A stretch of 50,393 nt of DNA from Gemmatimonadota bacterium (GTDB lineage: Bacteria > Gemmatimonadota > Gemmatimonadetes > Longimicrobiales > Gaopeijiaceae): contig JAPPGI010000001.1 in the NCBI GenBank assembly GCA_028874985.1, forward strand, positions 1-50,393. Reading direction: 5' to 3'. The notes under the pieces are model-generated. The model saw only the letters and a list, made by a program, of their open reading frames with translations, searched no databases and was not told the DNA's origin. Of the stretch, positions 1 through 50,393 are shown in pieces (position 1 is the first letter of the stretch; each line of letters starts with the position of its first letter). A program made the position numbers and the translations under genes.

Positions 1-547
1 ACCCCGATGGCCTACGCGCATGACCTGCTACCCACCAGAAAAGGGGAAGAACCGCGGAGATAAGGTTCCAGTTCGTCCGGATCACGATGTGGTGGATGTA
101 GTACCCCTTTGAGCCCTTGTGCTTGTCCTTCGAGTGGAACCCGTTGAGACCGGACAGTTTGCCCGATCTCGGGAAGTCCGCCCAGTAGAAGAGGAACGTC
201 GGCCTGTCCGCCGTGCCGGGAGCGAGGAACCTCGAGGATCCCGTGCTCGGAAAGACGGTCTCCGACGTGAAGTGGTTGAGCGAGTCGCACTTGGCCCACT
301 CCTCCGACTCGCCGCCCTTCCAGCGCGCCAGCCCCATCGCCTCCGCGTACAGGTTGTTTTCGCGGTTGTTCCAACGCCACCAGTTGCCGCTCCCGAAGAG
401 CGCATCCAGGCAGGCGTAGACGGAGGGATACCCCGAGCACTCGCCCGCAAGGTGGTCGCTTTGGCCGGGACCGAATATCTGCGACGATCCCGGCGACGGA
501 ACGGCGGACGCCAGCAACCCGGCCAGCGCCAGCGCCGCGCGCCTCAT
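1..547 (-). CDS. Exported hypothetical protein, C-terminus cut by window edge
   Basis: Open reading frame of at least 182 codons running off the left edge with no stop, so only the N-terminal part is seen. It starts with ATG at 547-545, overlapping the TGA of the upstream gene as ATGA, which indicates translational coupling. The first ~22 residues (MRRAALALAGLLASAVPSPG) look like a Sec signal peptide. The mature part is rich in Trp, Tyr, Asn and Gly (for example a NWWRWNNRENN stretch near residue 55) and has two early Cys (about residues 38 and 46) that could form a disulfide. I do not recognise the family. It is most likely a secreted or periplasmic protein working with the protein encoded just upstream. 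Confidence 0.6.
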   Translation of the reverse strand, partial: MRRAALALAGLLASAVPSPGSSQIFGPGQSDHLAGECSGYPSVYACLDALFGSGNWWRWNNRENNLYAEAMGLARWKGGESEEWAKCDSLNHFTSETVFPSTGSSRFLAPGTADRPTFLFYWADFPRSGKLSGLNGFHSKDKHKGSKGYYIHHIVIRTNWNLISAVLPLFWWVAGHARRPSG

Positions 548-1152
548 CGGTCGTCCCCTTCCCCGACGTAGCCCGCGAGCCACCGCTCCTCCGTCCATGT
601 CTCCTCTGGGTTGCGTGGCGCAAATCCCGCCCACACATCCGACAACATGGCATCCACCTGCGACCTGTCCCGGACGTGCGACGGCAGGTCGGGGCATTCG
701 CCCGGGTAGAAATCATCGTATTGCCGGAAGTGGCCCAAGTAGCGCCAGAGGGGCGTGTCCATGATATCCCCTCCGGCCTCCATCCACGCTATATAGGCCT
801 CGCCAACATCATCGCCGTGCTCGCGGACCCATGAGGTGGTGCCGCCCCATTTGGACCCGAAGGCCATGTCGCCCACCCAGAAGACGTGTGCGATGCCGTA
901 GGGCTCCCTGGCTCCGCAATCGAGGTGGGGAAACCGGCCGTTAAGCTCGCCCAGCCGCCTTTCCCCGATATCGTCGCCGCGCTTGAGCGGCCAGCCGGGC
1001 GGCGAGTAGGGCGCGCGCGCGGCCCGCTCCTCCCTCGTGCCCATGAACTCCGCAAGCTCGTCCGCGGTGTAGGCGATCGGGCCCTCCCGGCCCGCGCACG
1101 CGGCCAGCCCGGCCACGGCGGCCAACATCAGGGTGAATCGGTTCGGTCTCAT
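544..1152 (-). CDS. Hypothetical lipoprotein
   Basis: 202-residue protein. The ATG at 1152 is preferred over the longer frame because it directly begins a lipoprotein signal (MRPNRFTLMLAAVAGLAACAG, lipobox LAAC with Cys20) and is preceded by a GGGAG ribosome site 8-9 bases upstream. The mature part is acidic and Trp-rich (FWVGDMAFGSKWGG, WVREHGDDVGEAYIAWMEAGG), with a pair of Cys in the middle. No known domain is recognised. The stop overlaps the start of the next minus-strand gene (ATGA), so the two form an operon of exported proteins. Likely anchored in the periplasmic face of a membrane. Function unknown. Confidence 0.6.
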   Translation of the reverse strand: MRPNRFTLMLAAVAGLAACAGREGPIAYTADELAEFMGTREERAARAPYSPPGWPLKRGDDIGERRLGELNGRFPHLDCGAREPYGIAHVFWVGDMAFGSKWGGTTSWVREHGDDVGEAYIAWMEAGGDIMDTPLWRYLGHFRQYDDFYPGECPDLPSHVRDRSQVDAMLSDVWAGFAPRNPEETWTEERWLAGYVGEGDDR

Positions 1153-1677
1153 GGTCCTATCTCCCTTTTCGACCGGGCCGCGGGCGGGAGACAACCCCGT
1201 GTCGTCCTCTTTCCGGCCCGCAGCCCATGTAATGGTGTCCATCCATTCTGAACCACCCCGGACGGCCCTGTCAATAGACGCCGTACACCGCTCCCCAGCG
1301 GACATTGCGCTAACGAGCGGTACGGGGACAGCCCCGTAGCTCTTGCTTCCCGCCTAGATGGGCTTCTATCTTTCTCGCCGTTCAGATGTCACCCAGCGGA
1401 ACCCATGCCGGGTTATCCGCTGAATACAATAGCCACCAAACGGGCGAAGCGGGTAGCTCCCGGCAGTCCGGGCGAATAGGCGGAAACCGCTGTTCGCTGG
1501 ACCTATCTTCCGCGCGGGCGGCATCTGAACAATGGCCCGGCACCCGTCCGGGCCGTCACCCAAAAGGGACCGCGAGCCTCTGACGGCCCGCGATCCTGCC
1601 TGAAGCGGCGGACACCCGGCTGCCACCGGATGCCCGCCTACGCCCGACATTCCCAACCAGCTTGAGGAGCTAGAAAA
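1153..1677. other. Gene-free stretch with one hairpin
   Basis: 525 bases between the lipoprotein gene and the small plus-strand gene at 1678. The open frames here (both strands) have no ribosome site, no recognisable motifs and mixed composition, so I call no gene. It must contain the promoter of the leftward operon. The only structure seen is the inverted repeat at 1567-1596, listed separately. Confidence 0.5.
1561..1596 (-). terminator. Stem-loop with short T-run, terminator-like on minus strand
   Basis: Arms GGACCGCGAGCC (1567-1578) and GGCCCGCGATCC (1585-1596) with a 6-base loop. Read as minus-strand RNA the 12 positions all pair, including two G-U wobbles, while the plus-strand RNA would have two C-A mismatches, so the structure favours the minus strand. 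It is followed on that strand by TTTT (1562-1565). It looks like a Rho-independent terminator for leftward transcription, although the gene it would serve is unclear because the adjacent gene at 1678 runs rightward. Confidence 0.4.
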
Positions 1678-2031
1678 ATGTCGAACGATCTTCCTCTCTC
1701 GGCGCTCCTGTCCCACCTCCATTCGGAGAGTTATGACGCGATCGTCAAATGTCTCTGTGCGCCGCCACCCCCGACCAGCGATCCCGCCCAAGCGCTGGAT
1801 ACGCATGTTGGCCGGTCAAACGCGCGCCTCCTCGCCTTCGTCTACGTCTCCGGCCTTCTGAGCGGGGACGACAAGCGGAAGGCGATGGGTGCGCTTTCGG
1901 AGTGGGTGTTGGCGATCCGGTCACGCCGGACGCCGAACGAACGACTCGCCCACGAAGTCGAGGGCGATTTGCTGAACATGGCCGCATGGCTTCGAGAGGG
2001 GGGGGTCGATCTAGCCGGAGAACTGGCCTGA
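1678..2031 (+). CDS. Hypothetical small cytoplasmic protein
   Basis: 117 residues, ATG preceded by GAGGAG about 10 bases upstream. No signal peptide or membrane segment. The protein appears mostly helical: an N-terminal helix region (LSALLSHLHSESYDAIVKCL), a proline-rich hinge (APPPPTSDPAQ) and two further amphipathic helices. I do not recognise the family. It converges on a small minus-strand frame (2011-2130), overlapping it by 21 bases. Possibly part of an accessory island given the neighbouring insertion sequence and nuclease. Confidence 0.5.
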   Translation: MSNDLPLSALLSHLHSESYDAIVKCLCAPPPPTSDPAQALDTHVGRSNARLLAFVYVSGLLSGDDKRKAMGALSEWVLAIRSRRTPNERLAHEVEGDLLNMAAWLREGGVDLAGELA

Positions 2032-2130
2032 CCCGTGCGCCCACCGGGCCAAGGCCAGGAGAACATCTTCCAGCCGGGGCGGCGGCGGCAGGTTTTTGAC
2101 GGCCCGTGCCGCCCTGAGAAGCTCTTCCAT
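2011..2130 (-). CDS. Possible 39-residue protein with strong ribosome site
   Basis: Short frame starting at ATG 2130, preceded by an excellent Shine-Dalgarno AAAGGAGG 7-8 bases upstream (2137-2144 on the plus strand). The peptide begins MEELLRAARAVKNLPPPPRL and continues as an amphipathic helix ending near WAHGSGQFSG. No family is recognised. The candidate left end of the insertion sequence lies only a few bases upstream of the ribosome site, so its native promoter may have been displaced. Called on ribosome site and residue composition only. Confidence 0.35.
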   Translation of the reverse strand: MEELLRAARAVKNLPPPPRLEDVLLALARWAHGSGQFSG

Positions 2131-2159
2131 CGTCTGCCTCCTTTGGCAGTAGGGGTACA

Positions 2160-2214
2160 CCCGTGGCCGATTGCCACGGGAAAGGCCCGCGCCGGGATGA
2201 ACCGGCACGGGCCT
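2160..2214 (-). terminator. Two consecutive hairpins after the transposase gene
   Basis: First stem met by leftward transcription: AGGCCCGCGCCGG (2183-2195) with CCGGCACGGGCCT (2202-2214), 12 of 13 pairs on DNA and fully paired in minus-strand RNA (one G-U), followed by TTT. Second stem: CCCGTGGC (2160-2167) with GCCACGGG (2173-2180), perfect, 5-base loop. They lie 37 bases past the transposase stop and plausibly end its transcript or insulate the element. Confidence 0.55.
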
Positions 2215-2250
2215 GCCGCCTGGAAAAGGCGTCTTTTCCCCGCCGAGCCT

Positions 2251-3285
2251 TCAGCCGCCCGGGCGGGACTCCATCGGCTGGCCTCCGAACCATGTCGATC
2301 CGGGCGGAACGACCGGCGCGGTCAGGTCACGGTACAGCAACCGTTTCCCGACGAGCCCGGCGACCACCTCCCGCATCTGGTCGATGGTGTCCAGATCGCG
2401 GAGGTTCTGGCGGCCGCAAAGCTCGTTGACGTAGCGCTGAAGGTGCTTGGGGCTGATCCAGTGGTGCGTCCCCATGTAGGTCCGCTTCAGGACCGCCCAC
2501 AGCGATTCCACGCCGTTGGTGTGAACGTCGCCGCGGACGTACTCGCCGGTGCTGTGGGCCACGGACTCATGGTTCGGACGGCCCCGGTAGGCGCTGGTGC
2601 CGTCCGTGTAGACCGTCGCATCGGGATGGGCCACGCTGTCTACGAAGTCCAAGAGCGTTTCCCGGTCCGCCTTCGGGACGGCGCGGGCCGCCACCCGGTT
2701 GGTCTCGCGGTCCTTCGCGCCCACGACCGGCACCTTGCCGCCCGTGCCGCCCCGGATGCCCTTTTTCTTGCTGCGGTGCTTGTTCCGCTCCTTCCCGCCG
2801 ATGTACGTCTCGTCGATCTCGACCGGGCCGGGAAGGTGCGGAACCTCCGGCTCGCCGTCGAACGCCTCCCGGATGCGGTGCAGCATGAACCACGCCGTCT
2901 TCTGCGTCACCCCGATGTCCCGGCGCAGTTTCAGGCTCGAGATGCCCTTCACGTGCGACATGTCGAGATAGATGGCGTAGACCCACTTCCGAAGCGGCAG
3001 CTTCGACGACTCCAGCGCCGATCCCGTCTTCACGCTGAAGTGCTTCCGGCAGTCCTTGCACCGGAACGGCATCGTCGGATGGTTCACCCGCGAGGTCCGA
3101 CACGACCCGCACCGCACGCAGCACCTTTCCCCGTCCGGCCAGATCTGCCGCTCGAACCACTTGTGAGCCGCCGCCTCGTCGGGGAACATCTCCGCCAGCT
3201 TGAGCAGTGAAATCCCCTTCCGGTACGGCCTGCCCGGTCCCTTTCCCGCTTCACCCTTTCGGGCTTCCCGCTCCTTCCTGTTCAT
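2251..3285 (-). CDS. IS1595-family (ISXO2-like) transposase
   Basis: 344 residues from ATG 3285, chosen because AAGGGGGA lies 6-8 bases upstream; the longer frame has no ribosome site. N-terminal zinc-ribbon: paired cysteines in CCVRCGSC and FRCKDCRK (residues ~55-80), used for DNA end recognition. Then an ISXO2-type DDE core: VEIDETYIGGKERNK with the first Asp, VYTDGTSAYRG with the second, and the HTNGVESLWAVLKRTYMGTHHWISPKH block carrying the family's Asn/Glu signature. Full length for the family and no internal stop, so probably active or recently so. It would cut and paste its own element. Lies beside an Rpn nuclease gene, another recombination-linked protein. Confidence 0.93.
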   Translation of the reverse strand: MNRKEREARKGEAGKGPGRPYRKGISLLKLAEMFPDEAAAHKWFERQIWPDGERCCVRCGSCRTSRVNHPTMPFRCKDCRKHFSVKTGSALESSKLPLRKWVYAIYLDMSHVKGISSLKLRRDIGVTQKTAWFMLHRIREAFDGEPEVPHLPGPVEIDETYIGGKERNKHRSKKKGIRGGTGGKVPVVGAKDRETNRVAARAVPKADRETLLDFVDSVAHPDATVYTDGTSAYRGRPNHESVAHSTGEYVRGDVHTNGVESLWAVLKRTYMGTHHWISPKHLQRYVNELCGRQNLRDLDTIDQMREVVAGLVGKRLLYRDLTAPVVPPGSTWFGGQPMESRPGG

Positions 3286-3568
3286 ACCGTCCCCCTTTCG
3301 TTGAGGATCGAGTTGGTTTCCCGCCCCGTCACGATACACGCCGGACGGACCGTCCGGCTACTTTGGTATGTACATCCCACTGCGGTTGACATGCTGGAAA
3401 TCGTAGTTGACATCCCGCGCCGTCACCTGCTCCCGTCGCCAAACAAGTCCCATCGCACCATGGGAGCGCCCCGACTCTGGCGCGACTCTTCCCGGCGACG
3501 GCATTCACCGGCGCCACAGAGGGAGCCGGAAGCCCCCAATCCCCGACATCCCGCCGACTCGACCTGCG

Positions 3569-4534
3569 GTGTCCCGAAGACACGACCAATCCTACAAGCT
3601 CCTGTTCTCCCTCCCCTTGGTGATCGAGCAACTGATCCGGCACTTCCTCGATGCCGCCCTGGCCGACCAACTCGACTTCGAGAGGGTCGAACTCCTTGCG
3701 ACCGAACAAATCGCGCCCGGGCTGGTCCGCTCCCACGCCGACCTCCGGTGGAAGATCCACTTCCGGGGGAGCCGCCAGCATCTGCTCCTCGCGATCGAGT
3801 TCCAGTCGACACCCGACCCCTACATGTCGGTGCGCATTCTCCACTATGTAGCCGCTACCTACCACGCCATGACCGCTACAAGACCGGGCCGCCGGGAACC
3901 GGCCTCCGGGAAGAGGTTGCCGCCCACGCTCGCGGTGACGATCTACAACGGCCGCTCGCGCTGGACGGCCCCCAAGGACATCTTCGACCTGATCCAGCCG
4001 GTACGCGGGCGGCTCGCCGAACACCAACCACGGCTGCGCCACGAGGTCCTTGACCTCCGCGATCAGGCGCGCCAGCGTGTAAGAGAGGCGAACGTGGTGT
4101 CGTGGATTGCGAGCCTGGAGCTGGACTCCTCGGCCGCGAACGTGTCAAGCGTGGTCCGGGCGGTACTGGAGCGCTATCCCGGAGCGGAGCACGCAAGGCT
4201 GCGCGAGGCGTTCCGCGAATGGGTCCTGGGAGCCGCGGAATCGTGGGGGATCGGGGAGGAAACACTGGAACGGGTAAACTCGCTCAAGGAGGCGGAAATG
4301 ATCTACGCAGGGGTCGAGGAACTGAAGGAGCGGGCGCACGGACAGGGTCGCGCCGAAGGACGCATCACACTCGTCTGCCGCCAGGCAAGGCTCAAGTTCG
4401 GTGCGGAGACGGCCGAGCAACTGACGAAATTGCTGAAGGGAATCACCGACCCGGAGCGGATCGCCCGCATCGGCGACCGGATCATCGAATGCGAGACGGG
4501 TGCGGAGTTGCTGTCACAAGCTCGGGAAGACTGA
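3569..4534 (+). CDS. Rpn-family recombination-promoting nuclease
   Basis: 321 residues from a GTG at 3569 that places the family's N-terminal signature (RRHDQSYKLLFSLP) at the very start, as usual for Rpn/YhgA proteins; a TTG at 3407 in the same frame would add 54 low-complexity residues and is less likely. The PD-(D/E)XK-type core follows: LRWKIHF and LLLAIEFQSTPD (acidic-X-Gln motif typical of these nucleases), then RILHYVAATYHA and LAVTIYNG. The C-terminal half is helical (KEAEMIYAGVEELKERAHGQGRAEGR), as in the Rpn dimer/regulatory region. Known members are DNA endonucleases that stimulate RecA-independent recombination. No clear ribosome site is seen. Confidence 0.82.
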   Translation: MSRRHDQSYKLLFSLPLVIEQLIRHFLDAALADQLDFERVELLATEQIAPGLVRSHADLRWKIHFRGSRQHLLLAIEFQSTPDPYMSVRILHYVAATYHAMTATRPGRREPASGKRLPPTLAVTIYNGRSRWTAPKDIFDLIQPVRGRLAEHQPRLRHEVLDLRDQARQRVREANVVSWIASLELDSSAANVSSVVRAVLERYPGAEHARLREAFREWVLGAAESWGIGEETLERVNSLKEAEMIYAGVEELKERAHGQGRAEGRITLVCRQARLKFGAETAEQLTKLLKGITDPERIARIGDRIIECETGAELLSQARED

Positions 4535-4575
4535 AGGACCCGCACGACCTGCCCAACGGCTCCACACGCCGATCA

Positions 4576-4608
4576 CTCGGGAAGATGAAGTGGTGACGAA
4601 ACCCCTCG
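4576..4608. repeat. Dispersed repeat copy 1
   Basis: Begins CTCGGGAAGATGAAGTGG. The first 27 bases match 24 of 27 with the sequence at 7708-7734, in the same orientation, and both are followed by AAAC and a run of C ending CCTCG. The two copies flank the block that carries the efflux pump and HipBA genes. Confidence 0.5.
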
Positions 4609-4650
4609 TCATGACAACCCCGCTTTCCATTCTGTAAACCCGGCTTTACA
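4594..4650. terminator. Two short hairpins between convergent genes
   Basis: TGACGA/TCGTCA (4594-4599 and 4606-4611) and TGTAAA/TTTACA (4633-4638 and 4645-4650), each with perfect 6-base arms and a 6-base loop. They sit between the convergent ends of the Rpn gene (4534) and the efflux gene (4646). No long T-run, so termination activity is inference from position. Confidence 0.35.
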
Positions 4651-5884
4651 TCCGCCCACCGCTACACCCCCTCCGCCTCCCCCACCCCCCACCCCCCCAC
4701 CACATCGCCCCCACCGTCCCCGCACCGAACACCGCAAAGGCCCCGATCAGCGAGTACATCGTCCCGTCGAAGCTCTGTCCCACCATCGCGCCGAGCGGCA
4801 CCCCGAGGAAGGTGGTCAACGAGGCGACCACCGCCGCGCCCACCCCCGCGATATGCCCCAGCGGCCTCATCGCGAGCGCATTCAGATTCCCGAAGAGGAG
4901 TCCGACGAAGAAGAAGGCGAGAAGCAGGTACGACATCAGGAGCCAGAACGGAGGAAGTCCCGCGAAGGCGAAGGCCAGCGCCACCGCGGCGACCGACACG
5001 AGCGTGAGCGACGCGGCCGCCGCCCGCGCCAGCCGCCTCATCCCGTGCTTCATCACCAGTCGCCCGTTCAGGAGCGAGGCGCACCCGAATGACAGGGAGA
5101 GGACGCCGAACCAGAGCGGAAAGAGGGCGCCGGTCTGGTAGGCCTCCTGGAAGATCTGCCGGGACGAGCTCAGGTACGCCAGGAACGGCGCGAACACGCA
5201 TGTGGTCGCGAGGGTGTAGCCCAGCGCGGCCCGCGTCCTCAGAACCTCCAGCACCGCCTTGCCGATGATCCCCGGCGAGAACGGCCGGCGGCGGGCGGCG
5301 GGCAGGGTTTCGGGCTGCCGCGCCCCGAACCAGGTCAACGCGACCATGGCGACGGCAAGGATGGTCGCGAAGATGGCGCGCCATCCTCCGACCCAAAGGA
5401 CCGCCTGGCCGAGCGCCGGTGCGACGATCGGCACGAGGATGAAGACGGACATCGCGAACGACATCAGCCGCGCCATGCGGCGGCCCTCGTACTGGTCGCG
5501 CACCATCGCGACCGTCACGATGCGCGGCGCCGCGACCCCGATCCCCTGCACGACCCGGCCCGCGATCATCGCGCCGAAGGTGGGCGCGAGGATGCTCACC
5601 AGGCACCCCGCCATGAAGACGACGAGGCCGGCGAGGATGGCGCGCCTGCGCCCGATGCGGTCCGAGAGCGGCCCGAAGAGGATCTGGCCGATGCCGATCC
5701 CCACGAACACGGCCGTGATGACGAACTGGGCGTCGTTGGGCCGTGTCGCCCCGAGGTCGTGTCCGATCTCCTGCAGCGCCGGCAACATCGCGTCGATCGA
5801 GAGCGCGACGAGGGACATCAGAAGGGCGATGAGAGCCACGAATTCGCCGCTGCGAAGCGCGGGCCCGGTGCCGGGCCGCCTCAT
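4646..5884 (-). CDS. MFS drug-efflux transporter, Bcr/CflA-like
   Basis: 412 residues with about 12 hydrophobic helices, in the inner membrane. MFS motif A is clear between helices 2 and 3 (FGPLSDRIGRRRAIL) and the antiporter-type helix 5 motif (VPIVAPALGQAV) is present, as in Bcr/CflA drug:proton antiporters (family knowledge: export of bicyclomycin, chloramphenicol and similar compounds). Helix 1 begins FVALIALLMSLVALSIDAMLPAL, also typical of this group. The C-terminus is unusually Gly/Arg-rich (WWGGGGWGRRRG). No regulator is adjacent. The true substrate cannot be read from sequence. Confidence 0.85.
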   Translation of the reverse strand: MRRPGTGPALRSGEFVALIALLMSLVALSIDAMLPALQEIGHDLGATRPNDAQFVITAVFVGIGIGQILFGPLSDRIGRRRAILAGLVVFMAGCLVSILAPTFGAMIAGRVVQGIGVAAPRIVTVAMVRDQYEGRRMARLMSFAMSVFILVPIVAPALGQAVLWVGGWRAIFATILAVAMVALTWFGARQPETLPAARRRPFSPGIIGKAVLEVLRTRAALGYTLATTCVFAPFLAYLSSSRQIFQEAYQTGALFPLWFGVLSLSFGCASLLNGRLVMKHGMRRLARAAAASLTLVSVAAVALAFAFAGLPPFWLLMSYLLLAFFFVGLLFGNLNALAMRPLGHIAGVGAAVVASLTTFLGVPLGAMVGQSFDGTMYSLIGAFAVFGAGTVGAMWWGGGGWGRRRGCSGGRM

Positions 5885-5983
5885 GCTGCCACCCTGGTCG
5901 CCATCACGGCCAGGCCCTCCCCGGAGTGTGGTGCCGCACCCGCCATGCGTGGCTTCGAACCGGGGTCAAGACGCCCCCGCGAT

Positions 5984-7267
5984 TCACGAGCGTTGCTCAC
6001 CCACCCCCACCATCTCACCCGGCACGCCCGCCGCGCGGGCCTGCTCCCGCCACCCCTCCACCGCCGCCTCGACCGCGCCCACGATCTCACGCCCGCCCCG
6101 CGGCACATCGAAGATCTCCCCCACCTCCAGCAGGTCACCCAGTGTGATCCCGCGAAACTTCCCCCGCACCGACATCTGGTGCTGCCGCGTCCACCCGTCG
6201 CTCTCGGCATACGTCACATCGTAGGCCGGCGCCAGACGCCGGCGCCCCGCCGCATTCATGAGAAACCCGAAGTTCTTGACGTGGTCGTCGAAGTTGACCG
6301 TGGCCACGCTGAAGACCATGCGCCGAAAGGCCTCGTTCACCGCGCGCTGGCCGAGCCCGATGGCGCGGATGGTGTCGAAGTACGCCTCGTAGCTGAACAC
6401 GAACTGGTCGTTGAAGTCGACGTGCTGGAGTCCCCCCAGGCTGTTGAAGTGCAGTCTGCGGAGGGTCCCCGTGGCGTCGTCCGGCACCCGGTCGAAGCGC
6501 CGGACCATGAAGTGCGCGAACTCCCCGTCGCGGAACAGATGCGTCTCGGGCATCTCGATCCCGGCCTCCCTCGCCATGCGCGAATACGCGTACTCGATCC
6601 GCCCCCACGGGCCCGGCCTCCGCGTGCCGCGCGTCCCCCGCCCCGCCGCATCCGCCGTCACGCCGTCGAACTTGATCAGCCACGGCTCCTCTCCCGGCTC
6701 GGGCGGCGCGAAGCCCGATCTCACCCGGTTGCTCGCCCGGTCCCACAGAATCAGCGCCTTGGGGCGCGCGCCCCCCGCGATGCCGCCGACCTGCATGATC
6801 TCCGGCACCGCGACCGACACGTCCCCCTGGATCACCCGCCGGGCCTGGTCAACCAGTTCGCTCACTTCGAGCGCCTCCCCGGTTCCGGACCCCGGATCCA
6901 GGGGAGGGTGGAATTCGAGGGCGCCCATGCAGCGGTCGCCGACATACAGGAGCCGCTGCAGGGGCGACAGCGCGTCCTCCGGCCGCCCCCGCTCCTCGAA
7001 ATGGCGCCGTATGACCGCGTTGCCGAACTGGTCCGGCAGGGCGTCGGCGAAGACTCCGGGCAGGCCGAGAAACGCGGGCTTCCGGGCCAGTTCCGGGAAG
7101 GAGACCGGCCCGCGCCGCGCGACGGGGAGATGGATCGGCGAGATCTCCAGCCCCGAGGCCCTGAACCCCGGCTCGTACTCGAAGGTTATCCGCCCCCCTG
7201 GCCCCTCCCGCAGCATTCCGACCTCGCGCCCCCACATCCGCACCCGGACCCTCAGGTCACCATTCAC
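5984..7267 (-). CDS. hipA: HipA-family serine/threonine kinase toxin
   Basis: 427 residues. HipA N-subdomain-1 at residues ~1-100 (LRVRVRMWGREVGML, LPDQFGN), then the kinase core: glycine-rich loop GGIAGGARPKALI near residue 170 with the ATP-contacting Lys, WLIKFDG, and the catalytic loop VNFDDHVKNFGFL (Asp, His and Asn of the HipA D-x-H-x-x-N pattern) followed by the metal-binding YDVTY. Known HipA kinases phosphorylate targets such as glutamyl-tRNA synthetase and cause growth arrest. The start overlaps the upstream antitoxin gene by 11 bases, the standard hipBA arrangement. All catalytic residues are present, so probably functional. Confidence 0.9.
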   Translation of the reverse strand: MNGDLRVRVRMWGREVGMLREGPGGRITFEYEPGFRASGLEISPIHLPVARRGPVSFPELARKPAFLGLPGVFADALPDQFGNAVIRRHFEERGRPEDALSPLQRLLYVGDRCMGALEFHPPLDPGSGTGEALEVSELVDQARRVIQGDVSVAVPEIMQVGGIAGGARPKALILWDRASNRVRSGFAPPEPGEEPWLIKFDGVTADAAGRGTRGTRRPGPWGRIEYAYSRMAREAGIEMPETHLFRDGEFAHFMVRRFDRVPDDATGTLRRLHFNSLGGLQHVDFNDQFVFSYEAYFDTIRAIGLGQRAVNEAFRRMVFSVATVNFDDHVKNFGFLMNAAGRRRLAPAYDVTYAESDGWTRQHQMSVRGKFRGITLGDLLEVGEIFDVPRGGREIVGAVEAAVEGWREQARAAGVPGEMVGVGEQRS

Positions 7268-7574
7268 GTTCCCCCCTCGACGCGCGCCGCCTCACCTTCC
7301 CCCGCAGCCGCTCGACATCGTAGGGCGACACCTCCGGCACCGGGACCAGCGCCTCGAACGCCTGCAGCCGGCCCAGCGCGCGCATCACCCGCACCAGGTT
7401 CTCCGTCCCGACGTTCCGGCCCGCCTCGAGGCGGTCGATGGTGCGCGGGCTGACCCCCGCATCGGCCGCGAGATCCGTTACCCGCCGGTTCTGCTGAAGA
7501 CGTAGCGCTTTCAGCCGCGCGCCCACTTCGCGCAACACCTCCGGGGTCCGGCTGGTCGCGACGATCGCTCGCAT
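7257..7574 (-). CDS. hipB: HipB-like XRE-family antitoxin
   Basis: 105 residues from ATG 7574 with a strong AAAGGAGGG ribosome site upstream. A helix-turn-helix of the XRE/Cro type spans residues ~15-70 (LKALRLQQNRRVTDLAADAG, VSPRTIDRLEAGRNV). The basic C-terminal tail (LRGKVRRRASRG) overlaps the hipA start. As in other hipBA pairs it would bind and neutralise HipA and repress the operon; a palindrome about 95 bases upstream (7669-7678) is a candidate operator. Confidence 0.88.
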   Translation of the reverse strand: MRAIVATSRTPEVLREVGARLKALRLQQNRRVTDLAADAGVSPRTIDRLEAGRNVGTENLVRVMRALGRLQAFEALVPVPEVSPYDVERLRGKVRRRASRGEREW

Positions 7575-7668
7575 GGGTCGGTCCCTCCTTTCGGGACAAA
7601 AGGTGACCGGTAGTCGCTACGATTGTCTAGACCGCCGTGTCCGGCGTGTAATCGGTTAATTCAGATTG

Positions 7669-7678
7669 TATACGTATA
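7669..7678. promoter_or_regulatory. AT-rich palindrome upstream of hipBA
   Basis: Perfect 10-base palindrome TATACGTATA in a conspicuously AT-rich patch (about 7655-7690) of an otherwise GC-rich region. Its place upstream of the hipB start suggests a promoter/operator region. It does not match the E. coli HipB operator half-sites, so the assignment is positional inference. Confidence 0.35.
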
Positions 7679-7707
7679 ATATGACGTGTTACAGAATGAC
7701 ATTGGTC

Positions 7708-7743
7708 CTCGGGCAGATGAGGTGGTGAGGAAACGCCCCCTCG
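7708..7743. repeat. Dispersed repeat copy 2
   Basis: Begins CTCGGGCAGATGAGGTGG and matches the copy at 4576 in 24 of its first 27 bases, same orientation. Followed by CGCCCCCTCGG and, at about 7749-7775, by two small inverted repeats (CTCCCCGGAAACGGGAG and AGATCCGAGGATCT) just past the end of the Sel1 gene, which may serve as its terminator. Confidence 0.5.
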
Positions 7744-7795
7744 GCCCGCACTCCCCGGAAACGGGAGATCCGAGGATCTGCGTTCCAATCCGATT

Positions 7796-9367
7796 CTAGT
7801 TCGGCGGTGATCCCCCGCCCCCCTCATGTCCCGTCAGCCGGGCCAGGAGGGGATGGCTCATCCACTCCTCCTCCTCCCCCACAATCTCCTCGAAATCGAG
7901 AATCCCGCTCTCGCCCCCCCTCTCGAGCCACCTCACCGCCCGGGACTCGTCGCGTTCCACGCCCCTCCCGAGCAGATACAGCATCCCGATCGCCAGCTGG
8001 GAGGGAGCGAATCCCTGGGTCGCGGCGCTGCGGTACCACTTCGCCGCCTTCCCGTCGTCCTGCTTGATTCCCACTCCCGTGAGATACGACTTGGCCAGGT
8101 TGTGCTGGGCGAGCGGGAATCCCTCCTCGGCCGCCATGCGGAACCACCTCACCGCTTCTTCCGGATCCTTCTCGACACCCTTCCCGTAGAGGAGCCACAC
8201 CCCCAGACGGTTCATCGCGGGAGGCCATTCCTCCACCGCCGCCCAGCGGAGGAACTCGAGCGCCTTCGCTTCGTGAAGCGGTAGCAGGTCTCCTTCATCG
8301 TAGAGCCGGGCGAGAGCGTAGCTGGCCAGGACCTGACCCTGCTCGGCCGACCGCACCAGCCACCGCTCGGCCTCCTCTCCATCCTGCTCCACGCCGTCGC
8401 CCTCCACGTGGCGGATTCCCATTTCGTACTGGGCTTCCGCCTGACCCCGTTTCGCGGCCTTCCGAAACCATGCAACCGCCTCGGCCGCATCCTGCTCCAC
8501 GCCGTCGCCCTCGGAATACTTGAGCGCCACGACGTACTGCGCCTCCGGATAGTCCAGCCGCGCGGCCCTCAGGAAGAGTTGCGCCGCCTTCACCGGATCG
8601 GGCTCGAGTCCCCCTTCACCCTCGTAGTGCATGCAGCCCAGATTGTGGAGCGCGGCGGCGTCATCCTGCTCGGCCGCGGCCCGGTACCACCGGAGCGCCG
8701 CCTCGTGATCCGGTGCGGGCACCCCTTCGCCGTTGTAGTGCATGACCCCCAGGTTGGTCTTCGCCGTGGAATTGCCCTGTCCGGCCGCCGCCCGGAACCA
8801 CCGGATGGCCTCTTCGTGGTTCCTGTCCACCCCAAGCCCCAGGTGGTAGGGGAGCGCGACGCCGAACTGGGCGTCCTCATCCCCCTTCCAGGCTTCCCGA
8901 AGCAGCTTCTCGATGATCTCCCGCATCTCCTCCGGGCTGGGATCGCCGAAAGCGTCGAAGACCTCGGCGGCGTCCGGATGGCCGAAACCGTCGAGGTCGT
9001 CGGGGTCGCCGAATTCACCGAGCGCGTCGAGGTCGTCCAGGTCGCCGAACTCTACGGCGCCGTCGAACTCGTCGTCTTCGCCGCGGAGTGCCGCCAGCAG
9101 GTACCTGGCGGGCAGATGGCCCGCGTCGGCCGCCTCGGCCAGATACATCCGGGCTTCGGCATGACCCTGCTCGGCGGCGGCGCGTAACCACCGAACCGAC
9201 CGGACCGGGTCGTAGCGCACTCCGCTCTCACCCGTCATGTACATCTGCCCGAGCAGGAACTGGGCTTCGGGGATTCCCTTCCTCGCCAGGAACAGGGTTC
9301 GCGCTTCGGGCCCGCTCTTCCTGCTGCGCCTTCGGCGCTTCCCGGGTCGTTTTCGCTTGCGTGCCAT
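7796..9367 (-). CDS. Sel1-repeat protein with acidic insertion
   Basis: 523 residues from ATG 9367, chosen because the longer frame upstream is unlike the rest and the start gives a strongly basic N-terminus (MARKRKRPGKRRRRSRKSG). About ten Sel1-like (TPR-related) repeats follow, each with the A..YxxG.GV..D...A..W...AA..G pattern, for example VEQDAAEAVAWFRKAAKRGQ. After the second repeat there is a highly acidic, Asp-Leu-rich insert (roughly residues 105-150) with internal near-repeats of GDxDDLD. Sel1 proteins act as scaffolds, often in envelope or signalling complexes. No signal peptide or enzyme domain. No Shine-Dalgarno is evident. Confidence 0.8.
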   Translation of the reverse strand: MARKRKRPGKRRRRSRKSGPEARTLFLARKGIPEAQFLLGQMYMTGESGVRYDPVRSVRWLRAAAEQGHAEARMYLAEAADAGHLPARYLLAALRGEDDEFDGAVEFGDLDDLDALGEFGDPDDLDGFGHPDAAEVFDAFGDPSPEEMREIIEKLLREAWKGDEDAQFGVALPYHLGLGVDRNHEEAIRWFRAAAGQGNSTAKTNLGVMHYNGEGVPAPDHEAALRWYRAAAEQDDAAALHNLGCMHYEGEGGLEPDPVKAAQLFLRAARLDYPEAQYVVALKYSEGDGVEQDAAEAVAWFRKAAKRGQAEAQYEMGIRHVEGDGVEQDGEEAERWLVRSAEQGQVLASYALARLYDEGDLLPLHEAKALEFLRWAAVEEWPPAMNRLGVWLLYGKGVEKDPEEAVRWFRMAAEEGFPLAQHNLAKSYLTGVGIKQDDGKAAKWYRSAATQGFAPSQLAIGMLYLLGRGVERDESRAVRWLERGGESGILDFEEIVGEEEEWMSHPLLARLTGHEGGGGSPPN

Positions 9368-9597
9368 GTGCGGTCCGGTGGGTCTTGCGGTCGACGCCGC
9401 GTCAGATCGCGGACAACCGCAGTGTACACTATCGAACCCTGGCCTGACACCCCTCGGCCTCAGGCACCACCGATCAGTCCCATCCAGCCGCCCGTCCCCC
9501 CTGTCCAGAGGGATTCCGTCCAATTGATCCTTGACCCCATCCGCTATTCCAACCAGATTGTCAACTGGTCTATTCACCACCAAGAGAGCGGCATGCC

Positions 9598-9840
9598 ATG
9601 CGCGAAATCGGTGCTTTCGAAGCCAAGACCCACCTCTCCACGTTACTGGACCAGGTGGCGGCTGGAGAAACCGTGCTGATCACCAAGCGCGGCCGACCGA
9701 CCGCAATGCTCGTCCCCGCGGACTGGGCTGACCGGAGGGCGGCGGTCCAGGCCGCGAAGAGGCTGCGCTCTCTAAGAGCCCGGACCGGTGGGGCCACCGT
9801 GTCCGAGATCCTGTCGATGCGCGACGAGGGCAGGCGGTGA
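9598..9840 (+). CDS. Phd/YefM-family antitoxin
   Basis: 80 residues starting MREIGAFEAKTHLSTLLDQV, the classic Phd/YefM N-terminal DNA-binding fold; GETVLITKRGRPTAML completes the domain. The C-terminal tail (VSEILSMRDEGRR) would wrap the toxin. Ribosome site is AAGAGAG about 10 bases upstream. Its stop overlaps the toxin start (GTGA). An ACCAG...CTGGT inverted repeat (9553-9570) about 30 bases upstream could be the autoregulatory site. Confidence 0.88.
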   Translation: MREIGAFEAKTHLSTLLDQVAAGETVLITKRGRPTAMLVPADWADRRAAVQAAKRLRSLRARTGGATVSEILSMRDEGRR

Positions 9841-10244
9841 CCGCACCCGTGATCGATTGCTCGGCTGCCGCCGCATGGGTACTCGCAGACGAGCATTCCG
9901 AGTCCGCGGATGCCGCTCTGGACGCGGTGGTCGCACACGGCGCGGTCGCGCCCGCCTTGCTATGGTTCGAGTTCCGCACCGTGCTCCTCAGGGCGGAGCG
10001 TCTCGGCCGAATCGAGCCGGGCGAAACCGAACTGGCGCTCTCGTTGTTCGACGATCTGCGCATCCGTCTGGATCGTGTGCCACGTGGTGACGAAGTCATG
10101 CGGCTTGCTCGGACCCACGGCCTGACCGCCTACGACGCGGCCTACCTGGAACTCGCACTGCGCGACGGGTGTCCGCTCGCCACCCTGGACCGCCGTCTTG
10201 CCCGGTCCGCCGAAGCCGCGGGGGTGGAGACGATCGGCCCCTGA
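9837..10244 (+). CDS. vapC: VapC-type PIN-domain RNase toxin
   Basis: 135 residues, GTG start overlapping the antitoxin stop by 4 bases. PIN-domain acidic residues are all present: Asp in VIDCSAAAAW (residue ~7), Glu in LWFEFRTVL (~45), Asp in LTAYDAAYLELA (~100) and Asp in LATLDRRLA (~118). VapC toxins cleave tRNA or rRNA and are held inactive by the cognate antitoxin. Complete, so presumably functional. Confidence 0.9.
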   Translation: MTAPVIDCSAAAAWVLADEHSESADAALDAVVAHGAVAPALLWFEFRTVLLRAERLGRIEPGETELALSLFDDLRIRLDRVPRGDEVMRLARTHGLTAYDAAYLELALRDGCPLATLDRRLARSAEAAGVETIGP

Positions 10245-10264
10245 GCCCCCGCTCCACCATTTGC

Positions 10265-11575
10265 CTACCCGTCCCCCAACACCCCGTACCGCTTGAGCGT
10301 CGCCTCCATCGTCGGCCGCCCCAGCCGCACCCGGCTGTCATCCAGCAGGTACGAGAACACGTATCCGGTCCCCAGCATCATGATCCCGATCAGGAAGCAG
10401 TACATCACGGCCCGGTCGGGATACGTGTCCTTCAGGTACCCCACGTACATCGGGCCGACGATCCCCGCCGCCGACCACGCCGTCAGCACGGTTCCGTAGA
10501 TCTTCGACATGTTCTTGGAGCCGAACACGTCGATGATGAACGACGGCATCGTCGCGAACCCGCCCCCGAAACAGAGCAGCACGTAGCAGACCAGCGCCGA
10601 GAAGATCCAGGGGTTGGTCTCGGTCATGAGGATGCCGAAGACCACCATCTGGCTGGCGAGGAGCATGCGGAAGACGCTCACACGGCCGAAACGGTCCGAC
10701 AGCAGCCCCCAGAAGAGCCGCCCCACACCGTTGCACAGCGAACTCACCGCGATCAGCGTGGCCCCGTACTCGGCGAGTTTGGCGGGGTCGATCGACGGGT
10801 CGGCGAGTCCCCACACCTCCTGCAGGAGCTCGGACTGGAAGCTGATCACCGATATCCCGGCGGCGATGTTGGCGAAGAAGACCGTCCACATGATCCCGAA
10901 CTGCGTGGTGCGCAGGTACGGCCCGGCGCGCTCCGCCTTCCGTGGCCCGGACCTCGCGCTTCGCGGCGGCCCGGCCGTCAGGGGCTCCGGCGGATCGCTC
11001 AGGACCAGGCTGCTCGGAATGAGGACACAGGCGAAGAAGATTCCCAGCCAGAGAAAGACGAGCTGCAGGTCTCCCGCGGCCCGCACCACCAGGAACGGCG
11101 CCAGACCCTTGCTGAGCAGGAACGCGCCCACGCCGAATCCCATCACGACGATCCCGGTCACCAGACCCTTGCGGTCCGGGTACCACTTGGCCGCGGTCGC
11201 TACGGGCGTCACGTACCCCATCCCGATCCCCGCGCCCCCGATCACCCCGTATCCCAGGTAGAAGAGCCAGATCGCGTCCATCGAGAGCGCCAGGCTGGCC
11301 AGCAGGTAGCCCGCGGAGAAGAGGACGCTGCCCGTGACGGCCAGGAACCGCGGGCCGAGCCTGGGAAGCAGCTGGCCGGCGGTCGCCGCCGACACCCCGA
11401 GCGTGAAGATGGTGATGCTGAACGCCGCGGCGGTCTGGCTGAAGGTCCACCCTACATCGCGCACCAGCATGGTCTGGAAGAAGCTCCAGGCGTAGACCGT
11501 CCCCAGGCAGACCTGGAGGATGGTGCAGAAGAGCGCGATGACGCTCCTCGGGACCCGCGTGCGGCCCCTCGCCAC
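10265..11575 (-). CDS. OFA-family MFS transporter (oxalate/formate antiporter-like)
   Basis: 436 residues with 12 predicted helices. GTG at 11575 is chosen since it lies one base after the stop of the preceding gene; a longer start (11629) would overlap that gene by 53 bases. Features of the OFA group: QVCLGTVYAWSFF in helix 1, AAAFSITIFTLGV, a long central loop with basic residues, FGIMWTVFFAN and CNGVGRLFWGLLSDRFGR (MFS motif A in the second half). Family members exchange oxalate/formate or move other small carboxylates. It is the third gene of an operon with a periplasmic binding protein and a HAMP membrane protein, suggesting substrate-responsive uptake. Substrate unknown. Confidence 0.8.
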   Translation of the reverse strand: MARGRTRVPRSVIALFCTILQVCLGTVYAWSFFQTMLVRDVGWTFSQTAAAFSITIFTLGVSAATAGQLLPRLGPRFLAVTGSVLFSAGYLLASLALSMDAIWLFYLGYGVIGGAGIGMGYVTPVATAAKWYPDRKGLVTGIVVMGFGVGAFLLSKGLAPFLVVRAAGDLQLVFLWLGIFFACVLIPSSLVLSDPPEPLTAGPPRSARSGPRKAERAGPYLRTTQFGIMWTVFFANIAAGISVISFQSELLQEVWGLADPSIDPAKLAEYGATLIAVSSLCNGVGRLFWGLLSDRFGRVSVFRMLLASQMVVFGILMTETNPWIFSALVCYVLLCFGGGFATMPSFIIDVFGSKNMSKIYGTVLTAWSAAGIVGPMYVGYLKDTYPDRAVMYCFLIGIMMLGTGYVFSYLLDDSRVRLGRPTMEATLKRYGVLGDG

Positions 11576-11576
11576 G

Positions 11577-12344
11577 CTACCCGCCGCTCCTCGCCCGCGC
11601 CTCGGAGTCTTCCGGCCCGGTCGCCACATACTGGATCAGGCGGGCCATGTCCCCCACCTCGTCGTCGCGGACCAGGATCGCATCGTCCGGAGACTCGTCC
11701 CCCGCGCGCGCCCGGGCCAGCTGCACCACGTAGGTGAGCAGGTCGGTAAGCGGCCTCGACGCCAGGTTCACCAGCCAGATCGAGGCCAGCACACCCACCA
11801 CGAGGATGATGCAGAGCAGGTAGAGCTGCTGGCCGACCGCCCGCTGGATCTTGAGCCCCAGCTGCTCCAGGTCCATCCCCACGTGAACCGTGCCCGCCAC
11901 GCCGGACAGGATCGGGCTCCCCACCTCGACGAAGTCCCCCATCCCCGAGATGCTCCGCTCCACCGGCTCGGTGGCCGACGGGTCGCTCGCCAGGATCTGG
12001 TCCGGGATGCCGGGGATGAAGGTGTGCGCCAGGAACTCGCCGGTGTCGCTGGTGATGTAGATGTAGCGGATGCTCTGGATCTCGACGAACTGGTCGATCA
12101 GCGACTGAAGCGTGGCCAGGTTGCGGTTGAGAAGGATGTCGACGCTGGAATCGGCGATGTTCTTCGCGATGCTGCGGCTGTTGCCGATGTATTCGTCGCG
12201 CAGTTCGCGCGACACGGTCCGGATCGACAGCATCGAGATGGCGAGAACGACCAGTCCGAAGAGCGAGAAGAACCCGAAGCGCGTCTTCCGGAAGAGCTTC
12301 CGGACCGTGAGCGCGTCGGCGTGCTTGCCGGTGCCGAGCTTCAT
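11577..12344 (-). CDS. Membrane sensor with HAMP domain and no output domain
   Basis: 255 residues from ATG 12344, overlapping the stop of the upstream binding-protein gene as ATGA. Layout: short cytoplasmic N-terminus, helix 1 (FGFFSLFGLVVLAISML, ~20-38), periplasmic sensor domain of about 130 residues with Cache-like character (IQSIRYIYITSDTGEFLAH; GTVHVGMDLEQL), helix 2 (LLCIILVVGVLASIWLVNLA), then one HAMP domain (SRPLTDLLTYVVQLA ... DDEVGDMARLIQYVA) and a short tail. No histidine kinase, cyclase, GGDEF or methyl-accepting domain follows. It probably relays ligand state from the adjacent binding protein, but to what partner is not visible. Confidence 0.75.
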   Translation of the reverse strand: MKLGTGKHADALTVRKLFRKTRFGFFSLFGLVVLAISMLSIRTVSRELRDEYIGNSRSIAKNIADSSVDILLNRNLATLQSLIDQFVEIQSIRYIYITSDTGEFLAHTFIPGIPDQILASDPSATEPVERSISGMGDFVEVGSPILSGVAGTVHVGMDLEQLGLKIQRAVGQQLYLLCIILVVGVLASIWLVNLASRPLTDLLTYVVQLARARAGDESPDDAILVRDDEVGDMARLIQYVATGPEDSEARARSGG

Positions 12345-13654
12345 GCCAGGCCGAACCTCTCTTCCCAGTCGTCGAGCGGCACGAAGCGGTCGCCCTCCGG
12401 GACGGTGTAGTACACTCGCTGCAGCCCCTGCCGGCGGCCGGGCCCGTATCGCACCCGTTCCCCGACGCCCAGGTCGTAGTTGCGCACCTGGAAGACGGCC
12501 TCCTCGATCCCCGACCGCGTCGGATCGTCCCCCATGCGCCTGATGATCTCCGTGATCAGCTTGGCGTTCACGAAACCCTCCAGGCTCACGAAGCTCTGGG
12601 GAACCGTGTCGTACGGCTCCCCTTCGACGATCCGGTCGACCTGGTCGGGCGAAGGCGGAGAGGGGTCGTAGCGTTCCATCAGCTCGCGGTACTCGCGCAC
12701 CGCCGCGAGCGACTCGTCGGCGTAGCTCGGCACCACCTGGGAGTTCACCAGCCAGCGGGTATGCTCGTCGGGCGCATCGTGGTTCTCCCGCATCAGGGCA
12801 AGCAGGTTCTCGCTCCCCACGAAGGAGACGTTGGCCACCGGGATGTGCAGTCCCAGGATCTCCGCATCGCGGGCGAAGGCGGCGCAGGCCTGGTACGCGC
12901 CGATGCAGATGACGGCGTCCGGCGACCGCGCCAGCAGGATCTCGACCGCATCGCGCATGCTGGCGCCGAACTGGGTGCCGCGCGTGTAGGTCGCCTCGCC
13001 GGCCATGGTTTCGCCATGCGCCGCCAGCGCCTCGCGCACGCCGGCCCAGCCGCTGCGCCCGTAGGCGTCGTTCTGGTAGAAGACAGCGACCCGCCGGCGC
13101 CCGATGCGGAGGAAGTTGTTGACGAGTCCGGCCGTCTCCTGCCGGTAGGAGGCCCGCAGGTTGAAGGCGAATTCGCCGTAGGGCGGCTCGCGCTGCGGCT
13201 CGGCCCCGGTGAAGGGGAAGAAGAGGTAGACCCGTGAGTCGCGGAACTTCTTGAGCACCGGCAGCGCCCGCGTGACCGTGGGCGTGCCGACGTAGTTGAA
13301 GAGCAGGAAGACGGTCTCGTCCTGGATGAGCCGGATCGTATTGGCCACGCACGGGTCGGGCTGGTAGCCGTCGTCGTAGAGCTTCATGACGATCTCCCGG
13401 CCATTCACGCCGCCGTTTTCGTTCACATGGTTGAAGTACGCCATGGAACCGCGGTAGAGCTCGGTGCCGAGGGCGCGCGAGGGGCCCGAGAAGGCGGCCG
13501 AGACGCCGAGGACGATCCGGTCGTCCCGGATGGGGCCGGGAGACGGGCGGCGCGGGACGTACGGGGCGGCGGGGGGTTCGGCGGCGAGGCGGGTGGCCAG
13601 CGGGACACCGAGAAGAGCCCCGACCCCGGAGCGGATGAGCGACCTGCGCGTCAT
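12341..13654 (-). CDS. Periplasmic ABC-type substrate-binding protein, LivJ-like (type 1 fold)
   Basis: 437 residues from ATG 13654, which begins a Tat-like signal (MTRRSLIRSGVGALLGVPLA, twin Arg). The mature protein has the hallmarks of branched-chain amino acid/amide binding proteins: RIVLGVSAAFSGPSRALGTE at the N-terminus, GGVNGREIVMKLYDDGYQPD, FYQNDAYGRSGWAGVREAL, and PDAVICIGAYQACAAFARDA. No ABC permease or ATPase genes are nearby. It is co-transcribed with a HAMP sensor (4-base overlap) and an OFA transporter, so it more likely serves as a ligand sensor than as part of an ABC importer. In-frame ATGs at 13693 and 13720 are alternative starts with poor ribosome sites. Confidence 0.82.
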   Translation of the reverse strand: MTRRSLIRSGVGALLGVPLATRLAAEPPAAPYVPRRPSPGPIRDDRIVLGVSAAFSGPSRALGTELYRGSMAYFNHVNENGGVNGREIVMKLYDDGYQPDPCVANTIRLIQDETVFLLFNYVGTPTVTRALPVLKKFRDSRVYLFFPFTGAEPQREPPYGEFAFNLRASYRQETAGLVNNFLRIGRRRVAVFYQNDAYGRSGWAGVREALAAHGETMAGEATYTRGTQFGASMRDAVEILLARSPDAVICIGAYQACAAFARDAEILGLHIPVANVSFVGSENLLALMRENHDAPDEHTRWLVNSQVVPSYADESLAAVREYRELMERYDPSPPSPDQVDRIVEGEPYDTVPQSFVSLEGFVNAKLITEIIRRMGDDPTRSGIEEAVFQVRNYDLGVGERVRYGPGRRQGLQRVYYTVPEGDRFVPLDDWEERFGLA

Positions 13655-13669
13655 GTGAATCGTTTCACA
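13654..13669. promoter_or_regulatory. Perfect Crp/Fnr-consensus-like palindrome at the binding-protein start
   Basis: TGTGAATCGTTTCACA is an exact TGTGA-N6-TCACA match, the textbook Crp site. It abuts the start codon of the binding-protein gene, a position expected for repression or for an internal site if an upstream start is used. Chance occurrence is possible; no regulator gene of this family lies in the window. Confidence 0.35.
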
Positions 13670-13820
13670 AGCCCGCCCGCCCTTCGCGTTCATGCCGTCG
13701 CGGGATTTCACCAAGGCCATCTCCGAATCGGGAAAGGTGCTTGTGACTCAGGCCGCCCCACCGCGAACGTCACGCGCCGGAGAAACGTAGCCCCCGTCCT
13801 TCCTTCGATCAACGCGGCTC

Positions 13821-15230
13821 TCACCGCCGACGACGAATCTGCCCGGACGGGAAGGCGACCACGCTCTCGTTGCCGTCGCGGCCCACCGCGGCCACGCCGA
13901 AGAGATAGTTGTCGATCACGAGCCCCTCCAGCGTGAACTCCGTGACGTCCCCGACCCAGCGCGACCGCTGCCAGCGGGGAGCGGTCGTGTCGCGCCAGTA
14001 GACCTTGTAGCCGGCCAGACGCGGGTCGTCCACGGCCTGCCACTCCAGGGTGGTCGAAGGACGGACCGCACCGCCGATCCTGACCTCGGCGGGAGCGGGC
14101 GGCGCCCACGCCAGCCGGGCCAGCACGGCGGCGTTGAGCGCGGTCATCTTCGCCGCGTAGTCGAAGTCGACCCCCTCGATCACGTCCCCGTACGCGATGC
14201 CGTTCTCCGTGCGGATGTTCTGGTGCTGGCGGGTGTAGTTCTCGTGGGTCTCCATGATGCGCACGGCCGCGAATCCCTGGTCGTTGAAGGGGCGGTGGTG
14301 GCCGCCGCGCCCGAAGCGGTCGAGGCGGTAGATGAGGATGGGGTCGAGGTTGGGGATGTAGGCGTCGGCGGTGGCGGCCACGTAGCGGGCCAGCTGCCGG
14401 GAGGGACCGTCCACTTCGCCCCCGTAGACGCGGTAGCGCCGCCTCTCGGCCTCCGTGTCGGTCACCGGCGTGGGTTCGGAGAAGACCCGGAAGGTATTGT
14501 TCTCGATCACCCCGTCGACTCCCTCGATGTTGCCGATCATGTCGTTGTTGAGGACGCCGATTATCTCCCACTGTTCCTGGCGCGCCACCCGGGCCGTGTG
14601 CTGCCCGCCCCAGAGCCCCTGCTCCTCCCCCGAGAGCCCGGCCAGGATGACCGAGTTGCCGAACTCGTACCCCGCCAGCAGCCGGGCCGCCTCAATGGCG
14701 CCCGCCATCCCCGAGGCGTTGTCGTTGGCCCCGGGCGCGTCGGACTCGCCGTCCGAGCCGTTGGACGCCCGCGAGTCGATGTCACCCGACATGATCACGT
14801 AGCGGTTCGGGTCGACGGTTCCCCGCTTGATCGCCAGCACGTTCACCACCCAGGTGTCCCGCGGGATGCGCGGGCTCTGCTCCGCGGTGACGAGGTTCCG
14901 CTGGTAGACGACCTCGTAGCACCCCCCGCACGCCTCCGAGATGCGCTCGAACTCGGCCTTGATCCAGCGGCGGGCCGCGCCGATCCCCCGCGTCGCCGAG
15001 AGGGTGTCGGAAAAGGTGTTGCGGGTGCCGAAGCCGGCCAGCGTGCGGATGTCGGCCTCGACGCGCTCCACCGACGCGGCCGCGACGATGTCGTAGATGC
15101 GCAGGTCGGTCTGGGGGGGGACCTGGGCGGACAGAGCCGCGGGGCCCCTCGCGGTCGCGGTTGCCGCCAGAACGAGGACGAGTCCGGGCATCGCCCCGGA
15201 CAGCCACCGTCGGGAGTCTCGAAGGGACAT
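13821..15230 (-). CDS. Exported M28-family zinc aminopeptidase with C-terminal Fn3-like domain
   Basis: 469 residues from ATG 15230, with a signal peptide (LSGAMPGLVLVLAATATARG). Metal-site motifs in order: MSGDIDSR (normally SGHxDS), GANDNASG (bridging Asp), LSGEEQGLWG (catalytic and ligand Glu), LNNDMIGN (Asp) and GGHHRPFNDQG (His). The first ligand position is Asp instead of His, seen in some subfamilies. Residues ~385-465 form a fibronectin-III-like domain (TLEWQAVDDPRLAGYKVYW, FGVAAVGRDGNES). It would hydrolyse N-terminal amino acids from peptides outside the cytoplasm. Lies 4 bases after the quinone oxidoreductase gene, hence likely co-transcribed. Confidence 0.85.
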   Translation of the reverse strand: MSLRDSRRWLSGAMPGLVLVLAATATARGPAALSAQVPPQTDLRIYDIVAAASVERVEADIRTLAGFGTRNTFSDTLSATRGIGAARRWIKAEFERISEACGGCYEVVYQRNLVTAEQSPRIPRDTWVVNVLAIKRGTVDPNRYVIMSGDIDSRASNGSDGESDAPGANDNASGMAGAIEAARLLAGYEFGNSVILAGLSGEEQGLWGGQHTARVARQEQWEIIGVLNNDMIGNIEGVDGVIENNTFRVFSEPTPVTDTEAERRRYRVYGGEVDGPSRQLARYVAATADAYIPNLDPILIYRLDRFGRGGHHRPFNDQGFAAVRIMETHENYTRQHQNIRTENGIAYGDVIEGVDFDYAAKMTALNAAVLARLAWAPPAPAEVRIGGAVRPSTTLEWQAVDDPRLAGYKVYWRDTTAPRWQRSRWVGDVTEFTLEGLVIDNYLFGVAAVGRDGNESVVAFPSGQIRRRR

Positions 15231-15234
15231 CGGC

Positions 15235-16233
15235 CTACGCGACGGCCTCCTCCCCGGCACCCCACACCAACACGATCTTGCCGAAGTTCGCGTTGGCCTC
15301 CATGCGGCGGTGCGCTTCCACCACCTTCGCTGCCGGGAACACGGTGTCGATCACCGGAAGGAACACCTTGTCCCTGAACCAGGGCATCACCTCGTGACTG
15401 AACTTCCAGGCCAGCTCGGCCTTCTCCTCCACGTTGCGCGCCCGCAGCACCGTCCCGTGGATGCTGGCCCGCCGCGCCATCAGCGCCCGCATGTCAACCT
15501 CACCCCGGCTGCCCCCCGTCAGACCCACCACCAGGTGCCGCCCTCCCTTGGCGATCGCCGCCTGGTTGCGCGCCAGGTAGGGTGCCCCCACCAGGTCCAG
15601 TATCACATCCACCCCCCTGCCGTCCGTCGGCTCCATGACCCCCTTGTCCCAGGCCGCGTCGCCATCCAGGGCCATGCCCAGACAATGCTCTTCCGCCAGC
15701 CCGCGCTTGAATCCGGTCCGCGAAGTCCCGATGGAGTGGGCCCCCGACTGGCGCGCCATCTGCATCGCCGCTATCCCGACGCCGCTTCCCATCGCGTGGA
15801 CCAGAAGGGTCTCCCCCCGCTTGAGCCCGGCCTGCAGAAAGACCCCGTCGAAGGCCGTCATGTAGGCTTCGGGAATCGCCCCGGCCACGCTGAGTTCCAT
15901 GTCGTCGGGAACCCGTACGGCCACCCGTTCGTCCACGACCACGTACTCGGCGTAACCCCCGCCCGCCACGATGCCCATCGCCCGGTCGCCCGGTTTCCAC
16001 CGCGTGACCGCGGCCCCCGCCTCCTCCACCGTGCCGGCAAACTCCAGCCCCGGAATGTCCGACTCGCCGGGGGGCGGCGGATACAGTCCGCGCCTCTGAA
16101 GAAGGTCGGCCCGGTTGACCCCGGAGGCGTGCACCTTCACCAGGATCTCGCGGGCGGACGGCGCCGGCTCGGGTACGGAACGAAGCTCGAGGACCTCCGG
16201 CCCGCCGAATTCGGTAATCTCGACAGCTCGCAT
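15235..16233 (-). CDS. NAD(P)H-quinone oxidoreductase, zinc-free MDR family (PIG3/QorA-like)
   Basis: 332 residues, start at the second ATG (16233; MRAVEITEFGGPEVLEL), the typical first line of this family. GroES-like N-domain (LVKVHASGVNRADLLQRRG, YPPPPGESDIPGLEFAG) and a Rossmann C-domain (GETLLVHAMGSGVGIAAMQM; GVDVILDLVGAPYL). The PIG3-like motifs NRADLLQRxGxYPPP and GLEFAGTV are exact. It reduces quinones with NADPH and may act in detoxification. Cytoplasmic. First gene of a leftward unit with the M28 peptidase; the divergent exonuclease gene starts 85 bases away. Confidence 0.9.
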   Translation of the reverse strand: MRAVEITEFGGPEVLELRSVPEPAPSAREILVKVHASGVNRADLLQRRGLYPPPPGESDIPGLEFAGTVEEAGAAVTRWKPGDRAMGIVAGGGYAEYVVVDERVAVRVPDDMELSVAGAIPEAYMTAFDGVFLQAGLKRGETLLVHAMGSGVGIAAMQMARQSGAHSIGTSRTGFKRGLAEEHCLGMALDGDAAWDKGVMEPTDGRGVDVILDLVGAPYLARNQAAIAKGGRHLVVGLTGGSRGEVDMRALMARRASIHGTVLRARNVEEKAELAWKFSHEVMPWFRDKVFLPVIDTVFPAAKVVEAHRRMEANANFGKIVLVWGAGEEAVA

Positions 16234-16317
16234 GGGGCACAATATACGAACCGCCGGTGCCCGACTACAATTGCGGGGTCATGCCCGCCGCGCGGCGAGC
16301 CGTTAGACTACCGACCC

Positions 16318-17097
16318 ATGAAGCTCCCCGTCGACCTCGACCGCCCCGTCATCTTCTTCGACCTCGAGACCACGGGCCTCAGCCTCGCGCGTGACCGGAT
16401 CGTCGAGCTCGCCGTGCTCCGCGTTTCACCGCAGGGCGACGTCTTCGAGCGGGTGCGCCGCTACAATCCCGGAATCCCCATTCCCGCCGAGGCGGCGGCG
16501 GTCCACGGGATCACCGACGACGCGGTGGCTAACGAACCCTCCTTCCGCAGAACGGCGAAGTCGCTGGCCAAGCTGCTGGAGCCGTGCGACCTGGCGGGCT
16601 TCAACATCCGGCGCTTCGATCTCCCCATCCTGCTCGCCGAGTTTCGCCGCGCGGGCGTCCCCTTCGACGTGAAGGGGCGCCGCCTTATCGACATGAAGAT
16701 GATCTTCCACCGCGAGGAACCCCGCGACCTCTCCGCCGCGGCCCGCTTCTACCTGGCGCGCGACCACCAGGACGCGCACACCGCGCTGGGCGACATCCGC
16801 ACCACCGCCGCCGTCCTGACCGCCCAGCTCGCACGCTACCAGCACCTCCCCCGCGACATGGAGGGGCTCCACGCCTACTGCGACGAGATGGGGCCGTTTC
16901 TCACCGAGTTCGACCGCTGGTTCTCGAGGAAGGGCGGCGGGCTCGTCTTCAACCGCGGGAAGCACAGGGGCACGCCGCTGGACGAGGTGGCCGCGAAGGC
17001 CCCCGACTACCTGGAATGGATGATGGGCGCCGACGACATGCCGGATGAGGTGCTGGAAGCCGTCGGACGGGCGCTCGCGGGGACAGGGAGGTCCTGA
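16318..17097 (+). CDS. DnaQ-like DEDDh 3'-5' exonuclease with ExoX-type C-terminal motif
   Basis: 259 residues. DEDDh active site: Asp and Glu in FFDLETTGL (residues ~15-21), Asp in GFNIRRFDLPIL (~100-111), and His/Asp in DAHTALGDIRTT (~155-165). The C-terminus has the short GGLVFNRGKHRGTPLDEV ... DYLEWMMGADDMPDEV module found after many DnaQ/ExoX exonucleases. Likely trims 3' ends in DNA repair rather than proofreading, as there is no polymerase next to it. Its TGA overlaps a CTG that appears to be the former start of the damaged VPS10-type gene downstream. Confidence 0.9.
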   Translation: MKLPVDLDRPVIFFDLETTGLSLARDRIVELAVLRVSPQGDVFERVRRYNPGIPIPAEAAAVHGITDDAVANEPSFRRTAKSLAKLLEPCDLAGFNIRRFDLPILLAEFRRAGVPFDVKGRRLIDMKMIFHREEPRDLSAAARFYLARDHQDAHTALGDIRTTAAVLTAQLARYQHLPRDMEGLHAYCDEMGPFLTEFDRWFSRKGGGLVFNRGKHRGTPLDEVAAKAPDYLEWMMGADDMPDEVLEAVGRALAGTGRS

Positions 17098-17210
17098 TTC
17101 GTCCGTCCCTGTCTGTTTTCGCGGTCGGCTCGCTCGCCGCCGTGGCCCCCCTGTCAGCCCAGCGGGCCGTCACCGAGGCCGACCTGGCCGCGTTCCGCGT
17201 CCGGCGGGCT
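17094..17210 (+). pseudogene. Displaced signal-peptide exon of the VPS10-type gene
   Basis: In a frame different from the downstream 888-residue frame, this stretch reads as a signal peptide (IRPSLSVFAVGSLAAVAPLS, cut after SAQ) followed by RAVTEADLAAFR, the standard opening of VPS10/sortilin-like exported proteins. The next expected ~30 residues (first propeller strand, the RNxGPxxxGGR region) are missing, and the reading continues in the other frame at SGGLWKSENRG. A deletion that is not a multiple of three best explains this. The start would be CTG at 17094 (CTGA overlap with the exonuclease stop), perhaps a mutated ATG; a GGGAGG ribosome-like site lies just before it. Confidence 0.6.
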
Positions 17211-17259
17211 GTGGAAGAGCGAGAACCGGGGCATCACCTGGACCGACCTGTGGGAGCAC

Positions 17260-19926
17260 ATGCCGGTCGGCACCTTCGGCGACCTGGCCATCGCGCCATC
17301 CGACCCGCGCATCCTCTACGCCGGCACCGGCGAACAGCAGAACCGCCAGAGCACGTCGTGGGGGAACGGCGTGTACCGCTCCGATGACGCGGGCGCCACA
17401 TGGAGGCACCTGGGACTGGAGCGGACCCGCCACACGGGCCGCATCCGCGTCCATCCCGGCAACCCCGACATCGTGTACGTGGCCGCGCTCGGCAACCTCT
17501 GGCGCCCGACCCCGGAGCGGGGAGTGTACCGGTCCCGCGACGGCGGCGGCAGCTGGGACAGGGTCCTCCACATCGACGAGCACACCGGCGCCGTGGACCT
17601 CGCCATCGACCCCTCGAACCCGGACATCCTCTATGCCGCCATGTACCAGCGCCGGCGCCGCACCTGGGGCTTCAACGGCGGCGGACCCGGCAGCGGCATC
17701 CACAAGAGCATCGACGGCGGCGACAGCTGGCGCGAACTCACCCGCGGGCTGCCGGAAGGCGACAAGGGGCGCATCGGCATCGCCGTCTCGGCGTCCAACC
17801 CGGCCGTCCTGAACGCGCTCGTGGAACACGCCGGCGAGTCGGGCGGCTACCGCAGCGAGGACGGGGGCGAGAGCTGGGAGAAGGTGAACGACCGGAACAT
17901 CCGGCCCATGTACTACTCGCACGTCTTCATCGACCCGACGAACGAGGACCGCGTGTACACCCTGGCCACCTCGTCCCACCGGAGCGAGGACGGGGGCCGC
18001 ACCTTCGTGGAGATCGCGGAGCGCCCCACCTACGACGTGGGCGTGCACGCCGACCACCACAGCATGTGGATCGACCCGGGCGATCCCGATCACTTCTACC
18101 TGGCCGGCGACGCCGGGCTGCACGAGACCTACGATCGCGGCGTCACGTTCCGGCGCATCAACAACCTGCCGATCGGGCAGTTCTACGGAATCGGGGTCGA
18201 CAACCGGAGCCCCTACCGAATCTACGGAGGCATGCAGGACAACCACTCCTGGATGGGACCGTCGGCGACACGTTCCTGGGAAGGCATAGTGGGGGACGAA
18301 TGGCGGCAGACCGGCTACGGCGACGGGATGTACCAGCAGGCCGACCCGGACGGGCGCACGATCTACATCAACACCCAGTACGGGGGATGGACCCGCTTCG
18401 ACAACGTGACGGGCGACATGATGAGCCTGCGCCTGAGCGCACCCGAGGGAGAGGAGCCGTACCGCTGGGACTGGGTGTCGCCCAGCCTCGTCTCCCGCCA
18501 CGATCCCGACGTGGTCTACCTGGGCGGAAACCGCCTGTTCATTTCGCGCGACCGCGGCGACGGCTTCTCGCGCACCGAAGACCTCACACGACGGCATGAC
18601 CGCGACACGCTCGAGATCATGGGGGTGAGGGGCGCCGATGTCCGGCTGTCGCGCAACGACGGCACAGCCTCCTACGGCGAGATCGTCACCATCGCCGAGT
18701 CACCCCTCGATCCGGCGGTGCTCTGGGTCGGCACCGACGACGGCAACGTGCAGGTGTCGAAGGACGGGGGCCTCGGCTGGAACGAGGTCTCGGGCGGCGC
18801 CACCGGCGTCCCGGACGGCACCTACGTCAGCCGGGTGCTCGCGTCCGCCGAAGCGCGCGGCACGGCGTACGTCACCTTCGACGCCCACCGCGACGGGGAC
18901 TTCCGTCCGTACGTCTATCGCACGGAGGACTTCGGCGCCCGCTGGACCGCCCTTCACGGCGGCCTCCCGACGGGCTCGATCAACGTGATCGTCGAGCACC
19001 CCGACAACCCCGAAGTGCTCTTCCTCGGCACCGAGCACCACGTCTTCGCGAGCACCGACCGAGGCTCCTCGTGGGCCCGCTTTCCCGGCCTGCCCACCAC
19101 CGCCTACGACGACATGGTCATCCATCCCCGCGAGAAGGACCTCGTGCTGGGAACGCACGGCCGCTCCATCATCATCGTCGACGACGTGGGTCCGCTGGCG
19201 CGGTACGGAGCCGCCGCCGGGGACGCCGTCACGCTCTTCGCGCCCCGCCCCGGCACCCTCATGAACTACTGGAAGGACACCTCGTATCGGGCGCAGGCGG
19301 AATTCACGGGCGAGAACCCGGTCGACGGGACGATCGTCACCTACCGGCTCGGGTCCGGCCCGGGCCCCGCCCGGCTCCGCGTGCTGAACGCCGACGGCGA
19401 AATCGTCCGCGAAATGGCGGTCCCCGCGACGCCGGGCGTGCACCGCGTCAACTGGGACCTGCGCCACGCCCTCCCCGGTGACGACACAACCGCGTGGGCC
19501 GCGCACGATCCGGCGGTCGTCCCCCGCCCCCTGGGCCTCCGCGGCCCCTTCGTTTCCCCCGGCGTCTACACGCTGGAGCTGTCCGCGCGCGACACGACGG
19601 CGGCGACCGCCGTCCGGGTGGCCGGCGATCCGGAGCTGCCGCTCACGGTGGAGGACTACCGCGAACGGGAAGTCTTCCTGCTCGAGATCCTCGAATTGCA
19701 CGGCCGGCTCGAAGGCGCCGATCCGGATGCCGCCGAGCATCGCCGGCAACTCATGCGGCTATACAGGGCGATCAACGGCGGGGGCGTGCGGCAGGGCACC
19801 CTGTATCCCCCGACCAGCACCCAGCGCGAACAGCTGGAACGGATCAGGGAGAACGCGGGCGCGAACGATGGCTTTCGATACACCAACAAGAGCCACGTTC
19901 ACCTGGGATTCAACGTCGAGAAATGA
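17260..19926 (+). CDS. VPS10/sortilin-like exported beta-propeller protein, N-terminus lost by frameshift
   Basis: 888 residues from the first available ATG; coding clearly extends back to about 17194 (ASGGLWKSENRGITWTDLWEH) without a start codon. Many BNR/sortilin-type repeats: GVYRSDDAGATW, GVYRSRDGGGSW, GIHKSIDGGDSW, GYRSEDGGESW, VQVSKDGGLGWNEV, VFASTDRGSSWARF, typical of multi-blade propellers. The C-terminal part (~residues 660-790) has a Ig-like MNYWKDTSYRA ... VHRVNWDLRHALPG region and an FLLEILELHGRLEG helical end. The family is usually ~1,000-1,100 residues with a signal peptide and is abundant in Gemmatimonadota and Bacteroidota; the substrate is unknown. Without the signal peptide this copy is probably non-functional or a sequencing error. 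Confidence 0.8.
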   Translation: MPVGTFGDLAIAPSDPRILYAGTGEQQNRQSTSWGNGVYRSDDAGATWRHLGLERTRHTGRIRVHPGNPDIVYVAALGNLWRPTPERGVYRSRDGGGSWDRVLHIDEHTGAVDLAIDPSNPDILYAAMYQRRRRTWGFNGGGPGSGIHKSIDGGDSWRELTRGLPEGDKGRIGIAVSASNPAVLNALVEHAGESGGYRSEDGGESWEKVNDRNIRPMYYSHVFIDPTNEDRVYTLATSSHRSEDGGRTFVEIAERPTYDVGVHADHHSMWIDPGDPDHFYLAGDAGLHETYDRGVTFRRINNLPIGQFYGIGVDNRSPYRIYGGMQDNHSWMGPSATRSWEGIVGDEWRQTGYGDGMYQQADPDGRTIYINTQYGGWTRFDNVTGDMMSLRLSAPEGEEPYRWDWVSPSLVSRHDPDVVYLGGNRLFISRDRGDGFSRTEDLTRRHDRDTLEIMGVRGADVRLSRNDGTASYGEIVTIAESPLDPAVLWVGTDDGNVQVSKDGGLGWNEVSGGATGVPDGTYVSRVLASAEARGTAYVTFDAHRDGDFRPYVYRTEDFGARWTALHGGLPTGSINVIVEHPDNPEVLFLGTEHHVFASTDRGSSWARFPGLPTTAYDDMVIHPREKDLVLGTHGRSIIIVDDVGPLARYGAAAGDAVTLFAPRPGTLMNYWKDTSYRAQAEFTGENPVDGTIVTYRLGSGPGPARLRVLNADGEIVREMAVPATPGVHRVNWDLRHALPGDDTTAWAAHDPAVVPRPLGLRGPFVSPGVYTLELSARDTTAATAVRVAGDPELPLTVEDYREREVFLLEILELHGRLEGADPDAAEHRRQLMRLYRAINGGGVRQGTLYPPTSTQREQLERIRENAGANDGFRYTNKSHVHLGFNVEK

Positions 19927-19937
19927 GGAGGCATGAA

Positions 19938-20657
19938 ATGAAGAGGATCGCATTGGCCGCGCTGGCCGCGGGGTGCCTCGCAACGGACGCGGCCGCACAG
20001 GATGCGGTGGCGGAGGCCCGGGACTCGATCGTCAGCGACCTGCTGAGCGGCGACCGGGGCAGGGTGAACGCCTCGCTCGGACACCTGCCCATGTTCGCCT
20101 ACGACACCCCGTTTCCGGACGGCTACGTCACGGTCGAGCTTGTCGAGGCGCTGGTCGCCGCGCTCGAACACGAGTTGTGGCTTCACAAGGAGAGCACCCT
20201 TGATCCGTATCTTGAGTTGATCCTTGGGCTGTTGGAGGCCGTCGCCGCGACGCGGCATCCGCTGACGATCGACGTCCTGACGCGGATGGCGTGGGTGGGC
20301 CGCACGGACGCGCTCCTGCACTTCGGTCCCGGAGTGCTTCCCGGCGCCGCTGCGCTGGCCGTGAGCCCGGAGGCGACCCCGGACGAGGCCGAAGGGGCGA
20401 TGCGGGTGCTATGGTTTGCCCTCAAGCGATGGGGGCCGGGGCAGCTGGGCGCGGAGGCCCACGATGCCATCAAGGGCGCCGCTATCCTGCACCTCGAGGG
20501 GCCGCCGGACCACTTCGCCAGCACGGCCGAATTTCTCGGCAGTCGGTTCGACAAGGCTGTCGAGATCGCCAGACTGCTGGGCGATCCGGAGTTGACGGCC
20601 GTTGCGCGGAAGGCACGGCATCCCACGACCGGGGAGCCGGGGATTCCGCCCCCCTAA
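19938..20657 (+). CDS. Exported hypothetical protein
   Basis: 239 residues, ATG 19938 with GAGGAG 8 bases upstream and only 11 bases after the VPS10-type gene, so likely the same operon. Signal peptide MKRIALAALAAGCLATDAAAQ. The mature part is helical and Leu/Glu-rich (VTVELVEALVAALEHELWLH; LILGLLEAVAATRHP; FASTAEFLGSRFDKAVEIARLLGD), suggesting a helical-repeat (HEAT-like) fold. No family is recognised. It probably acts in the periplasm together with, or regulated like, the preceding protein. Confidence 0.65.
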   Translation: MKRIALAALAAGCLATDAAAQDAVAEARDSIVSDLLSGDRGRVNASLGHLPMFAYDTPFPDGYVTVELVEALVAALEHELWLHKESTLDPYLELILGLLEAVAATRHPLTIDVLTRMAWVGRTDALLHFGPGVLPGAAALAVSPEATPDEAEGAMRVLWFALKRWGPGQLGAEAHDAIKGAAILHLEGPPDHFASTAEFLGSRFDKAVEIARLLGDPELTAVARKARHPTTGEPGIPPP

Positions 20658-20687
20658 GCCCCGGCACGCTCTCGGAGGCCGGGGGAG

Positions 20688-20924
20688 GTGGCGTGGACGT
20701 ATCCGCACGTCCAGCACCACGGCGGGTGGACGCTGTACGAACTCGCGGACTGGGTTCCGAAGGGCTGGCGGAGGCCCCGGCGGCCGCTGACGGCCGAGGG
20801 CCGCAACTGCGCGCTCTTTTCGGCGCTTTGCCGGTTCGCGGGCTCGAGGGCGGGGAGGACGGCGGATCTGGCCCTCGAGGCGGCCCGCGCTCAACCGGGC
20901 GTTCCTGGTCCCGCAACCCGGTGA
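20688..20924 (+). pseudogene. Remnant of a plasmid/phage replication initiator (primase C-terminal type)
   Basis: 78-codon frame whose central part, YELADWVPKGWRRPRR followed by EGRNCALFSALCRFA, resembles the conserved GRNxxLFxALRRWA block of replication-initiator proteins with a primase C-terminal (PriCT-like) domain. A whole protein would be several hundred residues, and neither the catalytic part nor a proper start is here. It fills most of the 285-base gap between convergent genes. Likely a fossil of an integrated plasmid or phage. Identification rests on one motif. Confidence 0.4.
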
Positions 20925-20942
20925 GGAGGTCCGCGCCGGGTG

Positions 20943-22391
20943 CTACCGGAACCCGTTGAAGCCCCCCCCGAAACGGTTGTTGACCACGTTGTTGTAGATC
21001 GAACCGAACTGGAAGGAAAACCCGACCTCCACGCCGTAGTTGAAGTCCTGGGCTCGCTGCTGCAGGTCGAGCAGCGCCTCGGCGTCGGTAGCGCCCTCCG
21101 CGGACAGGTAGATCTGGTCGTTCACCCAGGAGACGTTCGCCTCGCAGCCGATGCTCACGCCCCGGGCGATCCGGAACTCGAGGTCCCCCTCCATCGAGAC
21201 GTTGTACAGGTCGGTGTCGTGAAGGAAGTGCGAGCCCTCCAGGCGAATGGAGGCGTCGCCCCACCGCTGGCGCTGGGAGAACTCGATTTCGAGCGCGTGC
21301 TCCCATCGCGTCTCGCTCGACTGCTCGAAGACGGTCTTCTCGATGTACTCCCGGTGGGCGGGCCCGATCTGGTAGAAGATCGTGAAGGCGCGGCGGGTCG
21401 CCTCTTCGTAGGGGAAGAAGCTGTATTCGATCGCCGGCGTGACCTCGACCCGGAAGCTCTGGTTGAAGCGGACGATCTTGCGGGCGTCCCCCCGCACGCC
21501 GAGCGACCAGTGTCCGGCGAGGGAATACGCGATCAGCGAGTTGAATCCCCAATCCGTCCTTCGGTCCCTGAAGGTGGAGTCCTCGGCCAGATCGATTTCC
21601 CGGCGGTTGAAGTTCACGTTCGCGCGGAAGTTCATCTTCCATGTGGGGGTCACCCGCGAAGCGTTCGCGCTTCCGTCGATGCGCATCGTGCGCCTCGTTT
21701 GCTCTCCCTCGAGCTCCGTACGCCCCCCGAGGCGGAACGCCCAGAAGTCCCATGGGTCGTCCACCCGGTCTCCGGCCACGAGGCGCTCGCCCGGATCGGG
21801 CTGCTCGCCGTCCTCCAGCATTTCGGCGACCTCGCGGAAGATCGCCACGTCGTCGAAGAAGCCGTTCACGGTGCCGAAGTGGAGCAGGCCCAGGCCCATG
21901 ATGCGCACCAGTCCGTCGAGCGTTTCGCGACCCGTGGCGGTGGGCGGGGACTGGTGGGCGAGCCGGCGCTCGTACTCGAAACCGCGCCTGCCCATGAAGT
22001 CCAGCTGGAACTCCCGCCCGCCGGCGCCGGTGGCCTGGCTCGTCATGATGACGTGTACGTCGGAACTCTCGGGCACCCGCACCCAGTTCACCCAGGCGAG
22101 TTCGGTACGGAGGTAGTCCCGGTTGCAACCGCGGGTGGCGCAGTCGAGGAAGACGCTGAGGCGGAGGCCGAGCACCTCTCCGCGCTGCTGGCCGGCAAGG
22201 GGGGCGGCAAAGCATGCCAGGGCCGCCAGGAACCCGCAGGCGAAGGCCGCGGCGCGGCTGGGCGGCCCGCCATGATTCTTGTCTATCTTGAAGGTCCTCG
22301 GGTGGTCGGAACGGGTGCGGGTGCCCGGCGGCCGGATAATGCGGTTCGCGCGACCGAACGCGGCACTCCCATCATTGACACGCCCACACAT
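20943..22391 (-). CDS. Probable outer-membrane protein, start uncertain
   Basis: Long leftward frame (482 residues from ATG 22391). A hydrophobic export signal (RAAAFACGFLAALACFAAPLAGQQ) begins about 45 residues in, so the annotated N-terminus is probably too long; a better-placed ATG at 22273 is in another frame (MAGRPAAPR), which hints at a frameshift or a non-standard start. The mature protein opens LSVFLDCATRGCNRDYLRTE and shows VHVIMTSQATGAGGREFQL, then many alternating beta strands (WGFNSLIAYSLAGHWSLGVR, VEVTPAIEYSFFPYEEATR) ending in an aromatic residue region, typical of an outer-membrane barrel. The cargo or role is unknown. Confidence 0.65.
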   Translation of the reverse strand: MCGRVNDGSAAFGRANRIIRPPGTRTRSDHPRTFKIDKNHGGPPSRAAAFACGFLAALACFAAPLAGQQRGEVLGLRLSVFLDCATRGCNRDYLRTELAWVNWVRVPESSDVHVIMTSQATGAGGREFQLDFMGRRGFEYERRLAHQSPPTATGRETLDGLVRIMGLGLLHFGTVNGFFDDVAIFREVAEMLEDGEQPDPGERLVAGDRVDDPWDFWAFRLGGRTELEGEQTRRTMRIDGSANASRVTPTWKMNFRANVNFNRREIDLAEDSTFRDRRTDWGFNSLIAYSLAGHWSLGVRGDARKIVRFNQSFRVEVTPAIEYSFFPYEEATRRAFTIFYQIGPAHREYIEKTVFEQSSETRWEHALEIEFSQRQRWGDASIRLEGSHFLHDTDLYNVSMEGDLEFRIARGVSIGCEANVSWVNDQIYLSAEGATDAEALLDLQQRAQDFNYGVEVGFSFQFGSIYNNVVNNRFGGGFNGFR

Positions 22392-22422
22392 CGCATCGTT
22401 GAAGACACCTGGAGTTCGCACC

Positions 22423-22815
22423 ATGCTCTTCGCCGCCCACTCCGGCCTCCGCTTCCTGGTGCTGCTGGCCGGCTTTTTCGTGGTTCTGTACGCGCTCGTC
22501 GGGTTGCTGGGCAAGCGCGAGTATTCGCCCGTGATGGCCCGGCTCGCGGCCGCCTTCACGGGACTGCTTCACCTGCAGGTGCTCACCGGAATCGCGGTGC
22601 TCTTCACCCGCACCTTCTACACCGCCATCGTCGGGCATCTCTTCCTGACTCTGGCCGCGGCAGCCGTGGCCCAGTTCACCGGCAGCGTCATGAAGCGCCG
22701 ACCCCGGGAGCAGAAGAGCTACGGACCCCACCTGGTCGGGACGGCGCTGGCGCTGGGGCTGGTGGCGGCCGGAGTCATGGCGATCGGACGCGGGGTGCTG
22801 CAGAGCACCATGTAG
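22423..22815 (+). CDS. Small four-helix membrane protein
   Basis: 130 residues, ATG 22423 with GGAG about 9 bases upstream. Four hydrophobic helices: residues ~8-30 (LRFLVLLAGFFVVLYALVGLLG), ~40-60, ~66-85 and ~105-125. A His near the start (AAHSGLRF), one in helix 2 (LLHLQVLTGIAV) and one in helix 3 (GHLFLTLAAAAV) could bind haem or metal, but this is speculation. No family name can be given. Divergent from the outer-membrane protein gene; followed 82 bases later by the patatin gene. Confidence 0.65.
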   Translation: MLFAAHSGLRFLVLLAGFFVVLYALVGLLGKREYSPVMARLAAAFTGLLHLQVLTGIAVLFTRTFYTAIVGHLFLTLAAAAVAQFTGSVMKRRPREQKSYGPHLVGTALALGLVAAGVMAIGRGVLQSTM

Positions 22816-22897
22816 CACTGGGCATGGGCGCCCGCGAGCCCGTCACAACGCAGCCCCGGCGGAAATCTCGGCCCCAAACTGTTAAACTGAACGCGTC

Positions 22898-24100
22898 ATG
22901 TCAGATCGCGCCCAGAACGGCAAACCCGGACCCCTCGCCTTCGTAATGGGAGGCGGCGGCGCCCGCTCGGCATACCAGGCCGGTGTTCTCCGCTACCTGT
23001 CGCGCCGCTTCCCGGAGCTGCAGATCCCGATCATCACCGGGGTGAGCGCCGGAGCCATCAACGCGGCCCATCTGGCCGCCCATCACGGGACGTTCAGGCA
23101 GGCCGCGGACGAGCTGACCCGCCTGTGGAGCGAGCTGACGGTGGACAGGGTCTTCCGGACGGACGTCGCGTCGCTGCGGACCCACGTGTTCGGCTGGGGC
23201 CGGCAGCTCCTCTCCGGGGGCACCGGCCGCCAGCGGAAGGTGAGGGGCCTGCTGGACACCCAGCCCCTGCGCGAATACCTGACCGAGACGCTGCACACGG
23301 TGGACGGCGAGCTCACCGGCATCCGCTACAACCTGGCCACGGGCAGGCTGAGGGCGGCCGCCCTCAGCACGACCAACTACTCGACCGGACAATCCATCCT
23401 CTGGATCCAGGGCCTCGATGTCGTGGAATGGCAACGCCCGAACCGGCGCTCCCGGATCACGAAACTGTCGGTGGACCACGTCATGGCGTCGGCCGCCCTG
23501 CCCATCGTCTTCCCCGCCGTGCAGATCGGCGGGCACTGGTACGGCGACGGCGGCATCCGCCTGACGGCACCCCTGTCGCCCGCCCTCCACCTGGGCGCGA
23601 ACCGCATACTGGCCATCAGCACCCGCCGGGACCGTTCGAGTTCCGAGGCCGACATCCCCTCGATCACCGGCTACCCGCCGCCGGTCCAGGTCGCCGGCGT
23701 GCTGATGAACGCCATCTTCCTGGATCTTCTGGACGAGGACGCGCAGCGTCTTTCCCGCGTCAACCAGCTCCTCGCGGGCCTCGAACCCGAACAGCGCATG
23801 GGAATGCGGCAGGTGCGGCTCCTGACTCTGCGGCCATCCGTCGATCTGGGGAAGCTGGCGAACAGGTACGAGCCGCAACTGCCGCGGGCCATACGTTTCA
23901 TGACCCGGGGACTCGGTACCACGCACACGAAGGCCCCGGACTTTCTCAGCCTCATCATGTTCCAGCCGGACTACCTGGGCGAGCTGATCCGCGTCGGCGA
24001 GGCCGACGCCGCAGCGCGCGAGAACGACCTGGCGGAACTGTTGGAGACGGACGGGTGCTCCCTGGACGGGACGACTCTTCCGGCAGCCGCCGGTCAGTAG
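22898..24100 (+). CDS. Patatin-like phospholipase
   Basis: 400 residues. Catalytic dyad motifs: oxyanion loop GGGGARSAYQAGVL (residues ~19-32), nucleophile elbow GVSAG (~50) and the Asp in YGDGGIR (~215). No signal peptide, so cytoplasmic or membrane-associated lipid acyl hydrolase. The C-terminal half (FLDLLDEDAQRLSRVNQLLAGL; APDFLSLIMFQPDYLGELIRVGEADA) matches the usual patatin-like group that follows the Asp-Gly box. It lies 26 bases before an acyl-CoA dehydrogenase gene, which suggests that fatty acids it frees feed beta-oxidation. Confidence 0.9.
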   Translation: MSDRAQNGKPGPLAFVMGGGGARSAYQAGVLRYLSRRFPELQIPIITGVSAGAINAAHLAAHHGTFRQAADELTRLWSELTVDRVFRTDVASLRTHVFGWGRQLLSGGTGRQRKVRGLLDTQPLREYLTETLHTVDGELTGIRYNLATGRLRAAALSTTNYSTGQSILWIQGLDVVEWQRPNRRSRITKLSVDHVMASAALPIVFPAVQIGGHWYGDGGIRLTAPLSPALHLGANRILAISTRRDRSSSEADIPSITGYPPPVQVAGVLMNAIFLDLLDEDAQRLSRVNQLLAGLEPEQRMGMRQVRLLTLRPSVDLGKLANRYEPQLPRAIRFMTRGLGTTHTKAPDFLSLIMFQPDYLGELIRVGEADAAARENDLAELLETDGCSLDGTTLPAAAGQ

Positions 24101-24126
24101 CCAAAGCAGAAGGACGAGGGTATCGA

Positions 24127-26064
24127 ATGAGCACGAATTCCGCAGGAGACAGCCGGAACCTGACCGACGCCCGGGAATCCCGGGACGTCGCCGAGAGCGC
24201 CCGCCAGGCCCGTTGGGAGAAGCGCAGCTTCATGAAGGAGCTCTTCGGAGGCCGCCTGTCGCTCGATCTGGTTCATCCCCACCCGGTTCAGGACGCGGAG
24301 GAAGCCACCCGGGCCGCGCCCTTTCTGGACCGCATCCGCCGGTTCGTCGAAGAGCATGTGGACGGAGACGCCTTCGACCGCGACGAATGGGTTCCCGACT
24401 CGGTGCTCCGGGGCCTGGCCGACCTGGGTGCCTACGGGATCAAGATTCCCCGCGAGTACGGGGGACTGGGGCTCTCGCAGACGTCCTACAACAAGGCTCT
24501 CGGGCTGGTGGCCAGCCGCTGCGCCTCGACGGCCGCGTTCCTCTCCGCGCACCAGTCAATCGGCGTCCCCACACCCCTCGTCCTCTTCGGGACGGAGGAA
24601 CAGAAGCGGAGGTACCTGCCCCGGGCGGCCGGCGGCGAGCTTTCGGCCTTCGCGCTGACCGAACCGATGGTCGGTTCGGACCCGGCCAACATGTCCACCT
24701 TCGCGGAGCCGTCCCCCGACGGAACGCACTACATCCTGAACGGCGAGAAGCTGTGGACGACCAACGGCCCCCGCGCCGACCTCCTCGTGGTCATGGCACG
24801 GACTCCCGCGCGTGCGGGCGTCAAGGCGAAGCGCCCGATCAGCGCCTTCATCGTCGAGACATCGTGGCCGGGGGTGGAGGTCGGTCAGATCTGCCGGTTC
24901 ATGGGGCTGAAGGGGATCTCCAACGGCGTGCTCCGTTTCCGCGACGTGAAGGTCCCCCGCGAGAACCTGTTGTGGGGCGAAGGGCTGGGACTGAAGCTGG
25001 CTCTGATCACCCTGAACACCGGCCGTCTGGCCCTTCCGGCCTTCTGCGCCGCCGCCGGCAAGGGCCTGCTGCGCGCCTGCCGCAGGTGGGCCGCCGAACG
25101 CGTCCAGTGGGGCGCCCCGATAGGGAGGCACGATGCCGTGGCCCAGATGCTGGGGCGCATGGCCGCCGAGACCTATGCGATGGAGGCCGCGGTGGAGCTG
25201 GCGGCGGCCATGTCCGGCCAGGGCACCCTGGACATTCGCCTCGAAGCGGCCATCGCCAAGATGTGGCACAGCGAAAAGGCCTGGGATCTCGTGAACGATG
25301 CCGTACAGATCCGGGGAGGAAGGGGTTACGAAACGGCGGACTCGCTACGCGAGCGCGGCGAGGACCCGTTCCCGGTGGAGCGGGCGCTCCGGGATGCTCG
25401 CATCAACATGATCTTCGAGGGGTCGAGCGAGATCATGCGGCTGTTCATCGCGCGCGAGGCGGTGGATGAGCACCTGAGTGTGGCGGGCGGGGCGATCGAC
25501 CCGCGCCTGCCTGCGCGCACGCGGACGGCCGCCTTCCTGAGGGCCGCACTGCACTACGCGTTCTGGTACCCGTCCCGGTGGCTGGGCTGGGCACGGTGGC
25601 CGCGCTACCGCTCCTTCGGCCCCCTTGCCGGTCACATGCGCTACGCCGGCCGGGCCGCGCGGAAGCTGGCACGCGCGCTCTTCCACGCCATGCTCCGGTT
25701 CGGCCCCGGACTGGAGCGCCGACAGGCGGTGCTGGGAAGGCTCGTGGATATCGGCGCGGACCTCTTCGTGGTCACCGCCTCCTGCGTACGGGCCATGAAG
25801 CTCACCGGGGAAGAACCCGGGAACCGGACCCCGTTCGAACTGGCGGACGCCGCCTGCAAGCTGGCACGGCGCAGGATCAAGGCCAACTTCCGTGCGGTCT
25901 TCCGCAACGACGACACGGACATCTACAGGGTCGCGCGCGGCGCGCTCGACGATCGCTACGCGTGGCTGGAGGCCGGCATCGCCGGCGAGCCCGACCCGGA
26001 CGAACGGGCTTCAACGGCCCGGCCGCCGCGGCCGGAGCCCGAACCGGCCGCGGTCGGCGGGTAG
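24127..26064 (+). CDS. Acyl-CoA dehydrogenase, VLCAD/ACAD9-like
   Basis: 645 residues from ATG 24127. The N-terminal helical domain contains EYGGLGLSQTSYNKAL; the FAD-binding middle domain has AFALTEPMVGSDPANM and GEKLWTTNGPRADLLVVMA; the catalytic Glu lies in NMIFEGSSEIMRLFI (~residue 440). The protein is about 250 residues longer than short-chain enzymes; the extra C-terminal helical region (residues ~460-620) is as in very-long-chain dehydrogenases, which use it for membrane association and dimerisation. It introduces the alpha-beta double bond in long acyl-CoA. Paired with the upstream patatin lipase gene. The last ~20 residues are Pro/Glu-rich. Confidence 0.9.
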   Translation: MSTNSAGDSRNLTDARESRDVAESARQARWEKRSFMKELFGGRLSLDLVHPHPVQDAEEATRAAPFLDRIRRFVEEHVDGDAFDRDEWVPDSVLRGLADLGAYGIKIPREYGGLGLSQTSYNKALGLVASRCASTAAFLSAHQSIGVPTPLVLFGTEEQKRRYLPRAAGGELSAFALTEPMVGSDPANMSTFAEPSPDGTHYILNGEKLWTTNGPRADLLVVMARTPARAGVKAKRPISAFIVETSWPGVEVGQICRFMGLKGISNGVLRFRDVKVPRENLLWGEGLGLKLALITLNTGRLALPAFCAAAGKGLLRACRRWAAERVQWGAPIGRHDAVAQMLGRMAAETYAMEAAVELAAAMSGQGTLDIRLEAAIAKMWHSEKAWDLVNDAVQIRGGRGYETADSLRERGEDPFPVERALRDARINMIFEGSSEIMRLFIAREAVDEHLSVAGGAIDPRLPARTRTAAFLRAALHYAFWYPSRWLGWARWPRYRSFGPLAGHMRYAGRAARKLARALFHAMLRFGPGLERRQAVLGRLVDIGADLFVVTASCVRAMKLTGEEPGNRTPFELADAACKLARRRIKANFRAVFRNDDTDIYRVARGALDDRYAWLEAGIAGEPDPDERASTARPPRPEPEPAAVGG

Positions 26065-26099
26065 CTGTGGGTGGTCGGGGTCGCGAAACCTGTCCCCTG

Positions 26100-26981
26100 A
26101 TGGCACGCTCCTTCCTCTTCTTCGTCCTCCTCTGGACCCTGGCATTGCTCTTCCTGGGCAGCCATGTGCACGCCACCGGAGCGAGCCTCGCCTGCCCCGA
26201 CTGGCCGACCTGCTTCGGCACCATGATGCCCGAGATGACCGGAGGCGTCTTCTGGGAGCACCTCCACCGGCTCTGGGCCGGCGCGCTGGTGATTTTCTTC
26301 ACAATCGGGGTGATTCTGATCCGGCGCGCCTATCCGGAGGGGGCGGTCCTCTTCCGTCTCGGGCTGGCGGGCATCGGGTTGCTGCTCGTGCAGTCGGTCC
26401 TGGGGGGAATCACCGTGCTCTTCCTCCTCCCCGACGCGGTGTCGACGTCTCATCTGGCGCTGGCCTTCGTCTTCCTGGCCCTGTTGACGTCGATGTTGGC
26501 GCTCACCCGGCGGGACCGGGATGACTATCGGGGCCGGGACGCCGAGCGCCGCCTCGTCCGGCGGGCCGGCCTCCGGGTGTCCGGACTGGTCTTCGCGCAG
26601 TCGGTGGTCGGAGCCCTGGTTCGCCACACGGACGCCGGCATGGCTTGCCCGGACGTTCCCCTGTGCCTGGGCCGGATTGTCCCTCCGTTGGATAACCCGA
26701 TGGTGCAACTTCATTTCCTCCACCGGGTGCTCGGCCTGGCGACGGCGGTCGTCGCACTCCGCTACTGCCGGCTCGTGCTGGCGCGCACCCGAATCGGTTT
26801 TGCACGCAAGATCGCGATCGCACTTGGCGCGGGAGTCGTCGCCCAGGTGCTGCTGGGCTTCGTTTCCGTGGCGGTCCGCCTCGAACCGCCCTACGTCTCC
26901 CTTCACACGCTCCTGGCCGCGGTGCTGCTTTCTCTGAGCGTTGCCGGGGCGGCCCACGCCTGGGAGAGGACGGCGCATTGA
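26100..26981 (+). CDS. ctaA: Haem A synthase (CtaA/COX15 family)
   Basis: 293 residues with eight hydrophobic helices. Four conserved haem-ligand histidine sites are visible: EHLHRLWAG (helix 2), TSHLALAFVF (helix 4), HFLHRVLGLA (helix 6) and VSLHTLLAAV (helix 8), plus two Cys-Pro loops (ACPDWPTCFG and ACPDVPLCLG) after helices 1 and 5, where the CtaA cysteine pairs sit. It oxidises haem O to haem A for aa3-type oxidases, in the inner membrane. The stop overlaps the TTG start of the DUF420 gene. No oxidase subunit or ctaB gene is in the window. Confidence 0.9.
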   Translation: MARSFLFFVLLWTLALLFLGSHVHATGASLACPDWPTCFGTMMPEMTGGVFWEHLHRLWAGALVIFFTIGVILIRRAYPEGAVLFRLGLAGIGLLLVQSVLGGITVLFLLPDAVSTSHLALAFVFLALLTSMLALTRRDRDDYRGRDAERRLVRRAGLRVSGLVFAQSVVGALVRHTDAGMACPDVPLCLGRIVPPLDNPMVQLHFLHRVLGLATAVVALRYCRLVLARTRIGFARKIAIALGAGVVAQVLLGFVSVAVRLEPPYVSLHTLLAAVLLSLSVAGAAHAWERTAH

Positions 26982-27409
26982 CCGCCGAGGCGGCCGGCGA
27001 GGCGCTCGCCGCGATCAACGCGGGGCTGAACCTCACCAGTGCCGTGCTTCTCCTCGCCGGGGTGCGCCATATCCGGCGCCGAGAGGTCAGGGGGCACAGG
27101 CGGTGCATGGTCGGTGCGGTGGCGGCCTCCGCCCTCTTCCTGGTCTTCTATGTCGTGCGCTTCTCGCTGACGGGTTCCCATTCCTTCGAGGGACCCGAGA
27201 CGGTTCGGCGCGTCTACCTGGCGGTCCTCTTCAGCCACATGATCCTGGCTACCGCGGTCGTGCCCCTGGTGCTCCGCCTGCTCCACCTGCTCAGGCACCG
27301 GCGGTTCAAGGCCCACAGCCGACTGGCCCGGTGGACCTTTCCGGTCTGGCTATACGTCTCCGTCACCGGGCTCTTCGTCTACTTCATGCTCTACCACGCG
27401 TACGGCTGA
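26978..27409 (+). CDS. DUF420 membrane protein (CtaM/YozB-like)
   Basis: 143 residues, TTG start overlapping the ctaA stop. Four transmembrane helices and the family's conserved residues: INAGLNLTSAVLLLAGV, HRRCMVGAVAASALFLVFYVVRF, HMILATAVVPLVL and KAHSRLARWTFPVWLYVSVTG. DUF420 proteins such as CtaM support maturation of aa3-type cytochrome oxidase, which matches the partnership with haem A synthase. The last 60 bases overlap the convergent gene 27350-28024. Confidence 0.9.
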   Translation: MTAEAAGEALAAINAGLNLTSAVLLLAGVRHIRRREVRGHRRCMVGAVAASALFLVFYVVRFSLTGSHSFEGPETVRRVYLAVLFSHMILATAVVPLVLRLLHLLRHRRFKAHSRLARWTFPVWLYVSVTGLFVYFMLYHAYG

Positions 27410-28024
27410 CCCACCCGGCTCCTGCTCCTTCAAGGACCACCTGCACGACCGGGCGCCGCCGGTCTCGCAACTCAGCTTCACAACCGTCAACCCCTCGTCG
27501 ACTCCGCGCCGCACCGCGCTCTGGCAGAACCCGGTGATCAGCTCGCAGGCGTCGCCGCTCGCGTCCAGCTGCACGAAGGGAGACGCGGAGACCTCCAGCG
27601 AAAAGGGGCCGGAGACGAAGCCGCCGACGCGCTGCCCGAACAGCCTGGCCAGCGTGCGCTCGATCGCGCGCCGGACCAGCATGAGCCGCGTGGAACGCGG
27701 CAGCCACCGTCTGCGCGAAGGGAGATGTTCCCCGGCCAGCTGGGCACCCATCTCGAGGAAGACCCGCGCGGCGTCAGGACGCTTCTTGACGAGGTTGACG
27801 AACTCCGCCAGCTCGTCGCTGCTCAGCTTCCTGCCCTGGCGGGAGTATTCCTGATACAGCTCGATCTGCCGCTCCACGACCCTGCTCAAGCCGAACCGCC
27901 GCGGGATGGTGTTGGCGATGACCTCGTCCTTGAGCGTTTCGCCCGGATGGTCCAGCTGCCGGAGGGCCTCGAGCAACGAAACAGCGACCTGAGCGGCCAC
28001 ACGAGGTTTCTGGGTTTCGGTCAA
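27350..28024 (-). CDS. Hypothetical protein with V4R-like C-terminal domain
   Basis: 224 residues, cytoplasmic. The N-terminal half is helical (VAVSLLEALRQLDHPGETLKD; LSRVVERQIELYQEYSRQG; SSDELAEFVNLVKKRPDAARVF). The C-terminal half (about 110-205) alternates helix and strand, with FSLEVSASPFVQLDASGDACELITGFCQSAVRRG and LSCETGGARSCRW; this resembles V4R/haem-NO-binding-like small-molecule folds that keep a late Cys pair, but I offer that only as a suggestion. Converges with and overlaps the DUF420 gene by 60 bases. Promoter must lie in the 132-base gap before E1-alpha. Confidence 0.55.
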   Translation of the reverse strand: MTETQKPRVAAQVAVSLLEALRQLDHPGETLKDEVIANTIPRRFGLSRVVERQIELYQEYSRQGRKLSSDELAEFVNLVKKRPDAARVFLEMGAQLAGEHLPSRRRWLPRSTRLMLVRRAIERTLARLFGQRVGGFVSGPFSLEVSASPFVQLDASGDACELITGFCQSAVRRGVDEGLTVVKLSCETGGARSCRWSLKEQEPGGSAVRVVEHEVDEEPGDGDV

Positions 28025-28156
28025 ATTGCGGACCTCATGTCTCGACGGCGATGCTCCGGCCGGGGCTACGCCTTCCGCAGCTCCTCGCTCGAAGGGCTTT
28101 GCCGTTCCCTACAATGATAACCTGAGCATTGCCGGTACTTTCGGGCAATCGCGAGG

Positions 28157-29371
28157 ATGAAGCGCGTTTGCTCGCCCCGACCCGGCTTTCTACCTTCCGG
28201 TCCACTCGTCCACCGACTCCCGGCACCCCTTTCCTTGAAGCGATACGCGGCCTTCGATCCACCCGAATACCGGAACTGGCGGGCGGACCCCGCCCTGGTA
28301 CGCGCATTCCGCCGCCGCATCGAGCAGGAATCGCGGCGAGCGGCGCTGGTTAAGGCGCTCCGGTCCGACCAGCTCCTCATCCTCTACCGCGACCTGCTCC
28401 TCACCCGGCTTCAGGACATCGGCCTCAAGCGCTGGGTGCGGCAGGGCGTAATCAGCAAGGCCTGGCTCGGCGTCGGAGAGGAGGCGGTGACGGTGGGTTG
28501 CGTGGCCGCCCTGGACCGCCGCCGCGACGTGGTGATACCCATGATCCGCAACGCCGGCGCCAGCCACATGATGGGGCTGCCGCTCGAAGACTGCTTCACC
28601 GCCTACCTGGCGACCGCCGACAGTCCCAGCGGGGGACGCGACTTCCACTACGGCGACGTGGGCAGGGGAGTCATCCAGCCGGTCAGCCACATGGGGACCA
28701 GCGTGCCTGTCGCGGCCGGCGCGGCGCTGGCCTTCAGGAATCGCGGCGAGGATCGCGTGGCGCTGACCTGGACCGGAGACGGCGCCACCAGGACCGCCGC
28801 CTGTCACGAGGGGCTGGTGTTCGCGTCCCGGCTCGCCGTTCCCGCCATCGTCGTCATCCAGAACAACCAGGTTGCACTCGGGACGCGCCTGGACCAGCAC
28901 GGAGCCGGAAGACTGGTGGATGTCCCGGCCGCCCACGGCATCGCCACGTTCACCTGTGACGGCAACAACGTCCTCGACGTCTACGCGGCCACCGCCCTCG
29001 CGCGCGAGCGGTGCGTCCGGGGGAACGGTCCGGCGGCGCTCGTCGCGGATACCTTTCGCATGGGCGGGCACGCCACCCACGACGAACGCGAAGCCCGGGA
29101 GACGTTCGCCCCCGAACTCTTCGAGCACTGGGGCAGGCGCGACCCGGTGGGTCTCTTCGAGGCGTACCTGACCGACGAAGGCGTACCGGCGGCGACCCTT
29201 GCGGAGGTGGAGGCGGACGCGACGGCGGCGGTCGAAGATGCGGCCGAGCGGGCCCTGGCTTCGCGCGGGGATCTGCCGGTGCCCGAACACGCGCTCTACG
29301 AAGGAATCTCCGAGGGCGGCGTCCTTCACGGGCTGGCGGCCCGGCTGGCGGTGCGGGGGGGGGCGGAATAG
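28157..29371 (+). CDS. Thiamine-diphosphate-dependent dehydrogenase E1 component, alpha subunit
   Basis: 404 residues. The ThDP/Mg motif is clear: GDGATRTAACHEGLVFA ... AIVVIQNNQ (GDG-X~26-NN, residues ~213-240). Substrate and phosphorylation-loop regions SHMGTSVPVAAGAALAF and DTFRMGGHATHDE are typical of branched-chain 2-oxoacid (BCKDH) and acetoin/pyruvate E1-alpha. It decarboxylates a 2-oxoacid and passes the acyl group to E2. No E1-beta, E2 or E3 gene is adjacent, so the rest of the complex must be elsewhere. The first ~25 residues are low-complexity, so a later start is possible. Confidence 0.87.
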   Translation: MKRVCSPRPGFLPSGPLVHRLPAPLSLKRYAAFDPPEYRNWRADPALVRAFRRRIEQESRRAALVKALRSDQLLILYRDLLLTRLQDIGLKRWVRQGVISKAWLGVGEEAVTVGCVAALDRRRDVVIPMIRNAGASHMMGLPLEDCFTAYLATADSPSGGRDFHYGDVGRGVIQPVSHMGTSVPVAAGAALAFRNRGEDRVALTWTGDGATRTAACHEGLVFASRLAVPAIVVIQNNQVALGTRLDQHGAGRLVDVPAAHGIATFTCDGNNVLDVYAATALARERCVRGNGPAALVADTFRMGGHATHDEREARETFAPELFEHWGRRDPVGLFEAYLTDEGVPAATLAEVEADATAAVEDAAERALASRGDLPVPEHALYEGISEGGVLHGLAARLAVRGGAE

Positions 29372-29381
29372 GATTCACGCC

Positions 29382-30032
29382 ATGTTCGAAAACCTGCGCC
29401 GGGCCTTCAGGGAGGCCGTCGACAACTTTCAGCGCGAACTGGACCGGGACGCCGTTCCGGAGGCCGTCGACCGGCTGCTGCTGGGGATGCGGCGCGAGGC
29501 CGTCGAGGCCAAGGCCGCCCTGGAAGCCTCGAAGGACCAGCTCGCCAGAGCTCGGAAGCGTTCCGGCGAGGAGGCGCGCAACGCCGAAATCTGCCGGCGC
29601 CGGGAAGCCCTGGCTCGCGAAATCGAGGACACCGACACGGCCGATGTCGCGGCCAGGTACGCCGAGAGGCACGCCGACCGGAGCCGAGTGCTAGCCGACA
29701 AGGCTCGCGCCATCGAAGCCGAAGTTCGCCTTCAGGAGGCCGAGTACGCCGAGATGCTGGCGCAGATCGGAAAGGCGCGCGCCAACCGCGACAAGCTCGC
29801 GGCGAGTGCCGGGCGCACCCGGGCGCGCGAATCGCTGGGCGGGACCGAGGACCTCTTCGGGGAGATCGACAGGATGGCGGAACGGATCGGCGGCACCGAG
29901 GCCGCCGCCGGCGCGGAGGAGGCGCTCTTCGACGACGCGCGCGGCTTCGACGAGGCGCTCGGAGCTTCGCGCCGGGAAGAGGTCGCCGACGCCCGCCTCG
30001 AGGAGTTGAAGCGACGGATGGGAAAGCGATAG
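29382..30032 (+). CDS. Coiled-coil protein, PspA/IM30-like in character
   Basis: 216 residues, ATG 29382, ten bases after the E1-alpha stop. Almost wholly charged helix: starts MFENLRRAFREAVDNFQREL, then long Ala/Arg/Glu heptads to about residue 150 (EAKAALEASKDQLARARKRS; RVLADKARAIEAEVRLQEAEY), a Gly break (ESLGGTEDLFGEIDRMAERI) and a last helix (VADARLEELKRRMGKR). Length and layout are like PspA/IM30 membrane-remodelling proteins, but there is no diagnostic motif. Its place before a small membrane protein gene fits an envelope role. Confidence 0.6.
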   Translation: MFENLRRAFREAVDNFQRELDRDAVPEAVDRLLLGMRREAVEAKAALEASKDQLARARKRSGEEARNAEICRRREALAREIEDTDTADVAARYAERHADRSRVLADKARAIEAEVRLQEAEYAEMLAQIGKARANRDKLAASAGRTRARESLGGTEDLFGEIDRMAERIGGTEAAAGAEEALFDDARGFDEALGASRREEVADARLEELKRRMGKR

Positions 30033-30041
30033 ATTCCGGCC

Positions 30042-30320
30042 ATGGAAAACTGGATCGGAGTTGCTGTCTGGATCGTAATGGGCATCGCCATCGGACTCGC
30101 CATGAAGCTGGTCGTGAAGCGTCCCGAAACGACCCCGGGACACACGCGCCTGCTTTGCGCTCTCGGTGCCTTCGCCGCCGTGATCGGCGGAATGCTGGGA
30201 GTGGGCATTCTCGAGTTCGACGACCCGGTGGCCCTGAGCGTCGGCGGGATGGCGGGCGCGGCCGCCCTGGCGGTGCTCATGACATGGGTGTACCGGTGGG
30301 GCATCAGGGGGCTAACCTGA
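30042..30320 (+). CDS. Small membrane protein
   Basis: 92 residues with three hydrophobic helices (WIGVAVWIVMGIAIGLAMKLVV; FAAVIGGMLGVGILEF; SVGGMAGAAALAVLMTWVY). Gly-rich helices resemble the GlsB/YeaQ transglycosylase-associated family, but the match is by style only. It lies nine bases after the coiled-coil gene, so it is probably co-translated with it. Confidence 0.55.
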   Translation: MENWIGVAVWIVMGIAIGLAMKLVVKRPETTPGHTRLLCALGAFAAVIGGMLGVGILEFDDPVALSVGGMAGAAALAVLMTWVYRWGIRGLT

Positions 30321-30351
30321 GGCCACTCCGCCCGGAAGCCCTTCCCGCGCC

Positions 30352-31719
30352 ATGAGCCGACCCGTCGAGTTCGCCCACCGGGAACGCGCCCGCTTCTACG
30401 AGGAGCTGTGGGCCTTCCTGCGCATCCCCTCCGTGTCGGCCAAGTCCGAGCACGACGGAGACACCGCGCGGGCCGCCCGGTGGGTGAGAAGACAACTCGC
30501 CGGTGCGGGTCTGGATGCCGAAGTGCTCCCGACCCCGGGCCATCCGGTGGTGGTGGGGGAGTGGCGGGGGGCCGGGCCCGACGCTCCGACCGTTCTCGTC
30601 TACGGCCACTACGACGTCCAGCCCCCGGAGCCGTTGGAGCTCTGGGACACCCCGCCCTTCGAACCGCGCATCCGCGACGGACGCATCTACGCGCGGGGCT
30701 CCGCGGACGACAAGGGGCAGCTCTTTCTGCACATCAAGGCACTCGAGGCACACCTGGCCACGCGGGGACGACTCCCCGTGAACGTCGTCGTGCTGGCCGA
30801 AGGAGAAGAGGAGGTGGGCTCCCCCAACCTGGTTCCCTTCGTGAAGGAGCACCGGGAGCGGCTGGCGGCAGACACGGTCGTCATATCGGACTCGGCCATG
30901 TTCGCCCCCGGCCTGCCCTCGCTCCTCTTCTCGCTCCGGGGCCTGGCCTACTTCGAGATCCACGCCTCGGGCCCGCGCTCCGACCTGCACTCGGGAGCCT
31001 ACGGCGGGGCCGTGCCTAACCCCGCCAACGCGCTCGCCCGCGTGATCGGCAGCCTCCATGACGAGACCGGCCGGATCGCGATCGCGGGCTTCTACGATGA
31101 TGTCGTGACGCCCTCGCGGGAGACGCTCGCGGGGATTCGCGGGCTCCCGTTTGACGCGGAGGCGTACGCGAGGGAGGTCGGCACGGTCCCCGCCGGCGGC
31201 GAGTCCGGCTATTCGGCTCTGGAGCGGCTCTGGACACGGCCTTCATGCGACGTGAACGGACTGCTCTCCGGCTACACCGGCGAGGGGGCGAAGACCGTCC
31301 TCCCCGCGGGTGCGATGGCGAAGGTCAGCTTCCGCCTGGTGCCGAACCAGTCCCCGGAGCGGGTGAAGATCCTGCTTGAGGAACATCTCGCGAAGGTGGC
31401 GCCCGCCGGCGTCGGCTTCTCGCTGGTCGAGCTCCACGGGGGCCGTCCCTGGCTGGCCACCCCGGAGGGTCCGCTCTTCGAAGCCGCCTCCCGGGCGCTG
31501 GAGCGCTCGTTCGGGTCGCGTCCCGTGCTGACCGGCGAGGGTGGCACCATCCCGATCGTGGTGGAGCTCGAGGAGATCCTGGGCGCGAATTCGCTGCTTC
31601 TGGGCTTCGCCCTCCCGGGGGCCAACATGCACGCGCCCAACGAGTGGTTCGCCACCGAGTGCTTCGAAAAGGGAATCGACACCCTGATCCACCTCTACGA
31701 CGAGCTTGCTGCCTCCTGA
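30352..31719 (+). CDS. M20-family metallopeptidase (dipeptidase type)
   Basis: 455 residues. Metal-site motifs: VYGHYDVQP (His ligand and Asp), ARGSADDKGQ (bridging Asp), AEGEEEVGS (catalytic Glu and ligand), SDSAMFAPG (Asp ligand), and GANMHAPNEWF (last His). The lid/dimerisation domain begins GLAYFEIHASGPRSDLHSG. This is the cytosolic nonspecific dipeptidase-like (CNDP/DapE-related) subgroup, M20 'dipeptidase'. No signal peptide, so it probably completes peptide degradation in the cytoplasm. Convergent with trpE. Confidence 0.92.
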   Translation: MSRPVEFAHRERARFYEELWAFLRIPSVSAKSEHDGDTARAARWVRRQLAGAGLDAEVLPTPGHPVVVGEWRGAGPDAPTVLVYGHYDVQPPEPLELWDTPPFEPRIRDGRIYARGSADDKGQLFLHIKALEAHLATRGRLPVNVVVLAEGEEEVGSPNLVPFVKEHRERLAADTVVISDSAMFAPGLPSLLFSLRGLAYFEIHASGPRSDLHSGAYGGAVPNPANALARVIGSLHDETGRIAIAGFYDDVVTPSRETLAGIRGLPFDAEAYAREVGTVPAGGESGYSALERLWTRPSCDVNGLLSGYTGEGAKTVLPAGAMAKVSFRLVPNQSPERVKILLEEHLAKVAPAGVGFSLVELHGGRPWLATPEGPLFEAASRALERSFGSRPVLTGEGGTIPIVVELEEILGANSLLLGFALPGANMHAPNEWFATECFEKGIDTLIHLYDELAAS

Positions 31720-31741
31720 ACGCAGGCCGCCCGTAGACGCG

Positions 31742-31763
31742 GCCGCCCCGGCATTCGGGCGGC
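31742..31763. terminator. Strong GC hairpin between convergent genes
   Basis: GCCGCCCCG (31742-31750) pairs with CGGGCGGC (31756-31763), one bulged C, loop GCATT. It lies between the stops of the M20 and trpE genes and could end both transcripts, but it lacks a T-run. Confidence 0.35.
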
Positions 31764-31792
31764 GACGCATCCGCGCCGATCAGGGCCCGCCC

Positions 31793-33298
31793 TCACGACC
31801 GCCGCACCATCGCCACCGCCCGCAACAGCGCGCGCGCCTTGTTCATCGTCTCGTCGAACTCGGCTTCGGGGACCGAGTCCGCCACGATCCCGGCCCCCGC
31901 CTGCACGTGCGCCCAGCCATTCCGCACTATCATGGTGCGAATGGCGATCGCGGCGTCCATGCGGCGCGCGCCCCAACCGATGTGACCGACCGCCCCCGCG
32001 TACGGGCCCCGCGCCGCTGGTTCCAGCTCGTCTATGATCTCCATGGCGCGCACCTTCGGCGCGCCTGACACGGTCCCGGCGGGGAAGCAGGCCGTGAGGA
32101 CGTCCAGGGCGGAGAGGCCGCTGCGCGCACGGCCCTCGACCTGGCTGCAGAGGTGCATCACGTCGGAGTACCGCTCCACCGCCATGAGTTCGGGGACGGT
32201 CACGGTACCGTACTCCGATACCCGGCCCACGTCGTTCCTCGCCAGGTCGACCAGCATGCGATGCTCGGCCAGCTCCTTCTCGTCGCGGGTGAGTTCGCGG
32301 GCGAGGGCGCGATCCTCGGCGGGGGTCCGGCCCCGCCTGCGCGTCCCGGCGATGGGGCGCACCGTCACCACCCCGTTCTCGAGACGCACCAGCACCTCGG
32401 GCGAAGATCCCACGAGGCTGAAGCCACCGCATTCGAGAAAGAAGAGATACGGCGACGGGTTGATCGTCCGCAGCGCGCGGTAGAGGTCGAACGGGCGTCC
32501 GTCGAACCGCGTTGCCAGCCGTTGGCTGAGGACGACCTGGAAGGCGTCTCCCGCCGCGATGTAGTCCTTGATCCTGCGGACGCCCGCGACGAAGTCGTCC
32601 CGCCTGATGTTGGAGGTGAACTCGAGGGACGTCCCGGGCTCCGCGAGGGCCAGCGACAGCGGGGCCGGGCCCGGCCGTGTGCGAAGCCGCTCCACCGTGT
32701 CCTCGAGCCGGCCCACGGCCTCCCCGTAGAGGCGCTCGAGCGCCACGCGGTCGGTTTCGTTCGTGACCTCCACGGTGGTTATCGCCCGGGCCCGGCCGTG
32801 GAGGTTGTCCACCGCGACCACCACGTCGGAGAACATGACCATCGCGGCCGGCAGCCCGCGGTCGTCGGGCGGCCCCGGCCCCAGGCGCTCCATCCGCCGA
32901 ACCAGGTCGTAGCCGTAGTAGCCGACGGCACCGCCCCAGAACCGGGGGAGACGGGAGTCCGGGCGCGGCAGCGCGCGCTTCAGGCGCGCTTCCAGGTCCG
33001 CCACGGGGTCGTCGGTCTCCACCCGCCGCCAGCCCGGGCCGGGGCTCCACAGGGAAAGATCGCTACCTTCAAGACGCCACACCTCTCGCGGACTACTTCC
33101 CAGGAAGCTGTAACGGGCCCACTGTTCACCTCCCACCACCGATTCCAGAAGGAAGCCGAAGGCGCCGTCGCGAAGTTTGTGATAGGCGGTGACGGCGGTT
33201 TCGGAGTCGAAGAGAAACTCGCACCACACCGCGGTGCGGGTGCCGGGGGCGGCGTCATCGAGGAAGGACGCGAAGGAGGGCTCGGCGTTCAGGGTCAC
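31793..33298 (-). CDS. trpE: Anthranilate synthase component I
   Basis: 501 residues from a GTG at 33298 (VTLNAEPSFASFL), chosen because there is no ATG before the conserved N-domain and the divergent gene begins at 33379. Chorismate-binding motifs: SSPEVLVRLENGVVTVRPIAGTRRRG, DEKELAEHRMLVDLARNDVGRV, and CFPAGTVSGAPKVRAMEIIDE, followed by AGAGIVADSVPEAEFDET. The product turns chorismate into anthranilate with an amide-transfer partner. No trpG or other trp gene is next to it. The ribosome site is poor; a TTG at 33307 is another option. Confidence 0.9.
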   Translation of the reverse strand: MTLNAEPSFASFLDDAAPGTRTAVWCEFLFDSETAVTAYHKLRDGAFGFLLESVVGGEQWARYSFLGSSPREVWRLEGSDLSLWSPGPGWRRVETDDPVADLEARLKRALPRPDSRLPRFWGGAVGYYGYDLVRRMERLGPGPPDDRGLPAAMVMFSDVVVAVDNLHGRARAITTVEVTNETDRVALERLYGEAVGRLEDTVERLRTRPGPAPLSLALAEPGTSLEFTSNIRRDDFVAGVRRIKDYIAAGDAFQVVLSQRLATRFDGRPFDLYRALRTINPSPYLFFLECGGFSLVGSSPEVLVRLENGVVTVRPIAGTRRRGRTPAEDRALARELTRDEKELAEHRMLVDLARNDVGRVSEYGTVTVPELMAVERYSDVMHLCSQVEGRARSGLSALDVLTACFPAGTVSGAPKVRAMEIIDELEPAARGPYAGAVGHIGWGARRMDAAIAIRTMIVRNGWAHVQAGAGIVADSVPEAEFDETMNKARALLRAVAMVRRS

Positions 33299-33378
33299 GG
33301 CAGGCAAGGTGTTCGCTTGAGAGAGACCCGATACCTTTGAAACATCCCCGGAGAAAGTCAACGCAAGGAGAGGCGCGC

Positions 33379-35766
33379 ATGCGGCGGCACGGAACAGATC
33401 CGCAGACCACCCAGGAAACGTCACCACCCTACCTGTGGGCGGGGGCGACGGCGGCCGTCGTAGGGTTGCTCTACGCCGTGACCCTCGCACCCACGACCGC
33501 GTTCTGGGACACGAGCGAATACATCGCCACCGCACACATCCTGGGCATCCCGCACCCCCCCGGAAACCCTCTCTTCGTGGTTCTCGCCCGTACCTGGGAC
33601 ATCCTTCTCGGGGTCTTCGGCCTGTCCACCGCCGTCAAGATCAACCTCCTTTCCGCATTCATGGGCGCCCTCTCGCACGGCCTCTGGTTCCTTGTGGTTC
33701 ACCACATCCTCAGGCACTTCTCCACCGACCGCCGCTTCCGCCTTTTCGGCGCCTTCGCGGCGGTTCTGGTGAGCGCGACCGCCTTCACCGTCTGGAACCA
33801 GTCGAACGTGAACGAGAAGGTCTACACGGTGTCGCTGCTCACCATCGCCCTCCTTTCCTGGCTCGCCTTCCGCTGGCAGGAGAGACTGGGCCGGTCCGGA
33901 GACGACAACCTGCTCATTCTCATGGTGTTCGTGCTGGCGCTTTCGGTGGGCAACCATCTCATGGCCTTCCTCGCGGCCCCCGCGCTGTTCCTGTTCGTGG
34001 TCTACGTTCACCCGCGGTGCCTCCTGAACCACCGGCTGTACCTGTTCGGCATCCCCGCCGTCGTCCTGGGGCTTTCCATTCATCTCTTCCTTCCCATCCG
34101 CTCCGGCCTCGGCCCGGTGATCAACGAGGCACAACCGACCTGCCAGAACATCGGGGAGGCCGTGGCGAGCGTCGTCACCTACGGCAACGCGGGATGCGAG
34201 GATCTGTCCGGCGCGCTGAAACGCAAGCAGTACGAGAAGCCGCCGGTGTCCGAGCGTCAGGCCCCCCTCGCCTCCCAGGTCGGCAACTGGCTCCAGTACT
34301 TCGACTGGCAGTGGGCCAGATCCCTCTCGCCGACCGACTCCACCTTCGGCAGCGCGCGGATACCCCTCACCGCGCTGTTCATCGGGCTGGGCATACTCGG
34401 CATCCTCGAACACTACCGCCGGGACAGGGCGAGCTGGGTCTACTTCATCTCACTCTTCGCCGTGCTCTCGGCCGGCCTCGTCTACTACCTGAACTTCAAG
34501 TACGGCTACTCCATGCCGCTGCCGGAGGGCGAGGAACTCCGTCGCGCCATGCAAGAGGCGAATGCGGACACCTCCCGCGACCTCGCCGAGGTTCGCGAAC
34601 GCGACTACTTCTTCGTCGTGGGCTTCTCGGTGTGGGGGCTGCTGGCCGGGATCGGCATCACGAGCCTCTGGGACCGCGCCACCAGAAAGTCGGGGCGCTC
34701 GCTCGCGGCCACTTCACCGGTGCTGGCGCTGGCCCTCGTACCCCTGGTGCTCAACTTCAGCTGGGCCAGCCGACGCGGGGACTATGCGGCCAGGGACTGG
34801 GCCCACAACCTCCTCATGAGCGTCGAGCCCTACGGCATCCTCTTCACCAACGGTGACAACGACACCTTCCCCCTCTGGTATCTGCAGGAGGTGGAGGGCA
34901 TCCGGCGGGACGTGACCGTCGCGGTGACCTCCTACCTGAACACGGACTGGTATGTAAAGCAGCTCCGCGACATCACCCGCCCCTGCCGGCCCGGCCAGGA
35001 CCCGGACGCGGATCCCACGCGCATCCTCTGCCAGCGGCCCTACACCGCGGAGAACACCGGAGCCATGTACACCCACGACCCCGCCGAGGCCAGGGCAGCG
35101 GGCAAGGTTCCGATCCTCCTGCGCGAACCGGTGCGCCCCCCGACACGCGGGATGTTCCGCTCGGACCTCGGCGACGCCCGCATCGACGGGGTGGCCGGCA
35201 GCTACCAACAACTCAGGAACGACCAGGTGTTCGACCTGGGTCTCCTGACCGCCAGGATGGCCGGCGGCCAGATCCTCTATCCGTGGCACCAATTCACGCT
35301 CGCCGCAATCTCCAACTCCCTGGGGGACCGTCCCGTGTACTTCGCGTCGGCCAGGACCCCGGCAATACGCTTCGGCATCGCGCAGCACATCGTGCGCCAG
35401 GGTCTGGCCTTCCGGCTCTGGCCGGGGAACCCGGGCGAGCTGGAGCCGTGGGGTGTCTTGCGCAACCAGGACACCCGTGCCCAGGGCGGTCTTCTGGGCG
35501 CGTGGCTGGACATCCCCCGCACCCGTCTCCTGGCGGACAGCGTCTTCATGCATCGTTCCGGCATTCCGGACGATTGGGAGTACTGGCCGGATCGCTCCAC
35601 GCTGGGAATCCCGAACTACTACGCCTGGGTGTACTATGCCCTCTCCCAGGACCCCGCACTCAGGGGTGACCCGGCCGCCATCGCCGAACACCAGGACCGC
35701 ATCAACGCGTGGGAGGAGCTGGCCGCATCGCTATACCCCCCCCAGCCAGACGACACCGAGCCCTGA
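33379..35766 (+). CDS. DUF2723-family polytopic membrane protein (glycosyltransferase-like)
   Basis: 795 residues from ATG 33379, with AAGGAGAGG 7 bases upstream. About ten transmembrane helices in the N-terminal ~420 residues. Signature near the N-terminus: TAFWDTSEYIATAHILGIPHPPGNPLF, whose acidic residue in the first loop is as in GT-C glycosyltransferases. The C-terminal soluble domain includes ILFTNGDNDTFPLWYLQEVEGIRRDVTV. DUF2723 covers bacterial relatives of TMEM260, a protein O-mannosyltransferase, so extracytoplasmic glycosylation of proteins or polymers is likely. Ends 36 bases inside the convergent SbcDC-like gene. Confidence 0.88.
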   Translation: MRRHGTDPQTTQETSPPYLWAGATAAVVGLLYAVTLAPTTAFWDTSEYIATAHILGIPHPPGNPLFVVLARTWDILLGVFGLSTAVKINLLSAFMGALSHGLWFLVVHHILRHFSTDRRFRLFGAFAAVLVSATAFTVWNQSNVNEKVYTVSLLTIALLSWLAFRWQERLGRSGDDNLLILMVFVLALSVGNHLMAFLAAPALFLFVVYVHPRCLLNHRLYLFGIPAVVLGLSIHLFLPIRSGLGPVINEAQPTCQNIGEAVASVVTYGNAGCEDLSGALKRKQYEKPPVSERQAPLASQVGNWLQYFDWQWARSLSPTDSTFGSARIPLTALFIGLGILGILEHYRRDRASWVYFISLFAVLSAGLVYYLNFKYGYSMPLPEGEELRRAMQEANADTSRDLAEVRERDYFFVVGFSVWGLLAGIGITSLWDRATRKSGRSLAATSPVLALALVPLVLNFSWASRRGDYAARDWAHNLLMSVEPYGILFTNGDNDTFPLWYLQEVEGIRRDVTVAVTSYLNTDWYVKQLRDITRPCRPGQDPDADPTRILCQRPYTAENTGAMYTHDPAEARAAGKVPILLREPVRPPTRGMFRSDLGDARIDGVAGSYQQLRNDQVFDLGLLTARMAGGQILYPWHQFTLAAISNSLGDRPVYFASARTPAIRFGIAQHIVRQGLAFRLWPGNPGELEPWGVLRNQDTRAQGGLLGAWLDIPRTRLLADSVFMHRSGIPDDWEYWPDRSTLGIPNYYAWVYYALSQDPALRGDPAAIAEHQDRINAWEELAASLYPPQPDDTEP

Positions 35767-38262
35767 CCTGCGGCGCCGGATGCCGCCCCCCTTCGCCTGA
35801 TCCCGGGCGAAGTACACGAAGTCGAAATACTCGGGCGCGGAACCCACCACTCCCGGCGACGCGTGCACCACGACCACGCGAAAGAGTCTCGTCAACCCGG
35901 CCAGCGCCTCCAGTGCCCGCGGTCGATCGTCGCGGCGGAGGCGGTCCAGGCTGACCGGGAAGACCACCCCGCCCAGCTCCACCCCCGCACCGGCCGCCAC
36001 CTCCGCGAGCACAAGACGGCCCGCCAGATCCAGAACGGCGACATCCGCCCCTCCCCGCCGCCCACCCCCCGCCCACTCCGCGAAGAGTTCGTCGAAGACA
36101 CCCGCCAGCCGTCCCCCGGTCAGCGCGACCACCTTCCCGTGAACAACGGCCCTCAAGCGCCGCCTCGTCTCGGCCGCGAGCGCGTCCCGGTCCCCCGCCA
36201 CCCCTCCGCCCGCAGCCCCGGAACCGTCGGCACCCCGTCCACCGACGGCGTCCGCCCCGCCCCCGAGACATGCCCGCATCTCGACGAGTTCGTCCAGGTG
36301 CCGCACCGCAGCCCCCAGCTCCGCAGCCCGCACCCTCCCCCGTTCCACCTCCTCGGCCAGGCTGTCACCCTCCCGGCCCAACCCCGCCAACCGCACCTCG
36401 GCCGCCTCGAGTTCCTCCGGCCTCCGCTCCAGCTGGTCGCGGCGGCGGCGCCACCAGCGCCCGTCCTGCACGACGGCCTTCCACTCCTCCCTGCGCGCCT
36501 CGCGCACCTTCCCGGCACGATCCCCGAGCGGCCGGCCGCAACCCCCGCACGGCACACCCTCCTCCGCCTCTTCGAGGCCGCTCAGCTCCCCGCGCAGTTC
36601 CCGCTCGCGGTCCCTGTACAGGAGGAGCCGGGTCTCCGCGTCCTGACGCTCCCTCAGCCACGCCTCCGTTCCCGTCGCCACCCGGTCCCGCGCCACCGCC
36701 TCCTCGTCGCGCACCGCGCGCAACCGGGCCTCCAGGCCCGCGATCCCCGCGTGGGCACGGCCGAGCCGCTCCACATTCTCTCTCGCCTCGAGGATCGACC
36801 GCTCGACCCGCCGGATCAGCGACCCCGCGTCGCCGTATTCCGCGCGCGCATCAGGCGACTCGACCGCCGCTCCGCCCCCGCGCAGCCCGAGGGCGCCCTC
36901 CGGGCCGACGAGCAGCGCCCCCGCCGCTTCCAGCCACGAATCCCGGGTTCCGCGGCCGAACCACAGCGCCGCGAACTCATCGCGCCCGAGGGCGTGGGAC
37001 GCGAGCACCGGTTCGAGCAGCTCTTCGAAGCCGGGCGTTCCGACATGGGCGGCACCTCCCTTCCAGTCCACCACCACCCCCGCCCCACGATCCCGCACCT
37101 CGCCGGCGAATGCCGCATCCAACCCCGCCACCAGCTCATTCCAAAGCGCGGAGGAGTCATCCGCGAACGCCACCAGACCGCGCGAACTCCGCAGGTCGAG
37201 CACGGGTCCGCCGGGCCTCGCCCGGAGCGTCGAAATCATCAGCCGGCCGCCACCCTCGTCGTCGACCGGGCCTGTCGCGGGCCTCACCGGGGCATCGCTC
37301 CCCACCCGCTTCCCCACCTCTTCGTCCGAGCCGTCCCCGGCGGGAAGCGCCTCCACGCGCAACTCGGCAACCCGGCGGCCGAGGCCCGTCAGCACCTCCC
37401 GGTCGAGGACCGCCAGATCTTCGGGCGAGAGGCCCCGCACGGGCACCTTCAGCAGCTTTCCGTCGATCCCGCCCGGCACTCCCGCCAACGCCTCTCCCAG
37501 CCTGCGCGCGACCGTCGCGGTCCCGCCGCCCGTGGCCTCCGTCGGGGCCAGGCTCACCGCCGCCCGCGCTTCGACCGGCCAGAAAGTCGGATCTCCCGAC
37601 TCCAGCTGCACCGTAACGAAACCCTTCCCGATCGCCGCCTCCCGCCACGGATCGGTGCCGACCCGCTCCAGGGATCCGCTGTAGCAGGCCCGTTCCCCGA
37701 CGCGACGGTACGCATGGCTGGAGCCCAGGGCGACGTAGTCCCACCCATCCATCGGAACTTCGAGCGCGTGCGAGCGTCCCGACGCCACCTCCGCATGCAG
37801 CACCAGAATGTTCCGCTCGGCGGCGGGATCCGGGGAGAGGTCCGGGAAGTGCGTGGCCATCACGACCGGGTGGGGAACGAGGGTGACGCCAACCCTGCCC
37901 CCGTCCAGACGGAGGCGCCGCACCGCGGTCCCCGCCACCTCCACCCCGTCGATCGCACCGATGACGGTGAGAGGTCCGTGCCTCCCCCCATCCGGGGGAA
38001 GGTCCCGAGCCCCGGCCGCCACGGCCACGACCACGCCGGGAAGGTTGGCGCGCAGCCTGCGGATTCCCCGCGAAAACGCCGCGATCGGCCCCGCGGTCAC
38101 ATCGGCATGGTCGAAGACATCACCGGCAATGACCACAAGCTCCGGACCGAGCTCGGCGACGCGCGCCAACGCGCTCTCGAACACCCGCAGGACATCCCGG
38201 GCCCGCCCCGGGCCCGCCCCGGCGTAGCCCAGGTGCAGGTCCGACAGATGGGCCGCCTTCAT
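35731..38262 (-). CDS. Fused Mre11/SbcD-like phosphoesterase and Rad50/YhaN-like coiled-coil protein with degenerate active sites
   Basis: 843 residues in one frame. Residues 1-235 are an Mre11/SbcD/YhaO-type fold: HLSDLHLGY (Asp8, His10), VVIAGDVFD (Asp48), VLHAEV (His156) and the cap YSGSLERVG are kept, but the GNHD motif is GARD (84-87) and GHxH is GSSH (180-183), so several metal ligands are missing. Residues ~340-843 follow a Rad50/YhaN plan: LDLRSSRGLVAFADDSS where the GxxxxGKS/T P-loop should be (~360-372), long coiled coils, a Rad50 zinc hook CGGCGRPL (Cys572, Cys575), then a C-terminal half without Walker B or signature motif (ends VVVVHASPGVVGSAPEYFDF). Start overlaps the upstream gene (ATGA). 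Likely a non-canonical, possibly ATP-independent DNA-end protein. Confidence 0.75.
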   Translation of the reverse strand: MKAAHLSDLHLGYAGAGPGRARDVLRVFESALARVAELGPELVVIAGDVFDHADVTAGPIAAFSRGIRRLRANLPGVVVAVAAGARDLPPDGGRHGPLTVIGAIDGVEVAGTAVRRLRLDGGRVGVTLVPHPVVMATHFPDLSPDPAAERNILVLHAEVASGRSHALEVPMDGWDYVALGSSHAYRRVGERACYSGSLERVGTDPWREAAIGKGFVTVQLESGDPTFWPVEARAAVSLAPTEATGGGTATVARRLGEALAGVPGGIDGKLLKVPVRGLSPEDLAVLDREVLTGLGRRVAELRVEALPAGDGSDEEVGKRVGSDAPVRPATGPVDDEGGGRLMISTLRARPGGPVLDLRSSRGLVAFADDSSALWNELVAGLDAAFAGEVRDRGAGVVVDWKGGAAHVGTPGFEELLEPVLASHALGRDEFAALWFGRGTRDSWLEAAGALLVGPEGALGLRGGGAAVESPDARAEYGDAGSLIRRVERSILEARENVERLGRAHAGIAGLEARLRAVRDEEAVARDRVATGTEAWLRERQDAETRLLLYRDRERELRGELSGLEEAEEGVPCGGCGRPLGDRAGKVREARREEWKAVVQDGRWWRRRRDQLERRPEELEAAEVRLAGLGREGDSLAEEVERGRVRAAELGAAVRHLDELVEMRACLGGGADAVGGRGADGSGAAGGGVAGDRDALAAETRRRLRAVVHGKVVALTGGRLAGVFDELFAEWAGGGRRGGADVAVLDLAGRLVLAEVAAGAGVELGGVVFPVSLDRLRRDDRPRALEALAGLTRLFRVVVVHASPGVVGSAPEYFDFVYFARDQAKGGGIRRRRSGLGVVWLGGV

Positions 38263-39524
38263 CAGTGGCTCTCGGATTCGGCCGCCCGTGCGTGCCCGCC
38301 CGGCATCCTCGCTTCGGAGACCGGCCCCGGCGGGTTCACCGAACGATCGAGGCGCCAGAGCTCCTTGCGTCGCGGCTTCATGCGCGGCAACCCCGCCACG
38401 CCGGCCACGCTCGCGGCAAAGCGGGCCACACCGAATCCGGCCCGCGCCGCGGCTTCGGCCAGCGCAGGCGGCAACCGGTCCGGATCCAACCCGACCCAGA
38501 CCCTTTCGACCTTCGCCTCGCGGAGCCCCGCAAGCAGTTCCGGGATTGTGAAGGACTTCACAAGCGCGTCCCCCGACTGCTCCCAGTCCACGACCACGGT
38601 GCAGCCGGGAGTATCCGGTACCGGAGACCCGACCAGCGATCCGTCCGGCCAGGCGAAGCCCTCGGCCGCCAGCGCCGCCACATCGCCGTCCGGCTCGTAC
38701 ACCCGCCATCCCTTCCAGCCGTCCCGGCTGAACCAGCCGCCGGCCCCCACGAAGAGGACCGCGCCGGCGGGGTCGAGGGAACTCGCGACCGTCCGGCGCC
38801 AGTCACCGCCGGGAGGAGGATCGACGGCCAGCCGCCTTCCCTCGTCCCGGAGGACCCGCAATTCCGTCTTCGGAACGGCCGTTTGCCAGACTTCGAAGCG
38901 AAGTTCGGGGCGGCCGGTCTTACGCAGAACGACATGCCGCCGCGGTAGCCGGTCGAAGATCCACCCCTGGCAACGAGCGCCCCCCGACGCGAACACCGTC
39001 GCCGCCAGGAAGGCCGTGACGGCCAGCACGGGCCGGCCGAGAACCGCCGGAACCAGGGCCGCTCCCACGGCCGTCCCCACCACCGCCCCGATCACGACCT
39101 GACACCTGACCGAGACCCCGAGCGCACCTGCGAAACTCCCGATGCGGCCCCAGACTCCGCCGGCGAAGTACGCCGGGAGGGCACCGGTGAAGGCGAGGCC
39201 CAGGCCTTGGGCGACCGCCACCGTCCCGAACCCCTCCATCGTTTCCCAGAGAGCGGCGAAGCCGGCACCCATGAGCAGTGCCACGAGGAGTCCCATCCAC
39301 CACCTGGCGGCGGTGGACAGGGCTCCGTCGCCGTCCCCGGCCGCTCCCATCCACAGGCCGGCAAGCAGGGAAAGCACCGTGACCGCGGCCAGCACGGCGG
39401 CCGCCCGCGCCAGTCCCTGCGAATCGTACAGGAGGACCGCCGCACCGGTGGCCACTCCGGTGGCTGTGGCCGCACCCACCAGCAGCGAGGGCAGCCAGAT
39501 CATTCGCCGCGCCCGGTTCACCAT
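38262..39524 (-). CDS. Membrane protein of unknown function, co-translated with the SbcDC-like fusion
   Basis: 420 residues from ATG 39524 (GTG at 39533 is another possible start with a GGAG 11 bases before it). Six or so transmembrane helices in residues ~10-180 (LPSLLVGAATATGVATGAAVLL; VLAAVTVLSLLAGLWMG; MGLLVALLMGAGFAALW and others), then a soluble domain of ~230 residues (VVLRKTGRPELRFEVWQTA; AGAVLFVGAGGWFSRDGW; TVVVDWEQSGDALVKSFTIP) and a basic tail. The soluble part vaguely recalls the spermidine-synthase-like domain of polytopic proteins, but key motifs are absent. Its stop overlaps the start of the fusion gene (ATGA). Confidence 0.65.
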   Translation of the reverse strand: MVNRARRMIWLPSLLVGAATATGVATGAAVLLYDSQGLARAAAVLAAVTVLSLLAGLWMGAAGDGDGALSTAARWWMGLLVALLMGAGFAALWETMEGFGTVAVAQGLGLAFTGALPAYFAGGVWGRIGSFAGALGVSVRCQVVIGAVVGTAVGAALVPAVLGRPVLAVTAFLAATVFASGGARCQGWIFDRLPRRHVVLRKTGRPELRFEVWQTAVPKTELRVLRDEGRRLAVDPPPGGDWRRTVASSLDPAGAVLFVGAGGWFSRDGWKGWRVYEPDGDVAALAAEGFAWPDGSLVGSPVPDTPGCTVVVDWEQSGDALVKSFTIPELLAGLREAKVERVWVGLDPDRLPPALAEAAARAGFGVARFAASVAGVAGLPRMKPRRKELWRLDRSVNPPGPVSEARMPGGHARAAESESH

Positions 39525-39598
39525 GCCGGACACGCCGGACGACGCTCCACTATCCGGTGCAACGGCCGTGCATTCATGCCGGATTCTCCCACGGGCCG

Positions 39599-40498
39599 CT
39601 ACAGCTCCGCAAGGATCGCCCGGTAGCTGTCATGACGGGCCTGCTGGATCCGCCCCCCGGCCACCGCCGCGAGGACGGCGCATCCCGGTTCGTGGACATG
39701 CCTGCAATCGTTGAAGTGACAGCGGCCAAGAAAGCGGCGGAAGTCCGCGAAGCACCGGTCCAGCTCCGCGGCAGCCACGTCACCCAGGCCCACATCGGTG
39801 AAGCCGGGCGTATCGGCAACGACCCCGCCCCCCTTCAGGACGATGAGCCGACTGGACACCGTCGTGTGCTTGCCGGAGCGTGAACGCCTCCCCACCCGGC
39901 GGGTACGGAGTTCCAGCGCCGGGTCCACCGCATTCAGGAGCGATGACTTCCCCACCCCCGACGGCCCCACCAACACCGACGACCCGGCCCGGATCATATC
40001 GCGGAAGGCATCCATCCCCTCGCCCGTAACGACCGACGTGGCCATCACGGGGTAGCCCGCGGAGCGGTACATCGAGGACAGCTGCCGCGCGGCGGCGCCA
40101 CCCCGCCCCAGATCGACCTTGTTCAGCACGAGGCAGGTGTCCATGCCCCCCGATTCTCCCATCACCAGCATCCGGTCGACCACCCCCGGCGTCGCCGGCG
40201 GATCGGCCACCGACGCCACCACCACCAGTCGGTCGAGGTTGGCCGCCACCACCTTGGCCACCCGGCCTCCCGCCGCCCGTCGCGCCAGGTACGTGCGCCG
40301 CGGCCGCACGGACTCGATGACCCGGCCGCCTCCCGGCACCTGCGCCAACTCGACCCGGTCCCCGACAACCACGCGGTCCCGCACTCGGCCCGACCGCTTG
40401 AGCCGCCCCCGCAGCGACGCGTCCAGGGTTCCGGAGGCGGTGCGCACCGTGTAGGTGCCCCCGACGGTCTCGATCACCTGCCCGGTCGTCACGCGCAC
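39599..40498 (-). CDS. rsgA: Ribosome small-subunit-dependent GTPase A
   Basis: 299 residues from a GTG at 40498; a GTG at 40492 is equally plausible. N-terminal OB fold (GQVIETVGGTYTVR; VVGDRVELAQVPGGG), then a circularly permuted GTPase with motifs in the order G4 LVLNKVD, G5 ATSVVTGEG, G1 GPSGVGKSS, G3 DTPGF, and the C-terminal zinc site CHFNDCRHVHEPGCAV. It helps mature the 30S subunit. The longer frame (start 40555) would add a Gly/Arg-rich tail and is less likely. Lies 88 bases downstream of the sigma factor gene. Confidence 0.93.
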   Translation of the reverse strand: MRVTTGQVIETVGGTYTVRTASGTLDASLRGRLKRSGRVRDRVVVGDRVELAQVPGGGRVIESVRPRRTYLARRAAGGRVAKVVAANLDRLVVVASVADPPATPGVVDRMLVMGESGGMDTCLVLNKVDLGRGGAAARQLSSMYRSAGYPVMATSVVTGEGMDAFRDMIRAGSSVLVGPSGVGKSSLLNAVDPALELRTRRVGRRSRSGKHTTVSSRLIVLKGGGVVADTPGFTDVGLGDVAAAELDRCFADFRRFLGRCHFNDCRHVHEPGCAVLAAVAGGRIQQARHDSYRAILAEL

Positions 40499-40586
40499 GC
40501 CACCCGAAACACGAACACCCCCGCGACGGTCGTGCCGCCGCGGGGGTGCTCGCACCCGCGCATCGTCAAGGGGCGCGTGCCCCCCG

Positions 40587-41489
40587 CTACGCCGCGAAGG
40601 ACTTCAGAGCCTTGCCCTTCTCGCCTTCGCGGAGGCGCCGGAGCGCCCGGTCCCTGAGCTGGCGGATCCGCTCCCGGGTCACCCCGAGAATGTTGCCGAT
40701 CTCCTCCAGCGTGTGTTCGCGCTCCCCCTCCAGCCCGAAATACAGCCTGAGCACCTTCGCGTCGCGCTGTTCGAGCGAGCCCAGAGCGTTGGCGACGGCC
40801 TCGGTCAGCAGCCGGTTCTCGACCTCCAGCTCCGGCTCGGCCGCCTCTTCGGTGATGAAGCGCTCCACCAGCTGCGAGTCCTCGCTGTCGCCGATCGGCG
40901 CGTCCAGGCGGATCTCCGCCGCGTTGAGCGTCTGCAGCGATTCCACGAGCTGCGGCGTGAGGAAGGTCGCCTTGCCCAGCTCCTCGCTGGTCGGGTCGCG
41001 GCCCAGCTCCTGCTTCAGCCGCTCCTTCTCGCGGAAGATACGGGCAAGATCCGACGCGCGGTTGAGCGGCACGCGCACCGGCCGCCCGTGGTTGGCCAGC
41101 GAAGCCAGGATGGCCTGCCGGATCCACCAGACCGCGTAGGAGATGAACTTCACACCCTGCTCGGGATCGAACTTCCGGGCCGCGGTGACCAGTCCCACGT
41201 TCCCCTCCTGGATCAGGTCCGTGAGGGAAACGCCCCGGTTCTGGTACTTTTTGGCGACGCTGATGACGAAACGCAGGTTGGCCTTGGCGAGTGCCTGGAT
41301 CGCCTCCTCGTCCCCCTTCTGGGCGCGGGCGCCCAGGATCTTTTCCATCTCCGGCGTGATCAGTTCGTGACGGCTCACGTCACGCAGGTACTGGTCGAGC
41401 GCGGTCTGCTCGTCCAGGCTGGCGTCAAAACCGGTGAGCGGGTTGCGCCGTCCCTTCGGGCGCCGTCCCCGCCTTGTCTTTCTGGCCAT
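40587..41489 (-). CDS. RNA polymerase sigma-70 factor, RpoD/SigA type (short)
   Basis: 300 residues from ATG 41489, with GGAAAG upstream. Region 1.2 (ALDQYLRDVSRHELITPEME), region 2 (ANLRFVISVAKKYQNRGVSLTDLIQEGNVGL; AARKFDPEQGVKFISYAVWWIRQAI), region 3 (RVPLNRASDLARIFREKERL) and region 4 (TLEEIGNILGVTRERIRQLRDRALRRL) are all intact, with group-1/2 sequence in the -10 recognition helix. No region 1.1 and a basic N-terminus (MARKTRRGRRPKGRRN). It is either the housekeeping sigma or a group-2 paralogue. A clear promoter overlapped by a palindrome lies upstream (41552-41591). Confidence 0.92.
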   Translation of the reverse strand: MARKTRRGRRPKGRRNPLTGFDASLDEQTALDQYLRDVSRHELITPEMEKILGARAQKGDEEAIQALAKANLRFVISVAKKYQNRGVSLTDLIQEGNVGLVTAARKFDPEQGVKFISYAVWWIRQAILASLANHGRPVRVPLNRASDLARIFREKERLKQELGRDPTSEELGKATFLTPQLVESLQTLNAAEIRLDAPIGDSEDSQLVERFITEEAAEPELEVENRLLTEAVANALGSLEQRDAKVLRLYFGLEGEREHTLEEIGNILGVTRERIRQLRDRALRRLREGEKGKALKSFAA

Positions 41490-41551
41490 CGTTCTTTCCG
41501 ATTCTCCGGTGCCGACCGGATGCCTTGTCCGATCGCACGGTGAGCACCATA

Positions 41552-41576
41552 TACAGCCTTTAACGGTAAGGCTGTA
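41552..41576. promoter_or_regulatory. Perfect 9-base inverted repeat overlapping the -10 box
   Basis: TACAGCCTT (41552-41560), 7-base spacer, AAGGCTGTA (41568-41576), perfect. The spacer plus edges contain the -10 element of the sigma gene promoter, so a dimeric repressor here would block it. The binding protein is unknown. Confidence 0.5.
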
Positions 41577-41591
41577 GCCTATGTTTGTCAA
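41563..41591 (-). promoter_or_regulatory. Sigma-70 promoter of the sigma factor gene
   Basis: On the minus strand, TTGACA (41591-41586), 17 bases, then TACCGT (41568-41563). The -35 box is perfect, the spacing optimal and the -10 keeps the TAxxxT pattern. It is 74 bases upstream of the start codon. The -10 falls within the palindrome 41552-41576. Confidence 0.65.
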
Positions 41592-41684
41592 GGACACGGC
41601 GAACCGCCATTCTGTTGTCCGCCCCGTCGGCGACGGGGTCATGTACCCCGGGGACGACGATTGTTCCCGTGTGCCCGGGGCGCG

Positions 41685-43034
41685 TCACGTCGGCGCTCCG
41701 GTGGGGGCCGTGGCCGACGATTTCGCGGCTGCGCCCTCTTCCACACCCGGCGACCCGCTCCCAAGCCGCTCCAGGAGCCACTCCGCTTCCAGCGGGCGGC
41801 GCTCCATTGTAAACAGGCGCAGCACCCGTGCCGTGCGGTACAACTCCTCCGCCAGCCTGGGCAGGTCGATCAGACCCGCAATGCCCTCCTGGCCCAGGCG
41901 TACCACGTGACCGTCCCTGTCTACCAGTACGTCCAGCTCGAACATCCGTTTCTTGACGGGGAAGTCGAGGATCACCTCTCCCGGGGCGAGTCCCAGTTCG
42001 GCGGCGATCCCGTCCTCCCAGCGCCGCTTGGCAGGTGTGTCTCCGCTGACCCAGTGCGGAAGCGTCCTGCCTTCGAGTTGCCAAGCAGGGATTTCGGTTG
42101 CCCGCTTCGGCAGCCGCCGTTCCCGCAGCGCCGGCAGCCACCGCCGGGCCAGGCGTTCGGCGGTGGGGCCCCGATCCGCCCCCGCCCGCCGCCCCAGCTC
42201 ATACAGCAATTCCTCGTCGGTGGGACCGACCAGATCGAGCGGCGACAGCAATCCGGCCTCGACCGCGGTTTCCACTATCCGCTTGTAGAGACCCGTGGCC
42301 GCCCTCACCGCGTGGTGCCAATAGACGGTCCGGAACATCTGGTACTTGGAGAACAGGAGCGACTCGAGCGTGCTGAGCGCCTTGCCGCGCAGCCCCACTT
42401 CCCAGTCACCGGAGACGGGATCCCGCAGGAGCGCGAGGCCCTGGAGTAGCCGCTCCACGTCCACGTCTCCGTACGGCACGCCGCAGAAGCGGGCGTCGCG
42501 CCGCAGGTACTCCATCTTGTCGAGGTCGAGGCTGCCGCTCACGAGGCCGCGGAGTGCATTGTCCCCCTCCCCCCTGATGATGCGGAAGATCTCGTCGGCG
42601 GCGGTCGGTCCCAGCGGCTCCAGGGCCGCCTCGAGGGGTGCCGACTCGAAGAACCGCGCGCTCATTTCCTCGTGGTCGCCGGCGATCCGTTCGGGCTCGA
42701 GTTCCTCCAGCGCGTGCGAGAAGGCGTAGTGGCCGATGTCGTGGAGAAGGGCGGCGTGGGGGATGAGGTGTGCGCCGCGCCACACGTGGTCGGGGACCGG
42801 GGGACCGGCCCGGAGGATCGCAAGCGCCCGCACCGCCAGGTGATAGACGCCCAGCGCATGGTCGAAGCGCGTATGGGTGGCCCCCGGGTACACCAGGTGG
42901 GCCAGGCCGAGCTGGCGGATGTAGCGGAGACGCTGAAAGGCCGCCGTGTCCATGATCGCGACGGCGACCGCATCCATCCGAATCGTGTTCCAGACCGGAT
43001 CGCGTATGACGAGAGAGCGTCCATGCCCTTGCAT
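41685..43034 (-). CDS. HD-domain phosphohydrolase
   Basis: 449 residues from ATG 43034 (MQGHGRSLVIRDPVWNTIRM). HD metal motifs: HTRFDHALGVYHLA (~54-67), LLHDIGHYAFSHALE (His-Asp at 98-99, ~97-110), and a further Asp in LDLDKMEYLRRDARFCGV. This is the SamHD1/dGTPase-like HD group ('HD domain-containing protein', YdhJ-like), which hydrolyses dNTPs or nucleotides; substrate not readable here. Upstream sequence is divergent from the UvrC-like gene; there is no clear ribosome site. The last ~25 residues are disordered. Confidence 0.85.
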   Translation of the reverse strand: MQGHGRSLVIRDPVWNTIRMDAVAVAIMDTAAFQRLRYIRQLGLAHLVYPGATHTRFDHALGVYHLAVRALAILRAGPPVPDHVWRGAHLIPHAALLHDIGHYAFSHALEELEPERIAGDHEEMSARFFESAPLEAALEPLGPTAADEIFRIIRGEGDNALRGLVSGSLDLDKMEYLRRDARFCGVPYGDVDVERLLQGLALLRDPVSGDWEVGLRGKALSTLESLLFSKYQMFRTVYWHHAVRAATGLYKRIVETAVEAGLLSPLDLVGPTDEELLYELGRRAGADRGPTAERLARRWLPALRERRLPKRATEIPAWQLEGRTLPHWVSGDTPAKRRWEDGIAAELGLAPGEVILDFPVKKRMFELDVLVDRDGHVVRLGQEGIAGLIDLPRLAEELYRTARVLRLFTMERRPLEAEWLLERLGSGSPGVEEGAAAKSSATAPTGAPT

Positions 43035-43145
43035 GGAAGGCCACAATAGTGCGTGTGCCGGGACAGCGCAATGCGGATTCGGGACTGATTGTCCCGGCAA
43101 TCCCGCGTTGACCTGACCCGAATAAATCACGAAATTGCAATCCCC

Positions 43146-44213
43146 ATGGCAACTTCGCCTCTTCGCGAGAAGGTCCGCACGCACGCCGAGGACCGTCCCG
43201 GCGTCTACCGCTGGCTCGGTGCCGGCGGGAGGATCCTCTACGTCGGCAAGTCCGTGCGGCTCAGGTCGCGCCTCCTGTCGTACTTCCGGGAAGACAGCGG
43301 GAAGGCGGCCCGCATGGTGTCCGAGGCGGAGGACGTCAACTGGGACCTCAGGCCGAACGAGTTCGCGGCGCTGGTCCGGGAGATGCACCTCATCCGTGCG
43401 TGGCAGCCCGAGTACAACGTGCAACACAGGCGCGACCGCCGGTACGGGTTCATCAAGATCACACGGGAGCCTGCACCCCGGCTGGTCCCCGTCTCACGCG
43501 TCCGGAGCGACGGTGCGAGCTACTACGGGCCCTTCGCGCAGACGGGCTGGCTCGCACGGGCGGTGCACGACCTGTCGCTGGCGACCGGACTGCGAGACTG
43601 TCCCGCCCACACTCCGATCCACTTCGGCGACCAGCTCGAGATCTTCTCCGGCGGAAGGGTGCCGCGCTGCATCCGCGCCGACACGGGAACCTGTCTCGCG
43701 CCCTGCGCCGGCCGCTGCACGACCGCCGACTACGACGGGCGCCTGCGCCTGGCCCGCGCCTTCCTCGAGGCCCGCAGCCGCGCACCCCTGGCCCGGCTGG
43801 CGGACTGCGTGAAGCTGGCGGCTGCCGACCTGCGCTTCGAGTACGCGGCCACCATCCGTGACCGCATGGAGACGCTGGAGAAGCTGTGGAGCCACCTCTC
43901 CGGCTTCCGGGGCCAGGTGGAGAACCTCAACCTGGTCTACCCGGTGCCCGGCTACGGCGGCGACGATCGCATCCATCTGATTCGCCGCGGCCGTCCGTGC
44001 GCCGAGTTGCCGTGGCCGAAGTCGGACCGGGCGCGCAGACACGCCGACGAGGTCGTGGAGGAGGTGTTCCGGCCGGTGCCGTCGGACCGGGACGGGAAGC
44101 TTGAGGCGGACGCGGCCGCCGAGGTGCTCCTGACGCTGTCGTGGTTCAACCGGCATCGCCGGGAGAGGGAGAGGGCAGTGGCGCCGGAGCGGTGGCTGGC
44201 AGTCCGTGGATAA
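43146..44213 (+). CDS. GIY-YIG nuclease, UvrC N-terminal half-like
   Basis: 355 residues from ATG 43146. GIY-YIG fold at the N-terminus (GVYRWLGAGGRILYVGKSVRLRSRL, catalytic Tyr and Arg), then EFAALVREMHLIRAWQPEYNV, and a Cys-rich middle (CIRADTGTCLAPCAGRC). A UVR-type helical hairpin follows (LADCVKLAAADLRFEYAATIRDRMETL). The RNase H-like and helix-hairpin-helix domains of full UvrC are absent, so it resembles Cho, which makes only the 3' incision in nucleotide excision repair. Divergent from the HD phosphohydrolase gene. Confidence 0.85.
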   Translation: MATSPLREKVRTHAEDRPGVYRWLGAGGRILYVGKSVRLRSRLLSYFREDSGKAARMVSEAEDVNWDLRPNEFAALVREMHLIRAWQPEYNVQHRRDRRYGFIKITREPAPRLVPVSRVRSDGASYYGPFAQTGWLARAVHDLSLATGLRDCPAHTPIHFGDQLEIFSGGRVPRCIRADTGTCLAPCAGRCTTADYDGRLRLARAFLEARSRAPLARLADCVKLAAADLRFEYAATIRDRMETLEKLWSHLSGFRGQVENLNLVYPVPGYGGDDRIHLIRRGRPCAELPWPKSDRARRHADEVVEEVFRPVPSDRDGKLEADAAAEVLLTLSWFNRHRRERERAVAPERWLAVRG

Positions 44214-44261
44214 GGCCTCCCGAGCACCGAGAGCGGCGAGGCGCGGGGCGGGCGGGGTGGA

Positions 44262-44669
44262 TCACGAACTTGCCGGTCTCCCTCCGGTAACGCGGATCGG
44301 GCCGGGATAGCGGCCCACGGTCCTGTCCGCGGTAAGGAGGATCACACCTTCGATGCGGGCCTGGGCGACCAGGATGCGGTCGAAGGGATCGGCGTGGATG
44401 GGCGGCAGCAGGTCGACCGCGGCCGCGTGCGCACCGGTGACCGGAAGCTCCGTGTAGCCGTTCTCGAGCAGGCCGCGACGCAGGATACGCGGATCGACAT
44501 CGAAGTCGGGGCGCCCCAGTCCGCTCTTGATGGCCACCTCCCAGATGGACGCGGCGCTGTAGAGCAGCTCCGTTCCATCGTCCTCGATAAGGTCGCGCGC
44601 CCCGCGTGGTAACCGCTCCGGAAAGCCGGCGGCCCACAGAAGCACGTGGGTGTCGAGAAGGACGGTCAT
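44262..44669 (-). CDS. vapC: VapC-type PIN-domain RNase toxin
   Basis: 135 residues starting MTVLLDTHVLLWA. PIN acidic residues: Asp in LLDTHVLLW (~6), Glu in SAASIWEVAIKSGLG (~44), Asp in ADPFDRILVAQA (~95) and Asp in LLTADRTVGRY (~114). Start overlaps the antitoxin stop by 4 bases (ATGA). Predicted tRNA/rRNA endonuclease held by the adjacent antitoxin. Complete. Confidence 0.9.
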   Translation of the reverse strand: MTVLLDTHVLLWAAGFPERLPRGARDLIEDDGTELLYSAASIWEVAIKSGLGRPDFDVDPRILRRGLLENGYTELPVTGAHAAAVDLLPPIHADPFDRILVAQARIEGVILLTADRTVGRYPGPIRVTGGRPASS

Positions 44670-44911
44670 TCGGCGGCGCCGAACATCGTGGCGATTTCTT
44701 CCGCTCCCATCCGGTCGAAGTCCTCCGGGACCGCAATCCTGCCGGCCAGGAATCCGGTGCGACCTTCGGCCTCCCGCTCCGGAGCATCGGCCGCAACAAC
44801 CTTGACCACCGGTTTGCCGCGGCGCGCGATGATGAACGGTTCACCGGCCGCGGCTGCGCGAATCAGGCGCGACAGGTGGGTCTTGGCTTCGTGGATGTTG
44901 TAGACGCGCAT
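44666..44911 (-). CDS. Phd/YefM-family antitoxin (VapB partner)
   Basis: 81 residues beginning MRVYNIHEAKTHLSRLIRAA with GEPFIIARRGKPVVKVV, the Phd/YefM DNA-binding fold. C-terminal acidic tail (PEDFDRMGAEEIATMFG) for toxin neutralisation. GGGAAAA lies about 7 bases before the start. The upstream repeat at 44941-44965 fits its autoregulatory operator. Confidence 0.9.
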   Translation of the reverse strand: MRVYNIHEAKTHLSRLIRAAAAGEPFIIARRGKPVVKVVAADAPEREAEGRTGFLAGRIAVPEDFDRMGAEEIATMFGAAE

Positions 44912-44940
44912 TGGACGTTTTCCCAGGTACGGTGTCCGTA

Positions 44941-44965
44941 TGGACTTAGTCCACTGAACTTAGTC
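44941..44965. promoter_or_regulatory. Operator-like repeats upstream of VapBC
   Basis: TGGACTTAGTCCA (44941-44953) is a perfect palindrome with 6-base arms, followed by a partial second copy GAACTTAGTC (44956-44965). Two adjacent palindromic half-sites about 30 bases upstream are as expected for Phd/YefM-type repression of the operon. Confidence 0.5.
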
Positions 44966-45097
44966 TTTTGTCCGTCTCCGCGCCATTCCCCGCAATCGCG
45001 GAATCACGTGACCCTCCGCACAGGACTCCAGCAGGATCCTGTAAACGCCGCTCGCGCGTCTCTTCGCGCTTGGCGCTCACCACCCACCAGGTCACCT

Positions 45098-45308
45098 GCC
45101 TCCGGTACGAGGGCGACATGGTTGCCGGGGTCCTCGAAGACGACTGGACCGTGCCGCGTGTACTTGAACTCGGCCTTGTGGGGTGCCTGTCCCTTCACCG
45201 GGATCTCCGGTGATGACGGTCATCTCCTCCCAGCCGTCGCGGTAGCGGTAGGGGGTGGGGAGGACCACAATACGGTAGGCGCGGACGTCCGGCATGGTGT
45301 TGGGGGCC
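45098..45308 (-). pseudogene. Remnant of a penicillin-acylase family (Ntn hydrolase) gene
   Basis: Two reading-frame pieces on the minus strand match successive parts of penicillin acylases: NTMPDVRAYRIV and YRYRDGWEEMTVI (near 45200-45308), then, after a frameshift at about 45208, EIPVKGQAPHKAEFKYTRHGPVVFEDPGNHVAL. These correspond to the conserved Y..G.W...V..E.I.VKG..P ... TRHGPV block. The nucleophile Ser and most of the ~800-residue protein are missing. A fossil fragment between the VapBC pair and the methyltransferase gene. The rest of the 44912-45473 gap shows nothing else apart from the operator. Confidence 0.55.
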
Positions 45309-45473
45309 CGCGATGTGGGTGAGCGGCCTGGCCTTCTCGGTGGGGCTCGGCAGGGGGTCGGATGGCTGATGGACCAGTGCGGAGCGGCGGAAGGGGCGGG
45401 TGGGGTCGTTCGGTGTTCTTGTTCCCGGAACGGATCGCGGATAGGTTCCTCCATACCCTCAGAATCGAGATCC

Positions 45474-47087
45474 ATGACCGGAGCGGCCCGTCCCATGACC
45501 GTCGTTGATCTGTTTTCCGGGGCCGGAGGCATGTCCGGCAACGGGCGGTTGCAGTGCAACACCACGTACCGACACAACATCGGTATCGACCCCAAGCGGG
45601 TTGACCTGGGGGAGGTTGCTCCGGCCGATGTGCGCGACATGCTGGGAATCGGTGGCCGCGCGGTCAACGTCTTGAGCGTGTGTCCGCCCTGCACGGGGTT
45701 CACCCGAACCAACCCGCGGAATCATCTTCGGGACGACTGCCGCAACGGGCTCGTATCCAGGGCCGCGGACTTCGCCGTGGCTCTGGACGCGGACATCGTG
45801 GTGATGGAGAACGCGCGCGAACTCATCCGCGGGAATTTCCGGCATCACTATCGGGCCTTCCGCGAACGTCTGGAGGACGGCGGCTATACCGTGTTCGGAC
45901 GGAACTACATGCTGAACCGCTTCGGGCTTCCGCAGGTCCGCGAACGCGCCATCGTGATTGCGTCCAAAGCGGGACTGCCCCTGTACACGCTGGAGAGCAT
46001 GTGGGACGGCTGGGGCGTGAAGGCGCGCGCCAAGACCGTCCGCCGTGCACTGTCGATCGCCTCGGAAGCGAAGGGAGCGGACCACCGCTACCCGGGGTTC
46101 GCTTCGGAAACCGTGAAGCGGCGGATTGCCGCCATACCACCGGACGGCGGCTCCTGGATGGACCTGTTGGGCCATCCCGATGCGACGCACCTCCTGACCG
46201 GATCCATGAAGAGGATCGCGGCGGCGGGAAGATTCGGCTCGTACCCGGACGTCTACGGACGGATGGCGTGGGACAAGCCCGCTCCAACGATCAAACGGGA
46301 GTGCGCCCACATCGGCAACGGCAGGTACGCCCACCCGGAACACGACCGGCTTTGCACGGTTGCGGAAATGGCGGTTCTGAACGGCTTTCCCCACCACTAC
46401 AAGTTCAACGGCTCGTCCCTGGCGAACATCTATCGACATATCGGGGACGCGGTTCCTCCGCTGGTCTCCTATCAACTCGCGCACCTCTGCCGTTGGATGC
46501 TGACGGGCGAACGACCCGGCATCGAAGAACTCGTCCTGGCCGACACGAGCCTGCGGCTGTCCGATCTCGTCCGCGACGCGGCACGACGAGCCCGCCGGAC
46601 TCCACGGAGCAGAGATACCTCGACGACCTGCTTGCCGCAATGCGTGGTCGAGGTGGACGGACTCCGAATTAGCCTGAAGTCCACCGCGGCGGCGAATCTG
46701 CGCGTCGGCTCACTACACATTTCCAAGCTCTGCGAGGCGGCGTGGATTCAGGATGCTCGCAGTGCCTCGCACCGAGAAGGCAAAACCAAGCTGTTGTTCG
46801 AAGAGTACACGACCGTGGTGGATGCCATCATTCAGCTGCGGCTGTTCAAGAGGAAGGCGTTATATGAAATGGTGAGCATCCCCACCTCTGTCCTGGCTCA
46901 GGTCGCGGACACCCCTCGGACCGCGTTCGCCCCGGAAGGCCCGTCCATTGGAATCCCGGTCGGGCAGGACCCACCGGACTTCACGTTGAAGCTCGACAGA
47001 TCCGACGCGAAGATCACTTTGGCCAACATCGACAAGCGCGTGTGTCCTCTTCTAGGGACCTGGCAACTCCAACCCAAGGGTGGATAG
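45474..47087 (+). CDS. Cytosine-5 DNA methyltransferase fused to a probable restriction domain, partly degraded
   Basis: 537 residues from ATG 45474 (ATG 45495 also possible). C5-methyltransferase motifs: I VVDLFSGAGGMS (~10-21), IV SVCPPCTGF (catalytic Cys73), VI VVMENAREL (~110-118), VIII QVRERAIVIAS (~154-164), and IX/X GDAVPPLVSYQLAHL. Right after motif I, GNGRLQCNTTYRHNIG appears where ~20 residues with motif II should be, so part of the SAM pocket seems deleted. Residues ~390-537 form another domain with a PD-(D/E)XK-like pattern PPD...LDRSDAK (Asp502, Asp511, Lys513). The linker (about 46600-46650) seems to contain an alternative frame reading TEQRYLDDLLAAMRG, suggesting compensating frameshifts or a fusion junction. 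Confidence 0.75.
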   Translation: MTGAARPMTVVDLFSGAGGMSGNGRLQCNTTYRHNIGIDPKRVDLGEVAPADVRDMLGIGGRAVNVLSVCPPCTGFTRTNPRNHLRDDCRNGLVSRAADFAVALDADIVVMENARELIRGNFRHHYRAFRERLEDGGYTVFGRNYMLNRFGLPQVRERAIVIASKAGLPLYTLESMWDGWGVKARAKTVRRALSIASEAKGADHRYPGFASETVKRRIAAIPPDGGSWMDLLGHPDATHLLTGSMKRIAAAGRFGSYPDVYGRMAWDKPAPTIKRECAHIGNGRYAHPEHDRLCTVAEMAVLNGFPHHYKFNGSSLANIYRHIGDAVPPLVSYQLAHLCRWMLTGERPGIEELVLADTSLRLSDLVRDAARRARRTPRSRDTSTTCLPQCVVEVDGLRISLKSTAAANLRVGSLHISKLCEAAWIQDARSASHREGKTKLLFEEYTTVVDAIIQLRLFKRKALYEMVSIPTSVLAQVADTPRTAFAPEGPSIGIPVGQDPPDFTLKLDRSDAKITLANIDKRVCPLLGTWQLQPKGG

Positions 47088-47334
47088 GCGGGCTGTTCGA
47101 CTTGACCCGGAGGGCGTCGCGTTGGCCGGAGCCACCCCATGGGCGCGGACCTTTCGGGTCGCCGTCCGGTCGTAGGAAGTGGATCCAGGTGGACGTAGAG
47201 CGATTCTGGAATCTTCGCAATCAGTCTGTCTGTTCCACTTCGCCGACGGGAGGAAGTGACGGTAACGTGGCGGCTGGCGGGCCGTAGATTGAGGCCCGGA
47301 CCAACCCGACCCGTCGAAGGGAGAATCGAGAGAG

Positions 47335-47877
47335 ATGAGACGACGATACCCGATCTTTCTGACAGCCGCAGCCGTCCTGGCGATCCCGTCGTGCGGGACG
47401 GACCCCGAAGTCATGCTGACATCCACGGAGGCCCAGGCCGTTCTCCGCGCGATCCTGGAGGAATTCGACGGATTCGAGTTTGAGGCCGTGGAATGTGACC
47501 ATGGGGGTGAGACGACGGCTTCAAGGGGGGAGGAGAGGCGTGAGACCAAGGGCGATACCGTCATTTTCACCCGCGAGGTCCGCCTTTCCTTCGCCCAATG
47601 CCAAGTGTCGGTCGGTGGTGCGGGAAGGTACACCCTGAGCGGGGACCCCGCCCTCACCCACTCGCAAAGAACCGCTTACTGGGGTGACTTTCAGGGCCAC
47701 GCGCATTGGACCCTTTCCGGAACGTTCGGTTGGGAGCGTGGGGAGGAGTCGGGCCGGTGCGGAGTCGATTTCACCCTCGACACCGGGTTCGATGACGTTT
47801 GGCCCGAGGTTGAAGACCCATATTACCGGGGCCGGGTGTGCGGCCACGAGGCGGAGCTGTCCCTGTCCGACTTCTGA
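47335..47877 (+). CDS. Hypothetical lipoprotein
   Basis: 180 residues, ATG 47335 with a GGGAGAATCGAGAG ribosome region. Signal peptide with a likely lipobox (FLTAAAVLAIPSCGT, Cys20). The mature part is acidic with several Cys (~55, 92, 142, 168) and beta character (TVIFTREVRLSFAQCQVSVGG, GHAHWTLSGTFGWERGE). No family is recognised. Not co-transcribed with the methyltransferase (247-base gap with nothing recognisable). Confidence 0.6.
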   Translation: MRRRYPIFLTAAAVLAIPSCGTDPEVMLTSTEAQAVLRAILEEFDGFEFEAVECDHGGETTASRGEERRETKGDTVIFTREVRLSFAQCQVSVGGAGRYTLSGDPALTHSQRTAYWGDFQGHAHWTLSGTFGWERGEESGRCGVDFTLDTGFDDVWPEVEDPYYRGRVCGHEAELSLSDF

Positions 47878-47933
47878 TCCGTAGGCGGAGGGACGGTCGT
47901 GGCCACCCACGGGGGACGGGAATCTCGGCGGGT

Positions 47934-48173
47934 GTGGGGTTTCGCCTTGCCCCGATACCATTGGGCTCCAGGAAGGGGTACCGCGCGGTGCTACATGTTC
48001 CGATCGGGTGGGAGCCGTATCCGCTTCCGGTCAGGGGCTTCGTCTACCTCGGCCTTGGCCGGCGGCCGGGGCCGTCCGGGGAAAACGGAGGATCGAGCCC
48101 GTGGGAGTTCTTTGTTCCCTGGCCCAGATTGCAGATCCATGTGAAGCACACGGGCGGATTTCACCACACCTGA
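47934..48173 (+). CDS. Possible small gene, low confidence
   Basis: 79-codon frame from a GTG, with codon third positions that are mostly G or C, as in the real genes, and protein-like composition (IGWEPYPLPVRGFVYLGLG; SSPWEFFVPWPRLQIHVKHTG). There is no convincing ribosome site, and the frame is open further upstream (to 47838), overlapping the lipoprotein. The only other signal in 47878-48269 is the hairpin at 48191-48234. Confidence 0.25.
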   Translation: MGFRLAPIPLGSRKGYRAVLHVPIGWEPYPLPVRGFVYLGLGRRPGPSGENGGSSPWEFFVPWPRLQIHVKHTGGFHHT

Positions 48174-48190
48174 CCGGATATATCCCACAC

Positions 48191-48234
48191 CGCCCCACCA
48201 AGGGGGACCCCTCCGGGGGAAGGAGCTTGGGGCG
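48191..48234 (-). terminator. Large GC hairpin after the outer-membrane barrel gene
   Basis: CGCC (48191-48194) pairs with GGCG (48231-48234) and CCAAG (48198-48202) with CTTGG (48226-48230), with three bulged bases and a GC-rich inner loop that can pair further. It lies 36 bases past the stop of the minus-strand gene 48270-48887. No T-run follows. Confidence 0.35.
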
Positions 48235-48269
48235 ATGGCCGGCTTTCCCCGAACGTTGGCGGCTCGGCG

Positions 48270-48887
48270 TCAACCGACCGGAAAGACGACCCCGGCGCGT
48301 AGCGTCAGAGTCCGGGTCTTCAGGAACTCGTCACTCCCGCCATCGCCCGCGTCCAGCAGCCCCAGGGTGTACGACGCACCGGCCGACAACGCCACTCTGT
48401 CGGACAGTCCGATCTCAGCCACGGCTCCGCCGGCAACTCCGACGTCGAAGGCCTCGAAATCGTCTTCATCGCAGTCCTCACTTCTTTTTTCGCCGCGGAC
48501 ACTGACCGTGCTCTTGCAGGACATCCGGATGCCCAGAGCGGGGCCAGCCAGCAGGTGCAGCGAGGCGCGGTCTCCAAGCGGGAGTGGCCTGTCCAGCAGA
48601 CCGGTGAACTCGATGTAGTCGATGCCCAAGTCCACGACGCCGAAGCGAAAGCCCTTTTGGGAGTACGCGGCACCCACCCGAACACGCCATCCCTCGGTCA
48701 CCGGGACTGCGGCGGAGAGGCCCATCGCCGAACGCATGATCGACTCGATGGCGTCGTCGCGCTCGGACGTGCTGACGGAAGCCATGTTCAGGCCTCCCGT
48801 TACAGTGAGCGTGGTCTGCCCGGTCGCGCGTGCGCCGGACAGGAGGCCCAGCAGGGCAGCGAAGACGAAGACTGTGAGACTCTTCAT
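48270..48887 (-). CDS. Small outer-membrane beta-barrel protein (PorT/OmpA-like barrel)
   Basis: 205 residues from ATG 48887 (MKSLTVFVFAALLGLLSGARA, signal peptide, cut near TGQ). The mature protein has ~8 amphipathic strands, e.g. TLTVTGGLNMASVS, WRVRVGAAYSQKGFRFG, ASLHLLAGPALGIRM, VALSAGASYTLGLLDAG, and ends TLTLRAGVVFPVG, typical of PorT-family (outer membrane protein beta-barrel) domains. One Cys pair flanks an acidic loop (SCKST ... EDCDEDD). The cargo or role is unknown. Starts 78 bases downstream of the lipoprotein gene 48966-50177 and may be co-transcribed with it. Confidence 0.75.
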   Translation of the reverse strand: MKSLTVFVFAALLGLLSGARATGQTTLTVTGGLNMASVSTSERDDAIESIMRSAMGLSAAVPVTEGWRVRVGAAYSQKGFRFGVVDLGIDYIEFTGLLDRPLPLGDRASLHLLAGPALGIRMSCKSTVSVRGEKRSEDCDEDDFEAFDVGVAGGAVAEIGLSDRVALSAGASYTLGLLDAGDGGSDEFLKTRTLTLRAGVVFPVG

Positions 48888-48965
48888 TTGGGGATTATCC
48901 TCTTCTTGGGGAAACGCGCTCCGGCAAATCGTGGACCGCAAAGGTGCCTGGGGGGGCCTCCACTT

Positions 48966-50177
48966 TCAGTTGACGATGAGCTCGACCCAGTCGTAGATGG
49001 CCGTGAGCCCCCGCCTGTCGTCGTCGAACATGCCGAGTTCGAACCGGCCGTAAAGCTGCGGCGAGACGCCGTCGTGCCGGTTTCCCGGCCTCACGCCGTT
49101 CATCAGCCACGGGCCGTCCTCGCCGATGCGGACATACGCGTGGTCCCCCTCCATCCAGATGTGGAACTCCTGGAGTACGCCCACTTCGATCTCATCGCTC
49201 CATCCGTATTGGTTCTCCCAGCCCGGAGCGGTCCAGCAGGGAAAACCTGAGATGCAAGTACCAAACGCCCAGTTAGTACTGTCGACGGCGGCGGTCGGCC
49301 AGCCGATGCTGAAGTAGTAGCCTGTGTGTTCGCTGCCCGTAGCCTGCCACTTTACCGTGGCCACACCGAGGCTGTCCGCGGTCGCCATCGACACCTTGAT
49401 CTTCCAGTCGGCGGCCGCGGGGGCGTCCCCGGTGTGGCGGGAGACGTAGCCTTCGAGGGCCGTGTCGGGGGACACAAGCAGACGACCGTCCTCGATGGAG
49501 GCATCGGCGCGAACGGCCATCCAGTCGTCCAGGCTGGCGTCGGAGTCGAAATCGTCCCGGAACGGCCTCACAGGCACCGGAACCGTGATCGGAACGTCCG
49601 CCTCCAGCGAGTCCCAACCGTCGTTCGCAATCACCGTCACCACCGTCGGGCCAGGCGTGCGGCCGGAGAGCCAAAGACGCAGGCCCCTCATCGCGGCCGT
49701 CACCGCGGACGTGTCCGACGACCCGATCTCATAGGTCAGGCCATGTCCGTCCGGGTCCTCGAAGTGGCGGGCCAGGCCCACGGTCAGCGTGTCGCCGATC
49801 AGGACGGTCAGCGTGTCGAAGGGCGTTGTCAGCTCGGGAGGCCGGTTCGGAACCGTAACGCTGAAGCGCGTCTGAGCATGGAGGTCATCGGGGTCCGTCG
49901 CCGTCACGGTGACCGTCGCGTCCCCCACGTCCACGCCACGTACCAACACCAGCTCGTTTGCGAGGGAGCGCGCCGCCGCGACGGTCGAATCCGACGACTC
50001 CGCGGCCAGGGTGAGCCGGTCGCCGTCCGGATCGGTGAAGCAGGGGGTCAAACGCTCGAGCTGGCGCACGTTCAGCGTCTGGTCCGGGATGGTGTCGCAC
50101 GATTCGGGGGGCTGGGGTTCGCATCCCCAGGCGGCGGCGAGCAAGAGTGCGCTCAGGGCAACCCGGGTCTTATTCAT
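48966..50177 (-). CDS. Surface or periplasmic lipoprotein with Ig/cadherin-like domains
   Basis: 403 residues from ATG 50177, with AAAGGAG about 8 bases upstream. Lipoprotein signal MNKTRVALSALLLAAAWGCE (Cys19). Two Ig/cadherin-like beta domains follow, each with a DPDGDxLT or DPDGHGLTY motif (TPCFTDPDGDRLTLAAESSD; ARHFEDPDGHGLTYEIGSSD), then a C-terminal ~190-residue domain (FRDDFDSDASLDDWMAVRADASI ... WKIKVSMATADSLGV ... ELGMFDDDRRGLTAIYDWVELIV) resembling LamG/concanavalin-like 'FDDF' sugar-binding folds. Likely outer-leaflet, binding polymers or calcium. Function unknown. Confidence 0.75.
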   Translation of the reverse strand: MNKTRVALSALLLAAAWGCEPQPPESCDTIPDQTLNVRQLERLTPCFTDPDGDRLTLAAESSDSTVAAARSLANELVLVRGVDVGDATVTVTATDPDDLHAQTRFSVTVPNRPPELTTPFDTLTVLIGDTLTVGLARHFEDPDGHGLTYEIGSSDTSAVTAAMRGLRLWLSGRTPGPTVVTVIANDGWDSLEADVPITVPVPVRPFRDDFDSDASLDDWMAVRADASIEDGRLLVSPDTALEGYVSRHTGDAPAAADWKIKVSMATADSLGVATVKWQATGSEHTGYYFSIGWPTAAVDSTNWAFGTCISGFPCWTAPGWENQYGWSDEIEVGVLQEFHIWMEGDHAYVRIGEDGPWLMNGVRPGNRHDGVSPQLYGRFELGMFDDDRRGLTAIYDWVELIVN

Positions 50178-50250
50178 GGGTTGGTACTCCTTTCGTCCAG
50201 TTCTCTACTAGACTAGACATCCTACGTCCGTCGATTCGCCCCCGGCAACC

Positions 50251-50280
50251 GCTGATGGCGAAGTCGCTGATGGCGAAGTC
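50251..50280. repeat. 15-base tandem duplication
   Basis: GCTGATGGCGAAGTC occurs twice head to tail (50251-50265 and 50266-50280) in the gene-free region 50178-50393 upstream of the lipoprotein. Nothing else is seen in that stretch except a CTAGACTAG palindrome at about 50207-50215. Confidence 0.85.
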
Positions 50281-50393
50281 GCCAAGCAGACAGCACCCTC
50301 TCATGCGAATCCGCTCCCTGTATCGTCGCTTACCACGCCCGGAACCTGTCAACGGTTGAGAGACACATTGCGGAATCAGTTTAGTGATCCGTC

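Follow-up and report, generated by a model that had tools for sequence, protein, structure and literature searches.

A Gemmatimonadota Mre11-Rad50 family that has lost its ATPase motifs and part of its nuclease site and has kept its zinc hook

To our knowledge, the Mre11-Rad50 complexes studied so far carry out tethering, ATP cycling and cutting together, and these activities have been separated only by laboratory mutants. Fusions of Mre11 and Rad50 in one chain have been described and are sporadic and virus- or plasmid-linked; the Mimivirus protein R555 retains both Walker motifs (A and B) and almost the full set of nuclease residues, two fusions with one P-loop NTPase segment unobserved were recorded, and no clade-wide loss was described (PMC3175470). 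A literature search that covered few subscription journals found no paper on Mre11/Rad50 pseudoenzymes.

The window, that is, the whole stretch of DNA analyzed, comprises 50,393 nucleotides from a Gemmatimonadota genome (G000) and encodes a fused Mre11-like and Rad50-like protein in which the ATPase motifs and part of the nuclease site are gone, a state referred to below as stripped. With a probability of about 0.5, the stripped protein is read here as an ATP-independent, non-cutting DNA tether, held by its hook and by Mre11 dimerization and derived from a Gemmatimonadota Mre11/Rad50 pair. A structural scaffold was among the roles proposed in an earlier sequence-only reading of the window, and is the best of them.

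Domain plan and motif state of the protein

The gene occupies positions 35731-38262 of the window (minus strand) as an unbroken frame of 843 codons, which translates without a stop into one chain as first reported, and its 3′ end shares bases with that of a convergent gene (33337-35766). The AlphaFold2 monomer model of the chain has a mean pLDDT of 87.5 and a pTM of 0.73. Residues 1-230 (37573-38262, minus strand, as for all features of the gene) form a Mre11-like phosphoesterase domain, to which Pfam Metallophos (PF00149) matches with 26.3 bits, exceeding its cut-off, and Mre11 structures rank top in Foldseek searches with the full-chain model (E down to 2.5e-14). It is followed by a capping domain (residues 231-310, 37333-37572), a disordered linker (residues 311-340, 37243-37332; pLDDT below 50 over 311-338), within which the gene boundary falls in unfused relatives, a remnant of ATPase lobe I (residues 341-478, 36829-37242; delimited by alignment with intact orthologues and by the model), a coiled coil (residues 479-685) and a remnant of ATPase lobe II (residues 686-830, 35773-36207). 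Pfam and NCBIfam confidently detect the Mre11 part only: no Pfam ATPase or Rad50 family, including YhaN AAA_27 (PF13514), matched the C-terminal half, and the SbcD model TIGR00619 gave 29.8 bits, below its cut-off of 77.65. A separate model of the C-terminal half (pLDDT 89.1) matched SMC, Lamassu/Jet and Rad50 heads. None of the PADLOC anti-phage defence profiles (Lamassu LmuB and others) matched the window protein, and one of its relatives gave a weak LmuB match across the coil.

The motifs of the Mre11-like domain were read in the window protein and across about 95 stripped loci of f1, the code used here for the GTDB family of the window. Motif I (SDLHLG, D8-x-H10, 38233-38241), D48 of motif II (GDVFD, 38110-38124; motif reading and family alignment) and the second His of motif V, H183, are retained: D8, H10, D48 and H183 are found in 95, 94, 93 and 91 of about 96 rows, which include one intact copy (G189) and are counted per locus, regardless of relatedness among loci. 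In motif III, GARD (residues 84-87, 38002-38013) replaces GNHD/E and places Arg86 at the position of the Mre11 catalytic His, a change to GxRD that is family-wide (Arg in 92 loci), with the motif-III Asn lost in nearly all loci. In motif V, GSSH (residues 180-183, 37714-37725) replaces GHxH, which is usually GxxH in the family; the first His is lost in about 90% of loci and retained only in six degenerate loci of genera g23 and g27. The GARD, GSSH and YSGSLER motifs and the CGGCGRPL hook sequence are all present as originally read, and several nuclease ligands are indeed lost as proposed, but D8, H10, D48 and H183 survive, as does the motif-IV His in the window protein, though not throughout f1. 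Ligands of motif I, II or V are missing in a few f1 loci, and the full set of seven Mre11 metal ligands and the catalytic His was not found in the stripped family.

From what is established for Mre11 and related phosphoesterases, the four retained residues presumably form a single metal site, whereas those that were lost belong to the second site and to the catalytic His. The main rival to a tether, although unlikely, is a retooled one-metal phosphoesterase, in which D8, H10, D48 and H183 would hold the metal, Arg86 would stabilize the substrate phosphate, and hook-mediated dimers would act on another substrate (RNA, a nucleotide or a protein phosphate). The near invariance of the four ligands and of the clade-specific GxRD Arg favors it, as does a nuclease domain conserved to much the same degree as that of intact Mre11 (pairwise identity 0.52 in stripped proteins versus 0.56 in intact relatives); the losses in motifs III and V argue against it, and all Mre11-type phosphoesterases known to us to act as nucleases use two metals. 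DNA binding by the GxRD version is plausible, because P. furiosus Mre11 with a substitution of the corresponding His (H85S) was, according to its structure entry, crystallized with branched DNA and manganese (PDB 3dsd).

The Rad50-like half has lost its ATPase motifs. The P-loop is absent from all of the approximately 95 stripped loci read, and among 36 aligned representatives the Walker A Lys is never retained, Trp, Arg or, once, Leu standing in its place; these representatives also lack the Q-loop, signature, Walker B Asp and H-switch His or carry other residues there, so that the Walker A, signature, Walker B and H-switch set of an active Rad50 ATPase is not found in the stripped family. 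Its recurrence across about 95 loci puts this state far beyond chance. In the window protein the replacement of the P-loop, first placed at about residues 365-371, was borne out by alignment with intact orthologues, but the slot that aligns with their GPNGAGKST is DDSSALWNE at 368-376 (37135-37161). The absence of a C-terminal Walker B and signature likewise holds, D-loop and H-switch being eroded too, but lobe II is still recognizable by alignment and fold.

The zinc hook, CGGC (C572 and C575, 36538-36549) within CGGCGRPL, is a true one judged by sequence, as had been claimed: the CxxC pair is present in 91 of 91 loci, and W535, Q540, D600, G601, W603, W604, R607 and Q610 are invariant. The hook-proximal coiled coil (residues 531-625, 36388-36672) is the most conserved region of the family.

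Descent, distribution and selection

Relatives of the protein are present in 326 of 395 genomes of the phylum, found by genome searches by rank, a single-sequence search of contigs having returned one relative only (L001, 68% relative, Gemmatimonadota MAG RHO3_bin_71). The genomes used are probably nearly all metagenome-assembled. Within f1 the stripped form occurs in 98 of 121 genomes and 31 of 40 genera; it was not found by a two-step search in genus g4 and some other f1 genera, absences that depend on that search and on genome completeness. In G192, matches to the upstream membrane gene and the downstream DUF2723-like gene lie about 160 bases apart with nothing between them, which is a clean loss, and this, together with the genera in which the gene was not found, indicates that the gene is dispensable. 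Close relatives of the window protein were looked for in phage and plasmid records and none were found, and viral contigs yielded no more than remote homologues (29% identity for the one with the best E-value), three of which were read and retain GNHD; a horizontal or viral origin of the stripped form was unsupported by these searches.

Every other family sampled in the class has an intact Mre11/Rad50-type pair, encoded by two genes, one for a Mre11 of about 395 aa and the other for a Rad50 of about 815 aa, and the intact-Rad50 profile (A2, E ≤ 1e-70) matched 243 of 395 genomes of the phylum and, within f1, only G189. The protein is a Mre11/Rad50 relative, as first assigned, but its nearest intact relatives are archaeal-type (Rad50 PRK03918, 188.7 bits; SbcD TIGR00619, 80 bits) and not of the YhaO/YhaN type. 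The gene lies in a cluster of uvrC-like, HD, rpoD, rsgA, membrane, mre, DUF2723-like, trpE and M20 peptidase genes that is largely conserved across f1, several of these names having been assigned by reading sequences. G032, from the same order, has an intact pair between rsgA and trpE, which is the same locus, and in the tree the stripped forms make up a single clade (support 98/99) on a long stem; the motif loss therefore most likely happened in situ and once. Both parts of the stripped protein can be aligned with Mre11 and Rad50, and it has a predicted Mre11 fold, a coiled coil with a CxxC hook and the locus of the intact pair, which together establish its descent. The sequence-only reading had named an intact P-loop homologue at this position as grounds for abandoning its finding; one occurs in another family (G032), and the finding stands because that is the state of lineages beyond the clade, within which the loss is uniform.

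The only intact copy in f1 (G189:C160, L140) is a strongly divergent Mre11-Rad50 pair on a short contig that also has a frame resembling, by eye, a tyrosine recombinase, and is probably phage-borne. It was considered as a surviving ancestor and rejected on account of the short contig, the recombinase-like frame and the strong divergence in the tree.

A HerA-like gene is present in families f5, f4 and f9 and in one f2 genome, and adjoins the intact pair in nearly all tested. It was identified by a PDB sequence search (HerA 7f6d, 7.8e-47) and was missed by the DUF87 profile and by Pfam; at L091:2927-4933 such a HerA-like ATPase adjoins an archaeal-type Mre11-Rad50 pair in bacteria. No HerA match was found in seven f1 carriers outside the sub-clade of the window (G118, G322, G166, G287, G196, G140 and G229), and within that sub-clade only a distant match was found, near a second SbcCD in the genomes checked.

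The stripped clade evolves under purifying selection. For close pairs dN/dS is mostly near 0.1-0.3, and by region it is 0.06-0.09 in the cap, the lowest in the protein, 0.11-0.20 in the nuclease domain, 0.13-0.15 in the hook, 0.13-0.23 in lobe I, 0.18-0.25 in lobe II and 0.34-0.46 in the other coil. Constraint is inverted relative to the intact relatives, the hook being best conserved and the ATPase lobes worst: pairwise identity of the hook coil is 0.59 in stripped proteins versus 0.44 in intact relatives, and that of the two lobes is 0.26 and 0.36 versus 0.57 and 0.66. Where the intact-Rad50 profile matches stripped proteins, it does so chiefly over the hook and the coil on either side of it (approximately positions 320-500 of 814). 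The constraint that persists on the lobes may point to an independent binding function. The loss of the P-loop is thus shared by one clade with dN/dS far below 1, the outcome that the proposed check of a clade-wide loss under purifying selection had asked for.

A decaying pseudogene or assembly artefact, suggested by the loss of nearly all catalytic motifs and by some clean losses, is scarcely credible: open frames in 31 genera, purifying selection and the invariant hook argue against simple decay, as had been supposed from the window, and the locus is one and conserved. A separate MAG (G197) has the same 843-residue fusion, which excludes a mis-assembled gene pair, and pseudogene, frameshift and mis-assembly were rejected on dN/dS and on G197.

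Fusion, neighboring genes and other Mre11-Rad50 relatives

The single chain stressed in the first description is real in the window, and a single frame is also found in G197 and many other genera, but it is not required: in most other members of the genus the two halves are separate genes with an ATGA overlap. The fusion is incidental and secondary, because many relatives encode two overlapping genes, and it is not the new part, because fused Mre11/Rad50 proteins are known (PMC3175470).

Upstream, a gene for a membrane protein of 423 aa (38262-39533, minus strand) has an ATGA overlap with the Mre11-Rad50 gene at 38262. The protein has several hydrophobic segments and no Pfam match, and it seemingly contains an eroded spermidine-synthase-like domain. 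That the two proteins form a single membrane-anchored complex, which either fastens DNA or replication intermediates to the membrane or works together with the spermidine-synthase-like domain, is distinctly improbable. Such a complex would fit the hydrophobic segments, the occurrence of a counterpart immediately preceding the stripped gene in most f1 loci, where the two genes overlap or abut, and the gene upstream of the intact pair in G032, which matches a fused MFS/spermidine synthase; gene coupling is no proof of contact, and G192 retains the membrane gene without any Mre11-Rad50 gene. Elsewhere in the window, reading by eye suggested a small putative PIN-domain (VapC-like) toxin at 44262-44669 (minus strand) and a short UvrC-like GIY-YIG protein at 43089-44213 (plus strand), which lies beside an HD-domain gene across the genus.

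The genome of the window also has a canonical SbcCD (C73; L101/L198) and a YhaO/YhaN-like pair (C156; L102; AAA_27 52.9 bits), both with intact P-loops. Three Mre11-Rad50 relatives thus occur in one genome, and a distant HerA relative lies on the SbcCD contig. The earlier suggestion to look for a normal sbcCD elsewhere in the genome was answered here, but not in all carriers: among seven tested, SbcCD was present in G000, G017, G197 and G070, and no strong SbcD match, only weaker YhaO-like matches, was found in G118, G322 and G166. A regulator or dominant-negative partner of canonical SbcCD, acting by mixed hooks or mixed Mre11 dimers, would fit the genome of the window, but as a general role, which had been suggested, it fails in these three carriers; it is very unlikely, because several carriers have no recognizable SbcCD, and can hold only in lineages that have one.

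Proposed function and comparison with known systems

The stripped Mre11-Rad50 probably holds DNA rather than cutting it, because the ATP motor and part of the cutting site are lost while the hook and half of the metal site are preserved. In the proposed tether the Mre11-like domain, by homology, would still dimerize and bind branched DNA or DNA ends. Only one metal site would remain in it, the second being disrupted, and Arg86 would stand where the catalytic His was; the Rad50-like arms, again by homology, would bind zinc and be joined through the hook. The ATPase lobes would be folded supports for the arms only, with no ATP-driven opening and closing, and the complex should be static, because the hook, folded heads and half metal site are kept but no ATP site. 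Its task would be to keep hold of DNA ends (or forks) or to protect them, perhaps close to the membrane by way of the co-translated neighbor, while other nucleases do the cutting. Against such a tether, the remaining metal site could still support some hydrolysis.

It is tentatively suggested, at a little under even odds, that an entire bacterial family has exchanged the Mre11-Rad50 of its ancestors for an ATP-free, non-cutting version, in which hook tethering and the one-metal Mre11 domain are themselves the selected function. The clade looks like a natural separation of activities, in which the ATPase was discarded along with half the nuclease site and the hold on the hook was tightened. The function of hook-based tethering in its own right becomes directly testable, with the intact sister lineages as controls.

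In other Gemmatimonadota families the archaeal-type Mre11/Rad50, which is often linked to HerA, is homologous to the stripped form throughout and has the Mre11-Rad50 gene order and the hook region in common with it; unlike the stripped form, these pairs have intact GNHD, GHYH, GPNGxGKS/T, SGGEED and LDEVFGxLD. Canonical bacterial SbcCD shares the domain plan and the hook, but in the genome of the window it is encoded by separate genes (435 and 1072 aa) with all motifs intact, and the similarity is distant only. Mimivirus R555 and other Mre11/Rad50 fusions have, like the window protein, an N-terminal Mre11 and a C-terminal Rad50 in one chain (PMC3175470). Dpb2-type DNA polymerase B subunits, which contain an inactivated calcineurin-like phosphoesterase (PMC7308368), have no Rad50 part and no hook, unlike the stripped protein, and already provide a case in which a domain of the Mre11 superfamily was inactivated and retained as structure.
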